Below are positions 1 to 64,000 of a DNA stretch of 64,000 nucleotides, in pieces. The notes under the pieces were generated by a model. The model searched no databases. It saw only the letters and a program-made list of their open reading frames with translations, and was not told the DNA's origin. The first letter of the stretch is position 1. Each line of letters begins with the position of its first letter. A program made the translations under genes and the position numbers. The stretch spans positions 62,001 to 126,000 of the forward strand of contig PGYM01000003.1 of assembly GCA_002839675.1 (NCBI GenBank), in the 5' to 3' direction. The DNA is from Methanomicrobiales archaeon HGW-Methanomicrobiales-1. GTDB lineage: Archaea > Halobacteriota > Methanomicrobia > Methanomicrobiales > Methanospirillaceae.

Positions 1-987
1 CGCCTCGATGAGCTTCTTTATGGCCGGGATGAGCAGCGTGCTGACATGCCCGAGACCGGTGCCCGAGAGCACGAGGCCCTTGTAGCCGGCATAGGCGTTG
101 ATCAGGTCCGGTGACATGCCCGGGTAGAACTGCAGAAGTGCGCAGTGCGGTTCGAGCTGGTCGCGGAGTGCGAGTTTACAACTGCCGCGCCGGACTGCAT
201 CCGGTGTAAGTGTTACGGTGCGGGACGGGTACGCAACCGAGCCGATGGCCGGAAGGCCCACGCTCTGGAACGCGTCGCGGCGTGAGGTGTGCATCTTTCG
301 TACTCGTGTACCCCTATGGATGGCGCAGGTGTCGTCGTTGGTGGTTGCGTGCATGACGACTGCAACTTCGCCCAGTTCACTGGTTGCTGCAGCAGCGGCA
401 CAGATTGCGTTCATCGCATTGTCGCTGGACGGCCGGTCCGCGGAACGCTGCGAGCCGACAAAGATGATCGGGACGGGCGTGTCGAGCATGAAACTGATCG
501 CAGCCGCACTGTAGGCCATCGTGTCGGTGCCGTGCGTGACGATGATACCAGCTGCGCCGTTTTTGATCTCCGCATGGATCGCCCGGGCAAGTTCCTGCCA
601 GATCGCCGGTGTCATATTCTCTGAGAGGATTGCGGCGAGCGGGAGCGTGCGGTAATTGGCAATCTGCGCAAGTTCGGGGATCGCGGTCAGGATATCGCTC
701 GCATCGAACTGGCTGGAGACCGAGCCGGTCCGGTAATCGATCCGGCTCGCAATCGTTCCGCCGGTCGAGATGATCGAAAGTTCCGGCAGTCCTTCGGTTT
801 TTTTCACTTCGCGGGATCGCGGGGGTGTCGGGACTGCCTGTTCAATGCAGGTGCAGGATACCGGCGGCACCCCGATATTGTAGCCCGAGCTGAGCTTGAC
901 TACAGCCATGCCGTCCCGGCTCGTGATGAAGATCCCCTTGTGGGTCTTGCCCCCGTATTCGCAGGACACGAGATCGCCGGATTTCAT
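1..987 (-). CDS. gatD: Glu-tRNA(Gln) amidotransferase subunit D (partial, 3' end outside window)
   Basis: Archaeal GatDE converts Glu-tRNA(Gln) to Gln-tRNA(Gln); GatD is the asparaginase-like subunit that releases ammonia. The reading frame starts at an ATG at 987 and stays open for 329 codons to the window edge. An N-terminal barrel-like segment (start MKSGDLVSCEYGGKTHKG) is followed by the asparaginase signature ISTGGTIASRID near residue 74. It begins 8 bp after the argH stop, so it is probably co-transcribed with argH. The C-terminus is not in the window. Family membership is clear from the asparaginase motif plus the GatD-type N-terminal extension. Confidence 0.93.
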   Translation of the reverse strand, partial: MKSGDLVSCEYGGKTHKGIFITSRDGMAVVKLSSGYNIGVPPVSCTCIEQAVPTPPRSREVKKTEGLPELSIISTGGTIASRIDYRTGSVSSQFDASDILTAIPELAQIANYRTLPLAAILSENMTPAIWQELARAIHAEIKNGAAGIIVTHGTDTMAYSAAAISFMLDTPVPIIFVGSQRSADRPSSDNAMNAICAAAAATSELGEVAVVMHATTNDDTCAIHRGTRVRKMHTSRRDAFQSVGLPAIGSVAYPSRTVTLTPDAVRRGSCKLALRDQLEPHCALLQFYPGMSPDLINAYAGYKGLVLSGTGLGHVSTLLIPAIKKLIEA

Positions 988-995
988 TGCGTTGG

Positions 996-2477
996 TTATG
1001 CTACCAGCCTCCGGGCATCCCTGATGAGCTCGTCCTTTGCTGTTGCCAGTTTTGCCAGCCGTTCGTCGATCAGTGCGGAATCCTTATCGAGTTGTTTCCG
1101 GCGTTCATCGAGAGCAATCTTTGTTGCAAACGGTGCCGGGCCCCCGGGCGCTTTTCGCAGCGCAACCGAGTGGACCGGATCGAGCGCCTCATCGATCTTC
1201 TGCTGGGTGAGCCCTTTCGCGGAAAGCGAGATGCCGGCATCGAGTTCTTTTGCCGCCTCATCCAGCGTTGCCAGCGAGAGGCTGCCCTTCTGCACGGCCC
1301 GGCCAACAATATTGTGGGCGGTGCGGAACGGCAGGCCATAGTTCCTCACCAGCGTGTCGGCCAGTTCGGTTGCGGTGGAAAATCCCTTGCCCGCTTCCTC
1401 CTTCATCCGCTCCGTATCGAACGTTGCGCTCGCGAGCATATCGACGAGCAGCCGCACGCAGACTTTCGCGTCATGCATGGCCCGCCAGATATTGGGCGTG
1501 AGTTCCTGGAGGTCGCGGTTGTAACTCATGGGCAGTCCCTTGACGGTCATCATGGCGGCTGAGTACGCGCCAAAGACCGAGCCGCTCTTTCCCCGCATGA
1601 TCTCGGCGGTATCCGGGTTCTTCTTCTGGGGCATAATGGATGAGGTTGAACAGAAGGCATCGTCGAGCGAGACGAACTTCACAAACGAGGTGCTCCAGAT
1701 GATCAGTTCCTCGCAGAGCCGGCTCGTGTTGGCCATCAGGATCGAGAGATCGGCAAGCACTTCGAGCGCAAAGTCCCGCCCGGCCACTGCGTCCATCGTG
1801 TTGGTGACAAGGCCGTCGAACCCGAGCAGGCGTGCGGTGAGTTCGCGGTTGATGGGATAGCCGGTGGAGGCAAAGGCTGCTGCGCCGAGCGGGGAGAGGT
1901 TCACCCGCACGTACGCATCTTTGAGCCGGTCGAAATCCCGGGAGTACATCTGCTCGTAAGCGAGCAGGTGGTGGGCAAGGGTGGTGGGCTGGGCATGCTG
2001 GAGGTGGGTGAAACCCGGCATGACCGTATCCCTGTTTTTCTCGGAAATGGCAACAAGCACTTCGCGCACTTTTAAGAGCGCTGCCATCTGCTTGAGGAGT
2101 TCATCGCGCAGTTTGATACGGATGCAGGTGGCAACCTCGTCATTGCGGGACCGTCCCATGTGCATCCGTCCGCCGACATCTACGCCGACCGACTCGATCA
2201 GCATGGCTTCGATCCCGGCATGCACATCCTCGAACCGGTCATCAAAGACCTCTTCGGGAATACCGTTATCGAACAGTGCCAGCAGTGCCGGGATGAGCTG
2301 CCGGGTGATATCGTGGTCAATGATCTTCTGCTTGTCCAGCATCAGCACGTGAGCGATATCCACGAGCACATCTGCATCGGCAATATGCCGGTCGGCATCC
2401 ATCGAGGAGAGAAAGTGCATCATCTCTCCGGACCTCTCTCCTGAAAGGCGTCCCAGCCTTACAACATCGGTTCGCAT
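996..2477 (-). CDS. argH: Argininosuccinate lyase
   Basis: Last step of arginine synthesis: argininosuccinate to arginine plus fumarate, in the cytosol as a homotetramer. Counted from a TTG codon at 2492, the fumarase/aspartase superfamily signature SSIMPQKKNPD lies at about residues 284-294, with the mobile-loop serine, and the THLQHAQPT segment with the catalytic histidine at about 163. I chose the ATG at 2477 because a GGTGGGTGA ribosome-binding stretch lies just upstream; the in-frame TTG at 2492 would add five residues. Length, 493 aa, is normal. The XRE-type regulator lies 45 bp upstream and gatD 8 bp downstream, so the three may form one transcription unit. The fumarate it makes is a substrate of the pathway encoded at 32.7 kb. 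Confidence 0.97.
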   Translation of the reverse strand: MRTDVVRLGRLSGERSGEMMHFLSSMDADRHIADADVLVDIAHVLMLDKQKIIDHDITRQLIPALLALFDNGIPEEVFDDRFEDVHAGIEAMLIESVGVDVGGRMHMGRSRNDEVATCIRIKLRDELLKQMAALLKVREVLVAISEKNRDTVMPGFTHLQHAQPTTLAHHLLAYEQMYSRDFDRLKDAYVRVNLSPLGAAAFASTGYPINRELTARLLGFDGLVTNTMDAVAGRDFALEVLADLSILMANTSRLCEELIIWSTSFVKFVSLDDAFCSTSSIMPQKKNPDTAEIMRGKSGSVFGAYSAAMMTVKGLPMSYNRDLQELTPNIWRAMHDAKVCVRLLVDMLASATFDTERMKEEAGKGFSTATELADTLVRNYGLPFRTAHNIVGRAVQKGSLSLATLDEAAKELDAGISLSAKGLTQQKIDEALDPVHSVALRKAPGGPAPFATKIALDERRKQLDKDSALIDERLAKLATAKDELIRDARRLVA

Positions 2478-2522
2478 CTTTTCACCCACCAATAGTACTT
2501 CTCTTTTTGGGCGGCGGACTGA

Positions 2523-3056
2523 TTAAATCCACGCCTTTTTAGCCGCAAGTTCGATCGCTGCCTGGACCGATTCCCGGGGAATGATCGTTGCCACGGGAAC
2601 CCGGACCAGCTGTTCGATCACACTGGATACAATAGGAGCGCAGACAATGGCGATCGCACCCTCACGCTCTGCCCGGACTGCCGCAACAATCGCATCTTCC
2701 ATCGTGTGCACCGGGTATTCCCGCACCCGCATGCGGTGTCCTTCGATATCGGTCACCCGCTCCTCAACGCTCTCAAGCACCGACCGTGCAGCGATAAGGC
2801 CGATGAATGCCTCGTCGCCCACGTGATACAATTGTCGCAGGGCATGGATGATTGCCCGGAGCGTGGAAAGGTTTGGGGATCGTTTCCCGTGCATGATCTT
2901 GTAGAGCGAGCTCTGGGCAATCCCGCTCTTTTCCGAGAGCTCCCGCACGCTGATGCGCAGGTCGTGTTTGAGGAGATCATTGAGCGTGGTCACAAACTCC
3001 TCATCCGAGATCAATGCTGCGCGCATGAGCCGGTCGATTGGGTCCACCTGTGCCAT
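2523..3056 (-). CDS. XRE-family helix-turn-helix transcriptional regulator
   Basis: A 177-aa protein with a Cro/C1-type HTH at about residues 33-72 (ISVRELSEKSGIAQSSLYKI, then KRSPNLSTLRAII). The C-terminal half, about residues 90-177, looks like a small alpha/beta ligand or effector domain (EREGAIAIVCAPIVSSVIEQ). It is transcribed divergently from the ABC transporter at 3257 and lies just upstream of argH on the same strand. Control of itself, the transporter or argH is an inference from position. Copies of ATACAAT near 3065, 3159 and 3189 in the divergent intergenic region are possible binding sites. The regulated metabolite cannot be read from the sequence. Confidence 0.88.
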   Translation of the reverse strand: MAQVDPIDRLMRAALISDEEFVTTLNDLLKHDLRISVRELSEKSGIAQSSLYKIMHGKRSPNLSTLRAIIHALRQLYHVGDEAFIGLIAARSVLESVEERVTDIEGHRMRVREYPVHTMEDAIVAAVRAEREGAIAIVCAPIVSSVIEQLVRVPVATIIPRESVQAAIELAAKKAWI

Positions 3057-3159
3057 ATAATAGATACAATCAGGTTAATTGCAGATTAATTTTTTCTGTC
3101 TTGTCCAGTATTTTTGTAAATCGGTAATGGGTTTCTGGACAGTTATGATGAATTTATGA

Positions 3160-3169
3160 TACAATTGTA
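3160..3169. promoter_or_regulatory. Small palindrome in the divergent promoter region
   Basis: The 10-bp perfect palindrome TACAATTGTA lies in the AT-rich region between the XRE regulator and the ABC transporter. Related ATACAAT strings occur near 3065 and 3189. This makes it a candidate operator for the regulator, but short AT-rich palindromes arise easily by chance. Confidence 0.3.
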
Positions 3170-3225
3170 AAAATGAAATAAGTAAATTAATACAATAGGA
3201 AAGAATTAATGTCCTGATTGAACAC

Positions 3226-3236
3226 TTTTAAATTAT
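3226..3236 (+). promoter_or_regulatory. Probable TATA box of the ABC transporter operon, leaderless start
   Basis: The AT-rich string CTTTTAAATTAT sits about 25 bp before the ATG at 3257, which has no ribosome-binding site. In archaea transcription begins about 25-27 bp after the TATA centre, so the transcript would start at or next to the ATG, that is, leaderless. Confidence 0.45.
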
Positions 3237-3256
3237 CGACTGGGCAACACTCCCTT

Positions 3257-4264
3257 ATGAACAAGATGAGGATTACAGCAATTGCACTCATTGCCATTGC
3301 TCTTTTACTGATCACTGCCGGCTGCACGCAACCTGCGACAACTCCCGGCACGACCACAACCGCAGCCCCGATCAAGGATCTCCGCATCGGGTACCAGCCC
3401 AGCACCCACCAGATGGCGGCAATAACCGCACTGGAGAAAGGCTGGTTTGCCCAGGACCTTGCGCCTCTCGGTGTCGTGAATGTGTCTGACAAGGTCTTCC
3501 CGAGCGGCCCGCCCGAGATGCAGGCAATGCTTGCCGGCGAACTCGATGTTGCCTATGTTGGTGCAGCACCGGTCCTGACCGCCCTTGCCACCGGGCTTGA
3601 CGCCAAGATCGTTGCCGGGGTCAACACGCAGGGCTCTGACCTTGTTGTAAGAAATGATCTCGATTACAAGGATCCGCAGAGTCTCAAGGGCTTAACCATT
3701 GCCACCTTCCCGGCCGGCAGCATCCAGGACACCGTGCTTCGCGACTGGCTCAAGAAGAACAACCTCGTGCCGGACACGGATGTCTTCATCAAGGGCATGA
3801 GCCCGGGCGATGCCGTTACGGCAATCATTGCCGGTAAAGTCGACGGGATCTTCCTGCCAACCCCCTCCCCGAGTACGGTCGTGAACCAGGGCAAGGGAAA
3901 AGTCGTCGTCCACTCCGGTGAGATGTACCCCGACCACACCTGCTGTGTGCTCGTCGTCAGCGGCAAGATGATTCGCGAGCACCCGGAGATCGTCCGGCAG
4001 ATCATCAGGACCAATGACAAGGCCGTTCTCTGGAACGAGCAGAACTTAGACGAGGCAGCAGTCATCTACTCGAAAAAGACCGGCGCCAAACTCGAAGATG
4101 TCACCGCATCGTTAAAGGAGTGGGACGGCAACTGGGCCTCTGATCCCAACATCATTGTAGCCCCGGTCCTTGACTACGCGAAGATCCAGTACGATCTCGG
4201 GTACATCAAGAAGCCGCTCACCAAGGACGAGATCTTTGATCTCTCGTTCTACTCCAAGAACTAA
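3257..4264 (+). CDS. ABC transporter substrate-binding lipoprotein (NMT1/SsuA/TauA-like)
   Basis: Extracytoplasmic binding protein of an importer of the nitrate/sulfonate/taurine class. The ATG at 3257 gives a signal peptide with a lipobox (LLLITAGC) and a Thr/Pro-rich linker, then a periplasmic-binding fold (IGYQPSTHQMAAITALEKGWF, LAGELDVAYVGAAPVLTALA) typical of NMT1-like proteins. The mature protein is anchored to the outer face of the membrane by a lipidated cysteine. An in-frame ATG at 3218 adds 13 residues ahead of the signal peptide and is unlikely. Permease and ATPase genes follow on the same strand. Sulfonate, taurine, nitrate or a pyrimidine precursor are all possible substrates. 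Confidence 0.93.
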   Translation: MNKMRITAIALIAIALLLITAGCTQPATTPGTTTTAAPIKDLRIGYQPSTHQMAAITALEKGWFAQDLAPLGVVNVSDKVFPSGPPEMQAMLAGELDVAYVGAAPVLTALATGLDAKIVAGVNTQGSDLVVRNDLDYKDPQSLKGLTIATFPAGSIQDTVLRDWLKKNNLVPDTDVFIKGMSPGDAVTAIIAGKVDGIFLPTPSPSTVVNQGKGKVVVHSGEMYPDHTCCVLVVSGKMIREHPEIVRQIIRTNDKAVLWNEQNLDEAAVIYSKKTGAKLEDVTASLKEWDGNWASDPNIIVAPVLDYAKIQYDLGYIKKPLTKDEIFDLSFYSKN

Positions 4265-4375
4265 AAAATCCCCGACCAATCTTTTTTTCCCTTTAGGTTC
4301 ATTACTATACAGAAACATTTGCGGACTACCGTCCCGGGAATTCCGGCCGGGAGCTGCAAAGAGGAATAACCCCCC

Positions 4376-5164
4376 ATGGGCAGACACACAGACAAGAATG
4401 GCAAAGACTGGCGGCTCGGTGTTGTTGCGATCCTGCTGGCAATCGTCGCCTGGCAGTTCATTGCGGCAGTGATCATAAATTATCCCTTCATCCTCCCCGC
4501 ACCTACGGATGTGTTCGCTGCATTTGTCAGCCTGCTCCAAGGCGGCGATATCTTCCTTGATATCGAAGCGAGTCTCGTCCACTTTGCCATCGGCATGGGT
4601 CTCGCACTCCTGGTCGGGATCCCGATCGGGATCCTCATCGGCTGGAGCCGCCGGGTCGAGTCGTTTTTAGACCCGCTCATCGAACTCCTCCGCCCGATCC
4701 CGCCCCTGGCCTGGATCCCGTTTGCGATCATCTGGTTCGGGCTGACCGCCTTTTCTGCAGGGTTCATCATCTTTGCCGGGGCAGTCTTTCCCATCATCAT
4801 CAACACCTACAGTGGTTTCCGGGGAGTCCCCCGCGTCTTTGTCGAGGCCGGAAAGATGCTCGGGTGCACAAAGACCTGGGACCAGATACGCTACATTGCG
4901 TTTCCCGCTGCGCTCCCTTCCGTGGCCGCAGGCATACGGATTGCGACCGGTGTCGGCTGGATGTGCCTGGTTGCCGCAGAACTCTTCGGGGTCTCGAACT
5001 ACGGGCTGGGCCAGAAGTTATGGTTCTTCTATTCCCTCCACCAGATGGACAGCGTGGTCGTGTACATGATCCTCCTTGGCATGATTGGCCTTGCGTTCGA
5101 TATGATATTCCGGTATTATGTTGACCGGCACTTCCTGAAGTGGCGAACCGGGGAGGTGGCATAA
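4376..5164 (+). CDS. ABC transporter permease (SsuC/TauC-like)
   Basis: Integral membrane subunit of the same importer, 262 aa with about six transmembrane helices. The BPD-type ATPase contact loop is visible near residues 163-175 (EAGKMLGCTKTWDQIRYIAFP), matching the EAA motif of this permease class. A GAGG sequence lies ahead of the ATG. The 110-bp gap after the binding-protein gene holds a T-rich run (ATCTTTTTTTCCC) that may partly terminate transcription, so that the binding protein is made in excess; that is inference. The stop codon is directly followed by the ATPase start. Confidence 0.93.
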   Translation: MGRHTDKNGKDWRLGVVAILLAIVAWQFIAAVIINYPFILPAPTDVFAAFVSLLQGGDIFLDIEASLVHFAIGMGLALLVGIPIGILIGWSRRVESFLDPLIELLRPIPPLAWIPFAIIWFGLTAFSAGFIIFAGAVFPIIINTYSGFRGVPRVFVEAGKMLGCTKTWDQIRYIAFPAALPSVAAGIRIATGVGWMCLVAAELFGVSNYGLGQKLWFFYSLHQMDSVVVYMILLGMIGLAFDMIFRYYVDRHFLKWRTGEVA

Positions 5165-5926
5165 ATGGGAAACCTTGAAGTCCGCGACCTGAACCAGTCC
5201 TTCCCCCGCGACGACGGCTCGACTTTAACCGTGCTCGAGAACGTCTCGTTCGAGGTGAAGGACAAGGAGTTTGTCTGTATCCTCGGTTCATCCGGCTGCG
5301 GCAAGACAACCCTGCTGCGCCTGATCGCCGGTCTCGATACGGCCCGGAGCGGATCGATCATCCTTGAGGGAGAAGAGATCACGGGAACCAGCCCGAAGGT
5401 GGGTTTTGTCTTCCAGGAATACTCCCTCTTCCCGTGGCGCACGGTAATCGACAACATTGCCTTCGGCCTCGAGATGAACGGGATGTCCAGGGAAGACCGG
5501 TACAAGGTTGCCGAGCGGTACCTTGAGCTCATCAACCTTGCGCAGTTCCGGGACAGTTACCCGTCGGAACTTTCGGGAGGCATGCGCCAGCGGGTGGCGG
5601 TGGCCCGGGCGCTCACGCTCGACCCGGTCCTGCTCCTGATGGACGAGCCGTTCGGGGCGCTTGACGCCCAGACCCGGAACATGCTCCAGATGGAGTTGCT
5701 CCAGATCTGGGAGAAGACAAAGAAGATGATCGTCTTCATTACGCACAGCGTGGATGAGGCGGTGTTCTTATCGGACCGGATCATTGTCATGACCCCCCGC
5801 CCGGGTCGGGTCTGCCGGGTCTTCGATATCCCGCTCCCGCGCCCCCGCGATCGTACCTCTATAGAATTCGCGCAGGTCAGGCGCGATGTCCTTGACCTTA
5901 TAAACCAGAATTGCGCTATCCAGTAA
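5165..5926 (+). CDS. ABC transporter ATP-binding protein (SsuB/TauB-like)
   Basis: Cytoplasmic ATPase subunit, 253 aa. Walker A GSSGCGKT is at residues 41-48, the Q-loop glutamine at about 84, the ABC signature LSGG at 136-139 and Walker B LLLMDEP at about 156-162, followed by the D-loop GALD. A switch histidine follows in FITHSVDEAV. The ATG abuts the permease stop codon, so the two are translated together. The subfamily is nitrate/sulfonate/taurine; the substrate is not determined. Confidence 0.95.
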   Translation: MGNLEVRDLNQSFPRDDGSTLTVLENVSFEVKDKEFVCILGSSGCGKTTLLRLIAGLDTARSGSIILEGEEITGTSPKVGFVFQEYSLFPWRTVIDNIAFGLEMNGMSREDRYKVAERYLELINLAQFRDSYPSELSGGMRQRVAVARALTLDPVLLLMDEPFGALDAQTRNMLQMELLQIWEKTKKMIVFITHSVDEAVFLSDRIIVMTPRPGRVCRVFDIPLPRPRDRTSIEFAQVRRDVLDLINQNCAIQ

Positions 5927-6047
5927 GGTTTAATACGACTCATCTCCATTTTATAAAAGCAGTTTGTGAAGCGTACAGGCAGGGTCATCTGATTCTCTAT
6001 GGATGATTCTGCCCGCTTTTTGCAATATATTACAGGAGTAGGACGCG

Positions 6048-6785
6048 ATGGTTAGAAAACCGGCAAAGATGTACAGGAACATTTCCAAGAAAGCCTATAC
6101 CCGGCGCGAATATATGGGTGGTGTTCCCGGAAGCAAGATCGTTCAGTTCGAGATGGGCAACCTCTCGCAGGAATTCCCGACCGAAGTTGACCTTATTGTC
6201 GAAGAGTCATGCCAGATCCGGCACAGCGCACTCGAGGCAGCCCGTATCACGACCAACCGGCGTCTTATGAAGGAAGTCGGCAGGTCGAACTTCCACTTCA
6301 AGGTAAGGGTTTTCCCCCACCATGTGCTTCGCGAAAATAAGCAGGCAACCGGTGCCGGTGCGGACCGTGTCTCTGAAGGCATGCGTCTTGCCTTTGGAAA
6401 AGCAGTCGGGACTGCCGCCCGGGTCAGCGCCGGCCAGAAGCTCCTGACCGTCTACTCCACTCCCAATTACCTTGAAAAGATCAAGGATGCTCTCCACCAC
6501 GCGGGCTACAAGCTCCCGACTCCCTCCCACTTGAAGGTAAGCGAGATCAAGGTCAGCGGCAGGATCATTGCAGCACCGAAGCTCGTTGGTGAGAAGGTTG
6601 TTGCAGCACCGGTCGTTGCCGAAGAGGTAGCAGCTGAGCCCGCAAAGGAAGCAATCAAGGGTAGCGGCGCAATCCATGCAAAAGGCGGCAAGGACGCCAA
6701 GGCAGCTGAGCCCGCAAAGGGAGCAGCACCGGCAAAAGGCGGCAAGGACGCCAAGGCAGCCCCTGCAAAGGGCGGCAAGAAGTAA
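6048..6785 (+). CDS. rpl10e: Large-subunit ribosomal protein L10e (uL16) with an Ala/Lys-rich C-terminal extension
   Basis: Component of the large ribosomal subunit near the tRNA and 5S rRNA sites. Residues 1 to about 170 match archaeal L10e ([20 protein letters not shown], then RTTN-like and [10 protein letters not shown] segments). Family members normally end near residue 170. Here about 75 further residues follow, low in complexity and rich in Ala, Lys, Pro and Gly, with [10 protein letters not shown] occurring twice (211-220 and 229-238). The same frame runs through without a break, so this is an in-frame extension. A TATA-like stretch (TTTTATAAA) lies about 95 bp upstream of the ATG. A T-rich terminator follows. 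The tail may be disordered and bind RNA or DNA. Confidence 0.95.
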
Positions 6786-6830
6786 AATTTTTTTAGATTA
6801 TTTTTTTATTTTTTTTAGATTTGATTTTTG
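6786..6830 (+). terminator. Poly-T terminator after rpl10e
   Basis: Four T-runs of five to eight bases follow the rpl10e stop with almost no other sequence between them. This is the usual form of an archaeal intrinsic terminator. Confidence 0.7.
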
Positions 6831-6959
6831 TGAGATCCCGGGTTTTGCGGATCGCCGGTTTTTAGATTATTGTTGCCTGCCCAAATCCCAAAACAACCCG
6901 TAGCAGGTAATCCCAAGAGCAACGTTAAGTGCATCTACGATCATACCAAAATACTAATC

Positions 6960-7244
6960 ATGGACGCACTCGCCCTCCTCCGGCAAGCCGAACCGGTGGT
7001 CAAAAAACGGTACGGGGTAGCAAAGATCGGCATCTTTGGCTCCTTCGTACGCGGGGAAGAGCGGAAGGAGAGCGACGTGGACGTGCTCGTAACCTTCCGG
7101 AAAGGGCAGAAGACCTTTGAAAATTATATGGACTGCAAATTCTTCTTAGAAGACCTGTTCCAGAGGAAAGTTGATCTCGTCTTAAAAAATACGATAAAAT
7201 CCCGGCTCAAGCCCTACATTCTCGGCGAGGTCGTCTATGCATAG
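6960..7244 (+). CDS. MNT-type nucleotidyltransferase domain protein (antitoxin-like)
   Basis: A 94-aa minimal nucleotidyltransferase. GSFVRG near residues 28-33 and the acidic pair in SDVDVLV near 41-47 form the pol-beta-type active site. Proteins of this size are usually the MntA half of HEPN-MNT toxin-antitoxin pairs and modify the HEPN partner with AMP. The partner here is almost gone: a remnant of a HEPN C-terminus overlaps the 3' end (7237-7305). The module therefore looks decayed, with only the antitoxin intact. The ATG at 6960 was chosen over one at 6870 because homologous proteins start with a short helix before the GS motif. Confidence 0.85.
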   Translation: MDALALLRQAEPVVKKRYGVAKIGIFGSFVRGEERKESDVDVLVTFRKGQKTFENYMDCKFFLEDLFQRKVDLVLKNTIKSRLKPYILGEVVYA

Positions 7245-7305
7245 GACGGCACTCCTCAATTACGAGATCCTCTGGGAGATCATCACCAATACCCTGCCAA
7301 AATAG
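7237..7305 (+). pseudogene. Deletion remnant of a HEPN (DUF86-type) toxin gene
   Basis: An ATG overlaps the stop of the nucleotidyltransferase gene by 8 bases and gives a 22-residue peptide, MHRTALLNYEILWEIITNTL plus two residues. The part from NYEILWEIITNTLP resembles the C-terminal helix of HepT/DUF86 toxins, which typically read VNYDIVWDVVTxxIPxL. The start position and the overlap are those expected of an intact toxin. The middle of the gene, with the RNase motif, seems to have been lost by an internal deletion. Confidence 0.55.
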
Positions 7306-7342
7306 AAAATACTTGCAAAAATGTGAGAAATGAAAAATAGAA

Positions 7343-7456
7343 TTATCCTCGCTTTGGGCTGCCTTTCTTGGCTCCGGCTACGATCTTTCCTGCTACGGGA
7401 GCAGTCTTTGCTGCGGGGGCAACTACTTTCTTTGCTTTATTTGACGTGGTTATCAC
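7343..7456 (-). CDS. Possible 37-aa Ala/Lys-rich basic protein
   Basis: Starting from a GTG at 7456, the minus strand encodes 37 residues with a composition unlike a random frame: runs such as NKAKKVVAPAAKTAPVAGK and GAKKGSPKRG, net charge strongly positive, no acidic residues. A GAAAAGGAA stretch precedes the GTG but sits close to it. Composition resembles the tail of L10e 560 bp away and the histone-H1-like tails of small nucleoid proteins. It may be a small nucleic-acid-binding protein or a fragment broken off a larger gene. No domain can be named. Confidence 0.35.
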   Translation of the reverse strand: MITTSNKAKKVVAPAAKTAPVAGKIVAGAKKGSPKRG

Positions 7457-7684
7457 TTCCTTTTCAGTTATTTTTCATTGATGGTGGTATTTGCCACATA
7501 TTCATGTTCTTCCGGTGCCGGGATATACGCTTTGTCCCAGTTCAGGAATTTAAACGATTTTAAAGGGCTATTTTTGTGGACGGGGGATGGGAAATGCGCC
7601 GGGAAATTTGAGGGTGGGGAGCCGGATAATTTTTCAAAAAAAAATCCCGGCAGGGGAAATTCCCCCACCGTTGTCCGCATCGCA

Positions 7685-7816
7685 TTACTTTGGGTTGTTG
7701 CTCTCTTCCATGTGGTCGAGCACCCGGTCCCACATGACGAGGAGGCCGGGAACAATCACATACGCGAGCAGCCCGGTGCCGAGGAATGCCCCGGTGAGGA
7801 TGAGTTCAGTGTCCAT
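7685..7816 (-). CDS. Small single-pass membrane protein, function unknown
   Basis: A 43-aa protein: a short acidic N-terminus (MDTE), one transmembrane helix (LILTGAFLGTGLLAYVIVPG plus LLVMW), then a charged tail DRVLDHMEESNNPK. Three consecutive ATGs (7822, 7819, 7816) follow GAGGGTG; spacing favours the last or middle one. It starts 5-11 bases after the stop of the 167-aa gene, so the two are translated together. No family is recognised. Confidence 0.6.
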   Translation of the reverse strand: MDTELILTGAFLGTGLLAYVIVPGLLVMWDRVLDHMEESNNPK

Positions 7817-7827
7817 CATCATCACCC

Positions 7828-8331
7828 TCAGGCAAGTGCCGGCACGGTGTCGGCCCAGGTCTCGACCTTTGTCCGGATGCTGTCGTCCGAGTAGGACGTG
7901 AGCCCCATGCTGTCGCGGCTGAACGTGACCATGTAGATCTCCCCGTTGCCATCGTGGCACTTCAGGGTTGCCGAGAACGTCTCGTTGTCGGTGTCCCGGT
8001 AGGGCGAGCCCCCGTGCGCTGAGGTCAGGGCTGCATTTGCAAGGATCGCAGCTGCCCCGGCATTGAATCCCGCGATGGTATTGTACCGCCCGGACTCGTT
8101 TCCCACCGTGTTGGCCGCGTTGTCCTGGTACACGATCTTTGCCCCATAGTATTCTTTGGTCTTTTCCACGCCTGCATGGTTGGTGCCGGCGGTCATGTAG
8201 GCTACGCATTCGAACGGGTTGTCCGTCAGTACTGACTGGACGATCGTGTTGAACGTTGCTACATCTTCGATCGGGTTTGCGAGTTTGCGCACCGCGGTCT
8301 TTACGGTTGTTTTCTGTACGAAATCTGCCAT
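7828..8331 (-). CDS. Conserved-looking hypothetical protein, first gene of a two-gene unit
   Basis: 167 aa from an ATG preceded by GGAGTGATAG, a good ribosome-binding site. The sequence has an even, soluble-protein composition with no signal peptide. It begins MADFVQKTTVKTAVRKLANP, and the middle is rich in Ala, Gly and Asn (AGFNAGAAAILANAALTSAH). The C-terminal part (GEIYMVTFSRDSMGLTSYSD) suggests beta strands. It is followed immediately by a small membrane protein. I do not recognise the family. An inverted repeat at 8420-8436 lies about 90 bp upstream. Confidence 0.75.
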   Translation of the reverse strand: MADFVQKTTVKTAVRKLANPIEDVATFNTIVQSVLTDNPFECVAYMTAGTNHAGVEKTKEYYGAKIVYQDNAANTVGNESGRYNTIAGFNAGAAAILANAALTSAHGGSPYRDTDNETFSATLKCHDGNGEIYMVTFSRDSMGLTSYSDDSIRTKVETWADTVPALA

Positions 8332-8419
8332 AATCTATCACTCCTTCTTCTCTTTCCCTCATCCGGGAATCACAAAACGCCGGGCCGGCTGTGGCGAGCC
8401 GACCTCTCAAAATGCTTTT

Positions 8420-8436
8420 AAGATCCTCCGGATCTT
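8420..8436. promoter_or_regulatory. Inverted repeat upstream of the 167-aa gene, followed by a T-run
   Basis: AAGATCC and GGATCTT form 7-bp arms around a 3-base centre (8420-8426 and 8430-8436). On the plus strand five Ts follow, so it could be a terminator read from the left. On the minus strand it lies in the promoter region of the gene ending at 7828 and could be an operator. Confidence 0.4.
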
Positions 8437-8500
8437 TTTGTAGCATGGCAGACGAGGGCTCTTAACCGGTCCTGGCCATTTCATTCTTCCCGGATTTGGC

Positions 8501-8530
8501 GGGAGGCAACGTGTTGTGCAATCGCCTCCC
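8501..8530. repeat. GC-rich hairpin
   Basis: GGGAGGC (8501-8507) pairs with GCCTCCC (8524-8530) around a 16-base loop. It lies in non-coding DNA between the accessory units. Confidence 0.4.
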
Positions 8531-8782
8531 TGTTTTGTTCGGACTTCTTTACTGTCGCGGGGCCCCTTTGACATACCAGTATACGACGTATGAGGGGATG
8601 GGTCTGGCTGAATAACGAACTGGCAGGTATATTCCGGCGATTATCCGGGCAGGATGGCGTATTCCAGGCGATATTCAGGCAGGGAGCATTTCGCAAAAAC
8701 GGGAACTGGCAGGTTCTTGGTTTTCGTGCGTTTGGCACTGGCTGTTCCCACGGTCCGGCCAACAGGCCAACGGGTATCCGGA

Positions 8783-8972
8783 CCTCACTCCAAACTGCAC
8801 GGTACTGGCATGTTTTACTCTCCTTAAAAACGGTTGATCTGCCAATCCGGGTTGTTCTGTGAGGAATCCCAAAAGAACCGGCCGGGAAAACCGCTTAACT
8901 GGCAGGTTGGGGTGACTGACCCGGGGAAAATACCTCCGCATTGAGCCCGGATTAGCGTATCCGGATTATGAG
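8783..8972 (+). repeat. Copy A of the 190-bp repeat (left of the HEPN/MNT pair)
   Basis: About 190 bp that recur with few changes at 10057, 10324 and 10591. Shared strings include CCAAACTGCAC, TACTGGCATGTTTTACTCTC, AAAAACGGTTGATCTGCCAA, GAACCGGCCGGGAAAACCG and ACCTCCGCATTGAGCCCGGA. This copy stands alone, on the other side of the HEPN/HTH-MNT pair from the tandem array, and in the same orientation. Confidence 0.9.
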
Positions 8973-9022
8973 CGATACCCGGTTTTCGAAAGGGAAACGG
9001 TGGCTCCATACTATTGACGTTT

Positions 9023-9439
9023 TCATGGCCTGACCAACTCGTACACCCGTCGTGCTGATGCGACGACGATACGGGCGGATTCCTCGTTATAGATGCAACC
9101 GTAATCAGCACCTTCCCGGAGATCCATGGCAAAAGAAAAGTGCTCCAGTACTGCCGGTTCGAGTGCTCCCTCATCAACAAGAAGGGCTTCTATCGCGTAT
9201 TTCAGGCAGCGGTGGCTCTTCTCCCGGTAGCCTTTACCAAACACCTGTGACCGGAGTGAATGGAAAAGAGAATAATATCCCTGGATGATCGCCCATTTTT
9301 CCTGGTGATCCCAAAGTGATCGCTCTGCAGCTAAAAGATCTGCCTCAGCTTCGTTGAGTTCTTTTGTAACAAGGCCCTGGTCGATGGGGATTTTTACGAT
9401 TTTTCCCCGTTCAAGGCATTCATCGAACCGGTATCTCAC
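9023..9439 (-). CDS. HEPN-domain protein, partner of the upstream HTH-nucleotidyltransferase
   Basis: 138 aa, all helical. The EAEADLLAAERSL and WAIIQGYYSLFHSLRSQVFG helices followed by SHRCLKYAIEALL match the HEPN fold, and DLREGADYG near residue 107 resembles the R-containing motif of the non-DUF86 HEPN branch; the RX4-6H RNase motif is not present in its usual form. It starts with GTG at 9439, overlapping the stop of the upstream gene by 3 bases (GTGA), so the two are translationally coupled. HEPN/MNT pairs are toxin-antitoxin or nucleotide-signalling modules. Whether this HEPN is an active nuclease is doubtful. Confidence 0.85.
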   Translation of the reverse strand: MRYRFDECLERGKIVKIPIDQGLVTKELNEAEADLLAAERSLWDHQEKWAIIQGYYSLFHSLRSQVFGKGYREKSHRCLKYAIEALLVDEGALEPAVLEHFSFAMDLREGADYGCIYNEESARIVVASARRVYELVRP

Positions 9440-10002
9440 AGCTGCTCACCCGCAAGAATCCTGCCGGATTGTATCCGCTCGAACAGCGGGCGGTCACGTG
9501 TACGGAGCTGAACTGCTTCTTCCGGTGAGACAATGATAGGAGAGATCTTCCGTGGTATATCCGGTTCATACCGTGAGATGAGATTTTTTACGGCAGAGCG
9601 ATCAGTTGATTCTATGTAGAGATCGATATCGCTCTCATCGGAATCTTCTCCCACCGCACAGCTGCCAAAGAGAATCATGCGTGTGATACAGGGTTGGCCG
9701 GCTGCAATGAACATTGAGAGTTCAAGCAGAGTTGCAAAAATTTTTGCTTCCCTAACGATCGGATGAGAGATATTGGCACGAAACAAGAGTGTCCTTCCTT
9801 TCTGTTCGCTGGTCACCAGACCCGATTCTGCCAGTGCCCGGAGCTGTCCGCTTGCCGAACCGGTACTGATTGAGCGTATCTTTGCGAGCTCCCGGACATA
9901 GTAGCTGTTCCGCGGGTGCCGGCCGAGGAATATGAGTGTCCCGAATGAGGGGGTTTCGAGCATGTTCATTTTTTTGAACATATGTTCAATATTATGAACC
10001 AT
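9436..10002 (-). CDS. Winged-helix HTH fused to an MNT nucleotidyltransferase
   Basis: 188 aa from the ATG at 10002 (ATGs at 9981, 9969 and 9963 are alternatives). Residues about 15-75 form a winged HTH (FGTLIFLGRHPRNSYYVREL, GSASGQLRALAESGLV, KGRTLLFRAN). Residues about 100-135 carry the nucleotidyltransferase site FGSCAVGEDSDESDIDLYI. A fusion of DNA-binding and nucleotidyltransferase domains suggests that the antitoxin-like subunit represses its own operon. Two palindromes (9974-9989 and 9988-10008) overlap the start region, where an autorepressor would bind. The frame stays open far upstream through the repeat array, but that extension is not supported. Confidence 0.88.
   Translation of the reverse strand: MVHNIEHMFKKMNMLETPSFGTLIFLGRHPRNSYYVRELAKIRSISTGSASGQLRALAESGLVTSEQKGRTLLFRANISHPIVREAKIFATLLELSMFIAAGQPCITRMILFGSCAVGEDSDESDIDLYIESTDRSAVKNLISRYEPDIPRKISPIIVSPEEAVQLRTRDRPLFERIQSGRILAGEQL
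9974..9989. promoter_or_regulatory. 16-bp perfect palindrome, operator candidate
   Basis: TTGAACATATGTTCAA is a perfect palindrome placed over the second possible ATG of the HTH-nucleotidyltransferase gene, next to a second palindrome. It is a likely binding site for the encoded HTH. Confidence 0.55.
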
Positions 10003-10008
10003 AATATT
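9988..10008. promoter_or_regulatory. 21-bp inverted repeat, operator candidate
   Basis: AATATTATG and CATAATATT are perfect 9-bp arms around AAC, overlapping the first ATG at 10002. With the palindrome at 9974-9989 it forms a compact double site at the start of the operon. Confidence 0.55.
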
Positions 10009-10056
10009 TAGGTATTTTGTCGTACCTGCCCGCTTATTCCCAATGTTTCCTTGCAA

Positions 10057-10771
10057 CCTCAATCCAAACTGCACAGTACTGGCATGTTTTACTCTCTTTA
10101 AAAACGGTTGATCTGCCAATACGGGCTGTTTTTTGAGGAATCCGGAAAGAACCGGCCGGGAAAACCACTTAACTGGCAGGTTGGGGTGACGGATCCTGGG
10201 AAAATACCTCCGCATTGAGCCCGGATTAGTGTATCCGGGTTGAGGGTATGGTGAGGCCGGGACGAACCTGAAAATAAGACGCGATAATTTCCGGAACCTG
10301 CATAAATCCAGATAATCTCCGGACCTCAATCCAAACTGCACAGTACTGGCATGTTTTACTCTCCTTAAAAACGGTTGATCTGCCAATCCGGGCTTTTTTG
10401 TGAGGAATCCAAAAAGAACCGGCCGGGAAAACCGACGAACTGGCAGGTCGGGGTGGCTGACCCGGGGAAAATACCTCCGCATTGAGCCCGGATTAGTGTA
10501 TCCGGATCGATGGGTTGGTGAGGCCCGGGCGAGCCTGAAAATAAGACGCGATAATTTCCGGAACCTGCATAAATCCAGGGAATCTCCGGACCTCAATCCA
10601 AACTGCACAGTACTGGCATGTTTTACTCTCCTTAAAAACGGTTGATCTGCCAATCCGGGCTTTTTTGCGAGGAATCCAAAAAGAACCGGCCGGGAAAACC
10701 GACGAACTGGCAGGTCGGGGTGACGGATCCGGGGAAAATACCCCCGTATTGAGCCCGGATTAGCGTATCCC
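10057..10771 (+). repeat. Tandem array of a 267-bp unit (copies B, C and partial D)
   Basis: The string CCTCAATCCAAACTGCACAG begins at 10057, 10324 and 10591, exactly 267 bp apart, and CCTGAAAATAAGACGCG recurs at 10267 and 10534. Two full units and about two thirds of a third are present. The first 180-190 bp of each unit also form the lone copy A at 8783. The period is a multiple of three, and the minus strand is open through it, but differences between copies change amino acids freely, so it is probably not coding. No other gene is visible in 10003-10851. Confidence 0.92.
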
Positions 10772-10851
10772 TCTTGAGGTATAGTGAAACAAAAAAGGGG
10801 TATTCCTTTTACGTTTCCCGGGAGGGGGTACCCGGTACCTGCCCGGATTAC

Positions 10852-11280
10852 TCATCCTGGCTCCCTGGTTCCCGACGCCAAATCCCGGGCTGGCACCGGT
10901 GTTTTTAGTACCGGAGCAGTTCCCCCCGTAAGGAAAGGAGTTCCATTGGAGAGGATCTCGGAGACCCGGTCATGGTCGATGCGGAAATACTGCCAGACTC
11001 CCCACGATGCGAGAGCATGGATCTCCCGTACGATTGCGGGGTTCTGCGGCACGGTGCGGAGATCCAGGATCGTTTCCCTGAAGAGCTGTTCGATATCCCG
11101 GGGCTCGCACGCATGCATGCGGCTCCTCCGGACCCGGATGAAGACGAGCTGCGAGCCCGAAAGAAGCAGAAGATCGCCGGGAAATCCCCGCACCCGGGAG
11201 ATATCCAGCACCGGCCCCCGCCCGGAAGCTATCCGTACCGCTTCTTCAATTGCCTTTGCCGGTCGTGGCCCGTGCGTCAT
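10852..11280 (-). CDS. Hypothetical protein, possible inactive PD-(D/E)XK-like domain; last gene of a four-gene operon
   Basis: 142 aa from an ATG whose last two bases overlap the stop of the preceding gene (ATGA). The pattern FPGDLLLLSGSQLVFIRVRR, then IEQLFRETILDLR and SWGVWQYFRI, resembles the small nuclease-like fold with an Asp followed by a beta strand and a basic pair, but the ExK of active PD-(D/E)XK enzymes reads RVR. It may therefore be a non-catalytic DNA-binding relative. The C-terminal 30 residues are Pro/Thr-rich. I cannot name a family with certainty. Confidence 0.7.
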   Translation of the reverse strand: MTHGPRPAKAIEEAVRIASGRGPVLDISRVRGFPGDLLLLSGSQLVFIRVRRSRMHACEPRDIEQLFRETILDLRTVPQNPAIVREIHALASWGVWQYFRIDHDRVSEILSNGTPFLTGGTAPVLKTPVPARDLASGTREPG

Positions 11281-11546
11281 GCCTCGCACTCCACGCAGGG
11301 CGCATTGTTGCCGGTGCCATCGCCGGGGAATTTCCATCCCGGGAATGTTTCCGGTACGCTGCTCGCCGGTGCAAGTTCCTTTGGCAGCGCCTTGACCCGG
11401 ACCGAGATATTGTAATGGTGCCAGTGCGTCCGCTTGACACTGATGCGGTACACGCTGTCACCCACCCGGTTGATCTGGTACGCGATTGCCCGGGGCAGGA
11501 GGTAGAGCGGGACGGTCGTTGTTTTGCACGAGAGGCTCCGGGTCAT
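11277..11546 (-). CDS. Hypothetical protein, third gene of the operon
   Basis: 89 aa. The ATG directly follows the TAA of the preceding gene, and its own TGA overlaps the next ATG. The middle (YQINRVGDSVYRISVKRTHW, then HHYNISVRVKAL) reads as a beta-rich small domain. The C-terminus ends CVEC. No recognised family. The tight junctions on both sides make it a real gene. Confidence 0.7.
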   Translation of the reverse strand: MTRSLSCKTTTVPLYLLPRAIAYQINRVGDSVYRISVKRTHWHHYNISVRVKALPKELAPASSVPETFPGWKFPGDGTGNNAPCVECEA

Positions 11547-11993
11547 TTAAGACCGCCTCTCATCGCGCTTCTGCATCCTGCGGTCTTCAAGCTTGTTTAA
11601 CCTCCGGTCGAGCCGGTGGATCTTCCGGTTCAGCCGGTCATAGGTTCGCTCGTACCGCTCGAAGCTGGAGAAGATGAGATTTACGGATGGTTCGGCCGGG
11701 TCCGGTTCGGGAGCAGCGGGTGCCGTGTTGTTGTTCCTGGCGACACCTGCCCCCGGGCTGCAGGCCGGGACTGTTCCCGGTGCTACCAGCGTTGTCCTGC
11801 CATTATAGAGTACCCCCATTCCGAGGACGATCCGGTTTTTCTTTGCGGTCTTTTCCTGAGGTGCCGCATTTCCCATCATCCCGTGTTCAACAATTCCCGT
11901 CTTCCTTTCATTCTTCAGTCCGGTCCCGGCCACACCGGACGCTGACTGGTCCGGGTCGGCCACATCCTGACGGTTCATCAGAGAAATTTCCAT
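11547..11993 (-). CDS. Hypothetical coiled-coil protein, second gene of the operon
   Basis: About 148 aa from an ATG at 11993 with GGTGATG upstream; a GTG at 12002 and an ATG at 11999 are alternatives. The N-terminal two thirds are polar, low in complexity and probably disordered (Asn, Ala, Pro and Gly). The last 45 residues (SSFERYERTYDRLNRKIHRL, DRRLNKLEDRRMQKRDERRS) have a heptad pattern and high charge, typical of a coiled coil. The next gene follows with no gap. No family is recognised; a structural or scaffold role would fit. Confidence 0.65.
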   Translation of the reverse strand: MEISLMNRQDVADPDQSASGVAGTGLKNERKTGIVEHGMMGNAAPQEKTAKKNRIVLGMGVLYNGRTTLVAPGTVPACSPGAGVARNNNTAPAAPEPDPAEPSVNLIFSSFERYERTYDRLNRKIHRLDRRLNKLEDRRMQKRDERRS

Positions 11994-12002
11994 ACACATC
12001 AC

Positions 12003-12218
12003 CTTTTTTTCTTGGTTTTGTTCTCCTGCATTTTTCCGGGAATTTTTTTCCCTCCCTTGGTGACCGGGATCGTATCTGCTCCCGGGTCACTGCCTTTTCA
12101 GCGCCGGTTCCGGCGGGAGCCGCAGCTCTATGCAGCGACTCCTTAAGTTCCTGTCACGATTGCACGGCAGGCTGTACCGTACGGGTGTGCCAGGAGCTTT
12201 AACGACCGGAACCGGCGG
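12003..12218. other. Gap inside the four-gene unit
   Basis: 216 bp between the 101-aa gene and the coiled-coil gene, with A-rich stretches near 12003-12020. A separate promoter for the three downstream genes could lie here; none is clear. Confidence 0.3.
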
Positions 12219-12524
12219 TCAATTACGACGTATACGAGAAGAGGCGGGCATGATAATTTCAGCAACGGGTCCCGCGATGATGTACCCGGTGCCGGTATTC
12301 CTGCCGGGCAGTGCGATGAGGCCGGCGAGCGTGTGCAGGAGGGAGCGGGGAGTCTCGTCTCCCAGGATCTTTGCTCCTTTCCTGCGGTGCAGGCCGGTGA
12401 TGATGATTCCGCTGACAGACAGCATCGAGAGGTAGAAGAACCGGGAGTAGAAGGTCGCGGCCTTTGGGGCGACTCCGAACGCACGGATCTTCCTCGCTGT
12501 TTGTTTGCAGAACCTGTTTGACAT
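12219..12524 (-). CDS. Small membrane protein, first gene of the four-gene unit
   Basis: 101 aa, ATG preceded by AGGAGAATATAGC, an excellent ribosome-binding site. It has a basic N-terminus (MSNRFCKQTARKIRAFG), a hydrophobic segment FFYLSMLSVSGIIITGL, a charged loop and a second, weaker hydrophobic stretch (GYIIAGPVAEIIM). The basic residues ahead of the first helix suggest the N-terminus lies in the cytoplasm. It is followed after 220 bp by three tightly packed genes of unknown function on the same strand. Confidence 0.65.
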   Translation of the reverse strand: MSNRFCKQTARKIRAFGVAPKAATFYSRFFYLSMLSVSGIIITGLHRRKGAKILGDETPRSLLHTLAGLIALPGRNTGTGYIIAGPVAEIIMPASSRIRRN

Positions 12525-12872
12525 GCTATATTCTCCTGTTTTGGAAAAGAGGTTAAAAAGGTTTTTTGTCGCTGCGGGATTTTTCGCAGTTATCGCGGGA
12601 AATCCGGCTATCGTTTGAGGAATCCGGGCGCGGATTATGATTATTTTTGCGCGGGTTACCGGGTCAGGAATTTTTGGGAGACTGAGCGCGGCAACGGCGT
12701 AGATCGGTGGATGTTTTTGCGGGGGAATTTCCCGGGATTTTTGCAGGATTTGGGGGATGGTGCCGCATCATTGAGCTAACCTGGCGGTTGGATGAAAGTA
12801 GTAAGAATGGGTTTGGGAATTTTACGTTCAAAAGGGGCTTTTCCTATCCCCCGGAATAATCTTAAAAAAGAG
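12525..12872. other. Non-coding stretch, copy 1 of the flank shared by the two PIN modules
   Basis: No gene seen. From about 12733 it matches the segment 21883-21945 (GGGATTTTTGC, then GGGGGA-GGTGCCGC and GAGCT-ACC-GGCGGT), which lies in the same place just downstream of the second PIN/antitoxin pair. Confidence 0.55.
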
Positions 12873-13082
12873 TTAAGCCCGTGTCTTTTTCTTCCCGTGA
12901 GCGATAACAGCAGCAAGATATTTGTCAGGATCCTGTTCAAGCCATTCTTTTCGCTCCCTGGTGTAATCTCCGCTTCCCTGATCATACATCTGGAGGAACC
13001 GGGCCGCATCAACGGGTCCAAGCACTTTCACGAGTGCATCGATACCCTGTTTGTGGATTTCATTGAGTGTCTTTGCTTCCAT
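12873..13082 (-). CDS. Small antitoxin-like protein of PIN module 1
   Basis: 69 aa, MEAKTLNEIHKQGIDALVKV then GPVDAARFLQMYDQGSGDYT and a basic tail ending KKKTRA. It is paralogous to the 73-aa protein at 22000 (shared TLHEIH/TLNEIH, GIDAL, LGPVD, RFxQM, GDYTxER and W). The ATG lies inside the PIN gene: they overlap by 23 bases, the same overlap as in module 2. Its size and position next to a PIN gene suggest an antitoxin. The family is not one I can name from sequence alone. Confidence 0.75.
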   Translation of the reverse strand: MEAKTLNEIHKQGIDALVKVLGPVDAARFLQMYDQGSGDYTRERKEWLEQDPDKYLAAVIAHGKKKTRA

Positions 13083-13518
13083 GTTCGTTCACCTCCATCA
13101 GCCATTCAACGGGATTTTTAACTTCAATAGTTATCTGATTACGGTGCTTCTTAATAATTTTGATGATCGTGTTATCGGTTGTAAGCAGATCTGCTCCCGC
13201 AGATTCCGCACATGCAAGATGCAGGGCGTCCGGGGAATCAATACCCATTTCTACAAATTCATGATATCGTAGGGAAACTGTTTTTGTAATTGCTACGTGC
13301 TCTTTTGCCAGATCGGTAAAATTCTGCGCTTTTTTCATCCGGGTTCTGTCAGGAATGCGTGAAATTTCAAAACTGACAGCATCACTGGTTACCAGCGTCC
13401 AGTCCCGGGTGCATCGCATCAGGATCTCCTTGATGGCTTCTGCTTCAAGATGTATACGGTTCATCTTCTGGTCGTCAAACGGTCGGCACAGGCAACACAC
13501 ATCGAGATAGACTTTCAC
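13060..13518 (-). CDS. PIN-domain toxin (putative RNase), module 1
   Basis: 152 aa starting at GTG 13518, which has a perfect GGAGG five bases upstream. The PIN core is visible: YLDVCCLCRPFDD at the N-terminus supplies the first acidic residue, SPDALHLACAESAGADLLTT near residue 110 the following acidic cluster. PIN toxins cut tRNA, rRNA or mRNA. The gene order is toxin first, antitoxin second, the reverse of most VapBC operons. A longer open frame runs up to 13758 but lacks a ribosome-binding site and covers repeat DNA. Confidence 0.85.
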   Translation of the reverse strand: MKVYLDVCCLCRPFDDQKMNRIHLEAEAIKEILMRCTRDWTLVTSDAVSFEISRIPDRTRMKKAQNFTDLAKEHVAITKTVSLRYHEFVEMGIDSPDALHLACAESAGADLLTTDNTIIKIIKKHRNQITIEVKNPVEWLMEVNEHGSKDTQ

Positions 13519-13564
13519 TAAAACCTCCAATTCCGCGCTCTTTTCTTTGTATGCGAAAGAGTTG

Positions 13565-13605
13565 GTATCAGTAAGGATAAGGAGCCCTGTTGACGGGGTG
13601 AAAGT
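13565..13605 (+). repeat. 40-bp element shared with 24364-24405
   Basis: GGATAAGGAGCCCTGTTGAC followed by GGGGTGAAAGT recurs, with a few changes, upstream of the DUF1016 gene (24364-24405). Both copies lie just 5' of a minus-strand accessory gene. It may be a promoter or operator region carried along by duplication. Confidence 0.6.
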
Positions 13606-13662
13606 AACGTGCCGGGATGATGTCCGGGAGCACGGCGGCAGAAGAGAAACCGGGGAATTGAG

Positions 13663-13687
13663 ATTGGGCAGACCCTGTCTGCCCAAT
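13663..13687. repeat. 25-bp perfect inverted repeat
   Basis: ATTGGGCAGA and TCTGCCCAAT are perfect 10-bp arms around CCCTG. The core CAGACCCTGTCTG occurs again inside the DUF1016 gene at 23998-24010. Read on the minus strand the palindrome encodes IGQTGSAQ, close to the SQTGSGE of that protein. Confidence 0.65.
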
Positions 13688-13750
13688 GAGTGTTCTTTCC
13701 GGAACAAAAAGCCACAAGTTGCCTGGACCGTGTGCGTATGGAGGGTCTGG

Positions 13751-13798
13751 ACGCTCAAAAGGGGCTTTTGCCCCCCGGCCAGCGTGGGCTTAGCCCCG
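13751..13798 (+). repeat. REP-like hairpin element, copy 1
   Basis: GACGCTCAAAAGGGGCTTTT then GCCCC, a short spacer and AGCGTGGGCTTAGCCCC. The family has the form GACGCTCAA-AGGGGC-n-GCCCC-TTGCCGCGTGGGCTTAGCCCC, giving one or two GC-rich hairpins. Other copies are at 14009, 15309, 16103, 19747, 20136 and 21554. Confidence 0.8.
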
Positions 13799-13813
13799 GC
13801 ATCGGGAGCAGTC

Positions 13814-13984
13814 TTAAAGTATAATCTCTTTCAACCGTGTTGTATCCGGTAATTGTTCCCTGAATTGCGGGGGAAGGGTAGGCCCGACATGGTAGGTGGA
13901 GATGGCCATCGGCTTTGACATGTCCCGCAGAGCATATTCTGCTATCACCCGGTTTGTGCGAGCAGCTCTTGCACAATTGCTATG
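13814..13984 (-). pseudogene. C-terminal fragment of a DUF1016 (YhcG-type) nuclease gene
   Basis: The minus strand encodes 56 residues between two stops: VIAEYALRDMSKPMAISTYH, then VGPTLPPQFREQLPDTTRLK and EIIL. DUF1016 nucleases characteristically end with AEYALRDxxKPIGxxxYxL followed by LPxxLxxxLPxxxxLE, so this is the tail of such a gene. The catalytic part is missing. A full-length but different DUF1016 gene lies at 23215. Confidence 0.7.
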
Positions 13985-14008
13985 TTACGCCATGCCCCGG
14001 TAAATTTC

Positions 14009-14040
14009 TGCTCAAAGGGGGCTTTTGCCCCACAGCCCGC
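14009..14040 (+). repeat. REP-like hairpin element, partial copy 2
   Basis: CTCAAAGGGGGCTTTTGCCCC followed by a truncated right half. Member of the family described at 13751. Confidence 0.65.
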
Positions 14041-14093
14041 AAAAGGATTGTTACATTCTGGATGGGCAATATTATTTTAAAAAAGTCAAAAGT

Positions 14094-14339
14094 TTATAGT
14101 ACCCGCTGCTCTTCCTGTGACACGAACCGGTGGAAGTCCATGTAGTGAGGAACGGTATCCTCATGCGGCTTCATTTGCGCAAGAGTGAACCCCTTCTTCC
14201 GGTACCACTCAACTGCGCCGGGTTTGGAATCAACGGTAATGATCCGGCAGCCGGAAAATTGCGATACGTGCAGGACGATGATACCATTACGGCATTCACC
14301 GTATTTGGTATGAATGATTCCGATATCGCTGCTCAGTAC
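14094..14339 (-). pseudogene. C-terminal fragment of a GNAT-type acetyltransferase
   Basis: The minus strand encodes CRIITVDSKPGAVEWYRKKG then FTLAQMKPHEDTVPHYMDFH and RFVSQEEQRVL. The ITVDSKPGAVEWYRKKGF stretch matches motif B and the following strand of GNAT acetyltransferases (typically xxVDAxxxAIxFYExxGF). Motif A with the acetyl-CoA loop is missing, and no start codon is available; the 5' end runs into the RelE-like gene. The RelE/antitoxin pair seems to have replaced the first half of this gene. Confidence 0.65.
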
Positions 14340-14662
14340 CCGAATCTTCGTTCGTATTCCTTATGAGGCAGCCATTCCAGTACCAAGGCTATAACCTGCG
14401 TCCCGTCGCCCGCAACCGAATACATGAGCCGCCAGTTTTTATGAAAATTATATTTCCACAGGTTGTCTATCCCGTATTTCGTGATGTATAACTTTGGGAT
14501 TAATCGTTTAGGTACCTGGATCCCGCAAAAGGGATCTTTGGCGATCACATCGAATGCTGTATTCAGTTGTTCAAAAATCTCTTTTTCTTCCACCCTCCCG
14601 GACTGGAGCTTAAAAAAAGCATCGCTGACCTGGTCGTCAGCGAAGTAGAGGGCGGATTTCAT
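14333..14662 (-). CDS. RelE/ParE-like toxin
   Basis: 109 aa. The order of a helical N-terminus (FADDQVSDAFFKLQSGRVEE), a basic strand (VPKRLIPKLYITKYGIDNLW) and the C-terminal strands KNWRLMYSVAGDGTQVIALV and ending with EYERRFGY fits the RelE superfamily of ribosome-dependent mRNA interferases. The ATG overlaps the stop of the upstream antitoxin by 4 bases. Antitoxin-first order is the usual arrangement here, unlike the PIN modules. Confidence 0.82.
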   Translation of the reverse strand: MKSALYFADDQVSDAFFKLQSGRVEEKEIFEQLNTAFDVIAKDPFCGIQVPKRLIPKLYITKYGIDNLWKYNFHKNWRLMYSVAGDGTQVIALVLEWLPHKEYERRFGY

Positions 14663-14931
14663 CGGATCTTCAGGTTATTGTTACTAAGGTATCGACTTAT
14701 AAGTTCCGGGTTATAGATCCAGCAGATTTTTTTGTCGGCATCCGTTGCAATCTTTCCGGAATCCTGGAGGTAGCTGATGACCGTGGAGAATGTCTGGTAC
14801 ATCATCTTCTTGGGAAGGTTTTCCCACAATGCCCTTTTTTTATATTCCCCGCTGTGCTCCCTGATGAAGGATTCGACCATCAGTACGGTGTCGAGCTGGG
14901 GCGAGTGAACCGCTTTGGCCTCTGATGTCAT
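14659..14931 (-). CDS. Winged-helix antitoxin of the RelE-like module
   Basis: 90 aa, helical with a winged-helix look: VESFIREHSGEYKKRALWEN, YQTFSTVISYLQDSGKI, then DADKKICWIYNP. It overlaps the toxin gene (ATGA). A 20-bp inverted repeat, GTTATATA-ACTA-TATATAAC, lies just upstream of the start (14944-14963) and is the likely operator, so the protein probably represses its own promoter. The assignment as antitoxin rests on context. Confidence 0.78.
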   Translation of the reverse strand: MTSEAKAVHSPQLDTVLMVESFIREHSGEYKKRALWENLPKKMMYQTFSTVISYLQDSGKIATDADKKICWIYNPELISRYLSNNNLKIR

Positions 14932-14943
14932 GGGATAATTTTT

Positions 14944-14963
14944 GTTATATAACTATATATAAC
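14944..14963. promoter_or_regulatory. Operator/TATA inverted repeat of the RelE-like module
   Basis: Perfect 8-bp arms GTTATATA and TATATAAC around ACTA, starting 13 bp before the antitoxin ATG. The sequence also serves as a TATA-like promoter, so binding of the antitoxin would block TBP. Confidence 0.55.
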
Positions 14964-15001
14964 ATTTGAGATCGGGATTGAGAAAAAGGAAATGGATAAG
15001 A

Positions 15002-15270
15002 CTTTTTTTGCGTTCAATTGTATCGCACTTTAAGATCCGCTGCCGAGTAGAGGTTGGGTTCATTTTTAAGAAATTCTAAAAAGGGTGTACTCCGGGAGTG
15101 CAGCAAGAGCATTCTTACCCTGCCCGTCCGGCTTTTTTTGTCGCGAAGGATTCTTTTTGCAGGATGTTCTGGGGGAGGCTGTGGGGCCGCTCCTGTCATT
15201 ATGGGTAGTTGTCTGTTTTGCGGGATGAGGTTTATGGTACCGGGAGACGTTTTGTGCGGAGATGGCGTGA
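15002..15270 (+). repeat. 270-bp dispersed repeat, copy 1
   Basis: Matches 22751-23026 along its whole length with roughly one change in eight. Shared strings include ATCCGCTGCCGAGTAGA, GTGCAGCAAGAGCATTCTT, TTTTTTTGTCGCGAAGGATT, GGGAGGCTGTGGGGCCGC and TCATTATGGGTAGTTGTCT. Both copies are in the same orientation and lie outside any gene. They bracket a 7.7-kb block with the PLD, HNH, HIT, helicase, MNT/HEPN and RNase III genes and PIN module 2. The rest of 14964-15452 contains REP copy 3 and an AT-rich leader to the PLD gene. Confidence 0.88.
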
Positions 15271-15308
15271 ATCCTCTGCACCAGAGAATTTTTAGGTTTG
15301 GGAGATTT

Positions 15309-15356
15309 GACGCTCAAAGGGGGCTGACGCCCCTTGCCGCGTGGGCTTAGCCCCCC
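15309..15356 (+). repeat. REP-like hairpin element, copy 3
   Basis: GACGCTCAAAGGGGGCTGAC then GCCCCTTGCCGCGTGGGCTT and AGCCCCC. It lies just upstream of the PLD gene; copy 4 lies just downstream in the same orientation. Confidence 0.85.
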
Positions 15357-15452
15357 TCTCACTAATAATCCGAAAAAATAAAATCTCATTATTCTGAAAA
15401 CCGAACCAAAAGAACTATCGACATATGGCAATTATCAATTATCTAGCACATC

Positions 15453-16094
15453 ATGGCAAAATTTTTAGATGGCCCCGGGGTCCAGTCAGCATTTATCGAC
15501 ATAATTAAAAATGCTGAAAAAAAGTTGTTGATTATTTCGCCATACTTAAAAATCCCCATACAAACGAAAAATTATCTGAAAAGCATTGATAAAAAAAATG
15601 TTCCCATCGTGATCATATTTCGTTCGGGCTCAAAAATTGTGGATGACGATCTCTTATTTTTCAAATCATTGAAACATGTTACCGTAGGTCAATGTGAAAA
15701 TCTTCATTCAAAGTGTTATGTCAATGAAAAAGAAGGTTTGATTACATCGATGAATCTCCACGAACACTCCCAGACTCACAATTGGGAGATGGGGATTCGA
15801 TTTTCAAAACAGGCAGATCATGAAATCTATAGTGATGCCATCAAAGAATTGAAGCACATGGTTAGTCAGGCAAAACCGTTTACGCAGCGGCAGGGAAATT
15901 GTATCCGTTGCGGAACATCTGTTGAATTCAATCTCGACAAACCTCTCTGTAATTCCTGCTATTCAAGTTGGGCCCGGTACAAAAATAAAAATTATCCCGA
16001 GAAATTTTGTTACACCTGCGGAAGTAGCATTTCTCCGATATCTTTTGGTAAGCCGCTTTGTATGAAGTGCTCTGTGGTGCTTCAAAAGAAGTGA
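15453..16094 (+). CDS. PLD-superfamily protein with two C-terminal zinc ribbons
   Basis: 213 aa. An HKD-type half-site is present: H85 and K87 in NLHSKCYVNEKEGLITSMNL, with Ser99 and Asn101; Asp of the classic motif is Asn/Glu here. Single-HKD proteins act as dimers, often as nucleases. Two zinc ribbons follow (C150xxC153...C166xxC169 and C186xxC189...C203xxC206), probably binding nucleic acid. Base composition is distinctly AT-richer than neighbouring core genes, a sign of transfer. The gene is bracketed by REP-like copies 3 and 4 in the same orientation. A role in defence or DNA processing is inference. Confidence 0.85.
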   Translation: MAKFLDGPGVQSAFIDIIKNAEKKLLIISPYLKIPIQTKNYLKSIDKKNVPIVIIFRSGSKIVDDDLLFFKSLKHVTVGQCENLHSKCYVNEKEGLITSMNLHEHSQTHNWEMGIRFSKQADHEIYSDAIKELKHMVSQAKPFTQRQGNCIRCGTSVEFNLDKPLCNSCYSSWARYKNKNYPEKFCYTCGSSISPISFGKPLCMKCSVVLQKK

Positions 16095-16102
16095 ACTGAT
16101 CT

Positions 16103-16150
16103 GACGCTCAAAAGGGGCTCTGCCCCTTGCCGCGTGGGCTTGACCCCCGG
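16103..16150 (+). repeat. REP-like hairpin element, copy 4
   Basis: GACGCTCAAAAGGGGCTCTG then CCCCTTGCCGCGTGGGCTTG and ACCCCC. It begins 8 bp after the PLD gene. Confidence 0.85.
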
Positions 16151-16194
16151 AGTTTTATCAGCAAATAGAAAAAAGCAATATCATTCACGGACAT

Positions 16195-17358
16195 TTGTTC
16201 ACTATGCAATCGTTTGATCTCGAAAATTTCAAAACGATCAACACGATTATCGAGCGGGACAGCAAGGACACAACGTACAAATTTGCCCTGTTACGCGGGG
16301 TCATTGAGATCTCGCAGGAATACCAGCACCTGGGAAAAGAGTCCGGGGATCATGTCTCTCTCCCTCTTGGGCTCCTGATTGAGAAGTGGCTCCTGTACTA
16401 TTATCCCATCATTGAAAGTCAGGATTTTTTACCACAAATGCACGGAGAAAAAATTGATTCCGTCCAAAAAAGGATCTCCTTCCGTCCGCAGTTCAAGAAA
16501 GTGACGGATTATTATGCCGGAAAGGGTGGCTTTTCCGTCTTCTATAATGATTATGTGAATGGATCTATCCCTCCAGAAATTTCTTCCACATTCAGCGAAC
16601 TGATTGCAAAACTCAAAACCACCATCACAACTATGCCCATGAAACACCTGGGCCGCTCACACGGACACCGGGATTTTTCTATTTTTTCATATAACAATGA
16701 TGCCCGGAGAATCCCTGCCGGGACACCGGTCGATCAGGAATCAGTGGTACACTATTCCGGGACATTTTCCTTCCGGAATGATCTGTTCCTAGTATTCCAG
16801 TACCTGGGGAGTTTCATCTCGGGCGATGATTCACTGGTCTACCAATGGGCAGAATTTACGAGCAAGGCAAGCGGAGGAGCGGTCGCAGTTGCCTCAGTGA
16901 TGGAAACATTACGAACCCTGCCGGAAACCGACCGGGCGGTGCATGAGGCACGACAAGTCTATACGAAATTGTTCCAGAATTGTCACGCTCCTGAATGCGT
17001 CTGGTCGGGAAAGCCGATCAATGATATCGCGTTGCTCCACGTGGATCACATGATTCCCTTTGCGGTCTGGAAGAACAACAATCTCTGGAACTTACTGCCG
17101 GCACTGGAAAGCGTGAATGCAAAGAAACGGGATAAGATTCCCTCACCGGCGTTTATCGACAAGAGATCGGATGCGATTGTCACGTACTGGAACAGCATGT
17201 ACGAGATCTATCCCCGACGTTTTTCCCGTGAGATTAATCTCGCCCTTATCGGTTCACCGGAAAAGAGGCCCGGCTGGCAGGATATGGCAATCGAACTGCT
17301 TGGGGAGAGATGCGATTACCTCATCGAGGTCCGGGGGTTCGATGCATGGAGCCTGTGA
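16195..17358 (+). CDS. HNH endonuclease-domain protein
   Basis: 387 aa (ATG at 16204 is an alternative). The C-terminal HNH core is clear: a Cys pair C263 and C268, then LHVDHMIPFAVW with D284-H285, and N/H-type positions in NNNLWNLLPALESVNAKKRD near 294-313. The N-terminal 250 residues are helical and unfamiliar; they could recognise a target or partner. The 3' end overlaps the HIT gene by 13 bases, so the two products are made together. A restriction-type or conflict role is likely from the motif and surroundings, but the target is unknown. Confidence 0.87.
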   Translation: MFTMQSFDLENFKTINTIIERDSKDTTYKFALLRGVIEISQEYQHLGKESGDHVSLPLGLLIEKWLLYYYPIIESQDFLPQMHGEKIDSVQKRISFRPQFKKVTDYYAGKGGFSVFYNDYVNGSIPPEISSTFSELIAKLKTTITTMPMKHLGRSHGHRDFSIFSYNNDARRIPAGTPVDQESVVHYSGTFSFRNDLFLVFQYLGSFISGDDSLVYQWAEFTSKASGGAVAVASVMETLRTLPETDRAVHEARQVYTKLFQNCHAPECVWSGKPINDIALLHVDHMIPFAVWKNNNLWNLLPALESVNAKKRDKIPSPAFIDKRSDAIVTYWNSMYEIYPRRFSREINLALIGSPEKRPGWQDMAIELLGERCDYLIEVRGFDAWSL

Positions 17359-17723
17359 AGTGCCCGTTCTGCAATCCCTCCGCTAATGAAATCATTGCGA
17401 AAAACGATCTCTGCTATGCCCGCTGGGATCTTTACCCGGTCAGCAGGGGGCACCTGCTGGTGATTCCGTTCCGGCATACGCTGGATTTTTTCTCGATGAC
17501 TCCGGAAGAGAGGGTGGCTGTGCTTGCTTTGATCGATTCTTGTAAAGACGTGATCGAGGCGAAGTTCTCTCCTGCGGGGTACAACATCGGGTTCAATGTT
17601 GGTTTGGCAGGTGGGCAGACGGTGATGCACTGTCATTGTCATGTGATTCCGCGATATGTGGGGGATGTGCCGGATCCGAGAGGTGGGATCCGGGGGGTTG
17701 TTCCGGGGAAGAGGGGGTATTAA
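17346..17723 (+). CDS. HIT-family nucleotide hydrolase/transferase
   Basis: 125 aa. The histidine triad HCHCH lies at residues 95-99, preceded by GYNIGFNVGLAGGQTVMHC, and a zinc-type pair CPFC is at 6-9. HIT enzymes hydrolyse adenylylated or diadenosine compounds such as Ap4A and AMP-lysine. The ATG at 17346 lies inside the HNH gene and was preferred to one at 17310 because the CPFC motif marks the usual N-terminus. Coupling to an HNH nuclease suggests that it processes a nucleotide product or signal of that system; this is inference. Confidence 0.93.
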   Translation: MEPVKCPFCNPSANEIIAKNDLCYARWDLYPVSRGHLLVIPFRHTLDFFSMTPEERVAVLALIDSCKDVIEAKFSPAGYNIGFNVGLAGGQTVMHCHCHVIPRYVGDVPDPRGGIRGVVPGKRGY

Positions 17724-17761
17724 ATAATTTTTTAAGACCAAGCACCTTTCTCTCCCGCCGA

Positions 17762-19681
17762 CTATCCTTCAACCCATCCTTCATCAATAATAATACCCAC
17801 TCCCCCATCAGAAATCAACTCTTTCACCCCTGCCTCTTTCAATGCCTCGTACGTACTTTTCATTCCAATCTCATCTGGCACAAATATAATGAATCCATCC
17901 CGGCCCCGCGTCAACAATACACGGTAACTATTAGTGCGGAGCTGGTGAGGATCCTTTGCTTTATTCAACCGGGATTTCTTCGGGCTCTTCCAATGATCCT
18001 CATCCCATACAAAATCATTACCCCAACACACTATAGGAAAATCTAACTCAAGCCCCTGACATGAGAATTCCGTGACAACCTCGCGGAGTGAACAGCATGA
18101 TGAAAACGAATTTGGAGGGTCATTATACCATTGACCGACTCGGATGTTACGCGTACAATTCCAATCTGTATTGATTCCGAATCGCCCCAGATTTTTTGCC
18201 TTTGAAGATGCCATCAGCCCGAACCGGGTGTCATCTTCGCCAGCGTATCGCTCTCTCACATAATTGGCTGCGACATTGATGTCGTTCGTGACATATAGAT
18301 CAAAACCTTGACTGGAGAGATTCTCTGACAGCGCTTTTGCCCCTGCGAGATTATTCTCAAGCAATCGCTGCACCCAACGCGTTACATCTTCGGCAAGATG
18401 GGACCGAAGAGTAACATTCAGATCAAGAACAGGATTGATCTCACGGTCCGGAATTGCGGGGAATTTGTCAGCAATTTTATCAGGGCAATGGAGAATCCAT
18501 TTTTTCTGCATCTTCGATAATGCCGTATTCCATTGCGCTAGACCAGACTCTTCGCCAATGTGAATCTCCTGCCCTTCACCAATGAGAGCGACCATCAAGA
18601 CCCACGAGTTCATACGCTCGGCAAGTCGGAGGAAATCTTCCGGTTCGGATAATGTATGTTTTCGTTTCTCTTCGACACGGTCGGCATCCCACGCACGCTG
18701 CGCTTCATCAAAGATCCAGATATGCTCGTGAGGGAGCTTAGTTTTCGCTCCACCGTAGTCTTTTAGAAATCCGTGAACCGCTTGAACATAGAATTTATTT
18801 TTCAAAGCATGTTGCAGGACCTTGACGAGTGGGCCATTGCCGGAGAGAAAGACCGCATTGTTTCTGATCTCGGAGTTGTCAAGTTCGTTCTCATAGACAA
18901 GTTGAATCCCGACAAGTGTCTTGCCCGACCCGGGAACGCCGGTTACAAGCGCAAGATGGAGTTCGTTATTCTGTTTTGCCTTCCGTGCGATGGAGATAAG
19001 TTCAGCGATTGTTTTTGGAATACCGGCGCTCTCGGCACGATGGATTTTCTGCAATTTTGTCTTGTCATCCCAAAGTGTCTTTGCCGCTTTGATAAGCGAT
19101 GGGAGAGGAGCATAATCTGATTCGAGCCACTGTCGAGAATCAATGAGTGGCAATGAATTAGACCCGATGAGGTTTCCGAGAGAGATTCCGAGTGTATCAG
19201 CCGATACAATGGTTGTTCCGTCATACACCCGGTCAATATTTTTTGCTCGGGTTAATACAAGGATTGGGTGAATTATGTGTGTTTGTGATCCAGCATGATA
19301 ATAACGGAGATCCCGTGCATACGCATTGACCTGATCGACGTGTGCCGGTAAAATTTTCCGGTAATCTTTGAATTCAAGGACAAATATTGCCGATGAGCCA
19401 AGTATGATAACGTCAGGGCGTCTTCCCCTTTCGCGGGGTAATTCAAATTCAAAGATTATGGTGAAAGTACCAGTCACGGGTTTTACATGCACGAGGTTTT
19501 GTAACTCGGTATGGAGGACATCGAATGAGTGGGCCCATGCAGCGTGTTGGCTGTCGTCTGCCGGAGAATTCATGTTTTGTTGATGATGCTCATGGAGTGA
19601 GGTGAGCCATGCGGATTTATCTGTGGATAGGAAAGTGCTGATGGATCCAAACCAACCGCAGGGATCGTTATGAAGACTCAT
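17762..19681 (-). CDS. PD-(D/E)XK nuclease-DUF2075-type helicase/ATPase
   Basis: About 639 aa. Numbered from a TTG three bases before the ATG at 19681, a nuclease domain lies at about residues 70-130: RRPDVIILGSSAIFVLEFKD has D91 and E104-x-K106, and HVDQVNAYARDL the Q of the RecB-like subclass. A P-loop ATPase of the DUF2075/Schlafen-helicase type follows: GVPGSGKT at 249-256, IFDEAQRAW near 324-332, and a C-terminal TNSYRVLLTRGRDG helicase motif VI-like stretch. It is convergent with the HIT gene, 38 bp apart. Nuclease-helicase fusions of this kind are common in defence islands. A direct functional link with HNH-HIT is not shown. Confidence 0.88.
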   Translation of the reverse strand: MSLHNDPCGWFGSISTFLSTDKSAWLTSLHEHHQQNMNSPADDSQHAAWAHSFDVLHTELQNLVHVKPVTGTFTIIFEFELPRERGRRPDVIILGSSAIFVLEFKDYRKILPAHVDQVNAYARDLRYYHAGSQTHIIHPILVLTRAKNIDRVYDGTTIVSADTLGISLGNLIGSNSLPLIDSRQWLESDYAPLPSLIKAAKTLWDDKTKLQKIHRAESAGIPKTIAELISIARKAKQNNELHLALVTGVPGSGKTLVGIQLVYENELDNSEIRNNAVFLSGNGPLVKVLQHALKNKFYVQAVHGFLKDYGGAKTKLPHEHIWIFDEAQRAWDADRVEEKRKHTLSEPEDFLRLAERMNSWVLMVALIGEGQEIHIGEESGLAQWNTALSKMQKKWILHCPDKIADKFPAIPDREINPVLDLNVTLRSHLAEDVTRWVQRLLENNLAGAKALSENLSSQGFDLYVTNDINVAANYVRERYAGEDDTRFGLMASSKAKNLGRFGINTDWNCTRNIRVGQWYNDPPNSFSSCCSLREVVTEFSCQGLELDFPIVCWGNDFVWDEDHWKSPKKSRLNKAKDPHQLRTNSYRVLLTRGRDGFIIFVPDEIGMKSTYEALKEAGVKELISDGGVGIIIDEGWVEG

Positions 19682-19746
19682 CAATCAAGCATCTCGATTA
19701 CTGTAGGTAAGCCGGGATGAGTCAATAAAGATTCGCGTTTACCTTC

Positions 19747-19789
19747 CGGGGCAAGCCCACGCGGCTGGGGCATCAGCCCCATTGAGCGT
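19747..19789 (-). repeat. REP-like hairpin element, copy 5 (inverted)
   Basis: Reverse orientation: GGGGCAAGCCCACGCGGCTG then GGGCATCAGCCCC and ATTGAGCGT. It forms the left end of the 330-bp direct repeat. Confidence 0.8.
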
Positions 19790-19795
19790 AACTCC

Positions 19796-20014
19796 TCACA
19801 CCCCATCCCGCCGCATCTGGTACACCCGGTACCCGGAAAAACCCACACAAACAACAAACACCGCCAGGAAAAAATACCAGCCCGTATCAAGGGAGCACGC
19901 TTGCTTCCCGCCGCTCCACGCCACCCACTGGCTGCACTGCCACGGCGCAATGATAAGAAGATCCGGGAGACCAATAACGGACCCGATGAACGCGAAGTGA
20001 GAAAATCCCAACAC
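19796..20014 (-). CDS. Candidate 72-aa membrane protein carried in a duplicated block
   Basis: From a GTG at 20014: two hydrophobic segments (FAFIGSVIGLPDLLIIAPW and WYFFLAVFVVCVGFSGY) separated by a short loop with two cysteines, ending YQMRRDGV. No ribosome-binding site is visible. The same frame is present in the second copy at 21621 without its start. It may be a real small gene or a chance frame inside a repeat; conservation of the frame without indels between copies mildly favours coding. Confidence 0.4.
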   Translation of the reverse strand: MLGFSHFAFIGSVIGLPDLLIIAPWQCSQWVAWSGGKQACSLDTGWYFFLAVFVVCVGFSGYRVYQMRRDGV

Positions 20015-20135
20015 CGTGATATCTTTATTGAAAACCTATCCCTCTTATGTCCTCCGGGCGGGATCCGGCAATGCAGTCCTTGACGGAAATTTCCTGCGGC
20101 GTTAAAAGGACCGGTGTCTCCCGCCCGGGACCGGG

Positions 20136-20170
20136 TGCACCCAAGAGGGGGGGATGCCCCGGTTGAGCGT
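20136..20170 (-). repeat. REP-like hairpin element, partial copy 6 (inverted)
   Basis: CCAAGAGGGGGGGATGCCCC followed by GGTTGAGCGT. Degenerate member of the family, between the 330-bp repeat and the MNT gene. Confidence 0.5.
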
Positions 20171-20235
20171 TAACCCATGTGCATATCCTTATGTATTCTC
20201 ACAAAAAACAGAACTGGTAAGGAACTGGTGAAGAA

Positions 20236-20529
20236 ATGAAATCGAGGGAGGAGATTATGGATGCGTTGTCCGACCTGGCTGATGAGCTCAGGAAAAATTA
20301 CAAAGTCGAACGCATCGGCCTTTTCGGATCGTACGCACGGCAGGAGCAGCGCCCGGACAGTGACATCGATCTTCTGGTGGATTTTTCCGATGATGCTGAT
20401 CTCTTTGACCTGGCTGAGCTGAAATACTTCATGGAAGAAAAGCTACACCACCGGGTGGATATCGTACCCGCACGGGCTCTTCGCGACGAACTTAAACGAT
20501 CTGTGCTCGCTGATGTGAGTTATGTATGA
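20236..20529 (+). CDS. mntA: MntA-type nucleotidyltransferase antitoxin
   Basis: 97 aa. The active site [18 protein letters not shown] is at residues 31-48, with D43 and D45 as metal ligands. In characterised HEPN-MNT modules this enzyme attaches AMP to a tyrosine of the HEPN toxin and so silences it. The stop overlaps the ATG of the HEPN gene (ATGA). An ATG-proximal GGAACTGGTGAAGAA stretch provides the ribosome-binding site. The symbol is used by family analogy. Confidence 0.92.
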
Positions 20530-20864
20530 GGAGTTACCGGATCTATCTCCACGACATCATCGATGCAATGGAAAATATCGAAATATTTACTCACGGAATG
20601 TCTTTTGAGGAGTTCTGTGCCGATGCAAAAACGATCAGCGCTGTACGGGACAAGCTGATAGTCATCGGAGAAGCGGCAAAGCATATACCGGTGAAAATCC
20701 GGGAGAATCATCCGGAGATTGCCTGGCGGGACATGGCCGGAATGAGAGACATCCTTACTCATGCTTATTTTAAAACCGATCTGACAATGCTTTACAAGAC
20801 AAGCGTTATCAGGATCCCCCAGCAGAAACCGCTGCTCAAAAAAATGTATAGCGCAGACTCTTGA
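20526..20864 (+). CDS. hepT: HepT-type HEPN RNase toxin
   Basis: 112 aa. The catalytic RX4HXY motif is intact: R74, H79 and Y81 in [10 protein letters not shown]; in this family the tyrosine is the AMP acceptor. The C-terminus ([20 protein letters not shown]) is close to the usual IVWxTVxxDIPxLKPLI pattern. With the preceding MntA it forms a complete module, in contrast to the decayed one at 6960. It stands at the left of a cassette that also carries an RNase III-domain gene, all between 330-bp direct repeats. Confidence 0.92.
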
Positions 20865-21014
20865 ATGGTTCCATTTTCAAGGCCCCGGCGGTTGCCCTGT
20901 CAAAATGTAAGATTTTGCGGGCTTTGGGAAAAACCCGCTGATCCAAAAATCCCCCAACCCAACCCTTATGCCCTCAGCGGTACTTCTGCTTTCTATCACG
21001 AACGGAGAACCTCA

Positions 21015-21536
21015 ATGGAACACTCGGACAAATGGGCGGGCAGCCTTCGCGAAATCTGCTATCCGGTTGAACGATATCTCCTGGGCTACCCGGTCAGGGA
21101 CAAGGAACGTCTCGCCGGCGCCATCATCAGCAACGCGTTCCTCAACGAGACACCGGATTTCGAGCGGCTCAAGAACGACTCTGCCGACAAGAGCCTCGCA
21201 ACCATCGGGGATTATGTGCTCGACTTTGCGATCCTCGAACATTTCCCCCGGAAGGATCGCACCACATCACAGGAGATCAATGCGTACCGGGAACGGTATG
21301 GCAACAACGCAGCGCTGCACGACTTTTCCCGGACCCATCTCCAGCTGCAGAACTTCATCCTCTGGGGGCCCGATGAGAAGACCAGGCAGGTCTGGGACCA
21401 GGGCCTGGTGCTCGCGGACCGTTTCGAGATGCTCATCGGCGTCATTTATCTTGAAAAAGACATAGGGGCCGTCAGGACGTTCCTCGATAAACATAATTTT
21501 TTCCCGGCGATTGACACCTTTGGAAAGACGAGCTGA
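21015..21536 (+). CDS. RNase III-domain protein without dsRNA-binding domain
   Basis: 173 aa from an ATG with GGAG seven bases upstream. SLATIGDYVLDFAILEHFPR matches the RNase III signature region (its GD aspartate being catalytic), and LADRFEMLIGVIYLEKD matches the second catalytic segment with D and E. There is no dsRBD, as in Mini-III enzymes. The N-terminus (EICYPVERYLLGYPVRDKER, LAGAIISNAFLNE) carries the first helices. Archaea mostly lack RNase III, so this is notable. It follows the HEPN gene by 150 bp on the same strand inside a repeat-bounded cassette. Its substrate is unknown. Confidence 0.82.
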   Translation: MEHSDKWAGSLREICYPVERYLLGYPVRDKERLAGAIISNAFLNETPDFERLKNDSADKSLATIGDYVLDFAILEHFPRKDRTTSQEINAYRERYGNNAALHDFSRTHLQLQNFILWGPDEKTRQVWDQGLVLADRFEMLIGVIYLEKDIGAVRTFLDKHNFFPAIDTFGKTS

Positions 21537-21553
21537 CAACGAAATACGCAACC

Positions 21554-21600
21554 TCCGGGGGCAAGCCCACGCGGCAAGGGGCGGAGCCCCGTTGAGCGTA
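21554..21600 (-). repeat. REP-like hairpin element, copy 7 (inverted)
   Basis: GGGGGCAAGCCCACGCGGCA then AGGGGCGGAGCCCC and GTTGAGCGT. Left end of the second 330-bp repeat, as copy 5 is of the first. Confidence 0.85.
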
Positions 21601-21620
21601 AAATAAAAATCCCCGTATCC

Positions 21621-21824
21621 TCACACCCCATCCCCCCGCATCCGGTACACCCGGTACCCGGAAAAACCCACACAAACAACAAACACCGCCAGGAAAAAAT
21701 ACCAGCCCGTATCAAGGGAGCACATCTGCTTCCCGCCGCTCCACGCCACCCACTGGCTGCACTGCCACGGCGCAATGATAAGAAGATCCGGGAGACCAAT
21801 AACGGACCCGATGAACGCGAAGTG
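21621..21824 (-). pseudogene. Second copy of the 72-aa membrane frame, start lost
   Basis: The same 68 codons as at 19796-19999 (FAFIGSVIGLPDLLIIAPW and WYFFLAVFVVCVGFSGY) with no internal frameshift, but the 11-base deletion removes the in-frame GTG. Only a longer, different upstream frame could express it. Confidence 0.4.
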
Positions 21825-21999
21825 AACACCGTGATATCTTTATTGAAAACCTATCCCTCTTATGTCCTCCGGGCAGGATGCCGGGATTTTTGCGGGAAAA
21901 TGGGGGAGGTGCCGCCGTGATGGAGCTGACCGGGCGGTCGGGTGCTTTGTTATCTGATAACCGTACTGCTTTTCCGATATTTATGAAAAAAAGGATGAT

Positions 22000-22221
22000 T
22001 TATTCTGAACCAGAGACCGTTTTAGCCTGTTTCTGCATTTCAAAGATCTCGTTGCATATTTCATCGAGATCGTTACTGAGCCACTGCTTGCGCTCCTTGG
22101 TATAATCTCCCTTTCCGTGATCAAACATCTGAATGAAGCGGACCATGTCAACGGGACCAAGTGTCTTACGCAGGGCATCGATTCCTTCATCATGAATTTC
22201 ATGCAGTGTCTTCACTTTCAT
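22000..22221 (-). CDS. Small antitoxin-like protein of PIN module 2
   Basis: 73 aa, MKVKTLHEIHDEGIDALRKT, then GPVDMVRFIQMFDHGKGDYT and KERKQWLSNDLDEICNEI. About half of its positions match the protein at 12873. It overlaps the PIN gene by the same 23 bases. The C-termini differ: here helical and mixed in charge, in module 1 short and basic, which may give partner specificity. Confidence 0.75.
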   Translation of the reverse strand: MKVKTLHEIHDEGIDALRKTLGPVDMVRFIQMFDHGKGDYTKERKQWLSNDLDEICNEIFEMQKQAKTVSGSE

Positions 22222-22660
22222 TCCTGGTCACCTCCTCATACCATGCAGCAGGATTTACGATTCGTATAGAAATTATATCGCTGTGGTGGCTCATAATGTT
22301 TTTCAATGCGTCATCAGTCGTGACCAGGACCGTCGCACCTGCCCGTTCCGCACAGGCAATATGCAATGCGTCAAGGGCCTTTACTCCCAGCTTCATAAGC
22401 CCCGCAGCACGCTCCTTTATTGCCAGATCTACGAGAATATTTGTCGTCGTCTTTGCGGCGAAGGTGCTCACGTACCGTTTTCTATCGTGATCAACAATTT
22501 TGGCAACCTCATACGTGATTGCGGAACTCCAGATAAGTTCCCAGTCCCGGGAACACCGGTTCAGGATTGCAATGACGGCTTCGCTTTCATACCGGATTCT
22601 CGGTATAAGCTGGTCGTCAAATGGCCGGCACAGGCAGCACACGTCGAGATAGACTTTCAC
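22199..22660 (-). CDS. PIN-domain toxin (putative RNase), module 2
   Basis: 153 aa from GTG 22660 with AGGAGG five bases upstream. It begins VKVYLDVCCLCRPFDDQLIP, identical to module 1 over its first 16 residues, and carries KALDALHIACAERAGATVLV with the central acidic site. The two PIN proteins diverge in the middle. Toxin comes before antitoxin in both. Noncoding sequence downstream of both modules is also shared, so a block larger than the two genes was duplicated. Confidence 0.87.
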   Translation of the reverse strand: MKVYLDVCCLCRPFDDQLIPRIRYESEAVIAILNRCSRDWELIWSSAITYEVAKIVDHDRKRYVSTFAAKTTTNILVDLAIKERAAGLMKLGVKALDALHIACAERAGATVLVTTDDALKNIMSHHSDIISIRIVNPAAWYEEVTRNESEDTA

Positions 22661-22750
22661 ATACGCCTCCTGATTCAACCATTCTCTTCCGGAATCAATA
22701 AATGATTCTGTTTACGGGGGATGATTCTCAAACAGGAAAATGAACATAGG

Positions 22751-23026
22751 CCTTTTTTGCTTTCATGTATATCGCACTTTGCAATCCGCTGCCGAGTAGA
22801 TGTCGGGTTCATTTTCAAGAAATTCTAAAAAGGGAGTACTCTTCAAAGTGCAGCAAGAGCATTCTTTCCCTGCCCGTCCGACTTTTTTTGTCGCGAAGGA
22901 TTCTTTTTTGCAGGATGAACCGTGGGAGGCTGTGGGGCCGCCTTCGCTGTCATTATGGGTAGTTGTCTATTTAACGGGATGAGGTTTGTGGTACCGGATG
23001 GACCTTTTGTACGGGGATGGCGTGAC
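22751..23026 (+). repeat. 270-bp dispersed repeat, copy 2
   Basis: Match to 15002-15270 in the same orientation. It lies between PIN module 2 and the DUF1016 gene. Remaining sequence in 22661-23214 is AT-rich with no gene; a 30-bp piece of the 330-bp repeat end occurs near 23099. Confidence 0.88.
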
Positions 23027-23214
23027 CGACACGAGAAACTTAATGTTAGTTGGAGAACCGGATAACGGATTGCGGTGAAATTCCCGGCATCGTACTTTTG
23101 TATTAAAAACCGATCGCTCTTATGTCCTCCGGAAAGTGTCCCTGCCGGGGCAATCCTGACCCATTTGGTAACACAAAAAAAACCGGCTGGAATGATTATT
23201 CCTTCAAATACCCC

Positions 23215-24333
23215 TCAACTCCCACCAGCATTTTCTGACCATTCAATCAATTTTCTCTTCAGTTCTTCTTTTGAAGGCAGGTAGAGCTGATACTGGGAAG
23301 CGTAAATGTTTGCATCTTCTGGCAGGGTGAGCCTGACGAGGGCATCATTCTTTGTCTTGCAGAGAATAATTCCAATAGTCGGGTTCTCGTTATCGAGTTT
23401 TACTTCGCGATTATAATAATTGACATACATCTGCATCTGGCCGAGGTTCTCATGCGTGAGTTTTCCGATCTTGAGATCGATCAGGACATAGCACCGGAGA
23501 ATCCGGTTGTAGAAGACAAGATCCACAAAAAAATTGTCGGCATCGAAGGTGAACCGCTTCTGCCGGGATTCGAAAAGAAAACCTTTGCCGAGCTCCAGCA
23601 GGAAAGTTTCGAGTTTCCCGATAATCGCTGATTCCAAGTCGTTTTCGGAGTAATGTTCTTTCTCATCGAGACCGAGGAATTCGAGAACATAGGGATCTTT
23701 GAGCACGTCCTGCGGATTTCCGATAATCTGTCCTTTATCCGCGAGGGATTTCACTCCTTGTTTATCCCGGCTGAGGGCGAGCCGTTCGTAGATTCCTGAG
23801 TTGAACTGCCTTTTTAGTTCGGAAAGTGACCATTGGTTTTGTCCGGATTCTATTTCGTAAAACCGGCGTTCGTCCCGGTTGTCGATATTCATGAGGAAGA
23901 TGTAATGGGACCAGCTGAGGGTGAAATGGGGTGTCAATTTTGCAGACAGTGTCTGCATAATTGGCGTTTCCGTCGGTATTTTGGCTGGCAATTCCCCAGA
24001 CCCTGTCTGGGAAATCTGGGGGATGGTCTCGCGATATTCGATATAAAAGTCGCGCATGTATCTCAAATTTCTCGTCGAAAACCCTTTCCCAACCTCATGG
24101 GTCAATCGCTGTGAAAGTTCATCGAATATTCGCTCCCCGTATTCCGCCCGTCTGTTTCCCTGTTGTTCATACTCCACGATCCTCCGGCCAATCTGGAAGT
24201 TGGTGCTGACCTGCAGGGTGTTTATGTTCTGGCTGGCGGTCCTGCGTGCGCTTTGTACCAAATCCCGGATCTCTTTAACGAGAGGATGGAGGGGTTCTCC
24301 GGGAGGTTTTACTCTTTGGGTCCTGGGTTTCAT
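23215..24333 (-). CDS. DUF1016 (YhcG-type) PD-(D/E)XK nuclease family protein
   Basis: 372 aa from an ATG at 24333. The N-terminal DUF1016_N helical region (VKEIRDLVQSARRTASQNIN, YWxIG-like NFQIGRRIVEYEQQ, FSTRNLRYMRDFY) is followed by the catalytic C-terminal domain: EFLGL, then FDADNFFVDLVFYNRILRCY and VLIDLKIGKL with D and DxK-type residues. Such proteins bind and cut DNA and occur near restriction-modification and defence genes. The linker holds an unusual insertion encoded by DNA palindromes at 23941-23957 and 23992-24010. No restriction-modification genes are adjacent. Confidence 0.88.
   Translation of the reverse strand: MKPRTQRVKPPGEPLHPLVKEIRDLVQSARRTASQNINTLQVSTNFQIGRRIVEYEQQGNRRAEYGERIFDELSQRLTHEVGKGFSTRNLRYMRDFYIEYRETIPQISQTGSGELPAKIPTETPIMQTLSAKLTPHFTLSWSHYIFLMNIDNRDERRFYEIESGQNQWSLSELKRQFNSGIYERLALSRDKQGVKSLADKGQIIGNPQDVLKDPYVLEFLGLDEKEHYSENDLESAIIGKLETFLLELGKGFLFESRQKRFTFDADNFFVDLVFYNRILRCYVLIDLKIGKLTHENLGQMQMYVNYYNREVKLDNENPTIGIILCKTKNDALVRLTLPEDANIYASQYQLYLPSKEELKRKLIEWSENAGGS
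23941..23957. repeat. 17-bp palindrome inside the DUF1016 gene
   Basis: TGCAGACA-G-TGTCTGCA, perfect arms, encoding MQTLSA on the minus strand. A second, imperfect palindrome with the core CAGACCCTGTCTG lies 45 bp away (encoding SQTGSGE). The latter core matches the 25-bp palindrome at 13663. Confidence 0.5.
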
Positions 24334-24363
24334 GGTTGAATCGCGTTCCTTATCCAGTGTGTC

Positions 24364-24405
24364 GATACTCATGAGGATAAGGAACCCGGTTGGCGGGGTG
24401 AAAGT
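24364..24405 (+). repeat. 40-bp element shared with 13565-13605
   Basis: GAGGATAAGGAACCCGGTTG then GCGGGGTGAAAGT. It sits about 30-70 bp upstream of the DUF1016 start, as the other copy does upstream of PIN module 1. Confidence 0.6.
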
Positions 24406-24560
24406 GATTGGTCGACACTTTATCAGGGGCTTTGACGGGAACGAGGGAGCCGGAGATTTTTCTGTTATCCGGGAGTACAGATTATGAAAAATTTCCAGCC
24501 GGGGTATACCATACGGTTCAATGCCGGTACGGGTGGGCCGGGCCACATACGTGAAGCGAC

Positions 24561-24626
24561 CCCGTCCTCTCTTTGATTGACGGAACCGGATCGGGAGGGA
24601 GCTGTCGTCAACTGCCGGAACCGGAA
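24561..24626 (+). repeat. Cassette-separating element, copy 1
   Basis: CCCGTCCTCT, then GATTGACGGAACCGGAT, CTGTCGTCAACTGCCGGAA and CCGG. First of seven related elements between here and 31855, all on the plus strand and all between genes. The family consensus is CCGTCCTCT - GATTGACGGACCCGGAACCG - GGCCGTCGTCAATTGCCGGA - ACCGGGGGCACTAAGGAGCG - CCGGTACTGA. It is the only notable item in the gap 24334-24657. Confidence 0.75.
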
Positions 24627-24657
24627 TCCAAACCTTAAAAAAAATTATAAAAAAAAC

Positions 24658-25380
24658 TTACCCTCTCTTCCCCTTCTTCTTCCCCGGCACCACCGGCCCG
24701 GCCGAAATGAGCCCGGAGGTGAAATCCCCGGCATCCATTGCGTGAGATTTCTCACCATAAGAGACCGCAGGGGCAATAAACCGGAAGAATTCCCGCGAGT
24801 ACTCCTCGTAGCTGAACCCCTCGGCCTCGATCACCCGTTTCCATTTGTCTTCCATGGACAGGATGCCCATGAAGGAGATCATCAGGTACATCGAGATCAG
24901 GAACGCATCGAGATCGGCCCGGATCGTACCGTCACCGATGCCCTCCCGGACAGCATCCTGCAAAATCATCCGGCATGTGCCATACCCTTTGCCGATCTCT
25001 GCGGTATACGGGTTCTCTTTTGAGAAACGTTCAGACCCGTAAAAGTGGATCAGCCGCAGGTAATCCGGGTGTTCCTCCGAAAACCGGTAATAGGCCTGGC
25101 CCATCAGGGTTACCTTGACCATGCCCGTGACCTCTGCCTCCCTGCATTCCCGGAATTTTTCCTCCAGGATCGAGACGCCCCGGAGCACAATGGCCGCATA
25201 GAGCGCCTCCTTATTTTTGAAATAGAGATAGAGGGTGGCCTTGTTCAGCTCAACCTCGTTGGCGATCCCGTCCATGGAGACATCGTCGTACCCGCGGGAA
25301 AAGAAGAGGCGCTCGGCGGTATCCAGGATCTCTTTTTTCCGCTGCTCCTTTTCCCGTATCTTTCGTTCAGAGATTCCCAT
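24658..25380 (-). CDS. TetR/AcrR-family transcriptional regulator
   Basis: 240 aa from the ATG at 25380, with GGTGAAAGG ahead of it; a GTG at 25389 is possible. The N-terminal HTH is typical (ILDTAERLFFSRGYDDVSMD, GIANEVELNKATLYLYFKNK, EALYAAIV). The C-terminal ligand domain is helical, ending in a basic tail PGKKKGKRG. It lies 36 bp downstream of the flavodoxin-ferredoxin gene and on the same strand, so it may be the last gene of a short redox operon. A possible TetR-like site is at 26851. Confidence 0.93.
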   Translation of the reverse strand: MGISERKIREKEQRKKEILDTAERLFFSRGYDDVSMDGIANEVELNKATLYLYFKNKEALYAAIVLRGVSILEEKFRECREAEVTGMVKVTLMGQAYYRFSEEHPDYLRLIHFYGSERFSKENPYTAEIGKGYGTCRMILQDAVREGIGDGTIRADLDAFLISMYLMISFMGILSMEDKWKRVIEAEGFSYEEYSREFFRFIAPAVSYGEKSHAMDAGDFTSGLISAGPVVPGKKKGKRG

Positions 25381-25416
25381 ACCTTTCACCCAGCTGGCCC
25401 ACCCTGAATTTACTCA

Positions 25417-26241
25417 TCATAAAAAGTATTCCGGCTCCTTTCGCTCATTATACAATGTGTTTAACCGCAACGAAGCTTCCCTGACCAGGCCGGGTTTTAT
25501 CGTTCTTGCGTGTTTGGGACAGTGTTTGATGCAGGCACAGCACGTGATGCATTTTTCCGTGTCGATCGCCCTGCTGTTTTCCGGATCAATGGCCCCGACC
25601 GGGCATCCCTTTGCACACGCCCCGCACTGGACACACGCATCGCTGACCGCAATAAAATCAACATTCCAAAAGATGGAATCTTTCCGGTAAGGATGAATCG
25701 GTTCTCCCCGGTAAGGATGACCGCCGGGGATTTTTGCTTCAGGAATCCGGCCGGACAATGAACCAGACTGAAGTTTTTCAAGTATCTTTTGCCCGAACAG
25801 TTCTGCGAGTTTCCGGTCAGATGCATCCGGGCGACCAACGGCGGTTGGTGTTTCGGCAGTGGAAAAGGAGTGTTCCCCGATAAACGCTGCACCGGCGATC
25901 GGATTGCATCCACGTTCGGTCAGGATATCATTCAGCTCGAGCAGGGCATCGTCATACGCGCGATTGCCATACACGACAACGCCGACAGCAGGTGTATTAT
26001 TCGCCTGTATCTCCTGCAGCCATTCGCCTGCATGTGCCGGTATTCTTCCCATATACACTGGCACGCCGACAATGAGTAAATCATCTTCCGATGTCTGTAA
26101 TGGCTGCATTCTCGCAGCCGGCCGGGTAATATCCCGCTCTTCTACAGGGCCGGGATATATTCCGCGTGCGATTTCCTGGACAACCGCTTTTGTTGTTCCC
26201 GTAGGTGAAAAATATACTAATTTAATTGATGGTATTTTCAT
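25417..26241 (-). CDS. Flavodoxin-2[4Fe-4S] ferredoxin fusion (EFR1-like)
   Basis: 274 aa from an ATG with GGAGGAAGTTAC directly upstream. The N-terminal flavodoxin domain has the FMN phosphate loop SPTGTTKAV at about residues 12-20. The C-terminal domain has two [4Fe-4S] motifs, CVQCGACAKGCPVGA and CITCCACIKHCPKHA. Such proteins carry electrons between ferredoxin-type and flavin carriers. The linker (PGGHPYRGEPIHPYR) is typical of the EFR1 family. Neighbours are a TetR regulator and an FMN-binding protein, which suggests a redox or stress operon. Confidence 0.93.
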   Translation of the reverse strand: MKIPSIKLVYFSPTGTTKAVVQEIARGIYPGPVEERDITRPAARMQPLQTSEDDLLIVGVPVYMGRIPAHAGEWLQEIQANNTPAVGVVVYGNRAYDDALLELNDILTERGCNPIAGAAFIGEHSFSTAETPTAVGRPDASDRKLAELFGQKILEKLQSGSLSGRIPEAKIPGGHPYRGEPIHPYRKDSIFWNVDFIAVSDACVQCGACAKGCPVGAIDPENSRAIDTEKCITCCACIKHCPKHARTIKPGLVREASLRLNTLYNERKEPEYFL

Positions 26242-26361
26242 GTAACTTCCTCCTGAAGGTGCCGGATTTTCCCGGGTCATTCTCGTAATGCTCTTTTACC
26301 GGTGCGATTGTCTTTTGAGCAGCCGGGCCCTGTTCTTTCCGGCTGCTTTCCCGTCACCGCA

Positions 26362-26760
26362 TCAGAGAATCTTTTTTCCGGGTTCAGGGCCCGGTTTAAC
26401 CGCGTACACACCCGTGATCTTCACGAGCACTGCGGACTTTGGCACAAATTTCGGCCAGTTCTCCTTCATCCAGGCAATGTTCTGCCGGAAGATCTCGTCA
26501 TTCGTATGGACCGTGACGGTACCTTTGATCTGGAACCCGCCTTTGTCCCCCCACCATGACAGGGCGATTGCCGGGTTCTCCTGCAGGTTCGCTAGCGTCT
26601 TGTTGAAGTACTGATCCGAGATGAGCAACGTCCCGTCATCCCGTACCTTGAACGCTGCGATCGGGACAACATTGGGAATACCTTCTTTTGACGATGTTGC
26701 AAGGAACGTGACCTTCGTTCCCTGGAGCGATTCTTTGATTTCCGGTGTCAGGGTAATCAT
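26362..26760 (-). CDS. Pyridoxamine 5'-phosphate oxidase-family FMN-binding protein
   Basis: 132 aa with GGAGGAGATAATTCC ahead of the ATG. The split-barrel pattern is clear: VTFLATSSKEGIPNVVPIAA, DGTLLISDQYFNKTLANLQE, NPAIALSWWGDKGGFQIKGT. These proteins bind FMN or F420 and reduce or scavenge small molecules. It is the first gene of the minus-strand set with the flavodoxin-ferredoxin (120 bp apart) and TetR genes. Confidence 0.88.
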   Translation of the reverse strand: MITLTPEIKESLQGTKVTFLATSSKEGIPNVVPIAAFKVRDDGTLLISDQYFNKTLANLQENPAIALSWWGDKGGFQIKGTVTVHTNDEIFRQNIAWMKENWPKFVPKSAVLVKITGVYAVKPGPEPGKKIL

Positions 26761-26850
26761 GGAATTATCTCCTCCACTTTTGTAGTGAAATATCCTGGAA
26801 TCTGCCCGGAGGCAGTTTCAGTACACAATATTCTCTCTTGGTTAAAATAT

Positions 26851-26865
26851 AACTATCGGTTAGTT
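26851..26865. promoter_or_regulatory. Possible TetR-type operator in a promoter region
   Basis: AACTA-TCGGT-TAGTT is a 5-bp-arm inverted repeat next to the TATA-like TTAAAATATAAC, about 90 bp upstream of the FMN-binding gene and 160 bp upstream of the DJ-1-family gene. Short arms, so it may be chance. Confidence 0.3.
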
Positions 26866-26890
26866 TGTAACCCGCGGTATTATTGGGAGC

Positions 26891-26966
26891 AATCCGGTTA
26901 CCGGATTTTAGTGGGGCCGTTGCCAATTGCCGGAACCGGTGGAACCGGGAAGCGCACGAAGGATGA
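26891..26966 (+). repeat. Cassette-separating element, copy 2
   Basis: Right half: GGGGCCGTTGCCAATTGCCG, then GAACCGGTGGAACCGGG and ACGAAGGATGAAACA. The last ten bases recur after copy 3. It separates the redox genes from the DJ-1-family gene. Confidence 0.65.
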
Positions 26967-27020
26967 AACAAAAAGTGGAAGGATATTTTAACCCCGCCCC
27001 ATTATCTGTAACGGTAAATC

Positions 27021-27650
27021 ATGCGCACACTCTATCTCTATGTCCTCGATACTTTTGCCGACTGGGAGCCGGGCCATGTCCTGGCCGAGCTCCGTTCCGG
27101 GCGATTCCTGAAAGATCCGGCACTCCGGTATTCCGTTGTACTCTGCGGCAGTACCTTAGATCCCGTCACCACGATGGGCGGGCTGCATCTGACGCCGGAA
27201 GTTCTCATAACCGATATCCGCCCCGTTCCCGGCGATGTGCTCGTGCTGCCGGGAGCAGATACCTGGCTTGATCCGGCACAGGCGCCCACCCTCAAGGTGG
27301 CAAGCCGGTTGCTCGATGAAGGAATACTTATCGCCGCTATCTGCGGTGCGACACTTGGCCTTGCAAACGCCGGCCTGCTGGACAAACGCCCGCACACGAG
27401 CAACGATCCTGCTGCCCTGAAAATGTTCTGCCCGAACTACCGGGGCGAAAATCATTACGTGAACGAACCCGCAGTAACGGACGGCAATCTCATCACCGCA
27501 ACCGGACTTGCACCGGTGGAGTTTGCGTACCAGGTATTCCGGAGCCTGGATGTCATGGCACCAGCAACGCTCGAAGCCTGGCACGGGCTTTATGCCACCC
27601 GGCAGCCCGAATATTTCTATGCCCTGATGGGATCCCTGGCGCAACGGTAG
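27021..27650 (+). CDS. DJ-1/PfpI-family protein
   Basis: 209 aa. Class I glutamine-amidotransferase-like fold: the LVLPGADTWLDP segment at about residues 75-86 and the nucleophile elbow AAICGATLGLANAGLLDKRP with the cysteine at about 109. Members include proteases, glyoxalases, chaperones and transcription regulators; the exact activity cannot be told. It stands alone between copies 2 and 3 of the repeated element. Confidence 0.9.
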   Translation: MRTLYLYVLDTFADWEPGHVLAELRSGRFLKDPALRYSVVLCGSTLDPVTTMGGLHLTPEVLITDIRPVPGDVLVLPGADTWLDPAQAPTLKVASRLLDEGILIAAICGATLGLANAGLLDKRPHTSNDPAALKMFCPNYRGENHYVNEPAVTDGNLITATGLAPVEFAYQVFRSLDVMAPATLEAWHGLYATRQPEYFYALMGSLAQR

Positions 27651-27676
27651 GGATTCCTGAGCGTGCGGGTGGAGTA

Positions 27677-27770
27677 GAACCGGTAACCTGATGGGGCCGC
27701 CGTCAATTAATGGAACCGGGGGCACTAAGGAGCGCCGGTACTGACGGGTCAGAGTACGCAGGATGAAACA
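27677..27770 (+). repeat. Cassette-separating element, copy 3
   Basis: GGGGCCGCCGTCAATTAATG, then GAACCGGGGGCACTAAGGAG and CGCCGGTACTGACGGGTC, ending ACGCAGGATGAAACA as in copy 2. It separates the DJ-1-family gene from the HEPN-MNT pair. Confidence 0.75.
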
Positions 27771-27826
27771 ATATATTCATCTTACAATATACGCAAAGAT
27801 AGAAAACGGTAAGAGGTTTTTAAAAA

Positions 27827-28216
27827 ATGACTCCCGATTCTGGCGAATGGTTTCGACAGGCACAATATGACCTCGGTACTGCCGAATCCCTCGTCTCCGC
27901 CGGGCGTTATCCCCCGGTGATATTCTTTTGTCACCTCGCACTCGAAAAAGGCTTGAAAGCTCTATACATTGAGAAGTTCAACGAAAATCCGGATAAGACC
28001 CACAGCCTGATCTTTCTGGTTGAAATTCTCGAACTGGAATTACCTCAGGAGTATATGGAATCCCTGTTCGTTATCAATCGTATCGGCATTACCGGACGAT
28101 ATCCGCATAACCTTGATGTGGTCCTTGAACAATATACCAAAGGAAAGACAGTTAAGATCCTAAACGAGACAAAGGAGATTCTTACATGGTTGACGCACAA
28201 GTTCTCGAAGCGGTAA
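27827..28216 (+). CDS. HEPN-domain protein (toxin-like), first gene of a pair
   Basis: 129 aa. WFRQAQYDLGTAESLVSAGR then YPPVIFFCHLALEKGLKALY is the classic N-terminal HEPN helix pair, followed by THSLIFLVEIL and the RYPHNLD segment. This is the non-DUF86 HEPN branch often paired with nucleotidyltransferases. It overlaps the downstream nucleotidyltransferase by 31 bases. The order is HEPN first, opposite to the module at 20236. Confidence 0.87.
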   Translation: MTPDSGEWFRQAQYDLGTAESLVSAGRYPPVIFFCHLALEKGLKALYIEKFNENPDKTHSLIFLVEILELELPQEYMESLFVINRIGITGRYPHNLDVVLEQYTKGKTVKILNETKEILTWLTHKFSKR

Positions 28217-28527
28217 ATTTTTTCAGCGCTATAGTAAGGGAAAACGGCGTTCATATTAACGACCTTATCCTGTTTGGGTCTTTTAGTACGGGAACCGCAA
28301 CACCACTAAGTGACATCGATATCGCGATTATATCCAAAGATTTTGCCGGCAAGGATATTTTTGAGCGGGCCCTCATGACAAAAGATGCGGAAATAAAGAC
28401 CGTCAGGAAATTCAAAGTGGCTCTCGATGTACTTACGCTGACCCCGGAAGAATACCGGGATCCGATGTCCCTTATTGCAGGCACGCTCAGAAAAGGAATT
28501 GTTGTGCCGACTGTCTCATCAGCCTGA
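28186..28527 (+). CDS. MNT-type nucleotidyltransferase, partner of the HEPN protein
   Basis: 113 aa. FGSFSTGTATPLSDIDIAII near residues 30-49 holds the GS motif and metal-binding DID. The C-terminal half (VALDVLTLTPEEYRD) matches the family pattern. The ATG lies inside the HEPN gene. The pair stands between copies 3 and 4 of the repeated element. It may act as toxin-antitoxin or in antiviral signalling. Confidence 0.87.
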   Translation: MVDAQVLEAVNFFSAIVRENGVHINDLILFGSFSTGTATPLSDIDIAIISKDFAGKDIFERALMTKDAEIKTVRKFKVALDVLTLTPEEYRDPMSLIAGTLRKGIVVPTVSSA

Positions 28528-28580
28528 AATAATAGGGATGAATTTTCCCGGGACCCGCTTTTCGTCCTGACCTGTGGTGC

Positions 28581-28676
28581 GGACCGTCCTCTCCTTCGAT
28601 CGATGGACCCGGGACCGGATTTGCAGGAGGCCATCGTCAATTACCGGAACCGGGGGTACTAATAAGAGCTGGTGCA
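28581..28676 (+). repeat. Cassette-separating element, copy 4
   Basis: GACCGTCCTCTCCTTCGATC, then GATGGACCCGGGACCGGAT, CCATCGTCAATTACCGGAA and CCGGGGGTACTAATAAGAGC. The GATGG/CCATC pair replaces the GACGG/CCGTC pair of other copies, which keeps a stem. It separates the HEPN-MNT pair from the ProC-like gene. Confidence 0.78.
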
Positions 28677-28819
28677 GAAGGGCCGGATTGTGATGGAATC
28701 CAGAGTATCCCCTGTTCAGCTCTTTATCCCCGGGCTTTCTCCCTTGTATCCCGGGCAAACGCGGTTGTCCGTGATCCCCCTCCTTTTTTACGATGCTGCT
28801 AAAATATTACTGAGATACT

Positions 28820-29641
28820 ATGACGCGTTACGGTTTCATTGGCACCGGTTCGATGGGGAGCATGCTGATCCGGAAATTCATCGGGTCCGGTCTTGTTGCA
28901 CCCTCAGCTATTTCCGCCAGCTCAAAGAGCGGGATATCGGCACGGGCACTTGCCGGAAAGACCGGCATCACTGCGGCGCCGTCCAACCGTTCCGTTGCAG
29001 AAACTGCCGATGTCCTCTTCCTCTGTGTAAAACCTCTCCAGGTCAGGGACGTTCTCGATGAGGTCAGGGACGTACTGAAACCCGGTGCCCTCCTTGTCTC
29101 CATTGCAGCGTGCGTGAGCCTTGATAACCTCCATGACTGGACCGGGGATACGGTTCATTGCATCCGGATCATCCCGAGCGTGACGGCGGAAGAGAGTGCC
29201 GGTATCTCGCTTGTGGCATGGGGCCACAGAGTAACCCCGGAAGATAAAAAAATCCTGCTCGGTCTTTTGAATGCCATCGGGACAGCAGTGGAGACTGATG
29301 AGCTGAATTTTGATCCCTATACGGACCTCACCAGCTGCGGCCCGGCCCTGATCGTTGCAATGATGCGGGAGTTTGCCGGGGCCGCTGTCCGGACCGGAAC
29401 CATCCGGCCCGAACTCGCGGAGTACCTGGTAAAGGAGACGATGATCGGTACAGCCCGGATCCTTGCCGGCGAACAGATGACGTTTGACGATGTTATCGGC
29501 AGAGTTGCAACGAAAGGCGGCAGCACGGAAGAGGGCGTAAAAGTTCTTCAGGCCCGGCTCCCGGAAGTGATGGATGAAGTCCTTTCAGCCCTGGATGCAA
29601 AGCGCCGGGTTGTGAGCGACAAGGTTGCCGGCGGGGAATAA
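28820..29641 (+). CDS. Pyrroline-5-carboxylate reductase-family protein (divergent ProC)
   Basis: 273 aa. The N-terminal Rossmann fold begins MTRYGFIGTGSMGSMLIRKF, with GxGxMG. The dimerisation domain carries TSCGPALI where canonical ProC has SGSGPAY, and RVATKGGSTEEGVKVL where ProC has VTSPGGTTxAGL. The HCIRIIPSVTAEESAGISLV stretch replaces the RxMPNTPxxVGxG motif. The changes suggest a related imine reductase rather than the proline-pathway enzyme, though proline synthesis cannot be excluded. It is followed by a lipoprotein gene, 150 bp away, before the next repeat copy. Confidence 0.8.
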   Translation: MTRYGFIGTGSMGSMLIRKFIGSGLVAPSAISASSKSGISARALAGKTGITAAPSNRSVAETADVLFLCVKPLQVRDVLDEVRDVLKPGALLVSIAACVSLDNLHDWTGDTVHCIRIIPSVTAEESAGISLVAWGHRVTPEDKKILLGLLNAIGTAVETDELNFDPYTDLTSCGPALIVAMMREFAGAAVRTGTIRPELAEYLVKETMIGTARILAGEQMTFDDVIGRVATKGGSTEEGVKVLQARLPEVMDEVLSALDAKRRVVSDKVAGGE

Positions 29642-29790
29642 GATCCATCCTGCGTAAAAAAAAATATCCCTCTCCCCCCAATCCCTATATTACCCTCCGC
29701 TCCCCAGTAAATTCTGAATAAAAACGCCGGCCCCCTTACCCCCGGGCAATTCCACCACGCTTATCACTATTCTCGGCGTATTGCTGGTGT

Positions 29791-30243
29791 ATGAAAATTG
29801 CATTCGCCATCCTTGTGATTATCCTTGCCGTGCTTGCCTGCGGGTGCACGGCCACGGCGCCGGCAACACCGGCAGCATCGGCAGCCACACCGGCCGTAAC
29901 AGCGACCACAACTATTCCCGGGGTAACCGGCATCTGGACCGGGACCACCGTAGGGCACAGCCAGCTCGAAGGGTTCCGCGAACACACCTCAGCGGTCTAC
30001 AACATCTCGGCCCAGCAAGGCCACGCGTTCGCCGGTACCAAGGAGTACGTGAGGGCAGACGGCAACAAGTATACCGAGAATTTCTCCGGCACTGTTTCGT
30101 CCCGTGGGGAGATCTTCATGGGCGACAATATGGGTGGCATTGCGGACGGCATGATGACCGGGCCGGACTCCATGGAACTCGGGTATGCTGAAGACGGGCC
30201 GGATACCAAGGCCTACCTCCTGATACTCAGCCGGCAGAAGTAA
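29791..30243 (+). CDS. Secreted lipoprotein, function unknown
   Basis: 150 aa. Signal peptide MKIAFAILVIILAVLACGCT with a lipobox cysteine, a Thr/Ala/Pro-rich linker (residues 20-42) and a C-terminal beta-rich domain beginning GIWTGTTVGHSQLEG. GxWxGxxxGH and repeated Gly turns (GDNMGGIADGMMTG) suggest an eight-stranded barrel or sandwich binding fold. Mature protein is expected on the outer membrane face. No enzyme motif is visible. Confidence 0.8.
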   Translation: MKIAFAILVIILAVLACGCTATAPATPAASAATPAVTATTTIPGVTGIWTGTTVGHSQLEGFREHTSAVYNISAQQGHAFAGTKEYVRADGNKYTENFSGTVSSRGEIFMGDNMGGIADGMMTGPDSMELGYAEDGPDTKAYLLILSRQK

Positions 30244-30607
30244 TGGGATCCCCCTTTTTCTTTTTTTATCGTGACAATTATCTTATGACCGGGTAGCCGG
30301 TCCCTTTGTAGTCGTACGGGACAGCTGCATGGATGTCTGCGTGCGGTGGGGCGGTGCCGTCCTCTCAGCGATTGACGGACCCGGAACCGGATTGGTACCG
30401 GCCCCGTCGTCAATTGCCGGAACCGGGGGCACTCAGGAGCGCCGGTACTGATATATTACCACGAAACGTGGGTTAAAGAACGAATACGATTTGAGCACAT
30501 TTTCCTTCAATTCGGAAATAAGGAATATATAAAACGAGTCAAAAGCGAGTATTCGTTTTACGGGCTGTACCAGATTAGAGTTTTATATATCCCCCCGCTG
30601 CCTCACA
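30244..30607. other. Gap with repeat copy 5 and an AT-rich end
   Basis: No gene. After the lipoprotein a T-run follows, then copy 5 (30356-30451). A 9-bp inverted repeat AACGAATAC (30479-30487) / GTATTCGTT (30549-30557) flanks an AT-rich 60-bp stretch with GGAATATATAAAACG, which looks like a promoter directed to the right or a terminator region for the convergent methyltransferase. Confidence 0.4.
30356..30451 (+). repeat. Cassette-separating element, copy 5 (most complete)
   Basis: GCCGTCCTCTCAGCGATTGA, CGGACCCGGAACCGGATTGG, CCCCGTCGTCAATTGCCGGA, ACCGGGGGCACTCAGGAGCG, CCGGTACTGA. GACGG (30374-30378) can pair with CCGTC (30404-30408), and CCGGAACCGG lies in the loop. Confidence 0.82.
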
Positions 30608-31354
30608 TCACCGCGCCATCAGCGCGAACACACCCCATCCAAGATATTCACGCGTGTACGCGGCGTAGCGTTTTGGTTCCAAAGTCAGTTTGGCCCTGAC
30701 CTCTTTTACGAAGTCGTCATCGGGATTTGCTTCGAGCCATCGGCGCATGGTGAGCCACTTGGCCGCTTCGTACCTGTCCCAGCCTTTTTGGTCAGCCAGA
30801 ACCATTTCTACAACATCGTAGTCGAGGTCGCTAAAAGACGCGAGAAGTTCCGGGAGCATGAGAAAGTCGGAGATAGAATTGGCATCGCATCCCTTGGCAA
30901 CGTCTTCTGTCGGGGGTAACCGCGCCCAGTAGGGCTCTCCGATGAGGATGATTCCTCCGGGGCGGAGACTCTTTGCCAGAAGCCCGATGGTGCCGGCGAC
31001 TCCCCCACCGATCCACGTGGCACCGAGACAGGCTGCCACATCGACCTTTTCGTTGGCAACGTAGCCGGCAGCGTCGCCGTGGATGAACCCGACCCGGTCG
31101 GCAACTCCGAGTTCTTCAGCCCGGAGTTTCGCCTGCTCGGTGAACAACTGGCTCATGTCGATGCCGACGCCGCTGATTCCGTAATCGCGTGCCCAGGTGC
31201 ACAGCATCTCGCCCGAACCGCTGCCGAGGTCGAGCACACGAGCCCCCGGTTTCAGGCGCAACGCTGCGCCAAGAGTGGCGAGATTTTCTGGTGTTAACGG
31301 GTTATGGATACGGTGAGCACTTTCGGTGATGGTGAAGATACGTGGGATGTCCAA
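30608..31354 (-). CDS. SAM-dependent methyltransferase (class I)
   Basis: 248 aa from a TTG at 31354 preceded by GGAGG with ideal spacing; no ATG in frame fits. Motif I is VLDLGSGSGEM, at about residues 42-52, followed by GVGIDMSQLFTEQAKLRAEE, and motif III-like GGIILIGEPYWARLP. It resembles the UbiE/SAM-binding family for small molecules. The substrate is unknown. It lies between copies 5 and 6. Confidence 0.88.
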   Translation of the reverse strand: MDIPRIFTITESAHRIHNPLTPENLATLGAALRLKPGARVLDLGSGSGEMLCTWARDYGISGVGIDMSQLFTEQAKLRAEELGVADRVGFIHGDAAGYVANEKVDVAACLGATWIGGGVAGTIGLLAKSLRPGGIILIGEPYWARLPPTEDVAKGCDANSISDFLMLPELLASFSDLDYDVVEMVLADQKGWDRYEAAKWLTMRRWLEANPDDDFVKEVRAKLTLEPKRYAAYTREYLGWGVFALMAR

Positions 31355-31667
31355 TGTACAACCTCCTTTTCCTAAGTTGTGTAATAACGGGAATACATCC
31401 TTTGTGACTGTTGTGGATATGGGTTTTAATATCACACAACAGCCTCAACGTTCCCTGGTTGTTGCTCTGGTGTAAACCGGCGCGAGCGAGCTTTGGCCCG
31501 GGAAATTTTCTGCTACAACCGGAACCCGGCCAAATATTTTTCCGGCTCGTACCGGATCCGGCCGGAAAATAATCCGCTGCATTGCCGGGTCGGGTTCTAC
31601 GGAGGATGGGAGCGATTGCTCCGGTATCGGTCGCATGTGGTGGGGTCGGGCCGGAGCTGATGCGGGC

Positions 31668-31748
31668 GGCCCTCTCACCAGATGGGAGAGGAGGCCGTCG
31701 TCACATCTCCGGTACTGAGGGTAATGAGAGGCGCCGGTACTAACGAGT
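31668..31748 (+). repeat. Cassette-separating element, copy 6
   Basis: GGCCCTCTCACCAGATGGGA, then GAGGCCGTCGTCACATCTCC and GAGGCGCCGGTACTAACGAG. The left half differs, with its own hairpin; the right half fits the consensus. Confidence 0.6.
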
Positions 31749-31765
31749 CGTAAGCATGTTGGTAT

Positions 31766-31855
31766 GGCCCCGTCCTCTATTCGGTTGACGGCCCAGGAAC
31801 CGAATAGTGAAGGTTGCCTTCGTCAATGCTGGTACTGATGGCACTGAGTAGTGCT
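31766..31855 (+). repeat. Cassette-separating element, copy 7
   Basis: GGCCCCGTCCTCTATTCGGT, TGACGGCCCAGGAACCGAAT, GCCTTCGTCAATGCTGGTAC, TGATGGCACTGAGTAGTGCTC. TTGACG (31785-31790) pairs with CGTCAA (31821-31826). It is the rightmost copy. Confidence 0.65.
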
Positions 31856-32163
31856 CAATAAATGGGAGAGGTCCTTCAAATGTTCTAACCTTCGCTTTCT
31901 GTCGAAAATCTATTCGTTTCAAAAAAGCTTAGAAAATGCGCGGATGATGATTTCAGACCCGTGTAATACAGCATTTATGTAATGCAGGGCATTCGTACTT
32001 TATATACTCAATTTTACATACCATTTAAGGGATCACATGATTGCAAAAAAGGGTCGAAACCCTGTATAGGTTCCGAAAACCAGAATAAATTTACCAATTA
32101 TCTGTTTTTCGTTATCTTTACTTAATGGTATCGATTGTTTTTCAATCGGTGATCAGGATAAGT

Positions 32164-32430
32164 ATGGATAACAAAAAACTTCTCATCATCGGCGGCATAA
32201 TTGTCGCCGTTTACGTTGTGATCCTAATTATTGGCGGAATTGGTTCTGTTGGATCCTCAACCGGCCACTTTGTCAAGGATATCACTAATGGAACGTTTGT
32301 TGAACAACCGGCAGCTTCAATAGAAAAAGCTGGAACTGATCTGACCACTTCAGCCAATCATGCATTTGGATACTTAACTGGATTTTTAGTGCTTTGCGGA
32401 CTGATCTGGGTTGGAGCAAATAAAAAATAA
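32164..32430 (+). CDS. Small two-helix membrane protein
   Basis: 88 aa. N-terminal helix LLIIGGIIVAVYVVILIIGG, an extracytoplasmic-looking polar middle (STGHFVKDITNGTFVEQPAA) and a C-terminal helix GYLTGFLVLCGLIWVGANKK. Base composition is AT-rich for the window. No family is recognised. AGGATAAGT before the ATG is a weak ribosome-binding site. Confidence 0.55.
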   Translation: MDNKKLLIIGGIIVAVYVVILIIGGIGSVGSSTGHFVKDITNGTFVEQPAASIEKAGTDLTTSANHAFGYLTGFLVLCGLIWVGANKK

Positions 32431-32485
32431 TTTTTTTGGAAAAATTAAAAGAACAGAAGATTTTCCAAAGGTGTGTGAAAATATT

Positions 32486-32650
32486 ATGAGTTTTGTAAAG
32501 GCATTGATTGGAATTGTAGTAGCTATTGTTTCATTCCTTATTTCATCTTGGGGAAACGATATTCACAACAATATTATTATGGTAATCTTTTTTCTCATTG
32601 CGGTAGTTGCATTCTTTTATGCGATATATGAATGGAAAAAAGGTGACTAA
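32486..32650 (+). CDS. Small two-helix membrane protein
   Basis: 54 aa from the ATG at 32486, or 79 aa if the ATG at 32411 (inside the previous gene) is used. Helices: ALIGIVVAIVSFLISSW and NIIMVIFFLIAVVAFFYAIY, with a short NDIHN loop and tail EWKKGD. AAGGTGTG lies upstream. AT-rich like its neighbour, with which it may form a pair. Function unknown. Confidence 0.5.
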   Translation: MSFVKALIGIVVAIVSFLISSWGNDIHNNIIMVIFFLIAVVAFFYAIYEWKKGD

Positions 32651-32742
32651 TCTTTTTTACTTTACGGAAAATTTTGACTGGTACTTAATGGCTCTCATCT
32701 CTTGCACGCGTATTATTATCCCCCGCTCCCCAGTATAATTAA

Positions 32743-33573
32743 ATGAAAACTCCGGCCCCCGTCTATACAGCCCTCGCCTCTGCCACCTTCCGGGCATATC
32801 GTGAAGCCGTCATCCGCCTCCCCCCGGATGTACTCCGCGTAATCGATCAAGCCGCTGCCGCCGAAACAAATCCCGTAGCCCGGGGAGAGTTTGCCAATAT
32901 TTTAAACAATATCGCCATGGCCGAGAAACTCGGCGTCCCGATGTGCCAGGATACCGGCGTCCCGGTAATTTACCTCACCATCCCCCCGGATGTTCCGCTC
33001 ACTCAGGAACTCTACGCAGCAGTAGCCGATGGCGTCCGGAGAGCAACGAAAGAAGTACCCCTCCGGCCGAACGTGGTCGATCCCCTCACCCGCCACAATA
33101 CCAACGACAACACCGGCGCCGGCATGCCGGCCATCCACGTCAAACCCGGGGAAAAATTCTCGGTCACCGTCTTTCCCAAGGGTGCGGGTGCCGAGAATAT
33201 GTCCCGGATCGGCATGCTCCTCCCTTCGCAGGTGAAGCAGATTGAAAAGTTCGTGGTCGAGACCGTCTACCTTGCGGGCTCCCGGCCCTGCCCGCCCATC
33301 GTGATCGGGGTCGGCATCGGCGGGACTTTTGACGGCGCAGCCGCGATGGCAAAAGAAGCGCTCCTCCAGCCGCTCGACCGGATGACAGACTACGAACGCG
33401 GGATCCTTGCGGCCGTGAACAAACTTGGCATCGGGCCAATGGGTCTGGGCGGCGACTTCACCGCATTAGCAGTAAAGGTCAAGACGGCCGGGTGTCACAC
33501 GGCATCGCTGCCGGTTGCGGTGAATATCCAGTGCTGGGCGAACCGGCATGCAACGGTTGAGGTGACGCTATGA
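32743..33573 (+). CDS. fumA: Class I fumarate hydratase, alpha (N-terminal) subunit
   Basis: Catalyses malate-fumarate interconversion with a [4Fe-4S] cluster. 276 aa, the two-subunit archaeal form. Cluster cysteines are C68 (VPMCQDTGVPV), C251 (AGCHTASLPV) and C264 (NIQCWANRH). The next gene's ATG overlaps the stop (ATGA). A TATA-like GTATTATTATC sits about 30 bp before the ATG, so the operon transcript may be leaderless. The reaction feeds fumarate, also made by ArgH, into the partial TCA pathway. Confidence 0.95.
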   Translation: MKTPAPVYTALASATFRAYREAVIRLPPDVLRVIDQAAAAETNPVARGEFANILNNIAMAEKLGVPMCQDTGVPVIYLTIPPDVPLTQELYAAVADGVRRATKEVPLRPNVVDPLTRHNTNDNTGAGMPAIHVKPGEKFSVTVFPKGAGAENMSRIGMLLPSQVKQIEKFVVETVYLAGSRPCPPIVIGVGIGGTFDGAAAMAKEALLQPLDRMTDYERGILAAVNKLGIGPMGLGGDFTALAVKVKTAGCHTASLPVAVNIQCWANRHATVEVTL

Positions 33574-34133
33574 GCGCGAAGACTGCAATGCCCGTCCAGC
33601 TGAGGACCCCGCTTGGCGAGGAAGTGCTGGCGCTTCACGCGGGCGACCATGTCGAACTCTCGGGTCTCGTGTACACGGCCCGGGATGAGGCGCACCTCCG
33701 GATGCAGAAAGACGGCATCCCGTTCGATCCGAAAGGAGCGGTCATCTATCACTGCGGCCCGGTGATCCAGGGCAAGCGGGTGGTAGCAGCCGGGCCAACG
33801 ACTTCCGCCCGGATGAACGAGCTCTCGGGTTTCCTGTTCGAAAAAGGCGTGCGGGCGCTCATCGGCAAAGGCGGCATGGGAACGCGCGTGCGGGAGCAGC
33901 TGAAAGGAAAGGGCGTGTATCTCGCGTTCACCGGCGGGTGTGCAGCCCTTGCAGCGGATCGCATGACCCTCAAGGGCGTGTTCTTCGAGGACCTTGGCAT
34001 GGCAGAAGCCGTCTGGGTGATCGAACTCGACCGGCTCCCGCTCGTAGTCGGTATCGATGCGCACGGCAACGATATCTTCGGCGATGTCAGCAAACACGCG
34101 GAAGCGGAATATGCCCGGTACCGGCAGTCATGA
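33570..34133 (+). CDS. fumB: Class I fumarate hydratase, beta (C-terminal) subunit
   Basis: 187 aa, the swivelling domain that completes the active site. Characteristic stretches are LHAGDHVELSGLVYTARDEA, IYHCGPVIQ, GPTTSARMNE, IGKGGMGTRVREQLKGKGVY and FTGGCAALAA. It overlaps the alpha gene by 4 bases. A 76-bp gap then leads to the korDABC genes, so an internal promoter is possible. Confidence 0.95.
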   Translation: MSAKTAMPVQLRTPLGEEVLALHAGDHVELSGLVYTARDEAHLRMQKDGIPFDPKGAVIYHCGPVIQGKRVVAAGPTTSARMNELSGFLFEKGVRALIGKGGMGTRVREQLKGKGVYLAFTGGCAALAADRMTLKGVFFEDLGMAEAVWVIELDRLPLVVGIDAHGNDIFGDVSKHAEAEYARYRQS

Positions 34134-34209
34134 ACGCTTCCGGCAGGGCATGCATAAAGAATAGGTTTTTTTCACTACAACGGTTACATTGTACGTTAGG
34201 ATATTTTCC

Positions 34210-34482
34210 ATGAAACTCGCCATTGACGAGACCCGGTGTAAGGGTTGTAACCTGTGTACAAAGGTCTGCCCGTATAAGATCTTCCGGGAGGGCAAGAGGC
34301 TCAACCGCAAGGGTATTGCACTACCGGAACTTGACCGTCCCGAGCGCTGCACCAACTGCCGGCTGCAGAAACTCTATGGCCGGCAGCTCTGCGGGGTCTG
34401 CCAGCTCACCTGCCCAGACCAGGCAATTCACTGGATCGAGGAAGAGCCGTACGAACTCCATAAGGTGGCGATTGAATATTGA
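34210..34482 (+). CDS. korD: 2-oxoglutarate:ferredoxin oxidoreductase, delta (ferredoxin) subunit
   Basis: 90 aa with cysteine motifs CKGCNLCTKVCP at about residues 10-21 and CTNC...CGVCQLTCP at about 46-67, for two [4Fe-4S] clusters that pass electrons to or from ferredoxin. The ATG at 34210 was chosen over an earlier one at 34189 because the cluster motif is normally about 10 residues from the start. Its TGA overlaps the TTG start of korA. Confidence 0.93.
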   Translation: MKLAIDETRCKGCNLCTKVCPYKIFREGKRLNRKGIALPELDRPERCTNCRLQKLYGRQLCGVCQLTCPDQAIHWIEEEPYELHKVAIEY

Positions 34483-35579
34483 CACGGACTGAATTCTGGC
34501 AGGGAAATACTGCCTGTGCAGAGGGTGCATTAGCAGCCGGATGCAATTTCTTTGGCGGGTACCCCATCACTCCCTCCACGGAAGTTGCCGAACACATGGC
34601 AGTAAAGCTCCCGAAGAAAGGCGGGGTCTTCATCCAGATGGAAGACGAGATCGCCAGCATGGCCTCGATCATCGGCGCTGCCTGGACCGGCGCCCGTGCC
34701 ATGACCGCAACGAGCGGCCCCGGTTTCTCCTTAATGATGGAGAACATCGGGTTTGCCGTCATGACCGAGACTCCCTGCGTGGTCATCAACGTCCAGCGGG
34801 GCGGTCCCTCCACCGGCCAGCCTACGATGTCGGCCCAGGGCGATATGATGCAGGTGCGGTTCGGCTCCCACGGCGATTTTTCCATCATCGCGCTCTGCCC
34901 TGCAACCGTGCAGGAAATGTACGAGCTGACCGTGAAGGCGTTTAACCTCGCCGACAAGTACCGCGTGCCGGTCTTTCTCATGGCAGACGAGACGGTCGGG
35001 CACATGCGGGAAAAGATCATCGTCCCCGACAAAGTTGAGCGGGTTGAGCGAAAGCCGCTCGTTCCCGGCACCCCGCCATTCAGGGCAGATGCCGACCTCA
35101 TCCCCGGCTTTCCCCAGTTCGGCAAGGGCCACCATGTCCATGTCACCGGGCTCACCCATGATGAGCGGGGCTACCCGGCGGCAACGAACCCGGGACTCCA
35201 TGCAGCCCTCGTCAAGCGCCTCGTTGACAAGATCGAGAATGCCCGCTACGATATGGCGGACTACGATATCATCAACCCTGACGCCAGCCGGGTCTTCATT
35301 GCCTACGGCGGACCGGTGCGGACCGTCCAGCAGGTGATGCATAACCTGAAAGACAAGGACATCGGGTTCCTCCGGATCCGCACGGTCTGGCCGTTTCCGG
35401 AGAAGGCTCTTGCGGAGTTCAAAAACGCAAAAGCGTTTTTTATCCCGGAGATGAACCTCGGCCAGATGGCCCGCGAGATCGAGCGCCACGTAAAAGTGCC
35501 GGTCGTCAGCATCCCCAAGATCGGCGGAGAACTGCATACGCCCGCTGATCTCGTGAAAGCTTTGGAGGCGCACCCATGA
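34479..35579 (+). CDS. korA: 2-oxoglutarate:ferredoxin oxidoreductase, alpha subunit
   Basis: 366 aa, the pyrimidine-binding/transketolase-like subunit. It starts with TTG (TTGA overlap with korD), with AAGGTGG 10 bases upstream. GYPITPSTEVAEHMA near residue 27 and ATSGPGFSLMMENIGFAVMT near 78 are diagnostic. In methanogens the complex runs reductively: succinyl-CoA plus CO2 plus reduced ferredoxin to 2-oxoglutarate for glutamate synthesis. Confidence 0.95.
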   Translation: MTRTEFWQGNTACAEGALAAGCNFFGGYPITPSTEVAEHMAVKLPKKGGVFIQMEDEIASMASIIGAAWTGARAMTATSGPGFSLMMENIGFAVMTETPCVVINVQRGGPSTGQPTMSAQGDMMQVRFGSHGDFSIIALCPATVQEMYELTVKAFNLADKYRVPVFLMADETVGHMREKIIVPDKVERVERKPLVPGTPPFRADADLIPGFPQFGKGHHVHVTGLTHDERGYPAATNPGLHAALVKRLVDKIENARYDMADYDIINPDASRVFIAYGGPVRTVQQVMHNLKDKDIGFLRIRTVWPFPEKALAEFKNAKAFFIPEMNLGQMAREIERHVKVPVVSIPKIGGELHTPADLVKALEAHP

Positions 35580-36364
35580 GCTACGAGGACTGGTACCGGC
35601 AGGACCGGCTCCCGCATATCTTCTGTGCCGGCTGCGGCAATGGTACGATCATCAACTGCACGCTTGCAGCAATCGAGCAGATGGACTGGAAGAAGGAAGA
35701 GACGGTCTTTGTCTCCGGTATCGGCTGCTCCTCGCGGGCCCCCGGCTACATCCTCACCGACTCGCTTCACACCACCCACGGGCGGGCTATTGCGTTTGCT
35801 ACCGGTGTCAAGATGGCAAACCCGGACCTGAACGTGGTCGTCTTCACCGGCGACGGCGACATGGCTGCCATTGGCGGCAACCATTTCATCCACGCCTGCC
35901 GGCGCAACATCGACCTCACCGTCATCTGCATGAACAACCAGATCTACGGTATGACCGGCGGCCAAGGCAGCCCGACCACGCCCAAAGGCTGCCTCTCGTC
36001 CACCACTCCCTTCGGGTGTAACGAGACCCCGTTCGATCTCTGCGAACTTGCAACGGCTGCGGGAGCCAACTATGTCTCCCGCTGGACCTCGTATCATGTG
36101 AAGGAGCTGGAGAAGGCAGTCAAGGTAGGTCTCGAGACCAAGGGCTTCTCGTTCATCGAGGCGCTGGTCCAGTGCCCCACGGCATTCGGCCGCCGGAACA
36201 AGTTCCGGCAGGTGGCAGACCATGTCGAGTATCTCCGTTCGCACTCGCTCCTGAAAGCAAAACGCGACCGGATGCTGGAGAGTGGCGAGCATATCCCTGA
36301 GGATATGTACATTGTCGGGGAGTTAACGAAGCGGAACCGGCCGGCCATGGGGGTAAAACCATGA
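35576..36364 (+). CDS. korB: 2-oxoglutarate:ferredoxin oxidoreductase, beta subunit
   Basis: 262 aa, binds thiamine pyrophosphate. FCAGCGNGTIINC, GIGCSSRAPGYI, and the TPP motif GDGDMAAIGGNHFIHACRRN...NNQIYGMTGGQ. The ATG overlaps the korA stop (ATGA), and its own stop overlaps korC. Confidence 0.96.
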   Translation: MSYEDWYRQDRLPHIFCAGCGNGTIINCTLAAIEQMDWKKEETVFVSGIGCSSRAPGYILTDSLHTTHGRAIAFATGVKMANPDLNVVVFTGDGDMAAIGGNHFIHACRRNIDLTVICMNNQIYGMTGGQGSPTTPKGCLSSTTPFGCNETPFDLCELATAAGANYVSRWTSYHVKELEKAVKVGLETKGFSFIEALVQCPTAFGRRNKFRQVADHVEYLRSHSLLKAKRDRMLESGEHIPEDMYIVGELTKRNRPAMGVKP

Positions 36365-36891
36365 GGCACGAAGTGCGGTTCTCGGGCTTTGGCGGCCAGG
36401 GTATCATCCTCTCGGCAGTGATTGTCGGGAGAGCCGCTGTCATGTACGACAACAAGTATGCCGTCCAGACGCAGGTCTATGGGCCGGAAGCCCGGGGCGG
36501 GGCCTCGATGAGCCAGGTGATCATTGACGATGACCCGATCCTCTACCCCAAGGTGGCCACACCCGACATCTACCTGATCATGTCGCAGGAAGGCTTCGAG
36601 AAGTACGGGGCCGTGGCCGAAGACCCCTCTATTATGCTGGTCGACTCGACCCTCGTCCACTCCCGGCCCAAGTGCCGGTGCATCGAGATTGCGGCCACCC
36701 ATGAAGCCAAACAGACGCTCAAGAAAGATATCGTGGCAAACATCGTGATGCTCGGTGCCCTTGTTGCCGCAACCCATGTCGTGAGCGAGGAGTCCCTCCG
36801 GAAAGCCATTCTCGATTCCGTGCCCAAGGGAACCGAGGATCTCAACTTAAAAGCCATGCAGCTTGGCCTGCAGCTGGGAAAGCAATCATGA
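36361..36891 (+). CDS. korC: 2-oxoglutarate:ferredoxin oxidoreductase, gamma subunit
   Basis: 176 aa, with the N-terminal FSGFGGQGIILSA motif and YGPEARGGASMSQVI, typical of the gamma domain that joins the alpha-beta dimers and holds CoA. Overlaps korB and sucC by 4 bases each. Confidence 0.95.
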   Translation: MRHEVRFSGFGGQGIILSAVIVGRAAVMYDNKYAVQTQVYGPEARGGASMSQVIIDDDPILYPKVATPDIYLIMSQEGFEKYGAVAEDPSIMLVDSTLVHSRPKCRCIEIAATHEAKQTLKKDIVANIVMLGALVAATHVVSEESLRKAILDSVPKGTEDLNLKAMQLGLQLGKQS

Positions 36892-37973
36892 AGTTACGTG
36901 AGCATGAGGCAAAAAACGTCATCAAGGAGTTCGGGATCCCCGTCCCGGCAGGATTCCTGATCCGCACTGCAGCAGAATTACCGGCCCATCTCGATGCGCT
37001 GGGCGACAAGATCGTCTTAAAAGCGCAGGTGGATGTCGGCGGCCGGGGCAAGGCCGGCGGTATCCTGATGGCGGACAAGAAGACCGCTGTCGCAATTGCT
37101 GAAGAGCTCTTCAAAAAGGAGATCAAGGGGCTCCCGGTCAAGGAGATCCTTGCCGAGCAGCGGCTCGATATCCAGCACGAGTATTATCTCTCGATCACGG
37201 TCGACCGCTCCAGCAAGCAGCCGCTTATCCTGTTCACGGAGGAAGGCGGCGTTGACATCGAGATCACCGCAAAGGAAATGCCCGGTGCGATACGAAGAGT
37301 GATCGCAAACCCCCTCATGCGGGATCTTCCCCCCTTCATGCTCCGGGAGCTTGTCGGAAAAGCGCCAAAGGAGATCATGCCGATCATCAACAAGCTCTAC
37401 CGGGTCTTTCTGGAAAAGGATGCCCTGCTCGCCGAGATCAACCCGCTCGTCACGACCCCGCAGGGAGTCTTTGCGGCCGATGCGAAGATCATTGTCGATG
37501 ACAATGCGCTCGGGAGGCAGGGTATCACGGTCAACCGCGATCTCACGGATCGCGAACGCGAGGCAGAGAAGCACGGTTTCTCGTACGTGGAACTCAATGG
37601 CGCGATTGGCGTGATCGGCAACGGTGCCGGGCTCACGATGTCAACTCTTGACTTGATCGAGTTCTATGGCGGAAAGGCAGCAAACTTCCTTGATGTTGGC
37701 GGCGGTGCCGAGAGCGAACGCGTCATGCACGCGGTGCGGCTCGTTGCCAGTGTCCCGACCGTCAAAGTCATTGTCGTGAACCTGCTGGGCGGGATCACCA
37801 AGTGCGATGAGGTGGCAAAGGGCATCATTGCGGCCGGCATATCCCAGAAAGTGATTGTCCGGCTCGCGGGCACGAACGAAGCGGAAGGCCGGCGTCTCCT
37901 CACCGAAAAAGGCTACGAGATGCTCCCGACGATGGATCTCGTGGTCAAGAAAGCAGTCGAGGTGACAGCATGA
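36888..37973 (+). CDS. sucC: Succinyl-CoA synthetase, beta subunit
   Basis: 361 aa, an ATP-grasp enzyme. MKLREHEAKNVIKEFGIPVP is the normal start; KAQVDVGGRGKAGGI, AEINPLVTTPQG, NGAGLTMSTLDLI and NFLDVGGGA are diagnostic. With SucD it makes succinyl-CoA from succinate, ATP and CoA, the substrate of KorABCD. 4-base overlaps on both sides. Confidence 0.96.
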   Translation: MKLREHEAKNVIKEFGIPVPAGFLIRTAAELPAHLDALGDKIVLKAQVDVGGRGKAGGILMADKKTAVAIAEELFKKEIKGLPVKEILAEQRLDIQHEYYLSITVDRSSKQPLILFTEEGGVDIEITAKEMPGAIRRVIANPLMRDLPPFMLRELVGKAPKEIMPIINKLYRVFLEKDALLAEINPLVTTPQGVFAADAKIIVDDNALGRQGITVNRDLTDREREAEKHGFSYVELNGAIGVIGNGAGLTMSTLDLIEFYGGKAANFLDVGGGAESERVMHAVRLVASVPTVKVIVVNLLGGITKCDEVAKGIIAAGISQKVIVRLAGTNEAEGRRLLTEKGYEMLPTMDLVVKKAVEVTA

Positions 37974-38845
37974 TCTACGGCGATAAGAAGACCGGCATTC
38001 TCGTGCAGGGAGCCACCGGCAAGCAGGGCGAGTTCCACATCGGGCTCATGAACTCGTACGCCCGCGAAGTTGGCGGCCGGGGCGTTGTTGCGGGTGTCAC
38101 CCCCGGCAAGGGCGGCCAGCAGGTGCACGGCGTTCCGGTGTACAATACCGTCAGGGAAGCGATGAGCGAGCACGATATCGGGGCCAGTGTGATCTTTGTG
38201 CCGGCCGGCGCAGCAGCCGATGCGATCATGGAAGAGGCAAACGCCGGTATCGAAACGATCGTCTGCATCACGGAGCACATCCCCGTGCATGACACCATGA
38301 AGGCGGTCGCGTACGCCCGGATGCAGGGCTCTGCGGTCATTGGCCCCAACTGTCCCGGGCTCCTTTCGCCCGGCGAAGTGAAGATGGGGATCATGCCATC
38401 GGGATTATTCTCACGCGGGAATGTCGGTGTCATCTCCCGGAGCGGCACTCTCACGTATGAAGTCGTGGATGAGCTCACCCGGGCCGGCATCGGCCAGAGT
38501 TCCGTTGTCGGGATCGGTGGCGACCCGGTGATCGGCCAGACATTTGTAGACGTGCTCAAACAGTTCGAGAACGATCCGCAGACAAAGGCGGTCGTGCTGA
38601 TTGGCGAAGTGGGTGGCAACCTCGAAGAGGAAGGAGCGAAATGCACTGACCTCCCGATTGTGGCCTACATCGCCGGCATCTCTGCTCCTCCAGACAAGCG
38701 GATGGGCCACGCGGGTGCAATCGTGGAGGGCGGCGAAGGCGATGCCCGGTCCAAGATTGCCCGGCTCAAGAAAAACGGCGTGCCGGTTGCATCCCGCCCC
38801 TCGGAGATTCCGGATATGGTCCGGAAGCTCTTCTGCGGGTGCTGA
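37970..38845 (+). CDS. sucD: Succinyl-CoA synthetase, alpha subunit
   Basis: 291 aa. The N-terminal CoA-binding Rossmann fold ([15 protein letters not shown]) precedes the [16 protein letters not shown] loop and the phosphohistidine H247 in [15 protein letters not shown]. Last gene of the fum-kor-suc operon; a T-rich run (ATTTTTTATTTTTAAATTT) follows its stop and probably ends the transcript. Confidence 0.96.
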
Positions 38846-38928
38846 TTTTTTATTTTTAAATTTCGTTATCACTAGGAAAAGAACATGGGGAAGGCCGAGA
38901 GAACACCCGGTAGCATCGTGGCAGGTTT

Positions 38929-40272
38929 ATGACCGCTGCACAGGATGATCCGGTCTCCCCTCCGGCACCCGGTACGGGCAATTCCCCGAATCTCCCGATT
39001 CCTCCGTGTGCAGCCCCCGGTCTGGATCCCGAGGGCCACCGGGTGGATCTCTACCTTGACCTCGGGCGGACCCTTTACGATGCCGGGGCCTCGGTCCAGC
39101 GTATCAATGATTCCGTGCGGTACTGCGCCCGTGCCTTCGGGGATGACGATGTCCATGCGTTTGTGGGCAATGAAGCAGTTGAAGTCGGCCGCCGTACCGG
39201 AGATCGCACGCAGATCCGGATGCACGCGTTCCGGGAACCGGTGCGGGTCAATGCCACCACCCTGCAGGGTGTCAGCCGGATGCTCGCTTCTTTTAAGACC
39301 TCGTGTCCCACGCCCGGGTCAGTCAGGGACCGGCTCCAGGAATTACGGGGACTGCCCCTGGTCTTTCCGGCATGGGCAACCATCATCGCAGTCGGTGCGG
39401 CCTGTGCCGCATTCGCGTGGCTGAACCATGCCGACCTGCTCTCCCTCTGGGTAGTCTTCATCGCCGCTTCGATCGGGTTTGCCGCAAAGCTCTATGCCTC
39501 CCCCCGGTCCGGCAACCTGTATCTTACCGTGCTGCTGTCAGCACTCGTTGCATCGGCCGTTGCGCTCATCCTGCTGCCGCTCTCCCATACGGCAACCACA
39601 GAGACGGCACTCATCTCATCACTCCTGTTCCTCGTGCCCGGTACCATTCTCATCAACGGCGGGCTCGACATCGTGCGGGACCATACCGGCTGCGGGATTG
39701 CTAGGCTCACCTCCGTCATGGCACAGCTGCTGGTCATCACGGGAGTCCTGCTGATCCCGCTCTCCCTGATTGCCCCGGAAACGGGCGGTTCTTCTCTCAT
39801 CTCTGTTGGGCTGGCTGGTATCCTGGTCAGTACAGTCGCTGCCGGTATTGCTGCATTCGGTTTTTCACTCATAATGAATATGCCCCTTGCCGCTCTCCCG
39901 GGATGCGTGATCTGCGGATGCGCTGCACGGATTATCCGGGAAGTTGCGATCCTTGCCGGTCTCGATCCTATCATGAGCATCTTCATTGCCATGGCGTCGG
40001 CTACGCTTCTCGCGTTTGTGATCGGCCGGTTCACCCATGTCACGGAAGTGGTGATAGCAGTGGCGGCCGGTTTGCCGATGATCCCCGGGCTTGCCGCAAT
40101 CGTGGGGCTCAATGGTCTCTTCCAGCTCGCTCATCCGTCGGCAGTATTCCAGTCCGCTCTAATCCAGACAACCCTGCAGAATTCCCTGTATGCTGCGGGT
40201 GTTTCGCTTGCGCTGGTGGCGGGGATTATCTTCCCGCTCATTATCATCACGCGGGGGAAGCTGAGGATATAA
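38929..40272 (+). CDS. ThrE-type threonine/serine exporter family protein
   Basis: 447 aa. A soluble N-terminal part with DLYLDLGRTLYDAGASVQRI (DUF1212 region) is followed by about ten transmembrane helices in two halves, the second resembling DUF3815 (GLPMIPGLAAIVGLNGL). The fused two-domain form is typical of ThrE. Amino-acid export is the family function; the substrate here is not proven. About 35 Pro/Gly-rich residues precede the domain. It follows sucD by 83 bp on the same strand. Confidence 0.88.
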   Translation: MTAAQDDPVSPPAPGTGNSPNLPIPPCAAPGLDPEGHRVDLYLDLGRTLYDAGASVQRINDSVRYCARAFGDDDVHAFVGNEAVEVGRRTGDRTQIRMHAFREPVRVNATTLQGVSRMLASFKTSCPTPGSVRDRLQELRGLPLVFPAWATIIAVGAACAAFAWLNHADLLSLWVVFIAASIGFAAKLYASPRSGNLYLTVLLSALVASAVALILLPLSHTATTETALISSLLFLVPGTILINGGLDIVRDHTGCGIARLTSVMAQLLVITGVLLIPLSLIAPETGGSSLISVGLAGILVSTVAAGIAAFGFSLIMNMPLAALPGCVICGCAARIIREVAILAGLDPIMSIFIAMASATLLAFVIGRFTHVTEVVIAVAAGLPMIPGLAAIVGLNGLFQLAHPSAVFQSALIQTTLQNSLYAAGVSLALVAGIIFPLIIITRGKLRI

Positions 40273-40708
40273 CGAGTGGGTTGATCTCTTTCAGGTTCGG
40301 GAGGAATCGGTGTTTCTCCCAATTATTCTTTTTAGAAACTCGCTGAATTTTCCAGTTAAAATCTAAAAGTAAAAGTTTTGCTTATGCTAAATAGTCAGAT
40401 TCAGTGATGGGGGTTGAGACCCCCATTCCCCCCTCAACGATAGACCCCGCCGCCCCCGACAGGGCGCCCCCGCGGCGAATCAATGACGAACAAAAAATGA
40501 AAAAATATTTGCAAAAAAATCACATTGCCCCGCCGTGCCTAAAGAGAGGCCCTGAGGTGGGGGAGCATCGCTAAATAATTTCATGGGACTTCTGATGAAC
40601 ATGAGCGGATTCCTGATTATTTTATGATATCCAAAATTTCATAAAAAAGAAAAAATAGGTTGATTCTCCGGTAATCCCATGCCTTTTCCGGATCCCCGCG
40701 TATGATTC
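40273..40708. other. Non-coding gap between thrE and the RNB gene
   Basis: Contains GGGGGTTGAGACCCCC (about 40409-40424), a GC-rich hairpin, followed by a C-rich 60-bp tract and an AT-rich end. No coding frame is supported. It separates two convergent genes and may hold their terminators. Confidence 0.45.
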
Positions 40709-42178
40709 TTACGCCCTGCCGGTGCAGGCAAAGTCGACATACCCGTTCATCGGGTCGGTCTTGAGCAACCTGACCCGGACTTTCTCGCCAACCCTGAGGC
40801 CCTGCTGGCCCTGCATGACCCTGCCTTCTGCCGGGGGAGTGATCAGCCGGACATAGGTGCCCTTGTCGGAGGCACCGGTGACCAGTGCATCGAACGAGGT
40901 GCCGATCCGGTCCTGGAGTAACACGGCAGCCGCGGCTTTGCGCATAAACCGCTCGACTTTCTTGGATTCTTTCTCTTTCTCGGTGAGCCATGTTGACTGG
41001 CTGACGAGTTCTTCTAGGGTGTAGGGGCTCTCCGTCTTGTCGAGCACGGTCTTTACCAGCCGCTGGATGATGAGATCTACATAGCGCCGGTTCGGGGCGG
41101 TGCCGTGCGTGTAATCGGTGACCGCAAGGGCGAAGTGGCCGATCGGTTCTTCTGCGGGATCGAGCGGGACATATTCCCCGGCCCCCATCAGTTTTACCAC
41201 GGTGAGCGACAGGTCGGGAAAGCGCTCCGGATCGGCTTCTTTCCGGCGGCTCAGGAAGTCTGTGAGTGCCTTTGCATCCGGCTTGTCGGGCAGGATCTCG
41301 CCGTACATTTCGGCGGTAAGCATAATCCCATCCCAGTGTTTCGGGATGCGGACAATGCGCTGGATCATCGGGATCCCTGCTGCTCCGAGGAATGCGACCG
41401 TGGTGCCATTTGCGGCAACCATGAACTCCTCGATCAGGTTCCGTGCCAGGTTCTTCTTCTGGACAATGAGGTCTTTTATGGTACCGTCCTTAACAATGGG
41501 TTCGGGTTCTATCGTCTCGAGCTCAAGTGCTCCCTGTTCTGTGCGGAATTTTTTTAACCGGAGTGCGGCCTCGTGCTGCAGCCGCACCTGTGCCTCGAGC
41601 CCGCGAGTGTCCCGGATGAGTTCGGGAACCGGGCCGGCGCCTTCCAGCCAGTCCCCGACTTCTTCATAGATGAGCTTGGCCTTATTGGCAACGATCGCCC
41701 GGTAGAGGCTGCCGTGACGGACACTGCCATCGGGAAGCACTGCGTACTCAATAACTACGGCCCGGCAGTCCTGTTCCGGCAGGAGTGATGAGATGCCCTT
41801 CGAGAGCCGGTCCGGCAGCATGGGGTAGGTGACGATGCCCGTATACACTGAAGTGCCGTTGTAGGACGCGTACTGGTCGGCCTGCGAGTGCTTGGGAACA
41901 TAGTGATCCACATCGGCAATCGCAATTTTGACCTGGATTTCGTCACCCGGTCCCCGTTCGCAGTATTCCATCTGGTCAAGATCTTCAGAATCGAAGTTAT
42001 CGATCGATGACCAGAGGAGGGCCCGGAGATCCTGCCCGTCTTTGACAGCCTCCGGGATATCCGGGTGGAGCGCATTTACTTCACGGATAACTGCTTTGGG
42101 AAACTCGGGCTTGAAACCGTATTTCTGCATGGCAAAATAGGAGATGGCCTTAAGATCAATGGAACGGTGGTGTTTCAT
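40709..42178 (-). CDS. RNB-family exoribonuclease (RNase R/II-like)
   Basis: 489 aa. The RNB catalytic core is visible: IDNFDSEDLDQMEYCE with the acidic cluster near residues 59-73, AIADVDHYVPKHSQADQYAS, TSVYTGIVTYPMLPDRLSKG, and APNRRYVDLIIQR near 368. A small OB/S1-like domain ends the protein (GLRVGEKVRVRLLKTDPMNG). No N-terminal cold-shock domains are present, so it is shorter than bacterial RNase R. Archaea with RNB enzymes are few apart from halophiles and methanogens. It probably degrades RNA 3' to 5'. Confidence 0.9.
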   Translation of the reverse strand: MKHHRSIDLKAISYFAMQKYGFKPEFPKAVIREVNALHPDIPEAVKDGQDLRALLWSSIDNFDSEDLDQMEYCERGPGDEIQVKIAIADVDHYVPKHSQADQYASYNGTSVYTGIVTYPMLPDRLSKGISSLLPEQDCRAVVIEYAVLPDGSVRHGSLYRAIVANKAKLIYEEVGDWLEGAGPVPELIRDTRGLEAQVRLQHEAALRLKKFRTEQGALELETIEPEPIVKDGTIKDLIVQKKNLARNLIEEFMVAANGTTVAFLGAAGIPMIQRIVRIPKHWDGIMLTAEMYGEILPDKPDAKALTDFLSRRKEADPERFPDLSLTVVKLMGAGEYVPLDPAEEPIGHFALAVTDYTHGTAPNRRYVDLIIQRLVKTVLDKTESPYTLEELVSQSTWLTEKEKESKKVERFMRKAAAAVLLQDRIGTSFDALVTGASDKGTYVRLITPPAEGRVMQGQQGLRVGEKVRVRLLKTDPMNGYVDFACTGRA

Positions 42179-42314
42179 AGGCGACAGATTGGGATTTGGT
42201 GGCGGGGAAGATAAAAGGTGTGTGCCTGGTGAAACGGATCGGGGCAGGCATTATCTGCCATCAGTTCCCGATCAGTACGGGGAGCACCAAGCGCCCGAGT
42301 CCTGCCATCTTATC

Positions 42315-42992
42315 ATGAACGTCAAACTACCCGGGCATAGCGTGATGTATTTCCTCACCGTCGCGTTCGTTCTCGTATTGGGCATTGTTCTGGTTTTTTT
42401 CCAGTCCGCGGCAACCCATCCGGGTCTTGTCCGGGATAATGCAGGCGAATTATCGGCAGATTACCTGTACCATGTCTCGGTTGTCACCCCCCATATGTCC
42501 ACCGTTTTCCTGAAACTTTTTGTATCCAATGCCGGCGTTGCCCTCTTCATCCTGCTGGTTCCGCTGTACTGGGTATGGGTCTGGTGGCTGAACCCGACCC
42601 TGCTTCGCACCGTGATCCGGCTCATGCAAGGAACGGTGTTGCTCCTGGTCCTTGCGCTTGGCTATAATTCCTTCAGCTATGCCTATGTCACGTCCAGCAC
42701 GTTCCCGTTGCCCGTCTTTTTAGCCATGTATTTCCCTCATGGCTGGCTCGAGATGCTCGCGTTTATCCTTGCCGGGACTTTCTCGCTGGTATGCATCGAT
42801 GCCCTGCACGAGTACCTGCCTGCTCATCGTAACGAGTCGGCACCGCATGCCGGGGAGATCGTCTGTTTTATTATTGGCAGGGTATGGCGAGTGTTTCTCG
42901 GGATCGCTTTCCTTCTTGCCATTGCCGTTGCCATTGAATGCTGGATCACCCCCCATCTGGTCACTTCAGTATGGGAACAGGTGCTGGCATAG
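42315..42992 (+). CDS. Stage II sporulation protein M-family membrane protein
   Basis: 225 aa from an ATG at 42315; an earlier in-frame ATG at 42144 would add 57 residues of charged sequence antisense to the RNB gene and is unlikely. About five to six helices, with the family signature PHGWLEMLAFILAGTFSL and an N-terminal FLTVAFVLVLGIVLVFFQSA. SpoIIM proteins are multi-pass membrane proteins of unknown function in archaea, not tied to sporulation there. Confidence 0.83.
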   Translation: MNVKLPGHSVMYFLTVAFVLVLGIVLVFFQSAATHPGLVRDNAGELSADYLYHVSVVTPHMSTVFLKLFVSNAGVALFILLVPLYWVWVWWLNPTLLRTVIRLMQGTVLLLVLALGYNSFSYAYVTSSTFPLPVFLAMYFPHGWLEMLAFILAGTFSLVCIDALHEYLPAHRNESAPHAGEIVCFIIGRVWRVFLGIAFLLAIAVAIECWITPHLVTSVWEQVLA

Positions 42993-43104
42993 CACGTGCT
43001 TACCCGGAGATTTGTCTCACGCTGGCGTCCGGGTACGTTCAGCGTAAACCGGGAATGGGCACTTTCCCGTTTCTTTTTTATATACCCTGTGCTGATCACT
43101 CATT

Positions 43105-43386
43105 ATGTCTCCACGACAATCCGCGACAAAAGACAAGCCCGCCCTGAAAGCCCCGGTCAAGACCGGACCCGGCCAGGACAGGGATCGCCAGCTGGAAGAT
43201 GCCCGGCACCATCCGGTTTCCCGCCCGCAACCCCACCCGGAGCACAAGCCTATCAAAAAACCGGTCCTGCCCAAAAAACATACGCCCCATTCCCATCCCC
43301 ATGGCGACGAGCTGCCCGCCCACACAAATCCGCCCAGCCCTATCAAGCCCGATAAGAAGATAACCAGGACCGGCGCAAAAAAGTGA
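43105..43386 (+). CDS. Small Pro/Lys/His-rich disordered protein
   Basis: 93 aa, almost without hydrophobic residues: MSPRQSATKDKPALKAPVKT, HPEHKPIKKPVLPKKHTPHS, HPHGDELPAHTNPP. The composition is strongly basic and proline-rich, unlike a random frame. A His-rich middle could bind metal. No ribosome-binding site is visible; TATA-like TTTTTTATATACC (about 43073-43085) lies about 25 bp before the ATG, which would give a leaderless transcript. That promoter position is the best support. Confidence 0.55.
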   Translation: MSPRQSATKDKPALKAPVKTGPGQDRDRQLEDARHHPVSRPQPHPEHKPIKKPVLPKKHTPHSHPHGDELPAHTNPPSPIKPDKKITRTGAKK

Positions 43387-43443
43387 TCAAATCTTCCTCT
43401 ATTTTCAGATAATTATAATACTCCCTTTTGCAGATTAGACTGC

Positions 43444-43857
43444 ATGGCACTCAAGGAAAAGATCCTGGATGTGATAGAAGGCCTGCACCCGGCCGCAGTG
43501 GCAACGGTTGCTGACGGGTTGCCGGCGGTGCGGTTCATGGCCCTGTCAGGTTTTCCCGACATGACCTTTGTCGGAGGGACCATGAAGGGAACGCACAAAG
43601 TTGCCGAGCTGAAGAAAAATCCCCATGCTGCAATTTCCATCTGGTCCGGCAAGGAATTTACCGATCCCTATGTCGAGATCAAGGCAAAGGGGGAAGTGCA
43701 CGAGGATCTGGCAACCAAAAAGCGGTACTGGAACCCGATGTTCGAGCAGTATTTCAAATCCATCGACAACCCGGATTTCGTAGTCCTGAAATTCACCGCA
43801 GAAGAGGTTACGTATCACGAACCAAAAAAGATGGCACAGGAAATCTGGAAGCGATAA
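43444..43857 (+). CDS. Pyridoxamine 5'-phosphate oxidase-family protein
   Basis: 137 aa, split beta-barrel: LHPAAVATVADGLPAVRFMA, DMTFVGGTMKGTHKVAELKK, NPHAAISIWSGKEFTDPYVE, IKAKGEVHEDLATKKRYWNP. A flavin (FMN) or F420 cofactor is likely. It is distinct from the family member at 26362. Stands alone, with a poly-T stretch after it. Confidence 0.85.
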   Translation: MALKEKILDVIEGLHPAAVATVADGLPAVRFMALSGFPDMTFVGGTMKGTHKVAELKKNPHAAISIWSGKEFTDPYVEIKAKGEVHEDLATKKRYWNPMFEQYFKSIDNPDFVVLKFTAEEVTYHEPKKMAQEIWKR

Positions 43858-44019
43858 TTGCGTGCACTTTTATCGCAAACTTTTTTTTTTAATTTTTGGT
43901 GACTAAAAAATCCGTATGCTTTTTCCCGGTTCTGCATGCCGGATACCGCCCGTTTCCGGTCCCATCGTACGATCGTTTATCCCGTCAGCGTGACAATCGA
44001 TACGAACGAGCCCCACTTT

Positions 44020-45447
44020 ATGTCAGCTACCCAGTTTTTCCCTATCCCCCCGGAACTCCTCGCTCTTGCCTGCGAGACGGTGAACCGGCGTATTGGCCCG
44101 TTGCCCTACCAGCAGGACGGCATAACCGTAACGCAGGAGCTTATCGGCGTCACCATGGAATGCCTCAACGCGGAGTTTTCCAAAACGCTTGCGCTGCATA
44201 CGAAAAAAACCGAGGAACCGGCAACCGAAGGCCTTGACCAGTGCGTTGCACAGCGCCTGAACCTTTCAGAAGATATTTCCTGCTCCGATGTGATGACCGA
44301 TGTGCTCTGCCGTGCGGGAATTGCCGAGAAAACGGAGGTCGTTGACCGTACATCCCATGCGCGGAGCCGCGGAGTCCGGCTGCAGCCTGCCTGGACGTGG
44401 CATAGTGCATCGGCCCCGGTCTCGCACCTGCCAACGCCGGCAGCAGAACCCGGGAGAGACACTCCTCCTGATCCGTGGATGAGTCTCTGCCCCGTCTGTA
44501 AGACGGGTATCTTAAACCGGGTGTTCGGAAAGCAGTTGTATGGCATTCCCCACACCGATTATTACGTGGAATGCACCCATTGCGGGGCAAAATTCATCCC
44601 GGAAAAAGAGAAGTTCTGCTTAGTTTCCATTGCCACCATCCGCGATCCTATCTGGAAACACCATGTGAACAGGTCTTATCTGCCCGAAGCATGGATCGAG
44701 ATCGCGCGCGCCAGTGGATCGGTCACGCCAAAGCGTTCGGGCACGGTATCCCACCGGCGTTTAACTCCTGTCACGCCGTTCAGTGCACCGAACGGCCCCC
44801 AGGTTCGCACTCCTGCAGTGTCGGTAGTGCTGAAGACCGGTACGCTTCAACCCATGAAAGACGGTTCTTTGGGTGTCCCTGTGCTGGATAAGATCCTCTA
44901 TTTCAAACCGGTAAAACTGATCTTTTCCGGGGGACTCAAAGAGGATGTCTTTGAAAAAGAGCAGGGGCTTTTACAAGACGCCATCAGCACGCCGGCCTAT
45001 TCCCACCTTAAAGCAAAAACCGAAGAGAAGTATGCAAATTACCTCCCTCTCCGCCTCGGTCTCTTTCTCTGGGAAAGAAAAGAGAAGCACGATCCTTTCT
45101 TCCGCGAATTCCTCAACCCGTGGGGCGATGAAAAATTCGGCACTTTCATGGTGGAGGACAGTGTCCTGTCCGGCAGGAAAGGGGTATACCTTGTTGTTGC
45201 AGACGGGAAAGCCTGCCATGCCGGTTACAGTCACGATTCGTTCAAGCAGACCCTGACCCGCGAGTTCAGCCGGATCACCGCGGGGGACTGTCTCCTTGAC
45301 CGGGACGGGACCCGCTGCCGGATCAATGCGCTGCTCTGCATGAACAAAAAAACCGCAGCGGTATACCTCCATGCGAGCGATAATGAGGAGGAAAGTGTAC
45401 GGATTGCCGGAGCCCTGACGGGCCATACCCCGGTTTCCACGCCATAA
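44020..45447 (+). CDS. Zinc-ribbon hypothetical protein
   Basis: 475 aa from the ATG at 44020; an ATG at 43936 would add 28 residues. A zinc-ribbon motif CPVC...CTHC is at about residues 155-190 (CPVCKTGILNR and VECTHCGAKFIPEKEKF). The long C-terminal part contains beta-rich segments (YFKPVKLIFSGGLKEDVFEK, GKKGVYLVV-like). No known enzyme motif. No ribosome-binding site is clear. It precedes another zinc-ribbon protein; the pair may be functionally linked, but the 100-bp gap and different make-up leave that open. Confidence 0.72.
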   Translation: MSATQFFPIPPELLALACETVNRRIGPLPYQQDGITVTQELIGVTMECLNAEFSKTLALHTKKTEEPATEGLDQCVAQRLNLSEDISCSDVMTDVLCRAGIAEKTEVVDRTSHARSRGVRLQPAWTWHSASAPVSHLPTPAAEPGRDTPPDPWMSLCPVCKTGILNRVFGKQLYGIPHTDYYVECTHCGAKFIPEKEKFCLVSIATIRDPIWKHHVNRSYLPEAWIEIARASGSVTPKRSGTVSHRRLTPVTPFSAPNGPQVRTPAVSVVLKTGTLQPMKDGSLGVPVLDKILYFKPVKLIFSGGLKEDVFEKEQGLLQDAISTPAYSHLKAKTEEKYANYLPLRLGLFLWERKEKHDPFFREFLNPWGDEKFGTFMVEDSVLSGRKGVYLVVADGKACHAGYSHDSFKQTLTREFSRITAGDCLLDRDGTRCRINALLCMNKKTAAVYLHASDNEEESVRIAGALTGHTPVSTP

Positions 45448-45545
45448 ACCATTGTTGCTGTTCTGCGATACCGATCACAGAATTTTTCATATGCAATGTA
45501 AACATTATAGTTATCTACTCTGGTTACCTGCCAAGGAGATCCTGA

Positions 45546-46922
45546 ATGAAGTGCCCTCACTGTGGGATGAATATACGCGATAATATAGTGGAGTGCGGCT
45601 ATTGCGGAGGAAAGATCCCGCAAAGCAAAAATAAAGGTTCCATAGCGGGTGGCAGGACTGTACCCAAAGCGGGTGCTGCAAAAAAAGTAACCGAACCTGT
45701 AAGGCCGCAGGATGAAGAGGCCGAAGATGAAGAAGGGGGACTCTCACCCTACCTGCAGCCGGGCGAGCAGGTACAGATCGGGTCTCTCAATGTATCAGTG
45801 AAAAAATTCTTTTTCCATGCATACCTCAGCGACAAGCGGATTTTTTTAATCGATACGCAGGAAAAGAAACTCAAGGTAACGGCCAAGGATGTGGCAAGGG
45901 ATACTATCGCCGACTGCTCCAGCGAATTTTCCGAAAATTCCGATCCCGTCCTTGTAATTTCTATCCGGTCTCCTGACGATGAGATAAAGACGATGAAGAT
46001 AGTCTTTGTCCAGAATGGCATGGACCGGTCCGCCGAGATTGCCGAATGGCTCTCGATCCTGCAGGACGAAAAACCGCATAAAAAACCCGCCCGGAAGGCT
46101 GTCGAAGAGCCCATCCCTGAAGAGGAAGAACCGGCCATAGTTCAACCCGCAGAAAGACCTGTACAGAGAGAAGTGATGCACCCGGTAAGAAAGCCGGCCA
46201 AGGATCACGAGAAACAACCCCCGGTAAAACGGCATCTCTCGATCTATAAGGTTTCCGAAGAAGAAAAAGAGCCGGAACGCGAAGAGGAAGAGCCCCCCCG
46301 GCGTCACCCGATCCGGCAGCAGGAACCGGTGAGACGTTCGATCTCGATCACGGGTTATGAACGGGAGATCCCCCCCACCCATGAAGAACCGGTCAAGCAG
46401 GTGAAAAAACCTGACGTGCAACCGTCAATGAAAGTTGCCATGAAGAGTGCGATGGAGCCGCTCAGGCAGCCCTCTTCACACCCGGTGCGGAGAGTTACTG
46501 CAGAGCCCATGCGCCGCCAGCCGGTTGCAGAACCCGAGCACCCCCCGTTTGTTGAAATTCTTCCGGAGGAGCAGCCGGAGCACCATGAAAAACCCGCACG
46601 GGAGGAAGTTGCCGGAAATCCCAAGTTCTGCCATAACTGCGGCAAGAACCTTCCCCACAGTGCAAACTTCTGCCCCGGGTGCGGGACCAAACTCTCGGCT
46701 CCCAAACCAGGGCATGCAACCGGAGAATCCCACTCCCCGGCAAAGTCCGAGTCGCACGCTTCGTCCGCCCCGCAGAGGAAAGTGCCCAAGATCACGGTAT
46801 CCACTGCCGATGAGGATGATGAGGATAAGAAAGAAGTTGCGCCCGCCCCGGTAAAACCGCCGATAAAAAAGGCCCCCCGGGGCAGTGAAATGACGATCCT
46901 TCACAAATTCCTGCGAAGATAA
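45546..46922 (+). CDS. Protein with zinc ribbons at both ends, PH-like domain and long disordered linker
   Basis: 458 aa, with AGGAGATCCTGA upstream of the ATG. Zinc ribbon 1 is CPHC...CGYC at residues 3-20. Residues about 65-165 form a bacterial-PH-like domain (YLQPGEQVQIGSLNVSVKKF, FFHAYLSDKRIFLIDTQEKK). About 190 charged, Pro/Glu-rich residues follow, then zinc ribbon 2 (FCHNCGKNLPHSANFCPGCG, near residue 360) and a basic tail. This plan suggests a scaffold or adaptor. A soluble cytoplasmic location is likely since no helix spans the membrane. Confidence 0.8.
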   Translation: MKCPHCGMNIRDNIVECGYCGGKIPQSKNKGSIAGGRTVPKAGAAKKVTEPVRPQDEEAEDEEGGLSPYLQPGEQVQIGSLNVSVKKFFFHAYLSDKRIFLIDTQEKKLKVTAKDVARDTIADCSSEFSENSDPVLVISIRSPDDEIKTMKIVFVQNGMDRSAEIAEWLSILQDEKPHKKPARKAVEEPIPEEEEPAIVQPAERPVQREVMHPVRKPAKDHEKQPPVKRHLSIYKVSEEEKEPEREEEEPPRRHPIRQQEPVRRSISITGYEREIPPTHEEPVKQVKKPDVQPSMKVAMKSAMEPLRQPSSHPVRRVTAEPMRRQPVAEPEHPPFVEILPEEQPEHHEKPAREEVAGNPKFCHNCGKNLPHSANFCPGCGTKLSAPKPGHATGESHSPAKSESHASSAPQRKVPKITVSTADEDDEDKKEVAPAPVKPPIKKAPRGSEMTILHKFLRR

Positions 46923-47246
46923 AACGCTCAATGGACAATCCATTGAATTTTTTTCAACAAATTTTTCCTGGTATCTCTTACAGCCATTTTCATGTTGTTT
47001 TAAAAAAGTCCCCAATCTCCTGTTTCATACCCGGTGTAGGCATTTTTCATTCTTACCGGTAATTTTTATCTGATGGATTGTTCTTACCTCAATATAAAAA
47101 AAGCAGGAATCCTGTTCTTTCCCGGTGATAATTCACTGGAGATAAGCGCTTTTTCTATTACTCCCAATCATTTTTGGGCATCATAAGAAAACGGTTATAT
47201 CACTACCAGTCCCAGTTTATTAGTACTAAGTTTCACGAGGACATCA
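46923..47246. other. Intergenic region with the mat promoter
   Basis: No gene. A TATA-like GGTTATATCAC is about 50 bp upstream of the mat ATG, and AATCATTTTTGGGC lies before it. Several T-runs after 46940 probably terminate the preceding gene. Confidence 0.5.
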
Positions 47247-48449
47247 ATGAAGAGAAATATTCAGATTGAAGCATTGGACCAGATCCCCCTTGAAAAGCAG
47301 CGGATTGAACTTGTTGAACGCAAATGCCTTGGCCACCCGGACAGTCTTGCTGACGGGATTGCTGAATCGATCAGCCAGGCACTCTGCAAAACCTACCTTG
47401 AGGAGTTCGGGGTAGTGCTTCACCACAATACCGACCAGGGAGAAGTTGTTGCCGGAGAATCCCGCCCGAAATTCGGCGGTGGCAAGATGATTCGCCCGAT
47501 TTACGTCCTGCTCGATGGGCGTGCAACCAAGCAGTTCAACGGTGTTACCATACCCGCAGATTCCGTAGCAGTTGAAGCTGCTCACGCATATCTCCACAAG
47601 ATTCTTCCCGAACTCAATCTCAACCGGGATCTGATGGTTGACTGCCGTCTCGGAACTGGTTCTACCGATCTCCGGGATGTCTTCAAGCCCTCGCAGGGAA
47701 AAACCCCCCGGGCAAATGACACCTCTTTTGGTGTCGGGCATGCACCCTTCTCCGAAGTTGAGACGATCATCAAAGCTGCAGCCGAATATATCGATGTGAA
47801 ACTCCGGAAGAAATATCCGGCAATCGGACAGGACATCAAGATCATGGGCCTGCGTGACGGCAACACGATCACCCTGACCATTGCCTGCGCTATTGTCGAC
47901 AAATACTGCGCAAACATCAAGGAGTACAAGGAATACATGGTCATTCTCAATGAGGAGATCGTCAAGATCGCAAAGAAGACAACAAAGCGCAAAGTTGTTG
48001 TCCATGTCAACACCGCTGACGATATCAAGAAAGAGAGTGTCTTTTTGACCGTGACCGGCACCTCTGCGGAGATGGGCGATGACGGTTCGGTCGGTCGCGG
48101 CAACCGCTGCAATGGCCTGATCACTCCCAACCGCCCGATGAGCATGGAGGCAACCAGCGGCAAGAACCCGATCAACCACATCGGTAAGATCTACAACCTT
48201 CTCTCTACCCAGATTGCAACGGAATGTGTCAAAAAAGTGGACGGAATTGACGAGATGTATGTCCGGCTCCTGTCGCAGATCGGAAAACCCATCGACCAGC
48301 CGCTCGTAGCCAGCGTGCAGGTGCTGCCGCAGTGTGGCATCAAGCTCAAGGACATCAACGGCGAGATTCTCTCGATCGTGGATGAAAAACTTGCAACCGT
48401 TACCCATGTCACCGAGGCAGTCATCCGCGGTGAACTCAGGACATTCTGA
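47247..48449 (+). CDS. mat: Archaeal S-adenosylmethionine synthetase
   Basis: 400 aa, the archaeal MAT family, unlike bacterial MetK. Diagnostic stretches are ERKCLGHPDSLADGIAESIS, NTDQGEVVAGESRPKFGGGK, and DDGSVGRGNRCNGLITPNRP. It makes SAM from methionine and ATP, needed for methylation throughout methanogen metabolism. The his genes follow; hisG is 18 bp downstream, so mat and his genes are probably co-transcribed. Confidence 0.97.
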   Translation: MKRNIQIEALDQIPLEKQRIELVERKCLGHPDSLADGIAESISQALCKTYLEEFGVVLHHNTDQGEVVAGESRPKFGGGKMIRPIYVLLDGRATKQFNGVTIPADSVAVEAAHAYLHKILPELNLNRDLMVDCRLGTGSTDLRDVFKPSQGKTPRANDTSFGVGHAPFSEVETIIKAAAEYIDVKLRKKYPAIGQDIKIMGLRDGNTITLTIACAIVDKYCANIKEYKEYMVILNEEIVKIAKKTTKRKVVVHVNTADDIKKESVFLTVTGTSAEMGDDGSVGRGNRCNGLITPNRPMSMEATSGKNPINHIGKIYNLLSTQIATECVKKVDGIDEMYVRLLSQIGKPIDQPLVASVQVLPQCGIKLKDINGEILSIVDEKLATVTHVTEAVIRGELRTF

Positions 48450-48467
48450 TCGTATACAGGAAAGACC

Positions 48468-49394
48468 GTGACAGCCGAAAAGACCAGGAAAACAACAAGG
48501 GCCGGGAAAACCGGTACCTCCACTCCTTTTTCTGATGTAGTGCGTCTTGCCATCCCCAACAAGGGCAGGATTGCAGAGCCGATCATGGAGCTGGTGGAAA
48601 AGAGCGGGCTCCATCTCGCAGAGACCGGGGAACGGCGCCTCATCACCCGCACCCTCGATCCCCACGTGGAGATCCTCTTTGCCCGTCCTATCGATATTCC
48701 GGAGTATGTAGCTACGGGTGCAGCAGATCTCGGCATCACCGGCCATGATATGGTTATCGAGCGGGAGTCCGATGTGGAAGAACTGCTCGATCTCCAGTCC
48801 GGGAAAGGAAAACTGGTTCTGGCTGTGCACGAGGATTCCACGATCACTTCGGCAAAACAACTAGCTGGAAAGAAGATTGCTACCGAATTTCCGGTCATCA
48901 CCCGCACGTACTTCGCACAGCAGAAGGTAAAGGTCAATGTGGTGCTGGTCGGCGGTGCCTGTGAAGCAACGCCGCACCTCGGGATTGCGGATGCGATCAT
49001 CGACCTGACGAGTTCGGGTACCACGCTTAAGACCAACCGGCTCCGGGTCATCGACGAAGTACTCCAGACGTCAACGTTCCTGATCGCAAACAAGGAATCG
49101 CTCCGGACCAAGAAAGAGAAGATCGATGAGATCCACCTTGCCCTGGAAAGCGTGATCCGGGCACGCGGCCAATGCTACCTGATGATGAACGTGAAACGTT
49201 CCTCTCTGGATGCAGTAAAACAGGTGCTGCCCGGTCTTTCAGGGCCAACCGTCATGGATGTGGCATCGAATGAAGGTCTTGTCGCGGTGCATGCCGTGGT
49301 GAACGAGGAGCGGGTCTATTCCCTCATCAATGCGCTGCGGCGGGCCGGTGCAAAAGATATCCTCGTGATGGCAATCCAACGGATGATCCGCTGA
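48468..49394 (+). CDS. hisG: ATP phosphoribosyltransferase (long form)
   Basis: First step of histidine synthesis. 308 aa, with a GTG start at 48468 and a basic N-terminal extension of about 20 residues ahead of VRLAIPNKGRIAEPIMELVE. PRPP-binding region DLTSSGTTLKTNRL is near residue 181, and the C-terminal regulatory domain (LPGLSGPTVMDVASNEGLVA) marks the long, self-sufficient form that does not need HisZ. hisA follows by 6 bp. Confidence 0.96.
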   Translation: MTAEKTRKTTRAGKTGTSTPFSDVVRLAIPNKGRIAEPIMELVEKSGLHLAETGERRLITRTLDPHVEILFARPIDIPEYVATGAADLGITGHDMVIERESDVEELLDLQSGKGKLVLAVHEDSTITSAKQLAGKKIATEFPVITRTYFAQQKVKVNVVLVGGACEATPHLGIADAIIDLTSSGTTLKTNRLRVIDEVLQTSTFLIANKESLRTKKEKIDEIHLALESVIRARGQCYLMMNVKRSSLDAVKQVLPGLSGPTVMDVASNEGLVAVHAVVNEERVYSLINALRRAGAKDILVMAIQRMIR

Positions 49395-49400
49395 TCTTTT

Positions 49401-50111
49401 ATGAAAATTTTTCCCGCTGTTGACATCCTCGGGGGCAAGTGTGTCCAGCTGGTGCAGGGCAAACGGGAGAGTGCAACGGCGTATGGCGATCCGCTTGCCT
49501 GTGCAACCCGCTGGCTCGACCAAGGTGCCGATGCCCTCCATGTGGTGAATCTCGACGGGGCATTTGGGAGTTCAAAACAAAATGCAGAACTCATCGCCGA
49601 ACTTATCAAAAAGACCGGTGTCGAGATTGAGCTGGGGGGCGGGATCCGCTCGGTTGAAGACGCCGCCCACTGGCTGAATACCGGTGTGTCGCGGGTCATC
49701 ATCTCCACGCTTGCCACCCAGAAACCGGAATGTATCCGGATTCTTGCTGACGAATATGGCAGCGAACGGGTGATGGCGGGCGTGGATGCGAAAGGCAACC
49801 AGATAGCGGTGCACGGCTGGCAGGAGACCGCCGGCAACTACCTTGACTGGACCACCCGGTTCGAGGAACTGGGGGCGGGCTCCCTGCTCTACACCAATGT
49901 GGATGTAGAGGGATTGCAGCAGGGAGTACGGTTCGAGCCGGTGAAGCGGCTGATCGATCATACCCGCCTGCCGGTGGTGGTGGCCGGTGGCGTATCGGCC
50001 CGATCGGACGTTGCAGGTCTCAAAGAGATCGGTGCGTTCGGGGCGGTGCTCGGCTCTGCCCTGTACAGCGGGAAGATTGGATTAAAAGAAGCACTGGAGG
50101 AGAGCCAATGA
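49401..50111 (+). CDS. hisA: ProFAR isomerase
   Basis: 236 aa (beta/alpha)8 barrel. [20 protein letters not shown] has the first catalytic Asp (D8), and the phosphate-binding [15 protein letters not shown] and [12 protein letters not shown] loops are intact. The second acid is in [13 protein letters not shown]. Fourth step of histidine synthesis. Its stop overlaps the hisB start. Confidence 0.96.
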
Positions 50112-50686
50112 GAGTTGTGGAAGTAAAGCGGGAAACAAAAGAGACAAAGATTGTAATTAAGCTGAATCCTGATGGCGCCGGAAAAATAACTGTCGACAGC
50201 GGTGTTCCATTCTTTGATCATATGCTCAACGCGATGGCAAGGCACGGGGGATTTGATCTCACCTGCACAGCCAAAGGCGATCTCGGGGTGGACTGCCACC
50301 ACACGATAGAGGATATCGGGATCGTGCTCGGGGATGCGTTAAAGCAAGTGATGGGGGACGGTGCCGGGATAAAGCGTTTCGCCCACGCGATCATCCCCAT
50401 GGATGAATCAATATCCACGGTAGTACTTGACTGCGGGGGCAGGGGATATCTTGTCTTCACCGGCGCTTTCGGTGGCAGGGCAGTAGGCAATATTCCTGCA
50501 GATATTTTCGAGCATTTCTTCTACAGCGTATGCAATCGGGCCGGTATCACGGCACATATCGCTTTTACCGGCAAGAACGATCACCACCAGTGCGAAGCAA
50601 TGTTCAAGGCATTCGGGATTGCGCTTGGTGAAGCGTTGTCCATGAGCGGGGACGGGAAGGTCCGGAGTACTAAGGGGAAGTTCTGA
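50108..50686 (+). CDS. hisB: Imidazoleglycerol-phosphate dehydratase
   Basis: 192 aa, the monofunctional IGPD. The two metal-binding motifs [17 protein letters not shown] and [17 protein letters not shown] are present, as are [17 protein letters not shown] and [15 protein letters not shown]. Sixth step of histidine synthesis (loss of water from IGP). Overlaps hisA by 4 bases. Confidence 0.97.
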
Positions 50687-51188
50687 GGAAATTCTTTCCG
50701 ATATATCATAATTTTTTTAAGCAAAACATTTTCGATGAAATTTTTCATTGCTATCAGCAAATTCTTCGCTTGTATTTTGGATTGCGACTGAATTTTTTAT
50801 CTCTTCTTTGAATTTAGGATTCCACCCACCCCCTTCGGGGGTCGCTCGGCCGCCTCGTCGGGGCCTCGCTGGGCAGGTCGGTTTATGGGACATCCGGTCT
50901 CTGAATTGCTCTTGGGGGCCACGGCATTCTTCTCCCGTCACTTTGGCATCCCCCATATTGCAATTGCGCTCAATATGGTGACAAGAATTCCAGAAGGGGG
51001 TCAAGGGGATGCTCCCCTTGGGCTGCCTCCCCCACTGGGGGGGAGAGGGGGTCACCCTCCCAACGGCTGTAGGGAATGAAGAATCAAGATAACAAGAGAT
51101 TTTTATCGAGCCCAATTTCTTGAGAAAAACATTCCTAATAAAATTACAAAAATACTACAAACGAACCTGCGAGAAAAAAAGAGTTAAT
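50687..51188. other. Non-coding stretch with C/G-rich tracts
   Basis: No gene supported. The centre holds paired G-rich and C-rich tracts, such as CCCCCTTCGGGGG (about 50829-50841) and CTCCCCTTGGGCTGCCTCCC, giving strong hairpins. A minus-strand frame (50717-51115) includes a plausible peptide near its end (NPKFKEEIKNSVAIQNTSEE), but the middle looks like translated hairpins. It may be a decayed insertion. Confidence 0.4.
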
Positions 51189-51392
51189 CTAGGGCTTTGC
51201 TGCCAGATCAACGTCTTCTTTCTTGATCGTCTTTCTGCCTGCGTGCTCGGCTAACTTGTTAGCTTCCTTGGTGAGCGATGCAATGTACTTCTCGGCCTTG
51301 ATAACAAGTGCCTCTGCTGCATCGCTTCCCACGCGTTCGGCTCCGTTCTTCTTTGCAATCCGCACAACTGCGGCGATTGGTAAATCTGCCAT
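51189..51392 (-). CDS. Archaeal histone (HMf-like)
   Basis: 67 aa, one histone fold: MADLPIAAVVRIAKKNGAER then VGSDAAEALVIKAEKYIASL, and AEHAGRKTIKKEDVDLAAKP. It forms dimers and larger assemblies that wrap DNA. The ATG at 51392 has GAGGTAAGAAAC upstream; an earlier one at 51485 is not used. The promoter at 51422-51434 is strong. Length matches methanogen histones without tails. Confidence 0.97.
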   Translation of the reverse strand: MADLPIAAVVRIAKKNGAERVGSDAAEALVIKAEKYIASLTKEANKLAEHAGRKTIKKEDVDLAAKP

Positions 51393-51421
51393 GTTTCTTA
51401 CCTCAAAAAGAAATCTTATTG

Positions 51422-51434
51422 GTATATATAAAAA
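51422..51434 (-). promoter_or_regulatory. TATA box of the histone gene
   Basis: On the minus strand TTTTTATATATACC, preceded by CCAGAAAG as a purine-rich BRE. Transcription should begin around 51403, next to the GAGGTAAG ribosome-binding site. Confidence 0.6.
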
Positions 51435-51588
51435 CTTTCTGGACAAATGTCCCAAATTACCCTGCAATATGATTTCTGGGGGCATCCCATTTAGTATGGA
51501 GAAATCGGGCTTCAGAATTTCGCAGAATATTTTTTATTTCCATTTAAGAGGTTTTTTTCGAAAAAAAGAGTGAATTTTGGGTTTTAAA

Positions 51589-52353
51589 TTATTCTAACAA
51601 AGATGCTGCGAGCAATAGCGTATTGGCATAATTTGGTGAGGCGCGCGAACTATCCACGAAAATTCTGCTGATATTTACTACGGGCGCGCCATGACCCTGC
51701 CCGCCACCCAGAAATACGAGTGTGCGAAAGACCAGGTTACCGGAAATCCCGTCGGGTGCGATGATAAGGCCACAGGTTTCAACTGCATCTTCAATCAGGA
51801 TCTCGCAGTGGGTTGCATTCCCCATGCGGGCGAGAAGTTCGGCATCGGCCATGCTCGCATCTACCAGCGGGTGCCTGCCGACATCGCCCAGACGACCGCC
51901 CGACAGGATACCGACTTTTTCCGGCAGCCCGAATTTCTTTGCAATGACCCTGCCTTTTTTGATAAGTTCGAGTTTTTCTTCAACGGTCCACCCTTCATCC
52001 ACGCCAACCGGGGTGAGCAGGAACTTTTTCCCGGAAACCGTCTCAAGAAGTGCAATACGCTCGAGATGATCGACACCTGCTGCTTTTTTCAATGCTTTTA
52101 AGGTGGCATTGGCCGGCAGGGTGCCCCGCACGGCCGCATCGATCCGGCCTGCCATCAGGTCGTCGACCAGCGCCTGTTCCGGGTGGGGGTGCTCAACGAT
52201 ACTTACCCGGTTTCCCGCTGATTTTTTATCAACTGTGCCGGGGCTGCAATAACAGACGATTTCAAATGTCCCGCTTACGCTGTTGACACTCTGTATGACC
52301 TTTTTTGGATCTTCAGCGATCCCGATACCGATACGCTTTACCGGCCCTGGCAT
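51589..52353 (-). CDS. mtxX: Methanogenesis marker protein 4 (MtxX)
   Basis: 254 aa. The family is found in methanogens and is related to phosphate acyltransferases; the exact reaction is not known. Features: MPGPVKRIGIGIAEDPKKVI at the start, LMAGRIDAAVRGTLPANATL, GILSGGRLGDVGRHPLVDAS, and LGGGQGHGAPVVNISRIFVD. It overlaps the end of the marker 2 gene by 16 bases, so the two are expressed together. The name follows older annotation as a methyltransferase-associated protein. Confidence 0.88.
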   Translation of the reverse strand: MPGPVKRIGIGIAEDPKKVIQSVNSVSGTFEIVCYCSPGTVDKKSAGNRVSIVEHPHPEQALVDDLMAGRIDAAVRGTLPANATLKALKKAAGVDHLERIALLETVSGKKFLLTPVGVDEGWTVEEKLELIKKGRVIAKKFGLPEKVGILSGGRLGDVGRHPLVDASMADAELLARMGNATHCEILIEDAVETCGLIIAPDGISGNLVFRTLVFLGGGQGHGAPVVNISRIFVDSSRASPNYANTLLLAASLLE

Positions 52354-53351
52354 GCCACATCCTCTTCGGACAGGTGCATAATACCGTTTTTAATAAAATC
52401 AAAGACCTGCGTATCCTTGCCCTCGTATCGTATCCGCAGTTCCCGTGTTGCGTTGACCGTTCCGATTTCGTGGGCCGTCATTCCCACGCTGGCAAAGAGC
52501 CGGATAAGTTCCTGCACATGCGCCTTGTTTGCGGTCATGATAAAGCCCATGCCCGGGTACATCCGTACCCACTGCTCGAATGAAATATTATTATCCGACA
52601 GGTTCGGTTTTGGGATCAGGCCGAGATCGATCTCGGCGCCTTTCCCGCTCACTTCCAGCAGCATCCCCAGCGTACCGATGATACCCGGGTTGCTGATATC
52701 CTTGCCTGCGGTGACCAGATGCTTACTGCCGATCTGCTCCATTAAGGAGATCTGGGCCCGGACTTCCGCAGCGGACTTCATAGTGACCGAGTCCCAGTTA
52801 AGCGCACAGGACGGGTGGACCCGGCCCGAGATATCGATGGCGGCAACAACACTGTCGCCGACCTGCGCAGTATGGCTGTAGATGATCGAATCCATCCGGG
52901 CAGATCCCAGGATCGAGACATCGATGACGCTGTAGGGGGCATCGGGATGCAGGTGGCCGCCGACAATCGGGACGCCGAACTGTGCGGATGCATCGTGCAT
53001 GCCTTTTACCACCTGTTCCTGCACGGTGTTCTTGGCAATGGAGAAAATGTCCACCATCGCGATCGGGTGACCGCCCATTGCCGCGATATCATGAATATTG
53101 ACGAGCACCGAGCAGTATCCTGCCCAGTAGGGATCGGCTTCCATGAGCCGGCTCCAGATGCCGTCTGCGGCAAGCAGCAGCGCTTCGCCATTGTGCTCGA
53201 TCACGGCAGCATCCTCTCCAAAGGAAGCAATCACATGCGGGGCATCGATCTTCAATGCCCGTACCATCTCACCGATAGTATGTTTGCGCCGGACACCCTC
53301 GTATTCCCGGACTACTTTTGCAATCGTCTCTGTTGAGCAGTTGTGGGTCAC
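52338..53351 (-). CDS. Methanogenesis marker protein 2 (AIR synthase-related)
   Basis: 337 aa, the PurM/SelD/HypE/ThiL fold: FGEDAAVIEHNGEALLLAAD, then NIHDIAAMGGHPIAMVDIFS, GGHLHPDAPYSVIDVSILGS, and TAGKDISNPGIIGTLGMLLE. These proteins bind ATP. The marker is tied to methanogenesis by its distribution, with no known reaction. The start is divergent from rfcL, 92 bp apart. Confidence 0.9.
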   Translation of the reverse strand: MTHNCSTETIAKVVREYEGVRRKHTIGEMVRALKIDAPHVIASFGEDAAVIEHNGEALLLAADGIWSRLMEADPYWAGYCSVLVNIHDIAAMGGHPIAMVDIFSIAKNTVQEQVVKGMHDASAQFGVPIVGGHLHPDAPYSVIDVSILGSARMDSIIYSHTAQVGDSVVAAIDISGRVHPSCALNWDSVTMKSAAEVRAQISLMEQIGSKHLVTAGKDISNPGIIGTLGMLLEVSGKGAEIDLGLIPKPNLSDNNISFEQWVRMYPGMGFIMTANKAHVQELIRLFASVGMTAHEIGTVNATRELRIRYEGKDTQVFDFIKNGIMHLSEEDVACQGR

Positions 53352-53443
53352 GGCATCACCTGAAATCGACTAAAAACAATTGTGTATACCCTAGTTTCGT
53401 TTCATCAGAGATAATTTATTTGATATAGGGTCAACGTGTCTGT

Positions 53444-54928
53444 ATGGACTGGGCAGAAAAATACCGCCCCGTACACCTGCAGGATATTGTCGGCAATGGG
53501 TCGGCAGTCCGGCAGATTGCGGAGTGGGCGAAGAACTGGACGAGAAAATCAAAACCTCTCCTGATCTACGGCAAGCCCGGTATCGGTAAGACCTCCTGTG
53601 CATACGCGCTGGCAAATGACATGAAGTGGGAGTCCATTGAACTCAATGCAAGTGACACGCGGACCGCCGGGGTCATCGAGCGTATTGCCGGAGCGGGAAG
53701 CCAGACCGCAAGCCTGACGGGGGCCTTGCGGAAGTTAATCGTACTGGACGAAGCCGATAACCTGCAGGGAACCTCAGATCGCGGCGGTGCCAAGGCAATC
53801 ATCGATTGCATAAAAAATGCCCAGCAGCCGATCATCCTGATAGCAAATGATCTCTATGGGCTCACTCCTGAACTGCGTTCCCGGTGCGAACCGGTCCAGT
53901 TCAAAGCGGTCCCGGCCCGGTCGATCGCCCCGCGGCTCAAGTATCTCTGCTCTGCTGAGAAGATTACCTGCAGTGATGCAGCGATTCACGCCATTGCCGA
54001 CAGTGCAGAAGGGGACATACGATCTGCGGTCAACATGCTCTATGCAGCGGCAATCGGGCGGGACTCCATTGACGATGCGCAGGTGCACACCTCCCAGAAA
54101 GACGAACGGGTATCGATCTTCTCGCTCATATCGGCCCTGTTCGGGAATACTTCCGATGCGGAACTGCTGCGCTTATCCTATGATGTCGATGACACGCCCG
54201 AAACCATCGAGCAGTGGGTGGAGGGAAATATCGGCCAGATTGCTGACCCTTCGGCAGTTGCGCGGGCCTACCAGCACCTGGCGCGAGCCGATGAGTATCT
54301 TGGCAATACCTACCGCCGGCAGTATCATACTCTCTGGCGTTATGCAACAGCGATAATGCTGCTGGGGGTTGCCGATGCTGCCGGTGGCAAAGGCATCCAT
54401 GCACGGATCATGCCCCCCGAGCGTTGGCAGAAGATGTCAACAGCCAAGAAACAGAAAGCGATCAGGATTGCGCTGCTCAACAAAATTGCCGGTACTATGC
54501 ACATCCCGCAGAGTACCCTGCGCGAAGAGTACCTGGGCACCTTTTCCCTGCTGGTCGATAACAACCCGGCAGGATATGCCCGGGAGATGATGCTGGATGC
54601 AGACCAGCTCAATTTCTTCTTAAACGACCGGGCACGTGCATCAGAGATCGTAAAGGCGATTGAAAAAGAAGAGAAAGAACGGGTAAAAGAACAGGAAAAG
54701 GTTAAGGATCCGCAGAAAAAGTCAAAAAAAGAATCCCAGCCAAAACCCGGACAGTTGCCGGAGGGCGAACCTGCCCCGGCTGAGCCGGTTAAAGCAGAAC
54801 CTGCAAAAGCTGAGCCCGTGAAAACAGAACCCGTGAAAGAACCGGAACCTGCAACCATTGCGCCACCTGAGCCGGCAGAGAAAAAACCCCCGGCCCGGAC
54901 CCAGTCAACCCTGTTTGACGGGTTCTGA
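53444..54928 (+). CDS. rfcL: Replication factor C, large subunit
   Basis: 494 aa, part of the archaeal clamp loader that places PCNA on DNA. AAA+ motifs are Walker [11 protein letters not shown] at about 42-51 and Walker B VLDEADNL at 100-107; the C-terminal collar follows. Residues about 405-485 are Lys/Glu/Pro/Ala-rich with several EPAKAEPVK-like repeats, and the last eight residues QSTLFDGF are a PIP box for PCNA binding. The 3' end overlaps the convergent UPF0146 gene by 24 bases. Confidence 0.97.
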
Positions 54929-55324
54929 ACGGACGTGATACCGGTGGAGGAGCACCCCGCAGTCAATGATCTCCCCCCCATTTTCCCAGGATTCAAAACC
55001 AAGATGGTACACGACCAGGTCTGCATTGACCCGCCGTGCAAGTTCTATTAGCGGGGGGATCATCTCTATCGCCGGGCGAATTGCGTAAATGACCTCCACA
55101 CCGTCATACAGGGACAGATCGGGAGAAAAAATATCGTCCCGGGAAAAAGGAAGCCCGCTGAAAATTTCAAGCGCTTTTACATCGGTACAGCGAACGAGCC
55201 TGCCGGCATCCCTGACGATGCGGGCGGCCACTTCATTCCTGCCAATGCCGACTTCGATGGCACGGGAATAGTGCGAGGCTATGTAGTTGCCGACGCATGT
55301 CTCAATATGTTTATAGTCACGCAT
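54905..55324 (-). CDS. UPF0146-family protein
   Basis: 139 aa from an ATG at 55324, with an alternative at 55375. The fold is a shortened Rossmann-like methyltransferase: [20 protein letters not shown] then CTDVKALEI and [20 protein letters not shown]. No substrate is known. Overlaps rfcL on the opposite strand at its 3' end; its start is 18 bp from that of archaemetzincin on the other strand. Confidence 0.87.
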
Positions 55325-55341
55325 TCCAACAGAATATAGCG

Positions 55342-55887
55342 ATGCATGTCCATATTTTTTGGGATGCCCAGTCACCGGCCGGGCTCCAGATGCCCGTTTC
55401 CCGGAAAATTTCTTCGATTCTTGGCGTGCCTACCACGGTCTCTGAAAACCATGTTCGCATGATGGGATATGTCAACGAGCGCCGGCAGATCGATGCGGCG
55501 GCGCTTCTTGACAGTATCCAGACGTATAAGCACCGCCACGCGATCGAAGACCCGGTGCTGCTGGTGGTGCACCAGGACCTGTTTAAAGACGGCAGCAGTT
55601 TTGTCTTCGGGCTCGCCCGGGAATCCGTTGGTGCGGCAGTGGTCTCATCGGCCCGTTTGTCAAATGAGTATTACGGGCTTTCCGGCAATGACGATGACCT
55701 GATGGACCGGATGGTAAAAGAGGGCGCACACGAGATCGGGCACCTGCTGGGCCTCGGGCACTGCAACAATAATGAATGCGTGATGTTCAGGCCAAATACT
55801 CTTGACGAACTGGACCGCAAGAAAAAACAGCTCTGTTCTACCTGTTACGAACAGATGGCACAACTCCGGGAAACCCCAAAAAAATAA
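55342..55887 (+). CDS. amzA: Archaemetzincin (metalloprotease)
   Basis: 181 aa. The zinc site HEIGHLLGLGHCNNNECVM has ligands H130, H134 and H140, catalytic E131, and the archaemetzincin-specific cysteines C141 and C146 before Met148. A second CxxC is near the C-terminus (LCSTCYEQM), fixing a structural zinc. Cytoplasmic, since there is no signal peptide. Its substrate is unknown. The ATG at 55342 begins 18 bp from the divergent gene's start. Confidence 0.95.
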   Translation: MHVHIFWDAQSPAGLQMPVSRKISSILGVPTTVSENHVRMMGYVNERRQIDAAALLDSIQTYKHRHAIEDPVLLVVHQDLFKDGSSFVFGLARESVGAAVVSSARLSNEYYGLSGNDDDLMDRMVKEGAHEIGHLLGLGHCNNNECVMFRPNTLDELDRKKKQLCSTCYEQMAQLRETPKK

Positions 55888-56011
55888 GATGTTCCCTGAT
55901 CGTCAAATAATTTCTTTTCCTTACACTCCTGGAATTCAATCCATCGCGCGATTCTTCAAGAATGTGATTATCACCCTATGTTTTATCTAGTGGGATAACC
56001 CAGCGGATGGT

Positions 56012-56701
56012 ATGAAAACAATCCCTCTTGGTGTGGCAGGCAGCGGTCTCCTGATTGTCCTGCTTTTGATCGGTGGTTGTACATCTACGGCACCCCAGGC
56101 ACCTCTGCCAACTCCTGCTGTTGTAACAACACCCCTGGTTACTCCGGTCCCTCCAACTCCGGTACCGTATCCTGATGCCCTGAAACTGGGCCAGGAGGCG
56201 TCCTTTGGAACCGGTGACAAGACCGGGAAGGCAACGGTCTATCGCACAAATGTGATGCAGAATTACACGTGGACTTCACCATCCTGGAACAGCCCGAGTG
56301 AACAGGCTGAAGCCGGCTCTCCGTTAGGCACGCAGCGGGGATACAATACTGCAACCCCCGGCCCGGGAAATGCGTTTCTCTTTGTGTTCATAAAAGCTGC
56401 CAGTACCGGCAGCAATTCGGTGTATGCCCCCTCCCCCAAGCAGTTCGTGGTGAGCATCAATGGCCAGACCTATACCTATCAATCGGTTGCCAGTGCTGAT
56501 GTTACCATTTCCGGCATTCGACAGAATCAGTATGATTACCTGCTCGGAAATGGTGGAACCGGGGGATATATCCTGCCGGGAGTGAGCAATGCGATTGATG
56601 GTTACTTAATCTATGAAGTACCGGCATCGGTCCTGGCTGAAAAGACCTACCTCCTCTGCAACCTTGACCCGGAAACGCAGGCTGTATGGAACCTTGGCTA
56701 A
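56012..56701 (+). CDS. Secreted lipoprotein with a DUF4352-like domain
   Basis: 229 aa. Signal peptide with lipobox LLLIGGC (about residues 17-23), a Pro/Thr-rich linker to residue 55, then an immunoglobulin-like domain: LKLGQEASFGTGDKTGKATV, FLFVFIKAASTGSNSVYAPS, and VPASVLAEKTYLLCNLDPET. Such domains mediate cell-surface contacts or stabilise complexes. Not linked to its neighbours by any clear operon. Confidence 0.85.
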   Translation: MKTIPLGVAGSGLLIVLLLIGGCTSTAPQAPLPTPAVVTTPLVTPVPPTPVPYPDALKLGQEASFGTGDKTGKATVYRTNVMQNYTWTSPSWNSPSEQAEAGSPLGTQRGYNTATPGPGNAFLFVFIKAASTGSNSVYAPSPKQFVVSINGQTYTYQSVASADVTISGIRQNQYDYLLGNGGTGGYILPGVSNAIDGYLIYEVPASVLAEKTYLLCNLDPETQAVWNLG

Positions 56702-57018
56702 AACTTTTTTTTGTTACGATCCCGGGAATACGGGTATATATTGACGATGAACCGGTTTTTGAAAAAAATCTCTTATTATATTCAAAACTTAGGCAGTAGT
56801 GCCACGAATTTTTCCCACAATTCTGGTCAGAACCAGGATTCAATAGAGACCAGCGGGAATGAAGAGATTGCGTTTTTCCGGTTGCCCCGGTAATGAAGGA
56901 GCGGCAATACTCCGGAGAAATTGATGGATCACTTCGTCAGTTCTGTTCAACGCAAAACGGATATTCCGGAAACGTTGATAGAGAATTATCCTTCCTTACG
57001 GGTTGATGGAGAACAAAA
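56702..57018. other. Gap between the lipoprotein and HDAC-family genes
   Basis: A 49-residue frame starts at an ATG at 56747 (MNRFLKKISYYIQNLGSSAT), possibly a small gene, but it has no ribosome-binding site. A TATA-like GGTATATATTGACG (56734-56747) ends at that ATG, too close to serve it unless the start is further on. No firm feature. Confidence 0.3.
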
Positions 57019-58008
57019 ATGACGCGTTGTTCCGCAATCACCAATCCACTCTCTGTCTGGCATGCTGCCCCGGGTCACCCGGAATGCCAGGCACGGCTTG
57101 ATGCAGTTATGTCTGTTCTCCCTCCCTCTCTCCCCCTCTATTCCGCACCTCCTGCCCCCCTCGAGGATGTGGAACGAATACATGACCCTTATTTTCTCCG
57201 GTGGCTTGCAATGCAGTGTGAAACCACCCCCTCGGTATACTATCTCGATCGGGATACCTATATTACTCCCCGTTCATTCGATGTGGCTCTCCATGCAGCA
57301 GGTGCCGCGATTGCAGCAGCGCAAAGGGCAATGAATGGCGAACACTGTCTTTCGCTCACCCGTCCCCCGGGCCACCATGCGGAACGCGATCGTACCATGG
57401 GGTTCTGCCTGCTCAACAATGCCGCAATTGCTGCAAAGCACGCACTGGGGAGTGTTGACCGGGTTGCGATCATTGACTGGGATGTCCACCACGGGAACGG
57501 CACGCAGCAAGCATTTTACCACAGCGACCGGGTGCTCTACTGCTCCGTCCACCAGAGAGGAATGTTCCCCTATTCCGGGGATGTCAGTGAGTCGGGAACA
57601 GGAGCTGGTGCAGGGTATACCATCAACGCGCCGCTCGCTGCAGGTGCCGGTATCGGGGATTATCAAGAGGTCTTTTCCGGGATCTTCTGCCCGGCACTCC
57701 GGCGTTTCCGCCCGGATCTGGTCATCATTTCAGCCGGGCAGGATCTTCTTTTTGACGATCCGCTGGGCTGGATGCGGATCCGGCCCGGGGATTGTGCAAT
57801 CCTGACCCGGCTTATAATGGATGCTGCGGAAGGATCGATGGCATTTGTCCTCGAAGGGGGGTATGGCCCGTCCCACGGTGAGGCAGTCCGGCAGATCCTT
57901 TCCGCACTTACCCGGGAGCGGGATATTCCGGTACCCGGCAAAATTTCCGTATCACAAGAAACGCGGGCAGTAGTCTCGCAGCTCAAAAAAATTCACGGGT
58001 TACCCTGA
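57019..58008 (+). CDS. Histone deacetylase-family amidohydrolase
   Basis: 329 aa. The active site is intact: RPPGHHAERDRTMGFCLLNN gives the paired His at 119-120, and IIDWDVHHGNGTQ the zinc ligands D155 and H157. The family includes acetylpolyamine and acetoin hydrolases as well as lysine deacetylases. In a cell with histones and Alba-like proteins a protein-deacetylase role is possible. It is alone on the plus strand, ending just before a convergent gene. Confidence 0.92.
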   Translation: MTRCSAITNPLSVWHAAPGHPECQARLDAVMSVLPPSLPLYSAPPAPLEDVERIHDPYFLRWLAMQCETTPSVYYLDRDTYITPRSFDVALHAAGAAIAAAQRAMNGEHCLSLTRPPGHHAERDRTMGFCLLNNAAIAAKHALGSVDRVAIIDWDVHHGNGTQQAFYHSDRVLYCSVHQRGMFPYSGDVSESGTGAGAGYTINAPLAAGAGIGDYQEVFSGIFCPALRRFRPDLVIISAGQDLLFDDPLGWMRIRPGDCAILTRLIMDAAEGSMAFVLEGGYGPSHGEAVRQILSALTRERDIPVPGKISVSQETRAVVSQLKKIHGLP

Positions 58009-58011
58009 AGG

Positions 58012-58581
58012 TCAGGCCGTGGGCAGGATATCGATCTCCATCTCGCTGATCTCCTGGTACACTTTTTTCATCTTGAGTATCGGCCAGAGCTCGTAAAGAA
58101 GCACGGTGACCGGTTCCCACATGGCAGCCCACCCGATGATCAGGAGTGCGTCGGCAAAGATCTGTGCTGCCAGTTGCTGGCTCAGGTGGGAAACCATCTG
58201 TCGTGCCAGAAGCGCAATGGTCAGGAATGAAAGACCGATCAACATTGTAGTTCTGCCATGCCGAAAATGCAATCGGAATTTACGGTCTGCACTCATCACC
58301 CGGTATTCGAAATGGTGCTGGATCGCGGGTTTTATCTTTCTGGCCTGCTCGCTCTCTGCCAGTTCTTTTGGCAGGTAGATGACTATTTTGAACTTCGTTT
58401 TTGCGGGAAAATCCTTGACGGCATCGATAATATAGTGTTCTGCGGCTGTATCGAGTTCCTTTTCATGGAATGGTGCAGGATCAAAAGAATTGAAGAGCTG
58501 CATGATGGACGAGAGTTTGATCTCGATGAGAATTTTGCCATCTTCTTTTTTATACAGCGATTCGATACCCGTCATGTGCAC
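58012..58581 (-). CDS. Membrane protein of unknown function
   Basis: 189 aa. N-terminal soluble part of about 105 residues (EIKLSSIMQLFNSFDPAPFH, AAEHYIIDAVKDFPAKTKFK) and then two transmembrane helices (TTMLIGLSFLTIALLARQMV and FADALLIIGWAAMWEPVTVL), ending in a charged tail. IYLPKELAESEQARKIKPAI sits between the parts. The start may be ATG 58581 or 58575. Similar arrangements occur in archaea and bacteria without a known role. Confidence 0.75.
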   Translation of the reverse strand: MHMTGIESLYKKEDGKILIEIKLSSIMQLFNSFDPAPFHEKELDTAAEHYIIDAVKDFPAKTKFKIVIYLPKELAESEQARKIKPAIQHHFEYRVMSADRKFRLHFRHGRTTMLIGLSFLTIALLARQMVSHLSQQLAAQIFADALLIIGWAAMWEPVTVLLYELWPILKMKKVYQEISEMEIDILPTA

Positions 58582-58744
58582 GTGCCTTAGATTGCGTAGA
58601 GTGGCAGAACCAATAAACCTGCCTTTGTTCCCGTGTTATCCCCGGAATGTCCTGAAGCAAGTGCACCCCGCAAAAACCCGGGAAAACTCCCCCAAAAAAA
58701 GGGACACAAGGATAATTAAAAATATCCGGCCTGCAGATTAAAAA

Positions 58745-59260
58745 TTATTCTTTCTCTTTGACGTACAGGACCCCTTCGGGTTCTTTATAGTCAGTCTTGA
58801 TAACTATGGTATTGGAAATACGGTTGAAGACCCGGAGTTTTGTATTGGGCATGGCTAGCCACCCGATAAGGCAGTCCAGCGGCAGGAGAAATGCCTTTCC
58901 GATGCTTTCAATTGCCGCTGCGCCATAGTGGATTTTTGTCCCGTCGCGGTTGACGACTTTTAAGTTCATCACCATCTTGCCGATGGACTGGCCCCGGAAT
59001 CCCTCCATTACCGTCCAGTAGAGGAAGAAAAAGATTGTCTCGAAGCCGATGGCAAAGATCTCCCAGTGGCCGTAATCCCACAGGAGAGGGAGTTTCCAGA
59101 ATGGATCAAATATACCACGAATGATGTTCAAAAACAGAATTACGAGAATTACATCCACAAGCCAAGCCCAGAACCGTGCGCTCCACTTGGCAAGATGAAG
59201 GGTTCTTTCAGGAACCGGGCTGATGCATATGGGTTCCGTTACGATCGTTTCATCCGACAT
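58745..59260 (-). CDS. RDD-family membrane protein
   Basis: 171 aa. The RDD signature is recognisable: KWSARFWAWLVDVILVILFL near residues 25-44 (ARFWAWLVD has R-x-W...D), and the second motif GQSIGKMVMNLKVVNRDGTK near 90. About three transmembrane segments. RDD proteins are thought to be transporters or sodium/proton antiporters; function unproven. Confidence 0.87.
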   Translation of the reverse strand: MSDETIVTEPICISPVPERTLHLAKWSARFWAWLVDVILVILFLNIIRGIFDPFWKLPLLWDYGHWEIFAIGFETIFFFLYWTVMEGFRGQSIGKMVMNLKVVNRDGTKIHYGAAAIESIGKAFLLPLDCLIGWLAMPNTKLRVFNRISNTIVIKTDYKEPEGVLYVKEKE

Positions 59261-59408
59261 TTCAATAAATCTATGTGCAGCATGAGCGAATGAAGTTTAC
59301 TCTTTTTTTATAAATGCAAAAAAACTTCCCCTTTTCCTGAGAAGAAACTATTTCTGCCCGGGGTATGGAATCAGATTAAGGATACTTATACGGAGTGAAT
59401 GCGCTACT

Positions 59409-60650
59409 ATGACCGACGCTGTCATCACTGAGTTTGCAGGAACCCGCAGGAATGGTACGATATCCCGCTTCTACCAGTATGGCAGTGGCGGCGTTAAGGT
59501 ACTTGACGGGAAAAAGTGCTTAAAAAGACTGTATCGCTTTGATCCGGCATCGGACATGATGACCGAACACGATCCCGCCCGGCCGGACCGGATCCTCCGG
59601 CGTTTTGTCTTTGACCGGATGGGCATGCTCGAAGAGACCTTCTCGTCCGGGAGCAGGCCGCGGACATACCGCTACGAGCAGGGTGGCCAGCAGATTGCCG
59701 TTCGCGAGGGAGGCGATTACGGCCAGGTGGGAAAGACCCTCACGTTCGAAGGTAAAGGCATTGCAGAAACGGCATGGGGGCGGAACGGGGAGATCGAGCG
59801 GGTCTTTATTTTCGAGGCCGATAATTCGATCACGGAACGGGCTGGAGGATGGTTTGGAAATGTTGAACGGACCATTATTATTGACGGCGTCAGCGCATCA
59901 CTCTTCCGGGAACCCGAAGCATTCCTCCAGTTTTTGGTCTTCTCGGAATGGAGCGCCAATGACCGGGAGGAAGTCATCGAGGAGCAGGTAACGAAAATCC
60001 GGGGCGGGGGATCGGCAACTTCCGGTCGGAGCCCGTACGCATTTACCGGTGAGCGGCATGCTTCAATCGATACCGGGGAATTGATGGGACGGGGATCTGC
60101 CCCGCGTATGCCGGTACAACGGCAGGATGCACGACCGGGCCGGTCTTCAGGTAGTACCGCGGATGCAGGTATTGACTTCATACCGGAAGGTGGCAATCCC
60201 GGGCAGGATACCCCGCGCAGGATCGTGCCGCCGTCACGCCCGAGCCGAAATATCTCTTTTGAGGAACGCCTGAACCGTGAAGATCCGGATGATAAGCGCT
60301 TTTCTGTGGGAAGAAGTACCGAAATTCCCCTTGAGGAACGCTTCGGGAGCTCACGAGGCGAACGCGAACCTCTCTCGAGAGGCAGGAGTGTTGATATTCC
60401 CCTTGAGGAACGCTTCGAGAGCGCACGCAGTGAACGTGAACCGCTGTCAAAAGGCAGGAGTGTCGATATTCCCCTTGAGGAACGCTTCGAGAGCGCTCGC
60501 AGTGAACGGGAACCTCTCTCGAGAGGCAGTAGTGTTGATATCCCGCTTGAGGAACGTTTTGAGAGTGCACGCGGTGAGCGGGAAAAGTTATCAAAAGGGA
60601 AGAGTGTCGATATCCCGTACAGTGAACGCAGGGGCGGCCGGGAACGCTGA
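59409..60650 (+). CDS. Protein with C-terminal 24-residue tandem repeats
   Basis: 413 aa. The N-terminal 190 residues have spaced aromatic/charged motifs (RFYQYGSGGVKVLDGKKCLK, FVFDRMGMLEETFSSGSRPR) that resemble YD-type repeats. Residues about 195-295 are polar and disordered. The C-terminus contains about four copies of SVDIPLEERFESARSEREPL plus SKGR-type residues (24 aa, 72 bp period; starts at 60324, 60396, 60468, 60540 and 60612). The repeats are highly charged and probably helical or disordered. Cytoplasmic. No family is known to me. Confidence 0.75.
   Translation: MTDAVITEFAGTRRNGTISRFYQYGSGGVKVLDGKKCLKRLYRFDPASDMMTEHDPARPDRILRRFVFDRMGMLEETFSSGSRPRTYRYEQGGQQIAVREGGDYGQVGKTLTFEGKGIAETAWGRNGEIERVFIFEADNSITERAGGWFGNVERTIIIDGVSASLFREPEAFLQFLVFSEWSANDREEVIEEQVTKIRGGGSATSGRSPYAFTGERHASIDTGELMGRGSAPRMPVQRQDARPGRSSGSTADAGIDFIPEGGNPGQDTPRRIVPPSRPSRNISFEERLNREDPDDKRFSVGRSTEIPLEERFGSSRGEREPLSRGRSVDIPLEERFESARSEREPLSKGRSVDIPLEERFESARSEREPLSRGSSVDIPLEERFESARGEREKLSKGKSVDIPYSERRGGRER
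60302..60640 (+). repeat. 72-bp coding tandem repeat
   Basis: ATTCCCCTTGAGGAACGCTT recurs at 72-bp spacing in the plus strand. The repeats are more alike in the protein than expected of old copies; the third positions differ little, suggesting recent expansion. Confidence 0.85.
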
Positions 60651-60785
60651 TTTTTATTGACCGGTCAAGGTCGGCCTCTCTCATAATATCATGGATTTTC
60701 AGGATTTGGGTATGATTTCTCGTTCATGTCCGTTTCGACAATGTAAAATTCTCGTATTCCTGTAAAAAAGTTTTTAGTGCTTTCC

Positions 60786-62402
60786 TTAGATCGCACGGAG
60801 TTTATCGCCAAACCACGGGATGAGATCCTTTTTCCGGGACATCATGGTTGCCAGGTGGATCGGTTGGTCCTTCAATCCCAGTTTTGTTAAAAGCCCGCTT
60901 TCAGCTGAGGCAAAGAGCTCGCTCCCGTTTTCGATGACACTGGTGAACAATCCCAGGTAGATGTCGGTTCCCTGCTGCACGCGCAAACGTGCGAGTTCCT
61001 TCTGAATCTCATCTGCATGTGCCTGCGGGTAGGCAAACGACGGAACCATCACCTGGGAGATGATCACTTTCTTGCCGAACAGTTCGTACCGTTTCGTGTC
61101 CCGCACCAGGAGATCTTCCATGGTTGCCCCTTTGATATTCATCCCCCGTTCCAGCAGTTTTGTGCCAAATGAGACCGGGTCGAGTCCGGTTATCGCAGCG
61201 AGGTATGCCACCATCTTGTGATCTTCGGGAGTGGTGGTGGACATTTTCAGGATCAGGGTGTCGGAGAGGATCCCGGCAAGCAGGATCCCGGCAATCTCCG
61301 GAGTGGGTGTGATGCCACTTTCTGCATATTTTTTGGTGATGATCGTTGAGGTGGAACCTACCGGATCATTAAGGAACTTGACCGGTTTTAACGTTGAGAT
61401 GGCCCCGAGCCGGTGGTGGTCGATGATCTCGATGATCTCTGCGGTGTCGATACCCTCAACTGCCTGGGCAAATTCATTGTGATCCAGGAGAATGACCGGC
61501 CTGTGCACATCGTCAATGAGGGTTGTGCGGGTTACAATTCCCCTCAACATCCCGTCTTTTTCGACAACGCACGCGGAACGGAACTTGGATGAGTACACGA
61601 CCTGTTTTGCGTGTGCCAGCGAATCGTCGAGACCGAGCCGGGGGATGTCAGTCTCCATCACCATCCGGGCCGGAAGAGAGAGATTGATCATCGTGCCTAC
61701 GCCAAATGCATCGAGATAGGTTGCCAGTACCGAAACTCCTTTCTGCGTTGCTTCGCGGATCACCTGCTCACTGACCGGTGCCTTGTCGACAATGATGAGG
61801 GCTGCGATTCCTGCGGCTATCAGCGAAAGCTGGACCGGCTCGTTATCGCCAGCGATTGCAATGTCCTTGTCCGTCAGGTTCTTTGAGCGGACCGTGGGTG
61901 CATTGATGGCAATAAAAACCCTGCCCCCGAGGGTATCTGCTGCTTTCACCACCACACGGGCACTGAGTATCCTTGCCAGGGTATCGAGTGGAAGGGGCAT
62001 GATGGCTAGTTCGCCGATGTTTTGTCTTTTGACATAGGCTTGGGCAAGCCCGTGTTCCCCCACAATACCGACAAGCCGTCCCACTTCATCGGTGATCGGC
62101 ACATTGCGGATATCATGCGCATCCATCAGCGCCGCTACGTCGACCGTCGGTACATCCTGTGTCACGCTGATCCGGTGGATGGCAAGATCGGAGACCCGGG
62201 GCTCGATGCTATCGATAAGCACCGGGGCTTTCAGGCCGAATGTCTCAAGGGCAAAACACGTCTCCGCGTTCAGTTCCCCGCACCGGGCAGGAATGTATTT
62301 CCCCGGTTCGGCAAGGTTTAAAAACGCTGCATACCCTGTCACGCTGGCAACAGAGTCCGTATCCGGCTGACGATGGCCGATGATCACCACTTTTTTCCCC
62401 AT
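60786..62402 (-). CDS. Manganese-dependent inorganic pyrophosphatase with CBS/DRTGG insert
   Basis: 538 aa. The DHH-type phosphatase core begins VVIIGHRQPDTDSVASVTGY, continued by VILLDHNEFAQAVEGIDTAE and the IIDHHRLGAIST motif. Inserted are two CBS domains (ISVTQDVPTVDVAALMDAHD, VVYSSKFRSACVVEKDGML) and a DRTGG domain, which regulate this form by adenine nucleotides. It hydrolyses pyrophosphate. The ATG at 62402, not the longer frame start at 62459, has GGAGGGGCGATAC upstream. It is divergent from uvrA. Confidence 0.92.
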   Translation of the reverse strand: MGKKVVIIGHRQPDTDSVASVTGYAAFLNLAEPGKYIPARCGELNAETCFALETFGLKAPVLIDSIEPRVSDLAIHRISVTQDVPTVDVAALMDAHDIRNVPITDEVGRLVGIVGEHGLAQAYVKRQNIGELAIMPLPLDTLARILSARVVVKAADTLGGRVFIAINAPTVRSKNLTDKDIAIAGDNEPVQLSLIAAGIAALIIVDKAPVSEQVIREATQKGVSVLATYLDAFGVGTMINLSLPARMVMETDIPRLGLDDSLAHAKQVVYSSKFRSACVVEKDGMLRGIVTRTTLIDDVHRPVILLDHNEFAQAVEGIDTAEIIEIIDHHRLGAISTLKPVKFLNDPVGSTSTIITKKYAESGITPTPEIAGILLAGILSDTLILKMSTTTPEDHKMVAYLAAITGLDPVSFGTKLLERGMNIKGATMEDLLVRDTKRYELFGKKVIISQVMVPSFAYPQAHADEIQKELARLRVQQGTDIYLGLFTSVIENGSELFASAESGLLTKLGLKDQPIHLATMMSRKKDLIPWFGDKLRAI

Positions 62403-62638
62403 GTATCGCCCCTCCCTTTCATTAGTATTGCGGGATGGTGAATAATTAATGTCGCTCACTACTTATGGGTCAAAAAATGCGGGCGGGGTATCCTGTGGAT
62501 GTTGCATAACGGCGGATCCTGTTCCCCCGGACATGAGACGGGCGTCAGGAACCTTCAACCATTCTTTAGTGCCTGCTACACTTTCATGCCCCAACCCTTA
62601 CCCTGATAAGCTCCTGAGCAGATTCGTACAGCATACCA

Positions 62639-64000
62639 ATGAAAAATATTATCATCAAAGGTGCCCGCCAGCACAATCTCAAAAATGTCAGTGTCGAGAT
62701 CCCCCGCGACAAGCTCGTTGTCATAACCGGCGTATCCGGTTCCGGGAAATCCACGCTCGCATTCGATACTCTCTATGCTGAGGGACAGCGGCGCTATGTT
62801 GAGTCACTCTCCACGTACGCCCGCCAGTTTCTCGGCATGATGCACAAGCCGGATGTTGACAGTATCGAAGGACTGTCACCCGCAATTTCGATCGAACAGA
62901 AGACCACGAGCAAGAATCCCCGCAGCACGGTAGGAACGACCACCGAGATTTACGATTATCTCCGCCTGCTGTTCTCCCGTATCGGGACACCGTACTGTCC
63001 CGAGCATAATATCCCGATCGCTTCCCAGACCCCCGACCGGATCGCCGATCAGATCGCAGCAGAACACCCGGGCATGGTGACCATCCTGTCCCCGGTAGTC
63101 CGGCAGAAGAAGGGCACGTACCAGCAGCTCTTGAAAGACCTGAACAAGGAGGGGTATGCACGGGTCCGGGTGAACGGGAAGATTATCCGCACCGATGAGG
63201 AGATCAGCCTCGACCGGTACAAGAAGCAGGATATTGAGATCGTGATCGACCGGCTTGCCTCATCCGACCGATCGCGCCTTACCGAAGCGGTCGAGAACGC
63301 GCTCAAAAAATCCGAAGGACTGGTGCTGGTCACCGGCGAGGATGAAAAAGAGTCCACGTACTCCTCGCTTATGGCCTGCCCGGTCTGCGGGCTTGCCTTT
63401 GAGGAACTCCAGCCCCGCATGTTCTCGTTTAACAGCCCGTTCGGTGCCTGTGAGGACTGCCATGGTCTCGGCGTAAAGATGGAGTTCGACCCGGATCTTA
63501 TCATCCCGGATCGGACGCGCTGCATTGCTGACGGGGCCGTTGCCCCGTACCGGAACCCGATGGACGGGTTCCGGGGGCAGTATCTCGCTACTGTGGCAAA
63601 GCATTTCGGGTTCGACGTGATGACCCCAATCAAGGATCTTACCGAGAAGCAGTACAATGCCCTGATGTTCGGATCCTCAGAACGGATGCACTTCGCCATG
63701 AGCATGAAGAACGGGGATGCCCAGTGGTCCCATAACGGGGAATGGGAAGGGCTCCTTCCCCAGACCGCCCGGCTGTACTCCCAGACCCAGTCGGAGTGGC
63801 GGAAACGGGAACTGGAAAATTATATGCGGATCTTTGACTGCCCTGCCTGCAAAGGCCAGCGGCTCAAGGACAAAGTCCTCGCGGTCCGGATCAGCGGAAA
63901 ATCCATCATCGATGTCACGGATCTCTCCATCAGCACCAGCATCGCGTTCTTCAAAGACCTGAAACTTACGGAAAAACAGACAGAGATCGCCCACCAGATC
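62639..64000 (+). CDS. uvrA: UvrABC excinuclease subunit A (partial, 3' end outside window)
   Basis: First 454 codons, start ATG at 62639. The first Walker [16 protein letters not shown] is near residue 31; the UvrA insertion with the interaction domain follows ([20 protein letters not shown]). Zinc finger 1 [10 protein letters not shown]...CEDCHGLG, and CPACKGQRL near the end, are intact. It recognises bulky DNA lesions in nucleotide excision repair. Archaea acquired uvrABC from bacteria; the match here is full-length so far. uvrB and uvrC are not in the window. Confidence 0.97.

Follow-up and report, generated by a model that had tools for sequence, protein, structure and literature searches.

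A probable antiviral HNH-HIT gene pair with a predicted SBD-like domain in archaea and bacteria

In phosphorothioate-dependent restriction enzymes of the SBD-HNH type (SBD, sulfur-binding domain), sulfur is contacted by residues R117 (a lysine in most homologues), P165, Y164 and H116 of the SBD (PMC6224610), and the domain carries the signature 'HR or HK and YP' (PMC7461809). Fewer than 3.6% of the known enzymes of this kind have dnd genes nearby (PMC7461809). HIT-family proteins are represented in defence by ThsC, which was added to Thoeris type II and proposed to act as an off-switch (PMC8565338). Here we describe a pair of overlapping genes encoding an HNH nuclease and a HIT protein, which probably form a little-noticed antiviral system. 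The pair lies in the window, that is the 64,000-nucleotide stretch of contig PGYM01000003.1 from Methanomicrobiales archaeon HGW-Methanomicrobiales-1 that was analysed (Table 1).

Organization, spread and neighbours of the HNH-HIT pair

Table 1. Features at the HNH-HIT locus (positions within the window).
Feature	Coordinates	Strand	Details
DrmC-like PLD gene, upstream of HNH	15453..16094	+	single PLD (HKD) domain and double zinc ribbon; PF13091, E=5e-9
Longest reading of the HNH ORF	16195-17358	+	TTG start at 16195
HNH protein gene	16204..17358	+	384 aa; PF13395 (HNH_4), E=3e-8, over cut-off
TYKFALLR codons (HNH protein residues 24-31)	16273..16296	+	most conserved N-terminal motif
HIT gene (nucleotide hydrolase/transferase family)	17346..17723	+	125 aa; PF01230, E=1.8e-21, over cut-off
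Segment shared by HNH (3' end) and HIT (from ATG)	17346..17358	+	13 nt
SLFN-g3 (old DUF2075) helicase with N-terminal nuclease-like domain	17762..19684	-	PF09848, E=3.8e-76; PADLOC PDC-S41, E=4e-140

For the HNH gene, the ATG at 16204 was preferred over the TTG at 16195, as relatives in the alignment begin at the equivalent ATG. The ORF coordinates agree with the original prediction that HNH and HIT genes overlap by 13 bases and face a convergent nuclease-helicase gene, which a gap of 38 bp separates from the HIT stop codon. The overlap likely leads to translational coupling.

GTDB contigs contain ~400 HNH relatives, and the neighbourhoods of the best 80 of these loci were compared, a sample that is biased to close relatives and comprises methanogens, Bacteroidota, Ignavibacteria, Balneolota and Bathyarchaeota. 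A HIT gene is located directly downstream of HNH in 63 of these 80 loci, and its ATG occupies the identical -13 offset in 46 of the 63, which places the pairing well above chance. The search for conserved pairs, as originally proposed, thus revealed that the junction is kept elsewhere. Within the order, HNH and HIT coordinates abut in 19 genomes including HGW-Methanomicrobiales-1, and the distant cyanobacterial and Deinococcus relatives of HNH have no adjoining HIT gene. Comparison with the closest intact pairs gave dN/dS values of 0.10-0.12 for HNH and 0.18-0.20 for HIT, i.e. both genes are under purifying selection. Copies carrying frameshifts or stops also occur (G501, G169, G198, G223 and G509), as is typical of non-essential genes. 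HNH-HIT is almost certainly a conserved module of archaea and bacteria. An account of the pair was found neither in PADLOC, Pfam and NCBIfam nor in the literature searched, which covered few subscription papers. Carriage by phages or viruses was considered and rejected, as there was no phage record and viral contigs yielded two distant matches only.

HNH-HIT relatives are located in defence islands. PADLOC matches comprised 256 families in 93 neighbouring proteins as compared to 51 in 93 control proteins and included PbeA, DruE and restriction models of types I and IV. The earlier view of a conserved and probably defence-related pair is upheld, and we consider a role in DNA-restricting defence likely. 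Genes for PLD-SF2 helicase-DUF3427 proteins, which adjoin the pair at L060, L063, L069, L109, L141, L146 and L154, are enriched in HNH-positive genomes of the order (20/49 versus 25/182); the corresponding family PF11907 is absent from the present genome. The original prediction had pointed to HIT or NUDIX domains fused in some SF2-helicase/PLD/DUF3427 proteins of predicted defence islands, and indeed PLD-SF2 helicase-DUF3427 genes recur beside HNH relatives, as do a NUDIX gene and a PLD gene. DndC was above the cut-off in one of 35 carrier genomes and not in the present one; self-phosphorothioation, as judged by DndC co-occurrence, was rejected for nearly all carriers.

Some Bacteroidota copies reside among housekeeping genes and outside any obvious defence island, with an ATP synthase gene ahead at L162 and, by layout, at L133 and L159. 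The upstream genes in Algoriphagus (~290 and 525 aa) had been considered as modification genes, which was rejected because Pfam identified the 291-aa product as an ATP synthase subunit; the cluster was therefore taken as ATP synthase genes. DUF4007 was likewise dismissed as a general upstream partner, being full-length at L134 and L123 only and fragmentary at L125, L126 and L137. The DrmC-like PLD gene matches DrmC profiles (5e-6) and the NCBIfam model DISARM_DrmC_I (6e-6) and lies upstream of HNH in seven genomes of the order, the present one included. It is a probable third component and a better candidate than the SLFN-g3 helicase.

The two halves of the HNH protein

The C-terminal half of the HNH protein (residues ~245-378) matches Cas9 HNH structures in profile-HMM comparison, and an NCBIfam scan of the protein returned Cas9 HNH only. 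Residues D281-H282, N296 and N305 are invariant in an alignment of 78 relatives. Judged by sequence, this is a Cas9-type HNH nuclease with intact catalytic residues.

An SBD-like fold is predicted for residues ~5-239. AlphaFold2, supplied with an alignment built from genome loci with plasmid rows left out, modelled the HNH protein with a pLDDT of 90. As the fold search with the full-length model was filled by Cas9 HNH domains, the N-terminal domain was modelled alone (pLDDT 89). It matched five structures, all of them SBDs of the phosphorothioate-dependent type IV endonucleases ScoMcrA/SprMcrA: 5zmm and 7ccj (Z 6.8 each), 7ccd (6.5), 5zmo and 5zmn (6.0 each). Over 134-141 aligned residues these matches have an rmsd of 5.6-6.3 and 7-9% identity, with Z below 8; they alone exceed the score of the next, unrelated fold (Z 3.4). 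By Foldseek alone, the SBD match is at E>1.

At the sequence level, the HMM of the N-terminal domain had no relevant match among PDB sequences, and profile-profile comparison with the SBD stayed below significance and agreed in motif register only: hhalign sets TYKfALLR against APHKPlLLL of the SBD at Prob 1.6%. As the comparison lacks significance, it was dropped as a proof of kinship. NF045808 (PT-DNA_restrict) matched nothing in this genome at E<=1e-5. K26, which is present in 78 of 78 relatives and preceded by Y25, lines up at the sequence level with the motif [H][R/K]P..LLL by which the SBD contacts sulfur. In the pair Y67-P68, the proline is again conserved in 78/78 relatives, and P77 in 76/78. 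The HNH protein displays YK and YP, which may correspond to HR/HK and YP of the SBD signature. Based on the models, the N-terminal domain probably has an SBD-like fold. The first 250 residues had been described as unfamiliar, a view that gives way to an SBD-like predicted fold with Z scores of 6.0-6.8.

The HIT partner, a working model and its alternatives

The HIT triad HCHCHVI is intact in the sequence, and the gene is present as a single copy in this genome. In a tree, HIT of the Methanoregula lineage clusters with unpaired Methanoregula HIT genes, and Methanoculleus genomes contain a paired HIT plus a separate unpaired one. An NTP-pyrophosphohydrolase unrelated to HIT replaces it at 4 of the best 80 loci; such PRA-PH-like replacements were seen in family f6, in Bathyarchaeota and on a Hymenobacter plasmid. 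At 36 of the best 80 loci, a SAM methyltransferase is fused to HIT. It resembles TIGR04096 (E=5.5e-16 over the first 80 positions), a model named 'DNA phosphorothioation-associated putative methyltransferase'. In Proteobacteria, a SAM methyltransferase is fused to the HNH N-terminus instead.

We favour, with some reserve, a mobile HNH restriction module that senses a modification or the backbone and is translationally coupled to a nucleotide hydrolase. The SBD-like head would read a DNA backbone feature or modification on invading DNA, the closest precedent being phosphorothioate, and would bring the HNH domain into place for nicking or cleaving that DNA, as in the modification-dependent type IV enzymes (ScoMcrA, SprMcrA, EcoWI). 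Phosphorothioate as the mark actually read is a tentative suggestion by analogy, which we rather doubt. The HIT partner would hydrolyse a small nucleotide, either a signal or an abnormal one, and thereby clear what controls the nuclease or accompanies it. Clearance of a nucleotide is its most likely task because the folds of HIT and of the PRA-PH-like enzyme are unrelated but their nucleotide phosphoanhydride chemistry is the same, and we lean slightly towards a free nucleotide rather than DNA ends as the substrate. A more far-reaching and rather unlikely proposition is an immune system of a new kind, with an HNH nuclease that reads the backbone and is under the control of an interchangeable nucleotide hydrolase (HIT, NTP-PPase or methyltransferase-HIT). 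If true, hundreds of species of archaea and bacteria would possess a small-nucleotide-gated restriction enzyme.

Alternatively, the pair could operate in nucleotide signalling. HNH would then be an effector that is either toxin-like or gated by a signal, and HIT or NTP-PPase would break down the activating or restraining nucleotide, serving as antitoxin enzyme or off-switch. The fixed gene overlap, the exchange of HIT for an unrelated nucleotide hydrolase and the off-switch role proposed for ThsC in Thoeris type II (PMC8565338) would fit this reading. However, the conserved neighbours include no cyclase or TIR signal producer and the SBD-like fold suggests DNA rather than a ligand pocket; signalling is unlikely in our view. 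End processing or repair, in which an aprataxin-like HIT would act on 5'-adenylated ends produced by ligase at HNH nicks and the methyltransferase would cap ends, appears quite improbable. HIT chemistry is able to remove AMP adducts, and the methyltransferase fusions and the ends left by the nuclease partner would suit such a role; however, the PRA-PH-like enzyme replacing HIT belongs to a family without a known end-processing role. Moreover, aprataxin carries a DNA-binding zinc finger, which the minimal 125-aa HIT domain lacks.

The original prediction also allowed for HIT being a displaced housekeeping copy. As a general account this is contradicted by the same junction at 63/80 loci in several phyla; Methanoculleus, which has an unpaired HIT in addition to the paired one, also speaks against it. 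In the present genome, its status as sole HIT and its clade with unpaired Methanoregula HITs suggest that the gene beside HNH may have been acquired from a housekeeping HIT; that a housekeeping HIT follows HNH here merely by chance is very improbable. The earlier proposal that the facing PD-(D/E)XK-helicase belongs to the unit drew on the convergent layout with a 38-bp gap, and the SLFN-g3 helicase is itself a predicted defence gene (PDC-S41) whose N-terminus has a weak NERD/HSDR_N nuclease match. However, DUF2075 neighbours were sought and no helicase homologue was found at any other compared HNH-HIT locus. The helicase is therefore not part of the system, and a three-gene unit was rejected as extremely improbable.

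The favoured restriction module offers a concrete, widely conserved two-gene unit for asking why nucleotide hydrolases (HIT, NUDIX and NTP-PPase) recur beside restriction-type nucleases. Archaea, too, would have SBD-like DNA readers, here joined to another class of HNH. As HIT can be exchanged for an unrelated hydrolase, the substrate common to both hydrolases becomes a testable question.

Comparison with known systems

Like Thoeris type II, the locus has a HIT-family gene in a defence setting, and HIT matches the ThsC model PDLC00441 (E=1.2e-10); however, its partner is an HNH nuclease, and neither ThsA nor ThsB was matched among the ten window proteins scanned. Dnd/Pbe-associated sets resemble some HNH-HIT loci in having a TIGR04096-related methyltransferase and a PLD-helicase (TIGR04095, HKD-SF2 helicase), whereas 34 of 35 HNH-HIT carriers are without DndC above the cut-off and the unit stands alone. 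PLD-SF2 helicase-DUF3427 proteins, although encoded next to several HNH-HIT loci, are not an obligatory partner. Of DISARM, the window holds the weak DrmC-like PLD gene only, with no core (DrmA/DrmB/DrmMI or MII) found, and DrmE was seen at one HNH relative (L044). Among solved structures, Cas9 HNH domains come closest to the nuclease half, with Z scores reaching 6.7, but the HNH protein has neither RuvC nor a guide, and the likeness is that of a common nuclease superfamily only.

From the phosphorothioate-dependent SBD-HNH and SBD-SRA-HNH type IV endonucleases ScoMcrA, SprMcrA and EcoWI the HNH protein differs by the lack of significant sequence similarity (NF045808 being unmatched), a larger N-terminal domain (~240 residues as compared to ~158 in SBD), a tyrosine instead of histidine preceding the lysine, and a Cas9-type HNH_4 nuclease coupled to HIT or NTP-PPase. 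It shares with these enzymes the order of a predicted SBD-like fold followed by HNH and an invariant lysine in the register of the sulfur-contact motif, and, as with them, most carriers are without dnd genes.

Conservation of the overlapping gene pair

In the source genome (archaeal, 2.47 Mb, 97.7% complete), the genes for the HNH nuclease and its HIT partner are both intact, as are the active-site motifs of both proteins, and comparison with the two closest intact pairs indicates purifying selection on both genes (dN/dS 0.10-0.20). Their overlap sits on the C-terminal 'AW' codons of HNH (GCATGG in the source genome), which allows the start codon to be conserved along with the protein. A profile search with the HNH protein retrieved ~400 relatives in GTDB contigs. 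At the best 80 of these ~400 loci, HIT lies directly downstream of HNH in 63 cases, an NTP-pyrophosphohydrolase (PRA-PH-like, 'VRDKIPEII' proteins) takes its place in 4, and neither is found in 13. The next ATG falls exactly 13 nt before the end of the HNH stop codon at 46 of the 63 HNH-HIT loci, just as in the source genome, and by coordinate comparison HIT abuts an HNH gene that is intact, or almost so, in 19 genomes of the order, source genome included. The overlapping pair is conserved.

Coordinates of features in the window
Feature	Coordinates	Strand	Remarks
HNH gene	ATG 16204, stop 17358	+	alternative start TTG 16195
HIT gene	17346-17723	+	overlaps HNH gene by 13 nt
PLD/zinc-ribbon gene	15453-16094	same as HNH	upstream of HNH; relatives likewise placed in other genomes
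YoeB/ParE-like gene	14333-14662		weak
MNT/HepT-type nucleotidyltransferase toxin-antitoxin pair	20236-20864		PF01909, PF01934
PIN-domain gene	22199-22678
YhcG/DUF1016 PD-(D/E)XK nuclease	23215-24546		PADLOC PDC-S02
G+C-rich repeat copies	13745-13800, 14010-14040, 15308-15355, 16100-16154, 19741-19791, 21550-21601	both
Diverged ~250-bp copies (86-97%)	14999-15243, 22748-22997		7.75 kb apart
Duplication (98%)	19793-20064, 21618-21879

As to the concern that HIT is a displaced housekeeping copy, the gene is single-copy in the source genome, and paired and unpaired HITs of Methanoregula share one clade (100/92); Methanoculleus, however, keeps both kinds in separate clades. Since the HIT tree requires at least six changes of paired/unpaired label on well-supported branches and contains the shared Methanoregula clade, partner HITs have probably been swapped with resident HITs at least once. 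In genomes of one genus (g14, Methanocalculus by contig match), as many as nine HIT genes or gene fragments, closely related to one another, form arrays amid small TA-like and PIN genes, with only one HIT adjoining HNH; the arrays look like a local duplication or recombination hotspot. On contig G193:C2 they lie at loci L042 (9539-9823) and L043 (3346-3840, 4284-4610, ~5450, 9757-10185); L055 and L056 have them too.

The partner itself varies. In family f6 it is the NTP-PPase (L062, L063, L064, L067), which at L068 follows a decayed HNH copy, and on a Hymenobacter plasmid a 'nucleoside triphosphate pyrophosphohydrolase' starts 3 bp after the HNH gene, which is preceded by an HTH protein gene. 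At 36 loci, mainly in Bacteroidota, the N-terminal part of the HIT protein (~288 aa) is a SAM methyltransferase; TIGR04096 ('DNA phosphorothioation-associated putative methyltransferase') is its closest relative among the specific curated families. Proteobacterial plasmids encode a SAM methyltransferase fused to HNH instead of HIT. At L103 (9117-10088), the HIT protein directly after HNH carries an unannotated ~200-aa C-terminal extension.

Predicted fold of the HNH protein

The C-terminal half of the HNH protein matches Cas9 HNH domains. Its N-terminus, originally described as unfamiliar, is predicted to adopt a fold like the sulfur-binding domain (SBD) of phosphorothioate-dependent type IV endonucleases. 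AlphaFold2 models reached pLDDT 90 for the whole protein and 89 for the N-domain alone, and when the N-domain alone was put through a fold search, only SBDs from ScoMcrA and SprMcrA scored above Z 3.4, at Z 6.0-6.8 over 134-141 aligned residues. These matches are modest (Z<8, rmsd 5.6-6.3, identity 7-9%); they come from one family, span that domain and are well separated from the remaining rows. Foldseek alone gave a non-significant N-domain match to SBD, as did profile-profile comparison with SBD-HNH proteins, in whose best local alignment TYKfALLR falls opposite APHKPlLLL, which contains ScoMcrA H116-R117. In most homologues a lysine replaces ScoMcrA R117, and P165/Y164 make up the rest of the sulfur cavity (PMC6224610). 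Across the HNH family, K26 and P68 never vary and P77 hardly does, offering more than one candidate proline for the P165 counterpart. A distant N-domain match inside a 1228-aa open frame (G091:C1:161137-161844) suggests that the SBD-like domain occurs within a larger fusion protein.

Neighbouring genes and defence context

The convergent helicase-nuclease (SLFN-g3), which ends 38 bp beyond HIT and was originally counted as part of the system, has no homologue at any compared HNH-HIT locus; it is a predicted single-gene defence candidate of its own (PDC-S41). PLD/zinc-ribbon genes lie upstream of HNH on the same strand in the source genome and in G228, G106, G159, G443, G365 and G487, and co-occur with HNH at genome level (15/49 versus 15/182 genomes; Fisher p=1.5e-4, genomes counted regardless of relatedness). 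The original lead to DUF3427 PLD-helicases was sound, because these are enriched with HNH (20/49 versus 25/182 genomes; p=7e-5) and adjoin HNH-HIT at several loci; at L109 and, by layout, L146 a NUDIX gene separates HIT from the helicase. The source genome, however, has no DUF3427 PLD-helicase.

PADLOC assigned 256 families among 93 HNH-HIT neighbours as compared to 51 among 93 control proteins picked arbitrarily across ten genomes of the order and eight carriers from Bacteroidota; being family rather than gene counts, these figures are only indicative. Neighbours of HNH relatives include DrmE, helicases with an MrfA zinc-binding domain (YprA type) and DUF4007 proteins (L134/L123). Behind HIT lie genes resembling JetA/JetC of Wadjet by inspection (L124) and a PAPS-reductase-like gene (L110). 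The window region with the PDC-S02 nuclease, PIN and YoeB/ParE-like genes looks like a TA/defence island. A dispersed, intergenic G+C-rich repeat (CTCAAAGGGGCT..GCCCC..GCGTGGGCTTAGCCCC) has one copy immediately before HNH and others next to the SLFN-g3 helicase or elsewhere in this region.

Possible mode of action and relation to known systems

On the preferred reading, the HNH protein would sense a backbone or modification feature on incoming DNA and then cut, and HIT, exchangeable with NTP-PPase, would hydrolyse a nucleotide linked to HNH action. As a less likely alternative, HIT or NTP-PPase might degrade a nucleotide that activates or restrains the nuclease, for which the off-switch role proposed by PADLOC's authors for the HIT protein ThsC is a precedent (PMC8565338). 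No PADLOC, Pfam or NCBIfam model spans the HNH protein's length or covers the pair, and the literature searched held no description of it. We file HNH-HIT as a putative modification-dependent HNH restriction variant with a nucleotide-hydrolase partner, and as a candidate, unproven member of the phosphorothioate-dependent family. DndC scored above cut-off in 1 of 35 carriers; this rarity fits type IV enzymes that attack foreign modified DNA, dnd lying near SBD-HNH genes in <3.6% of cases (PMC7461809).
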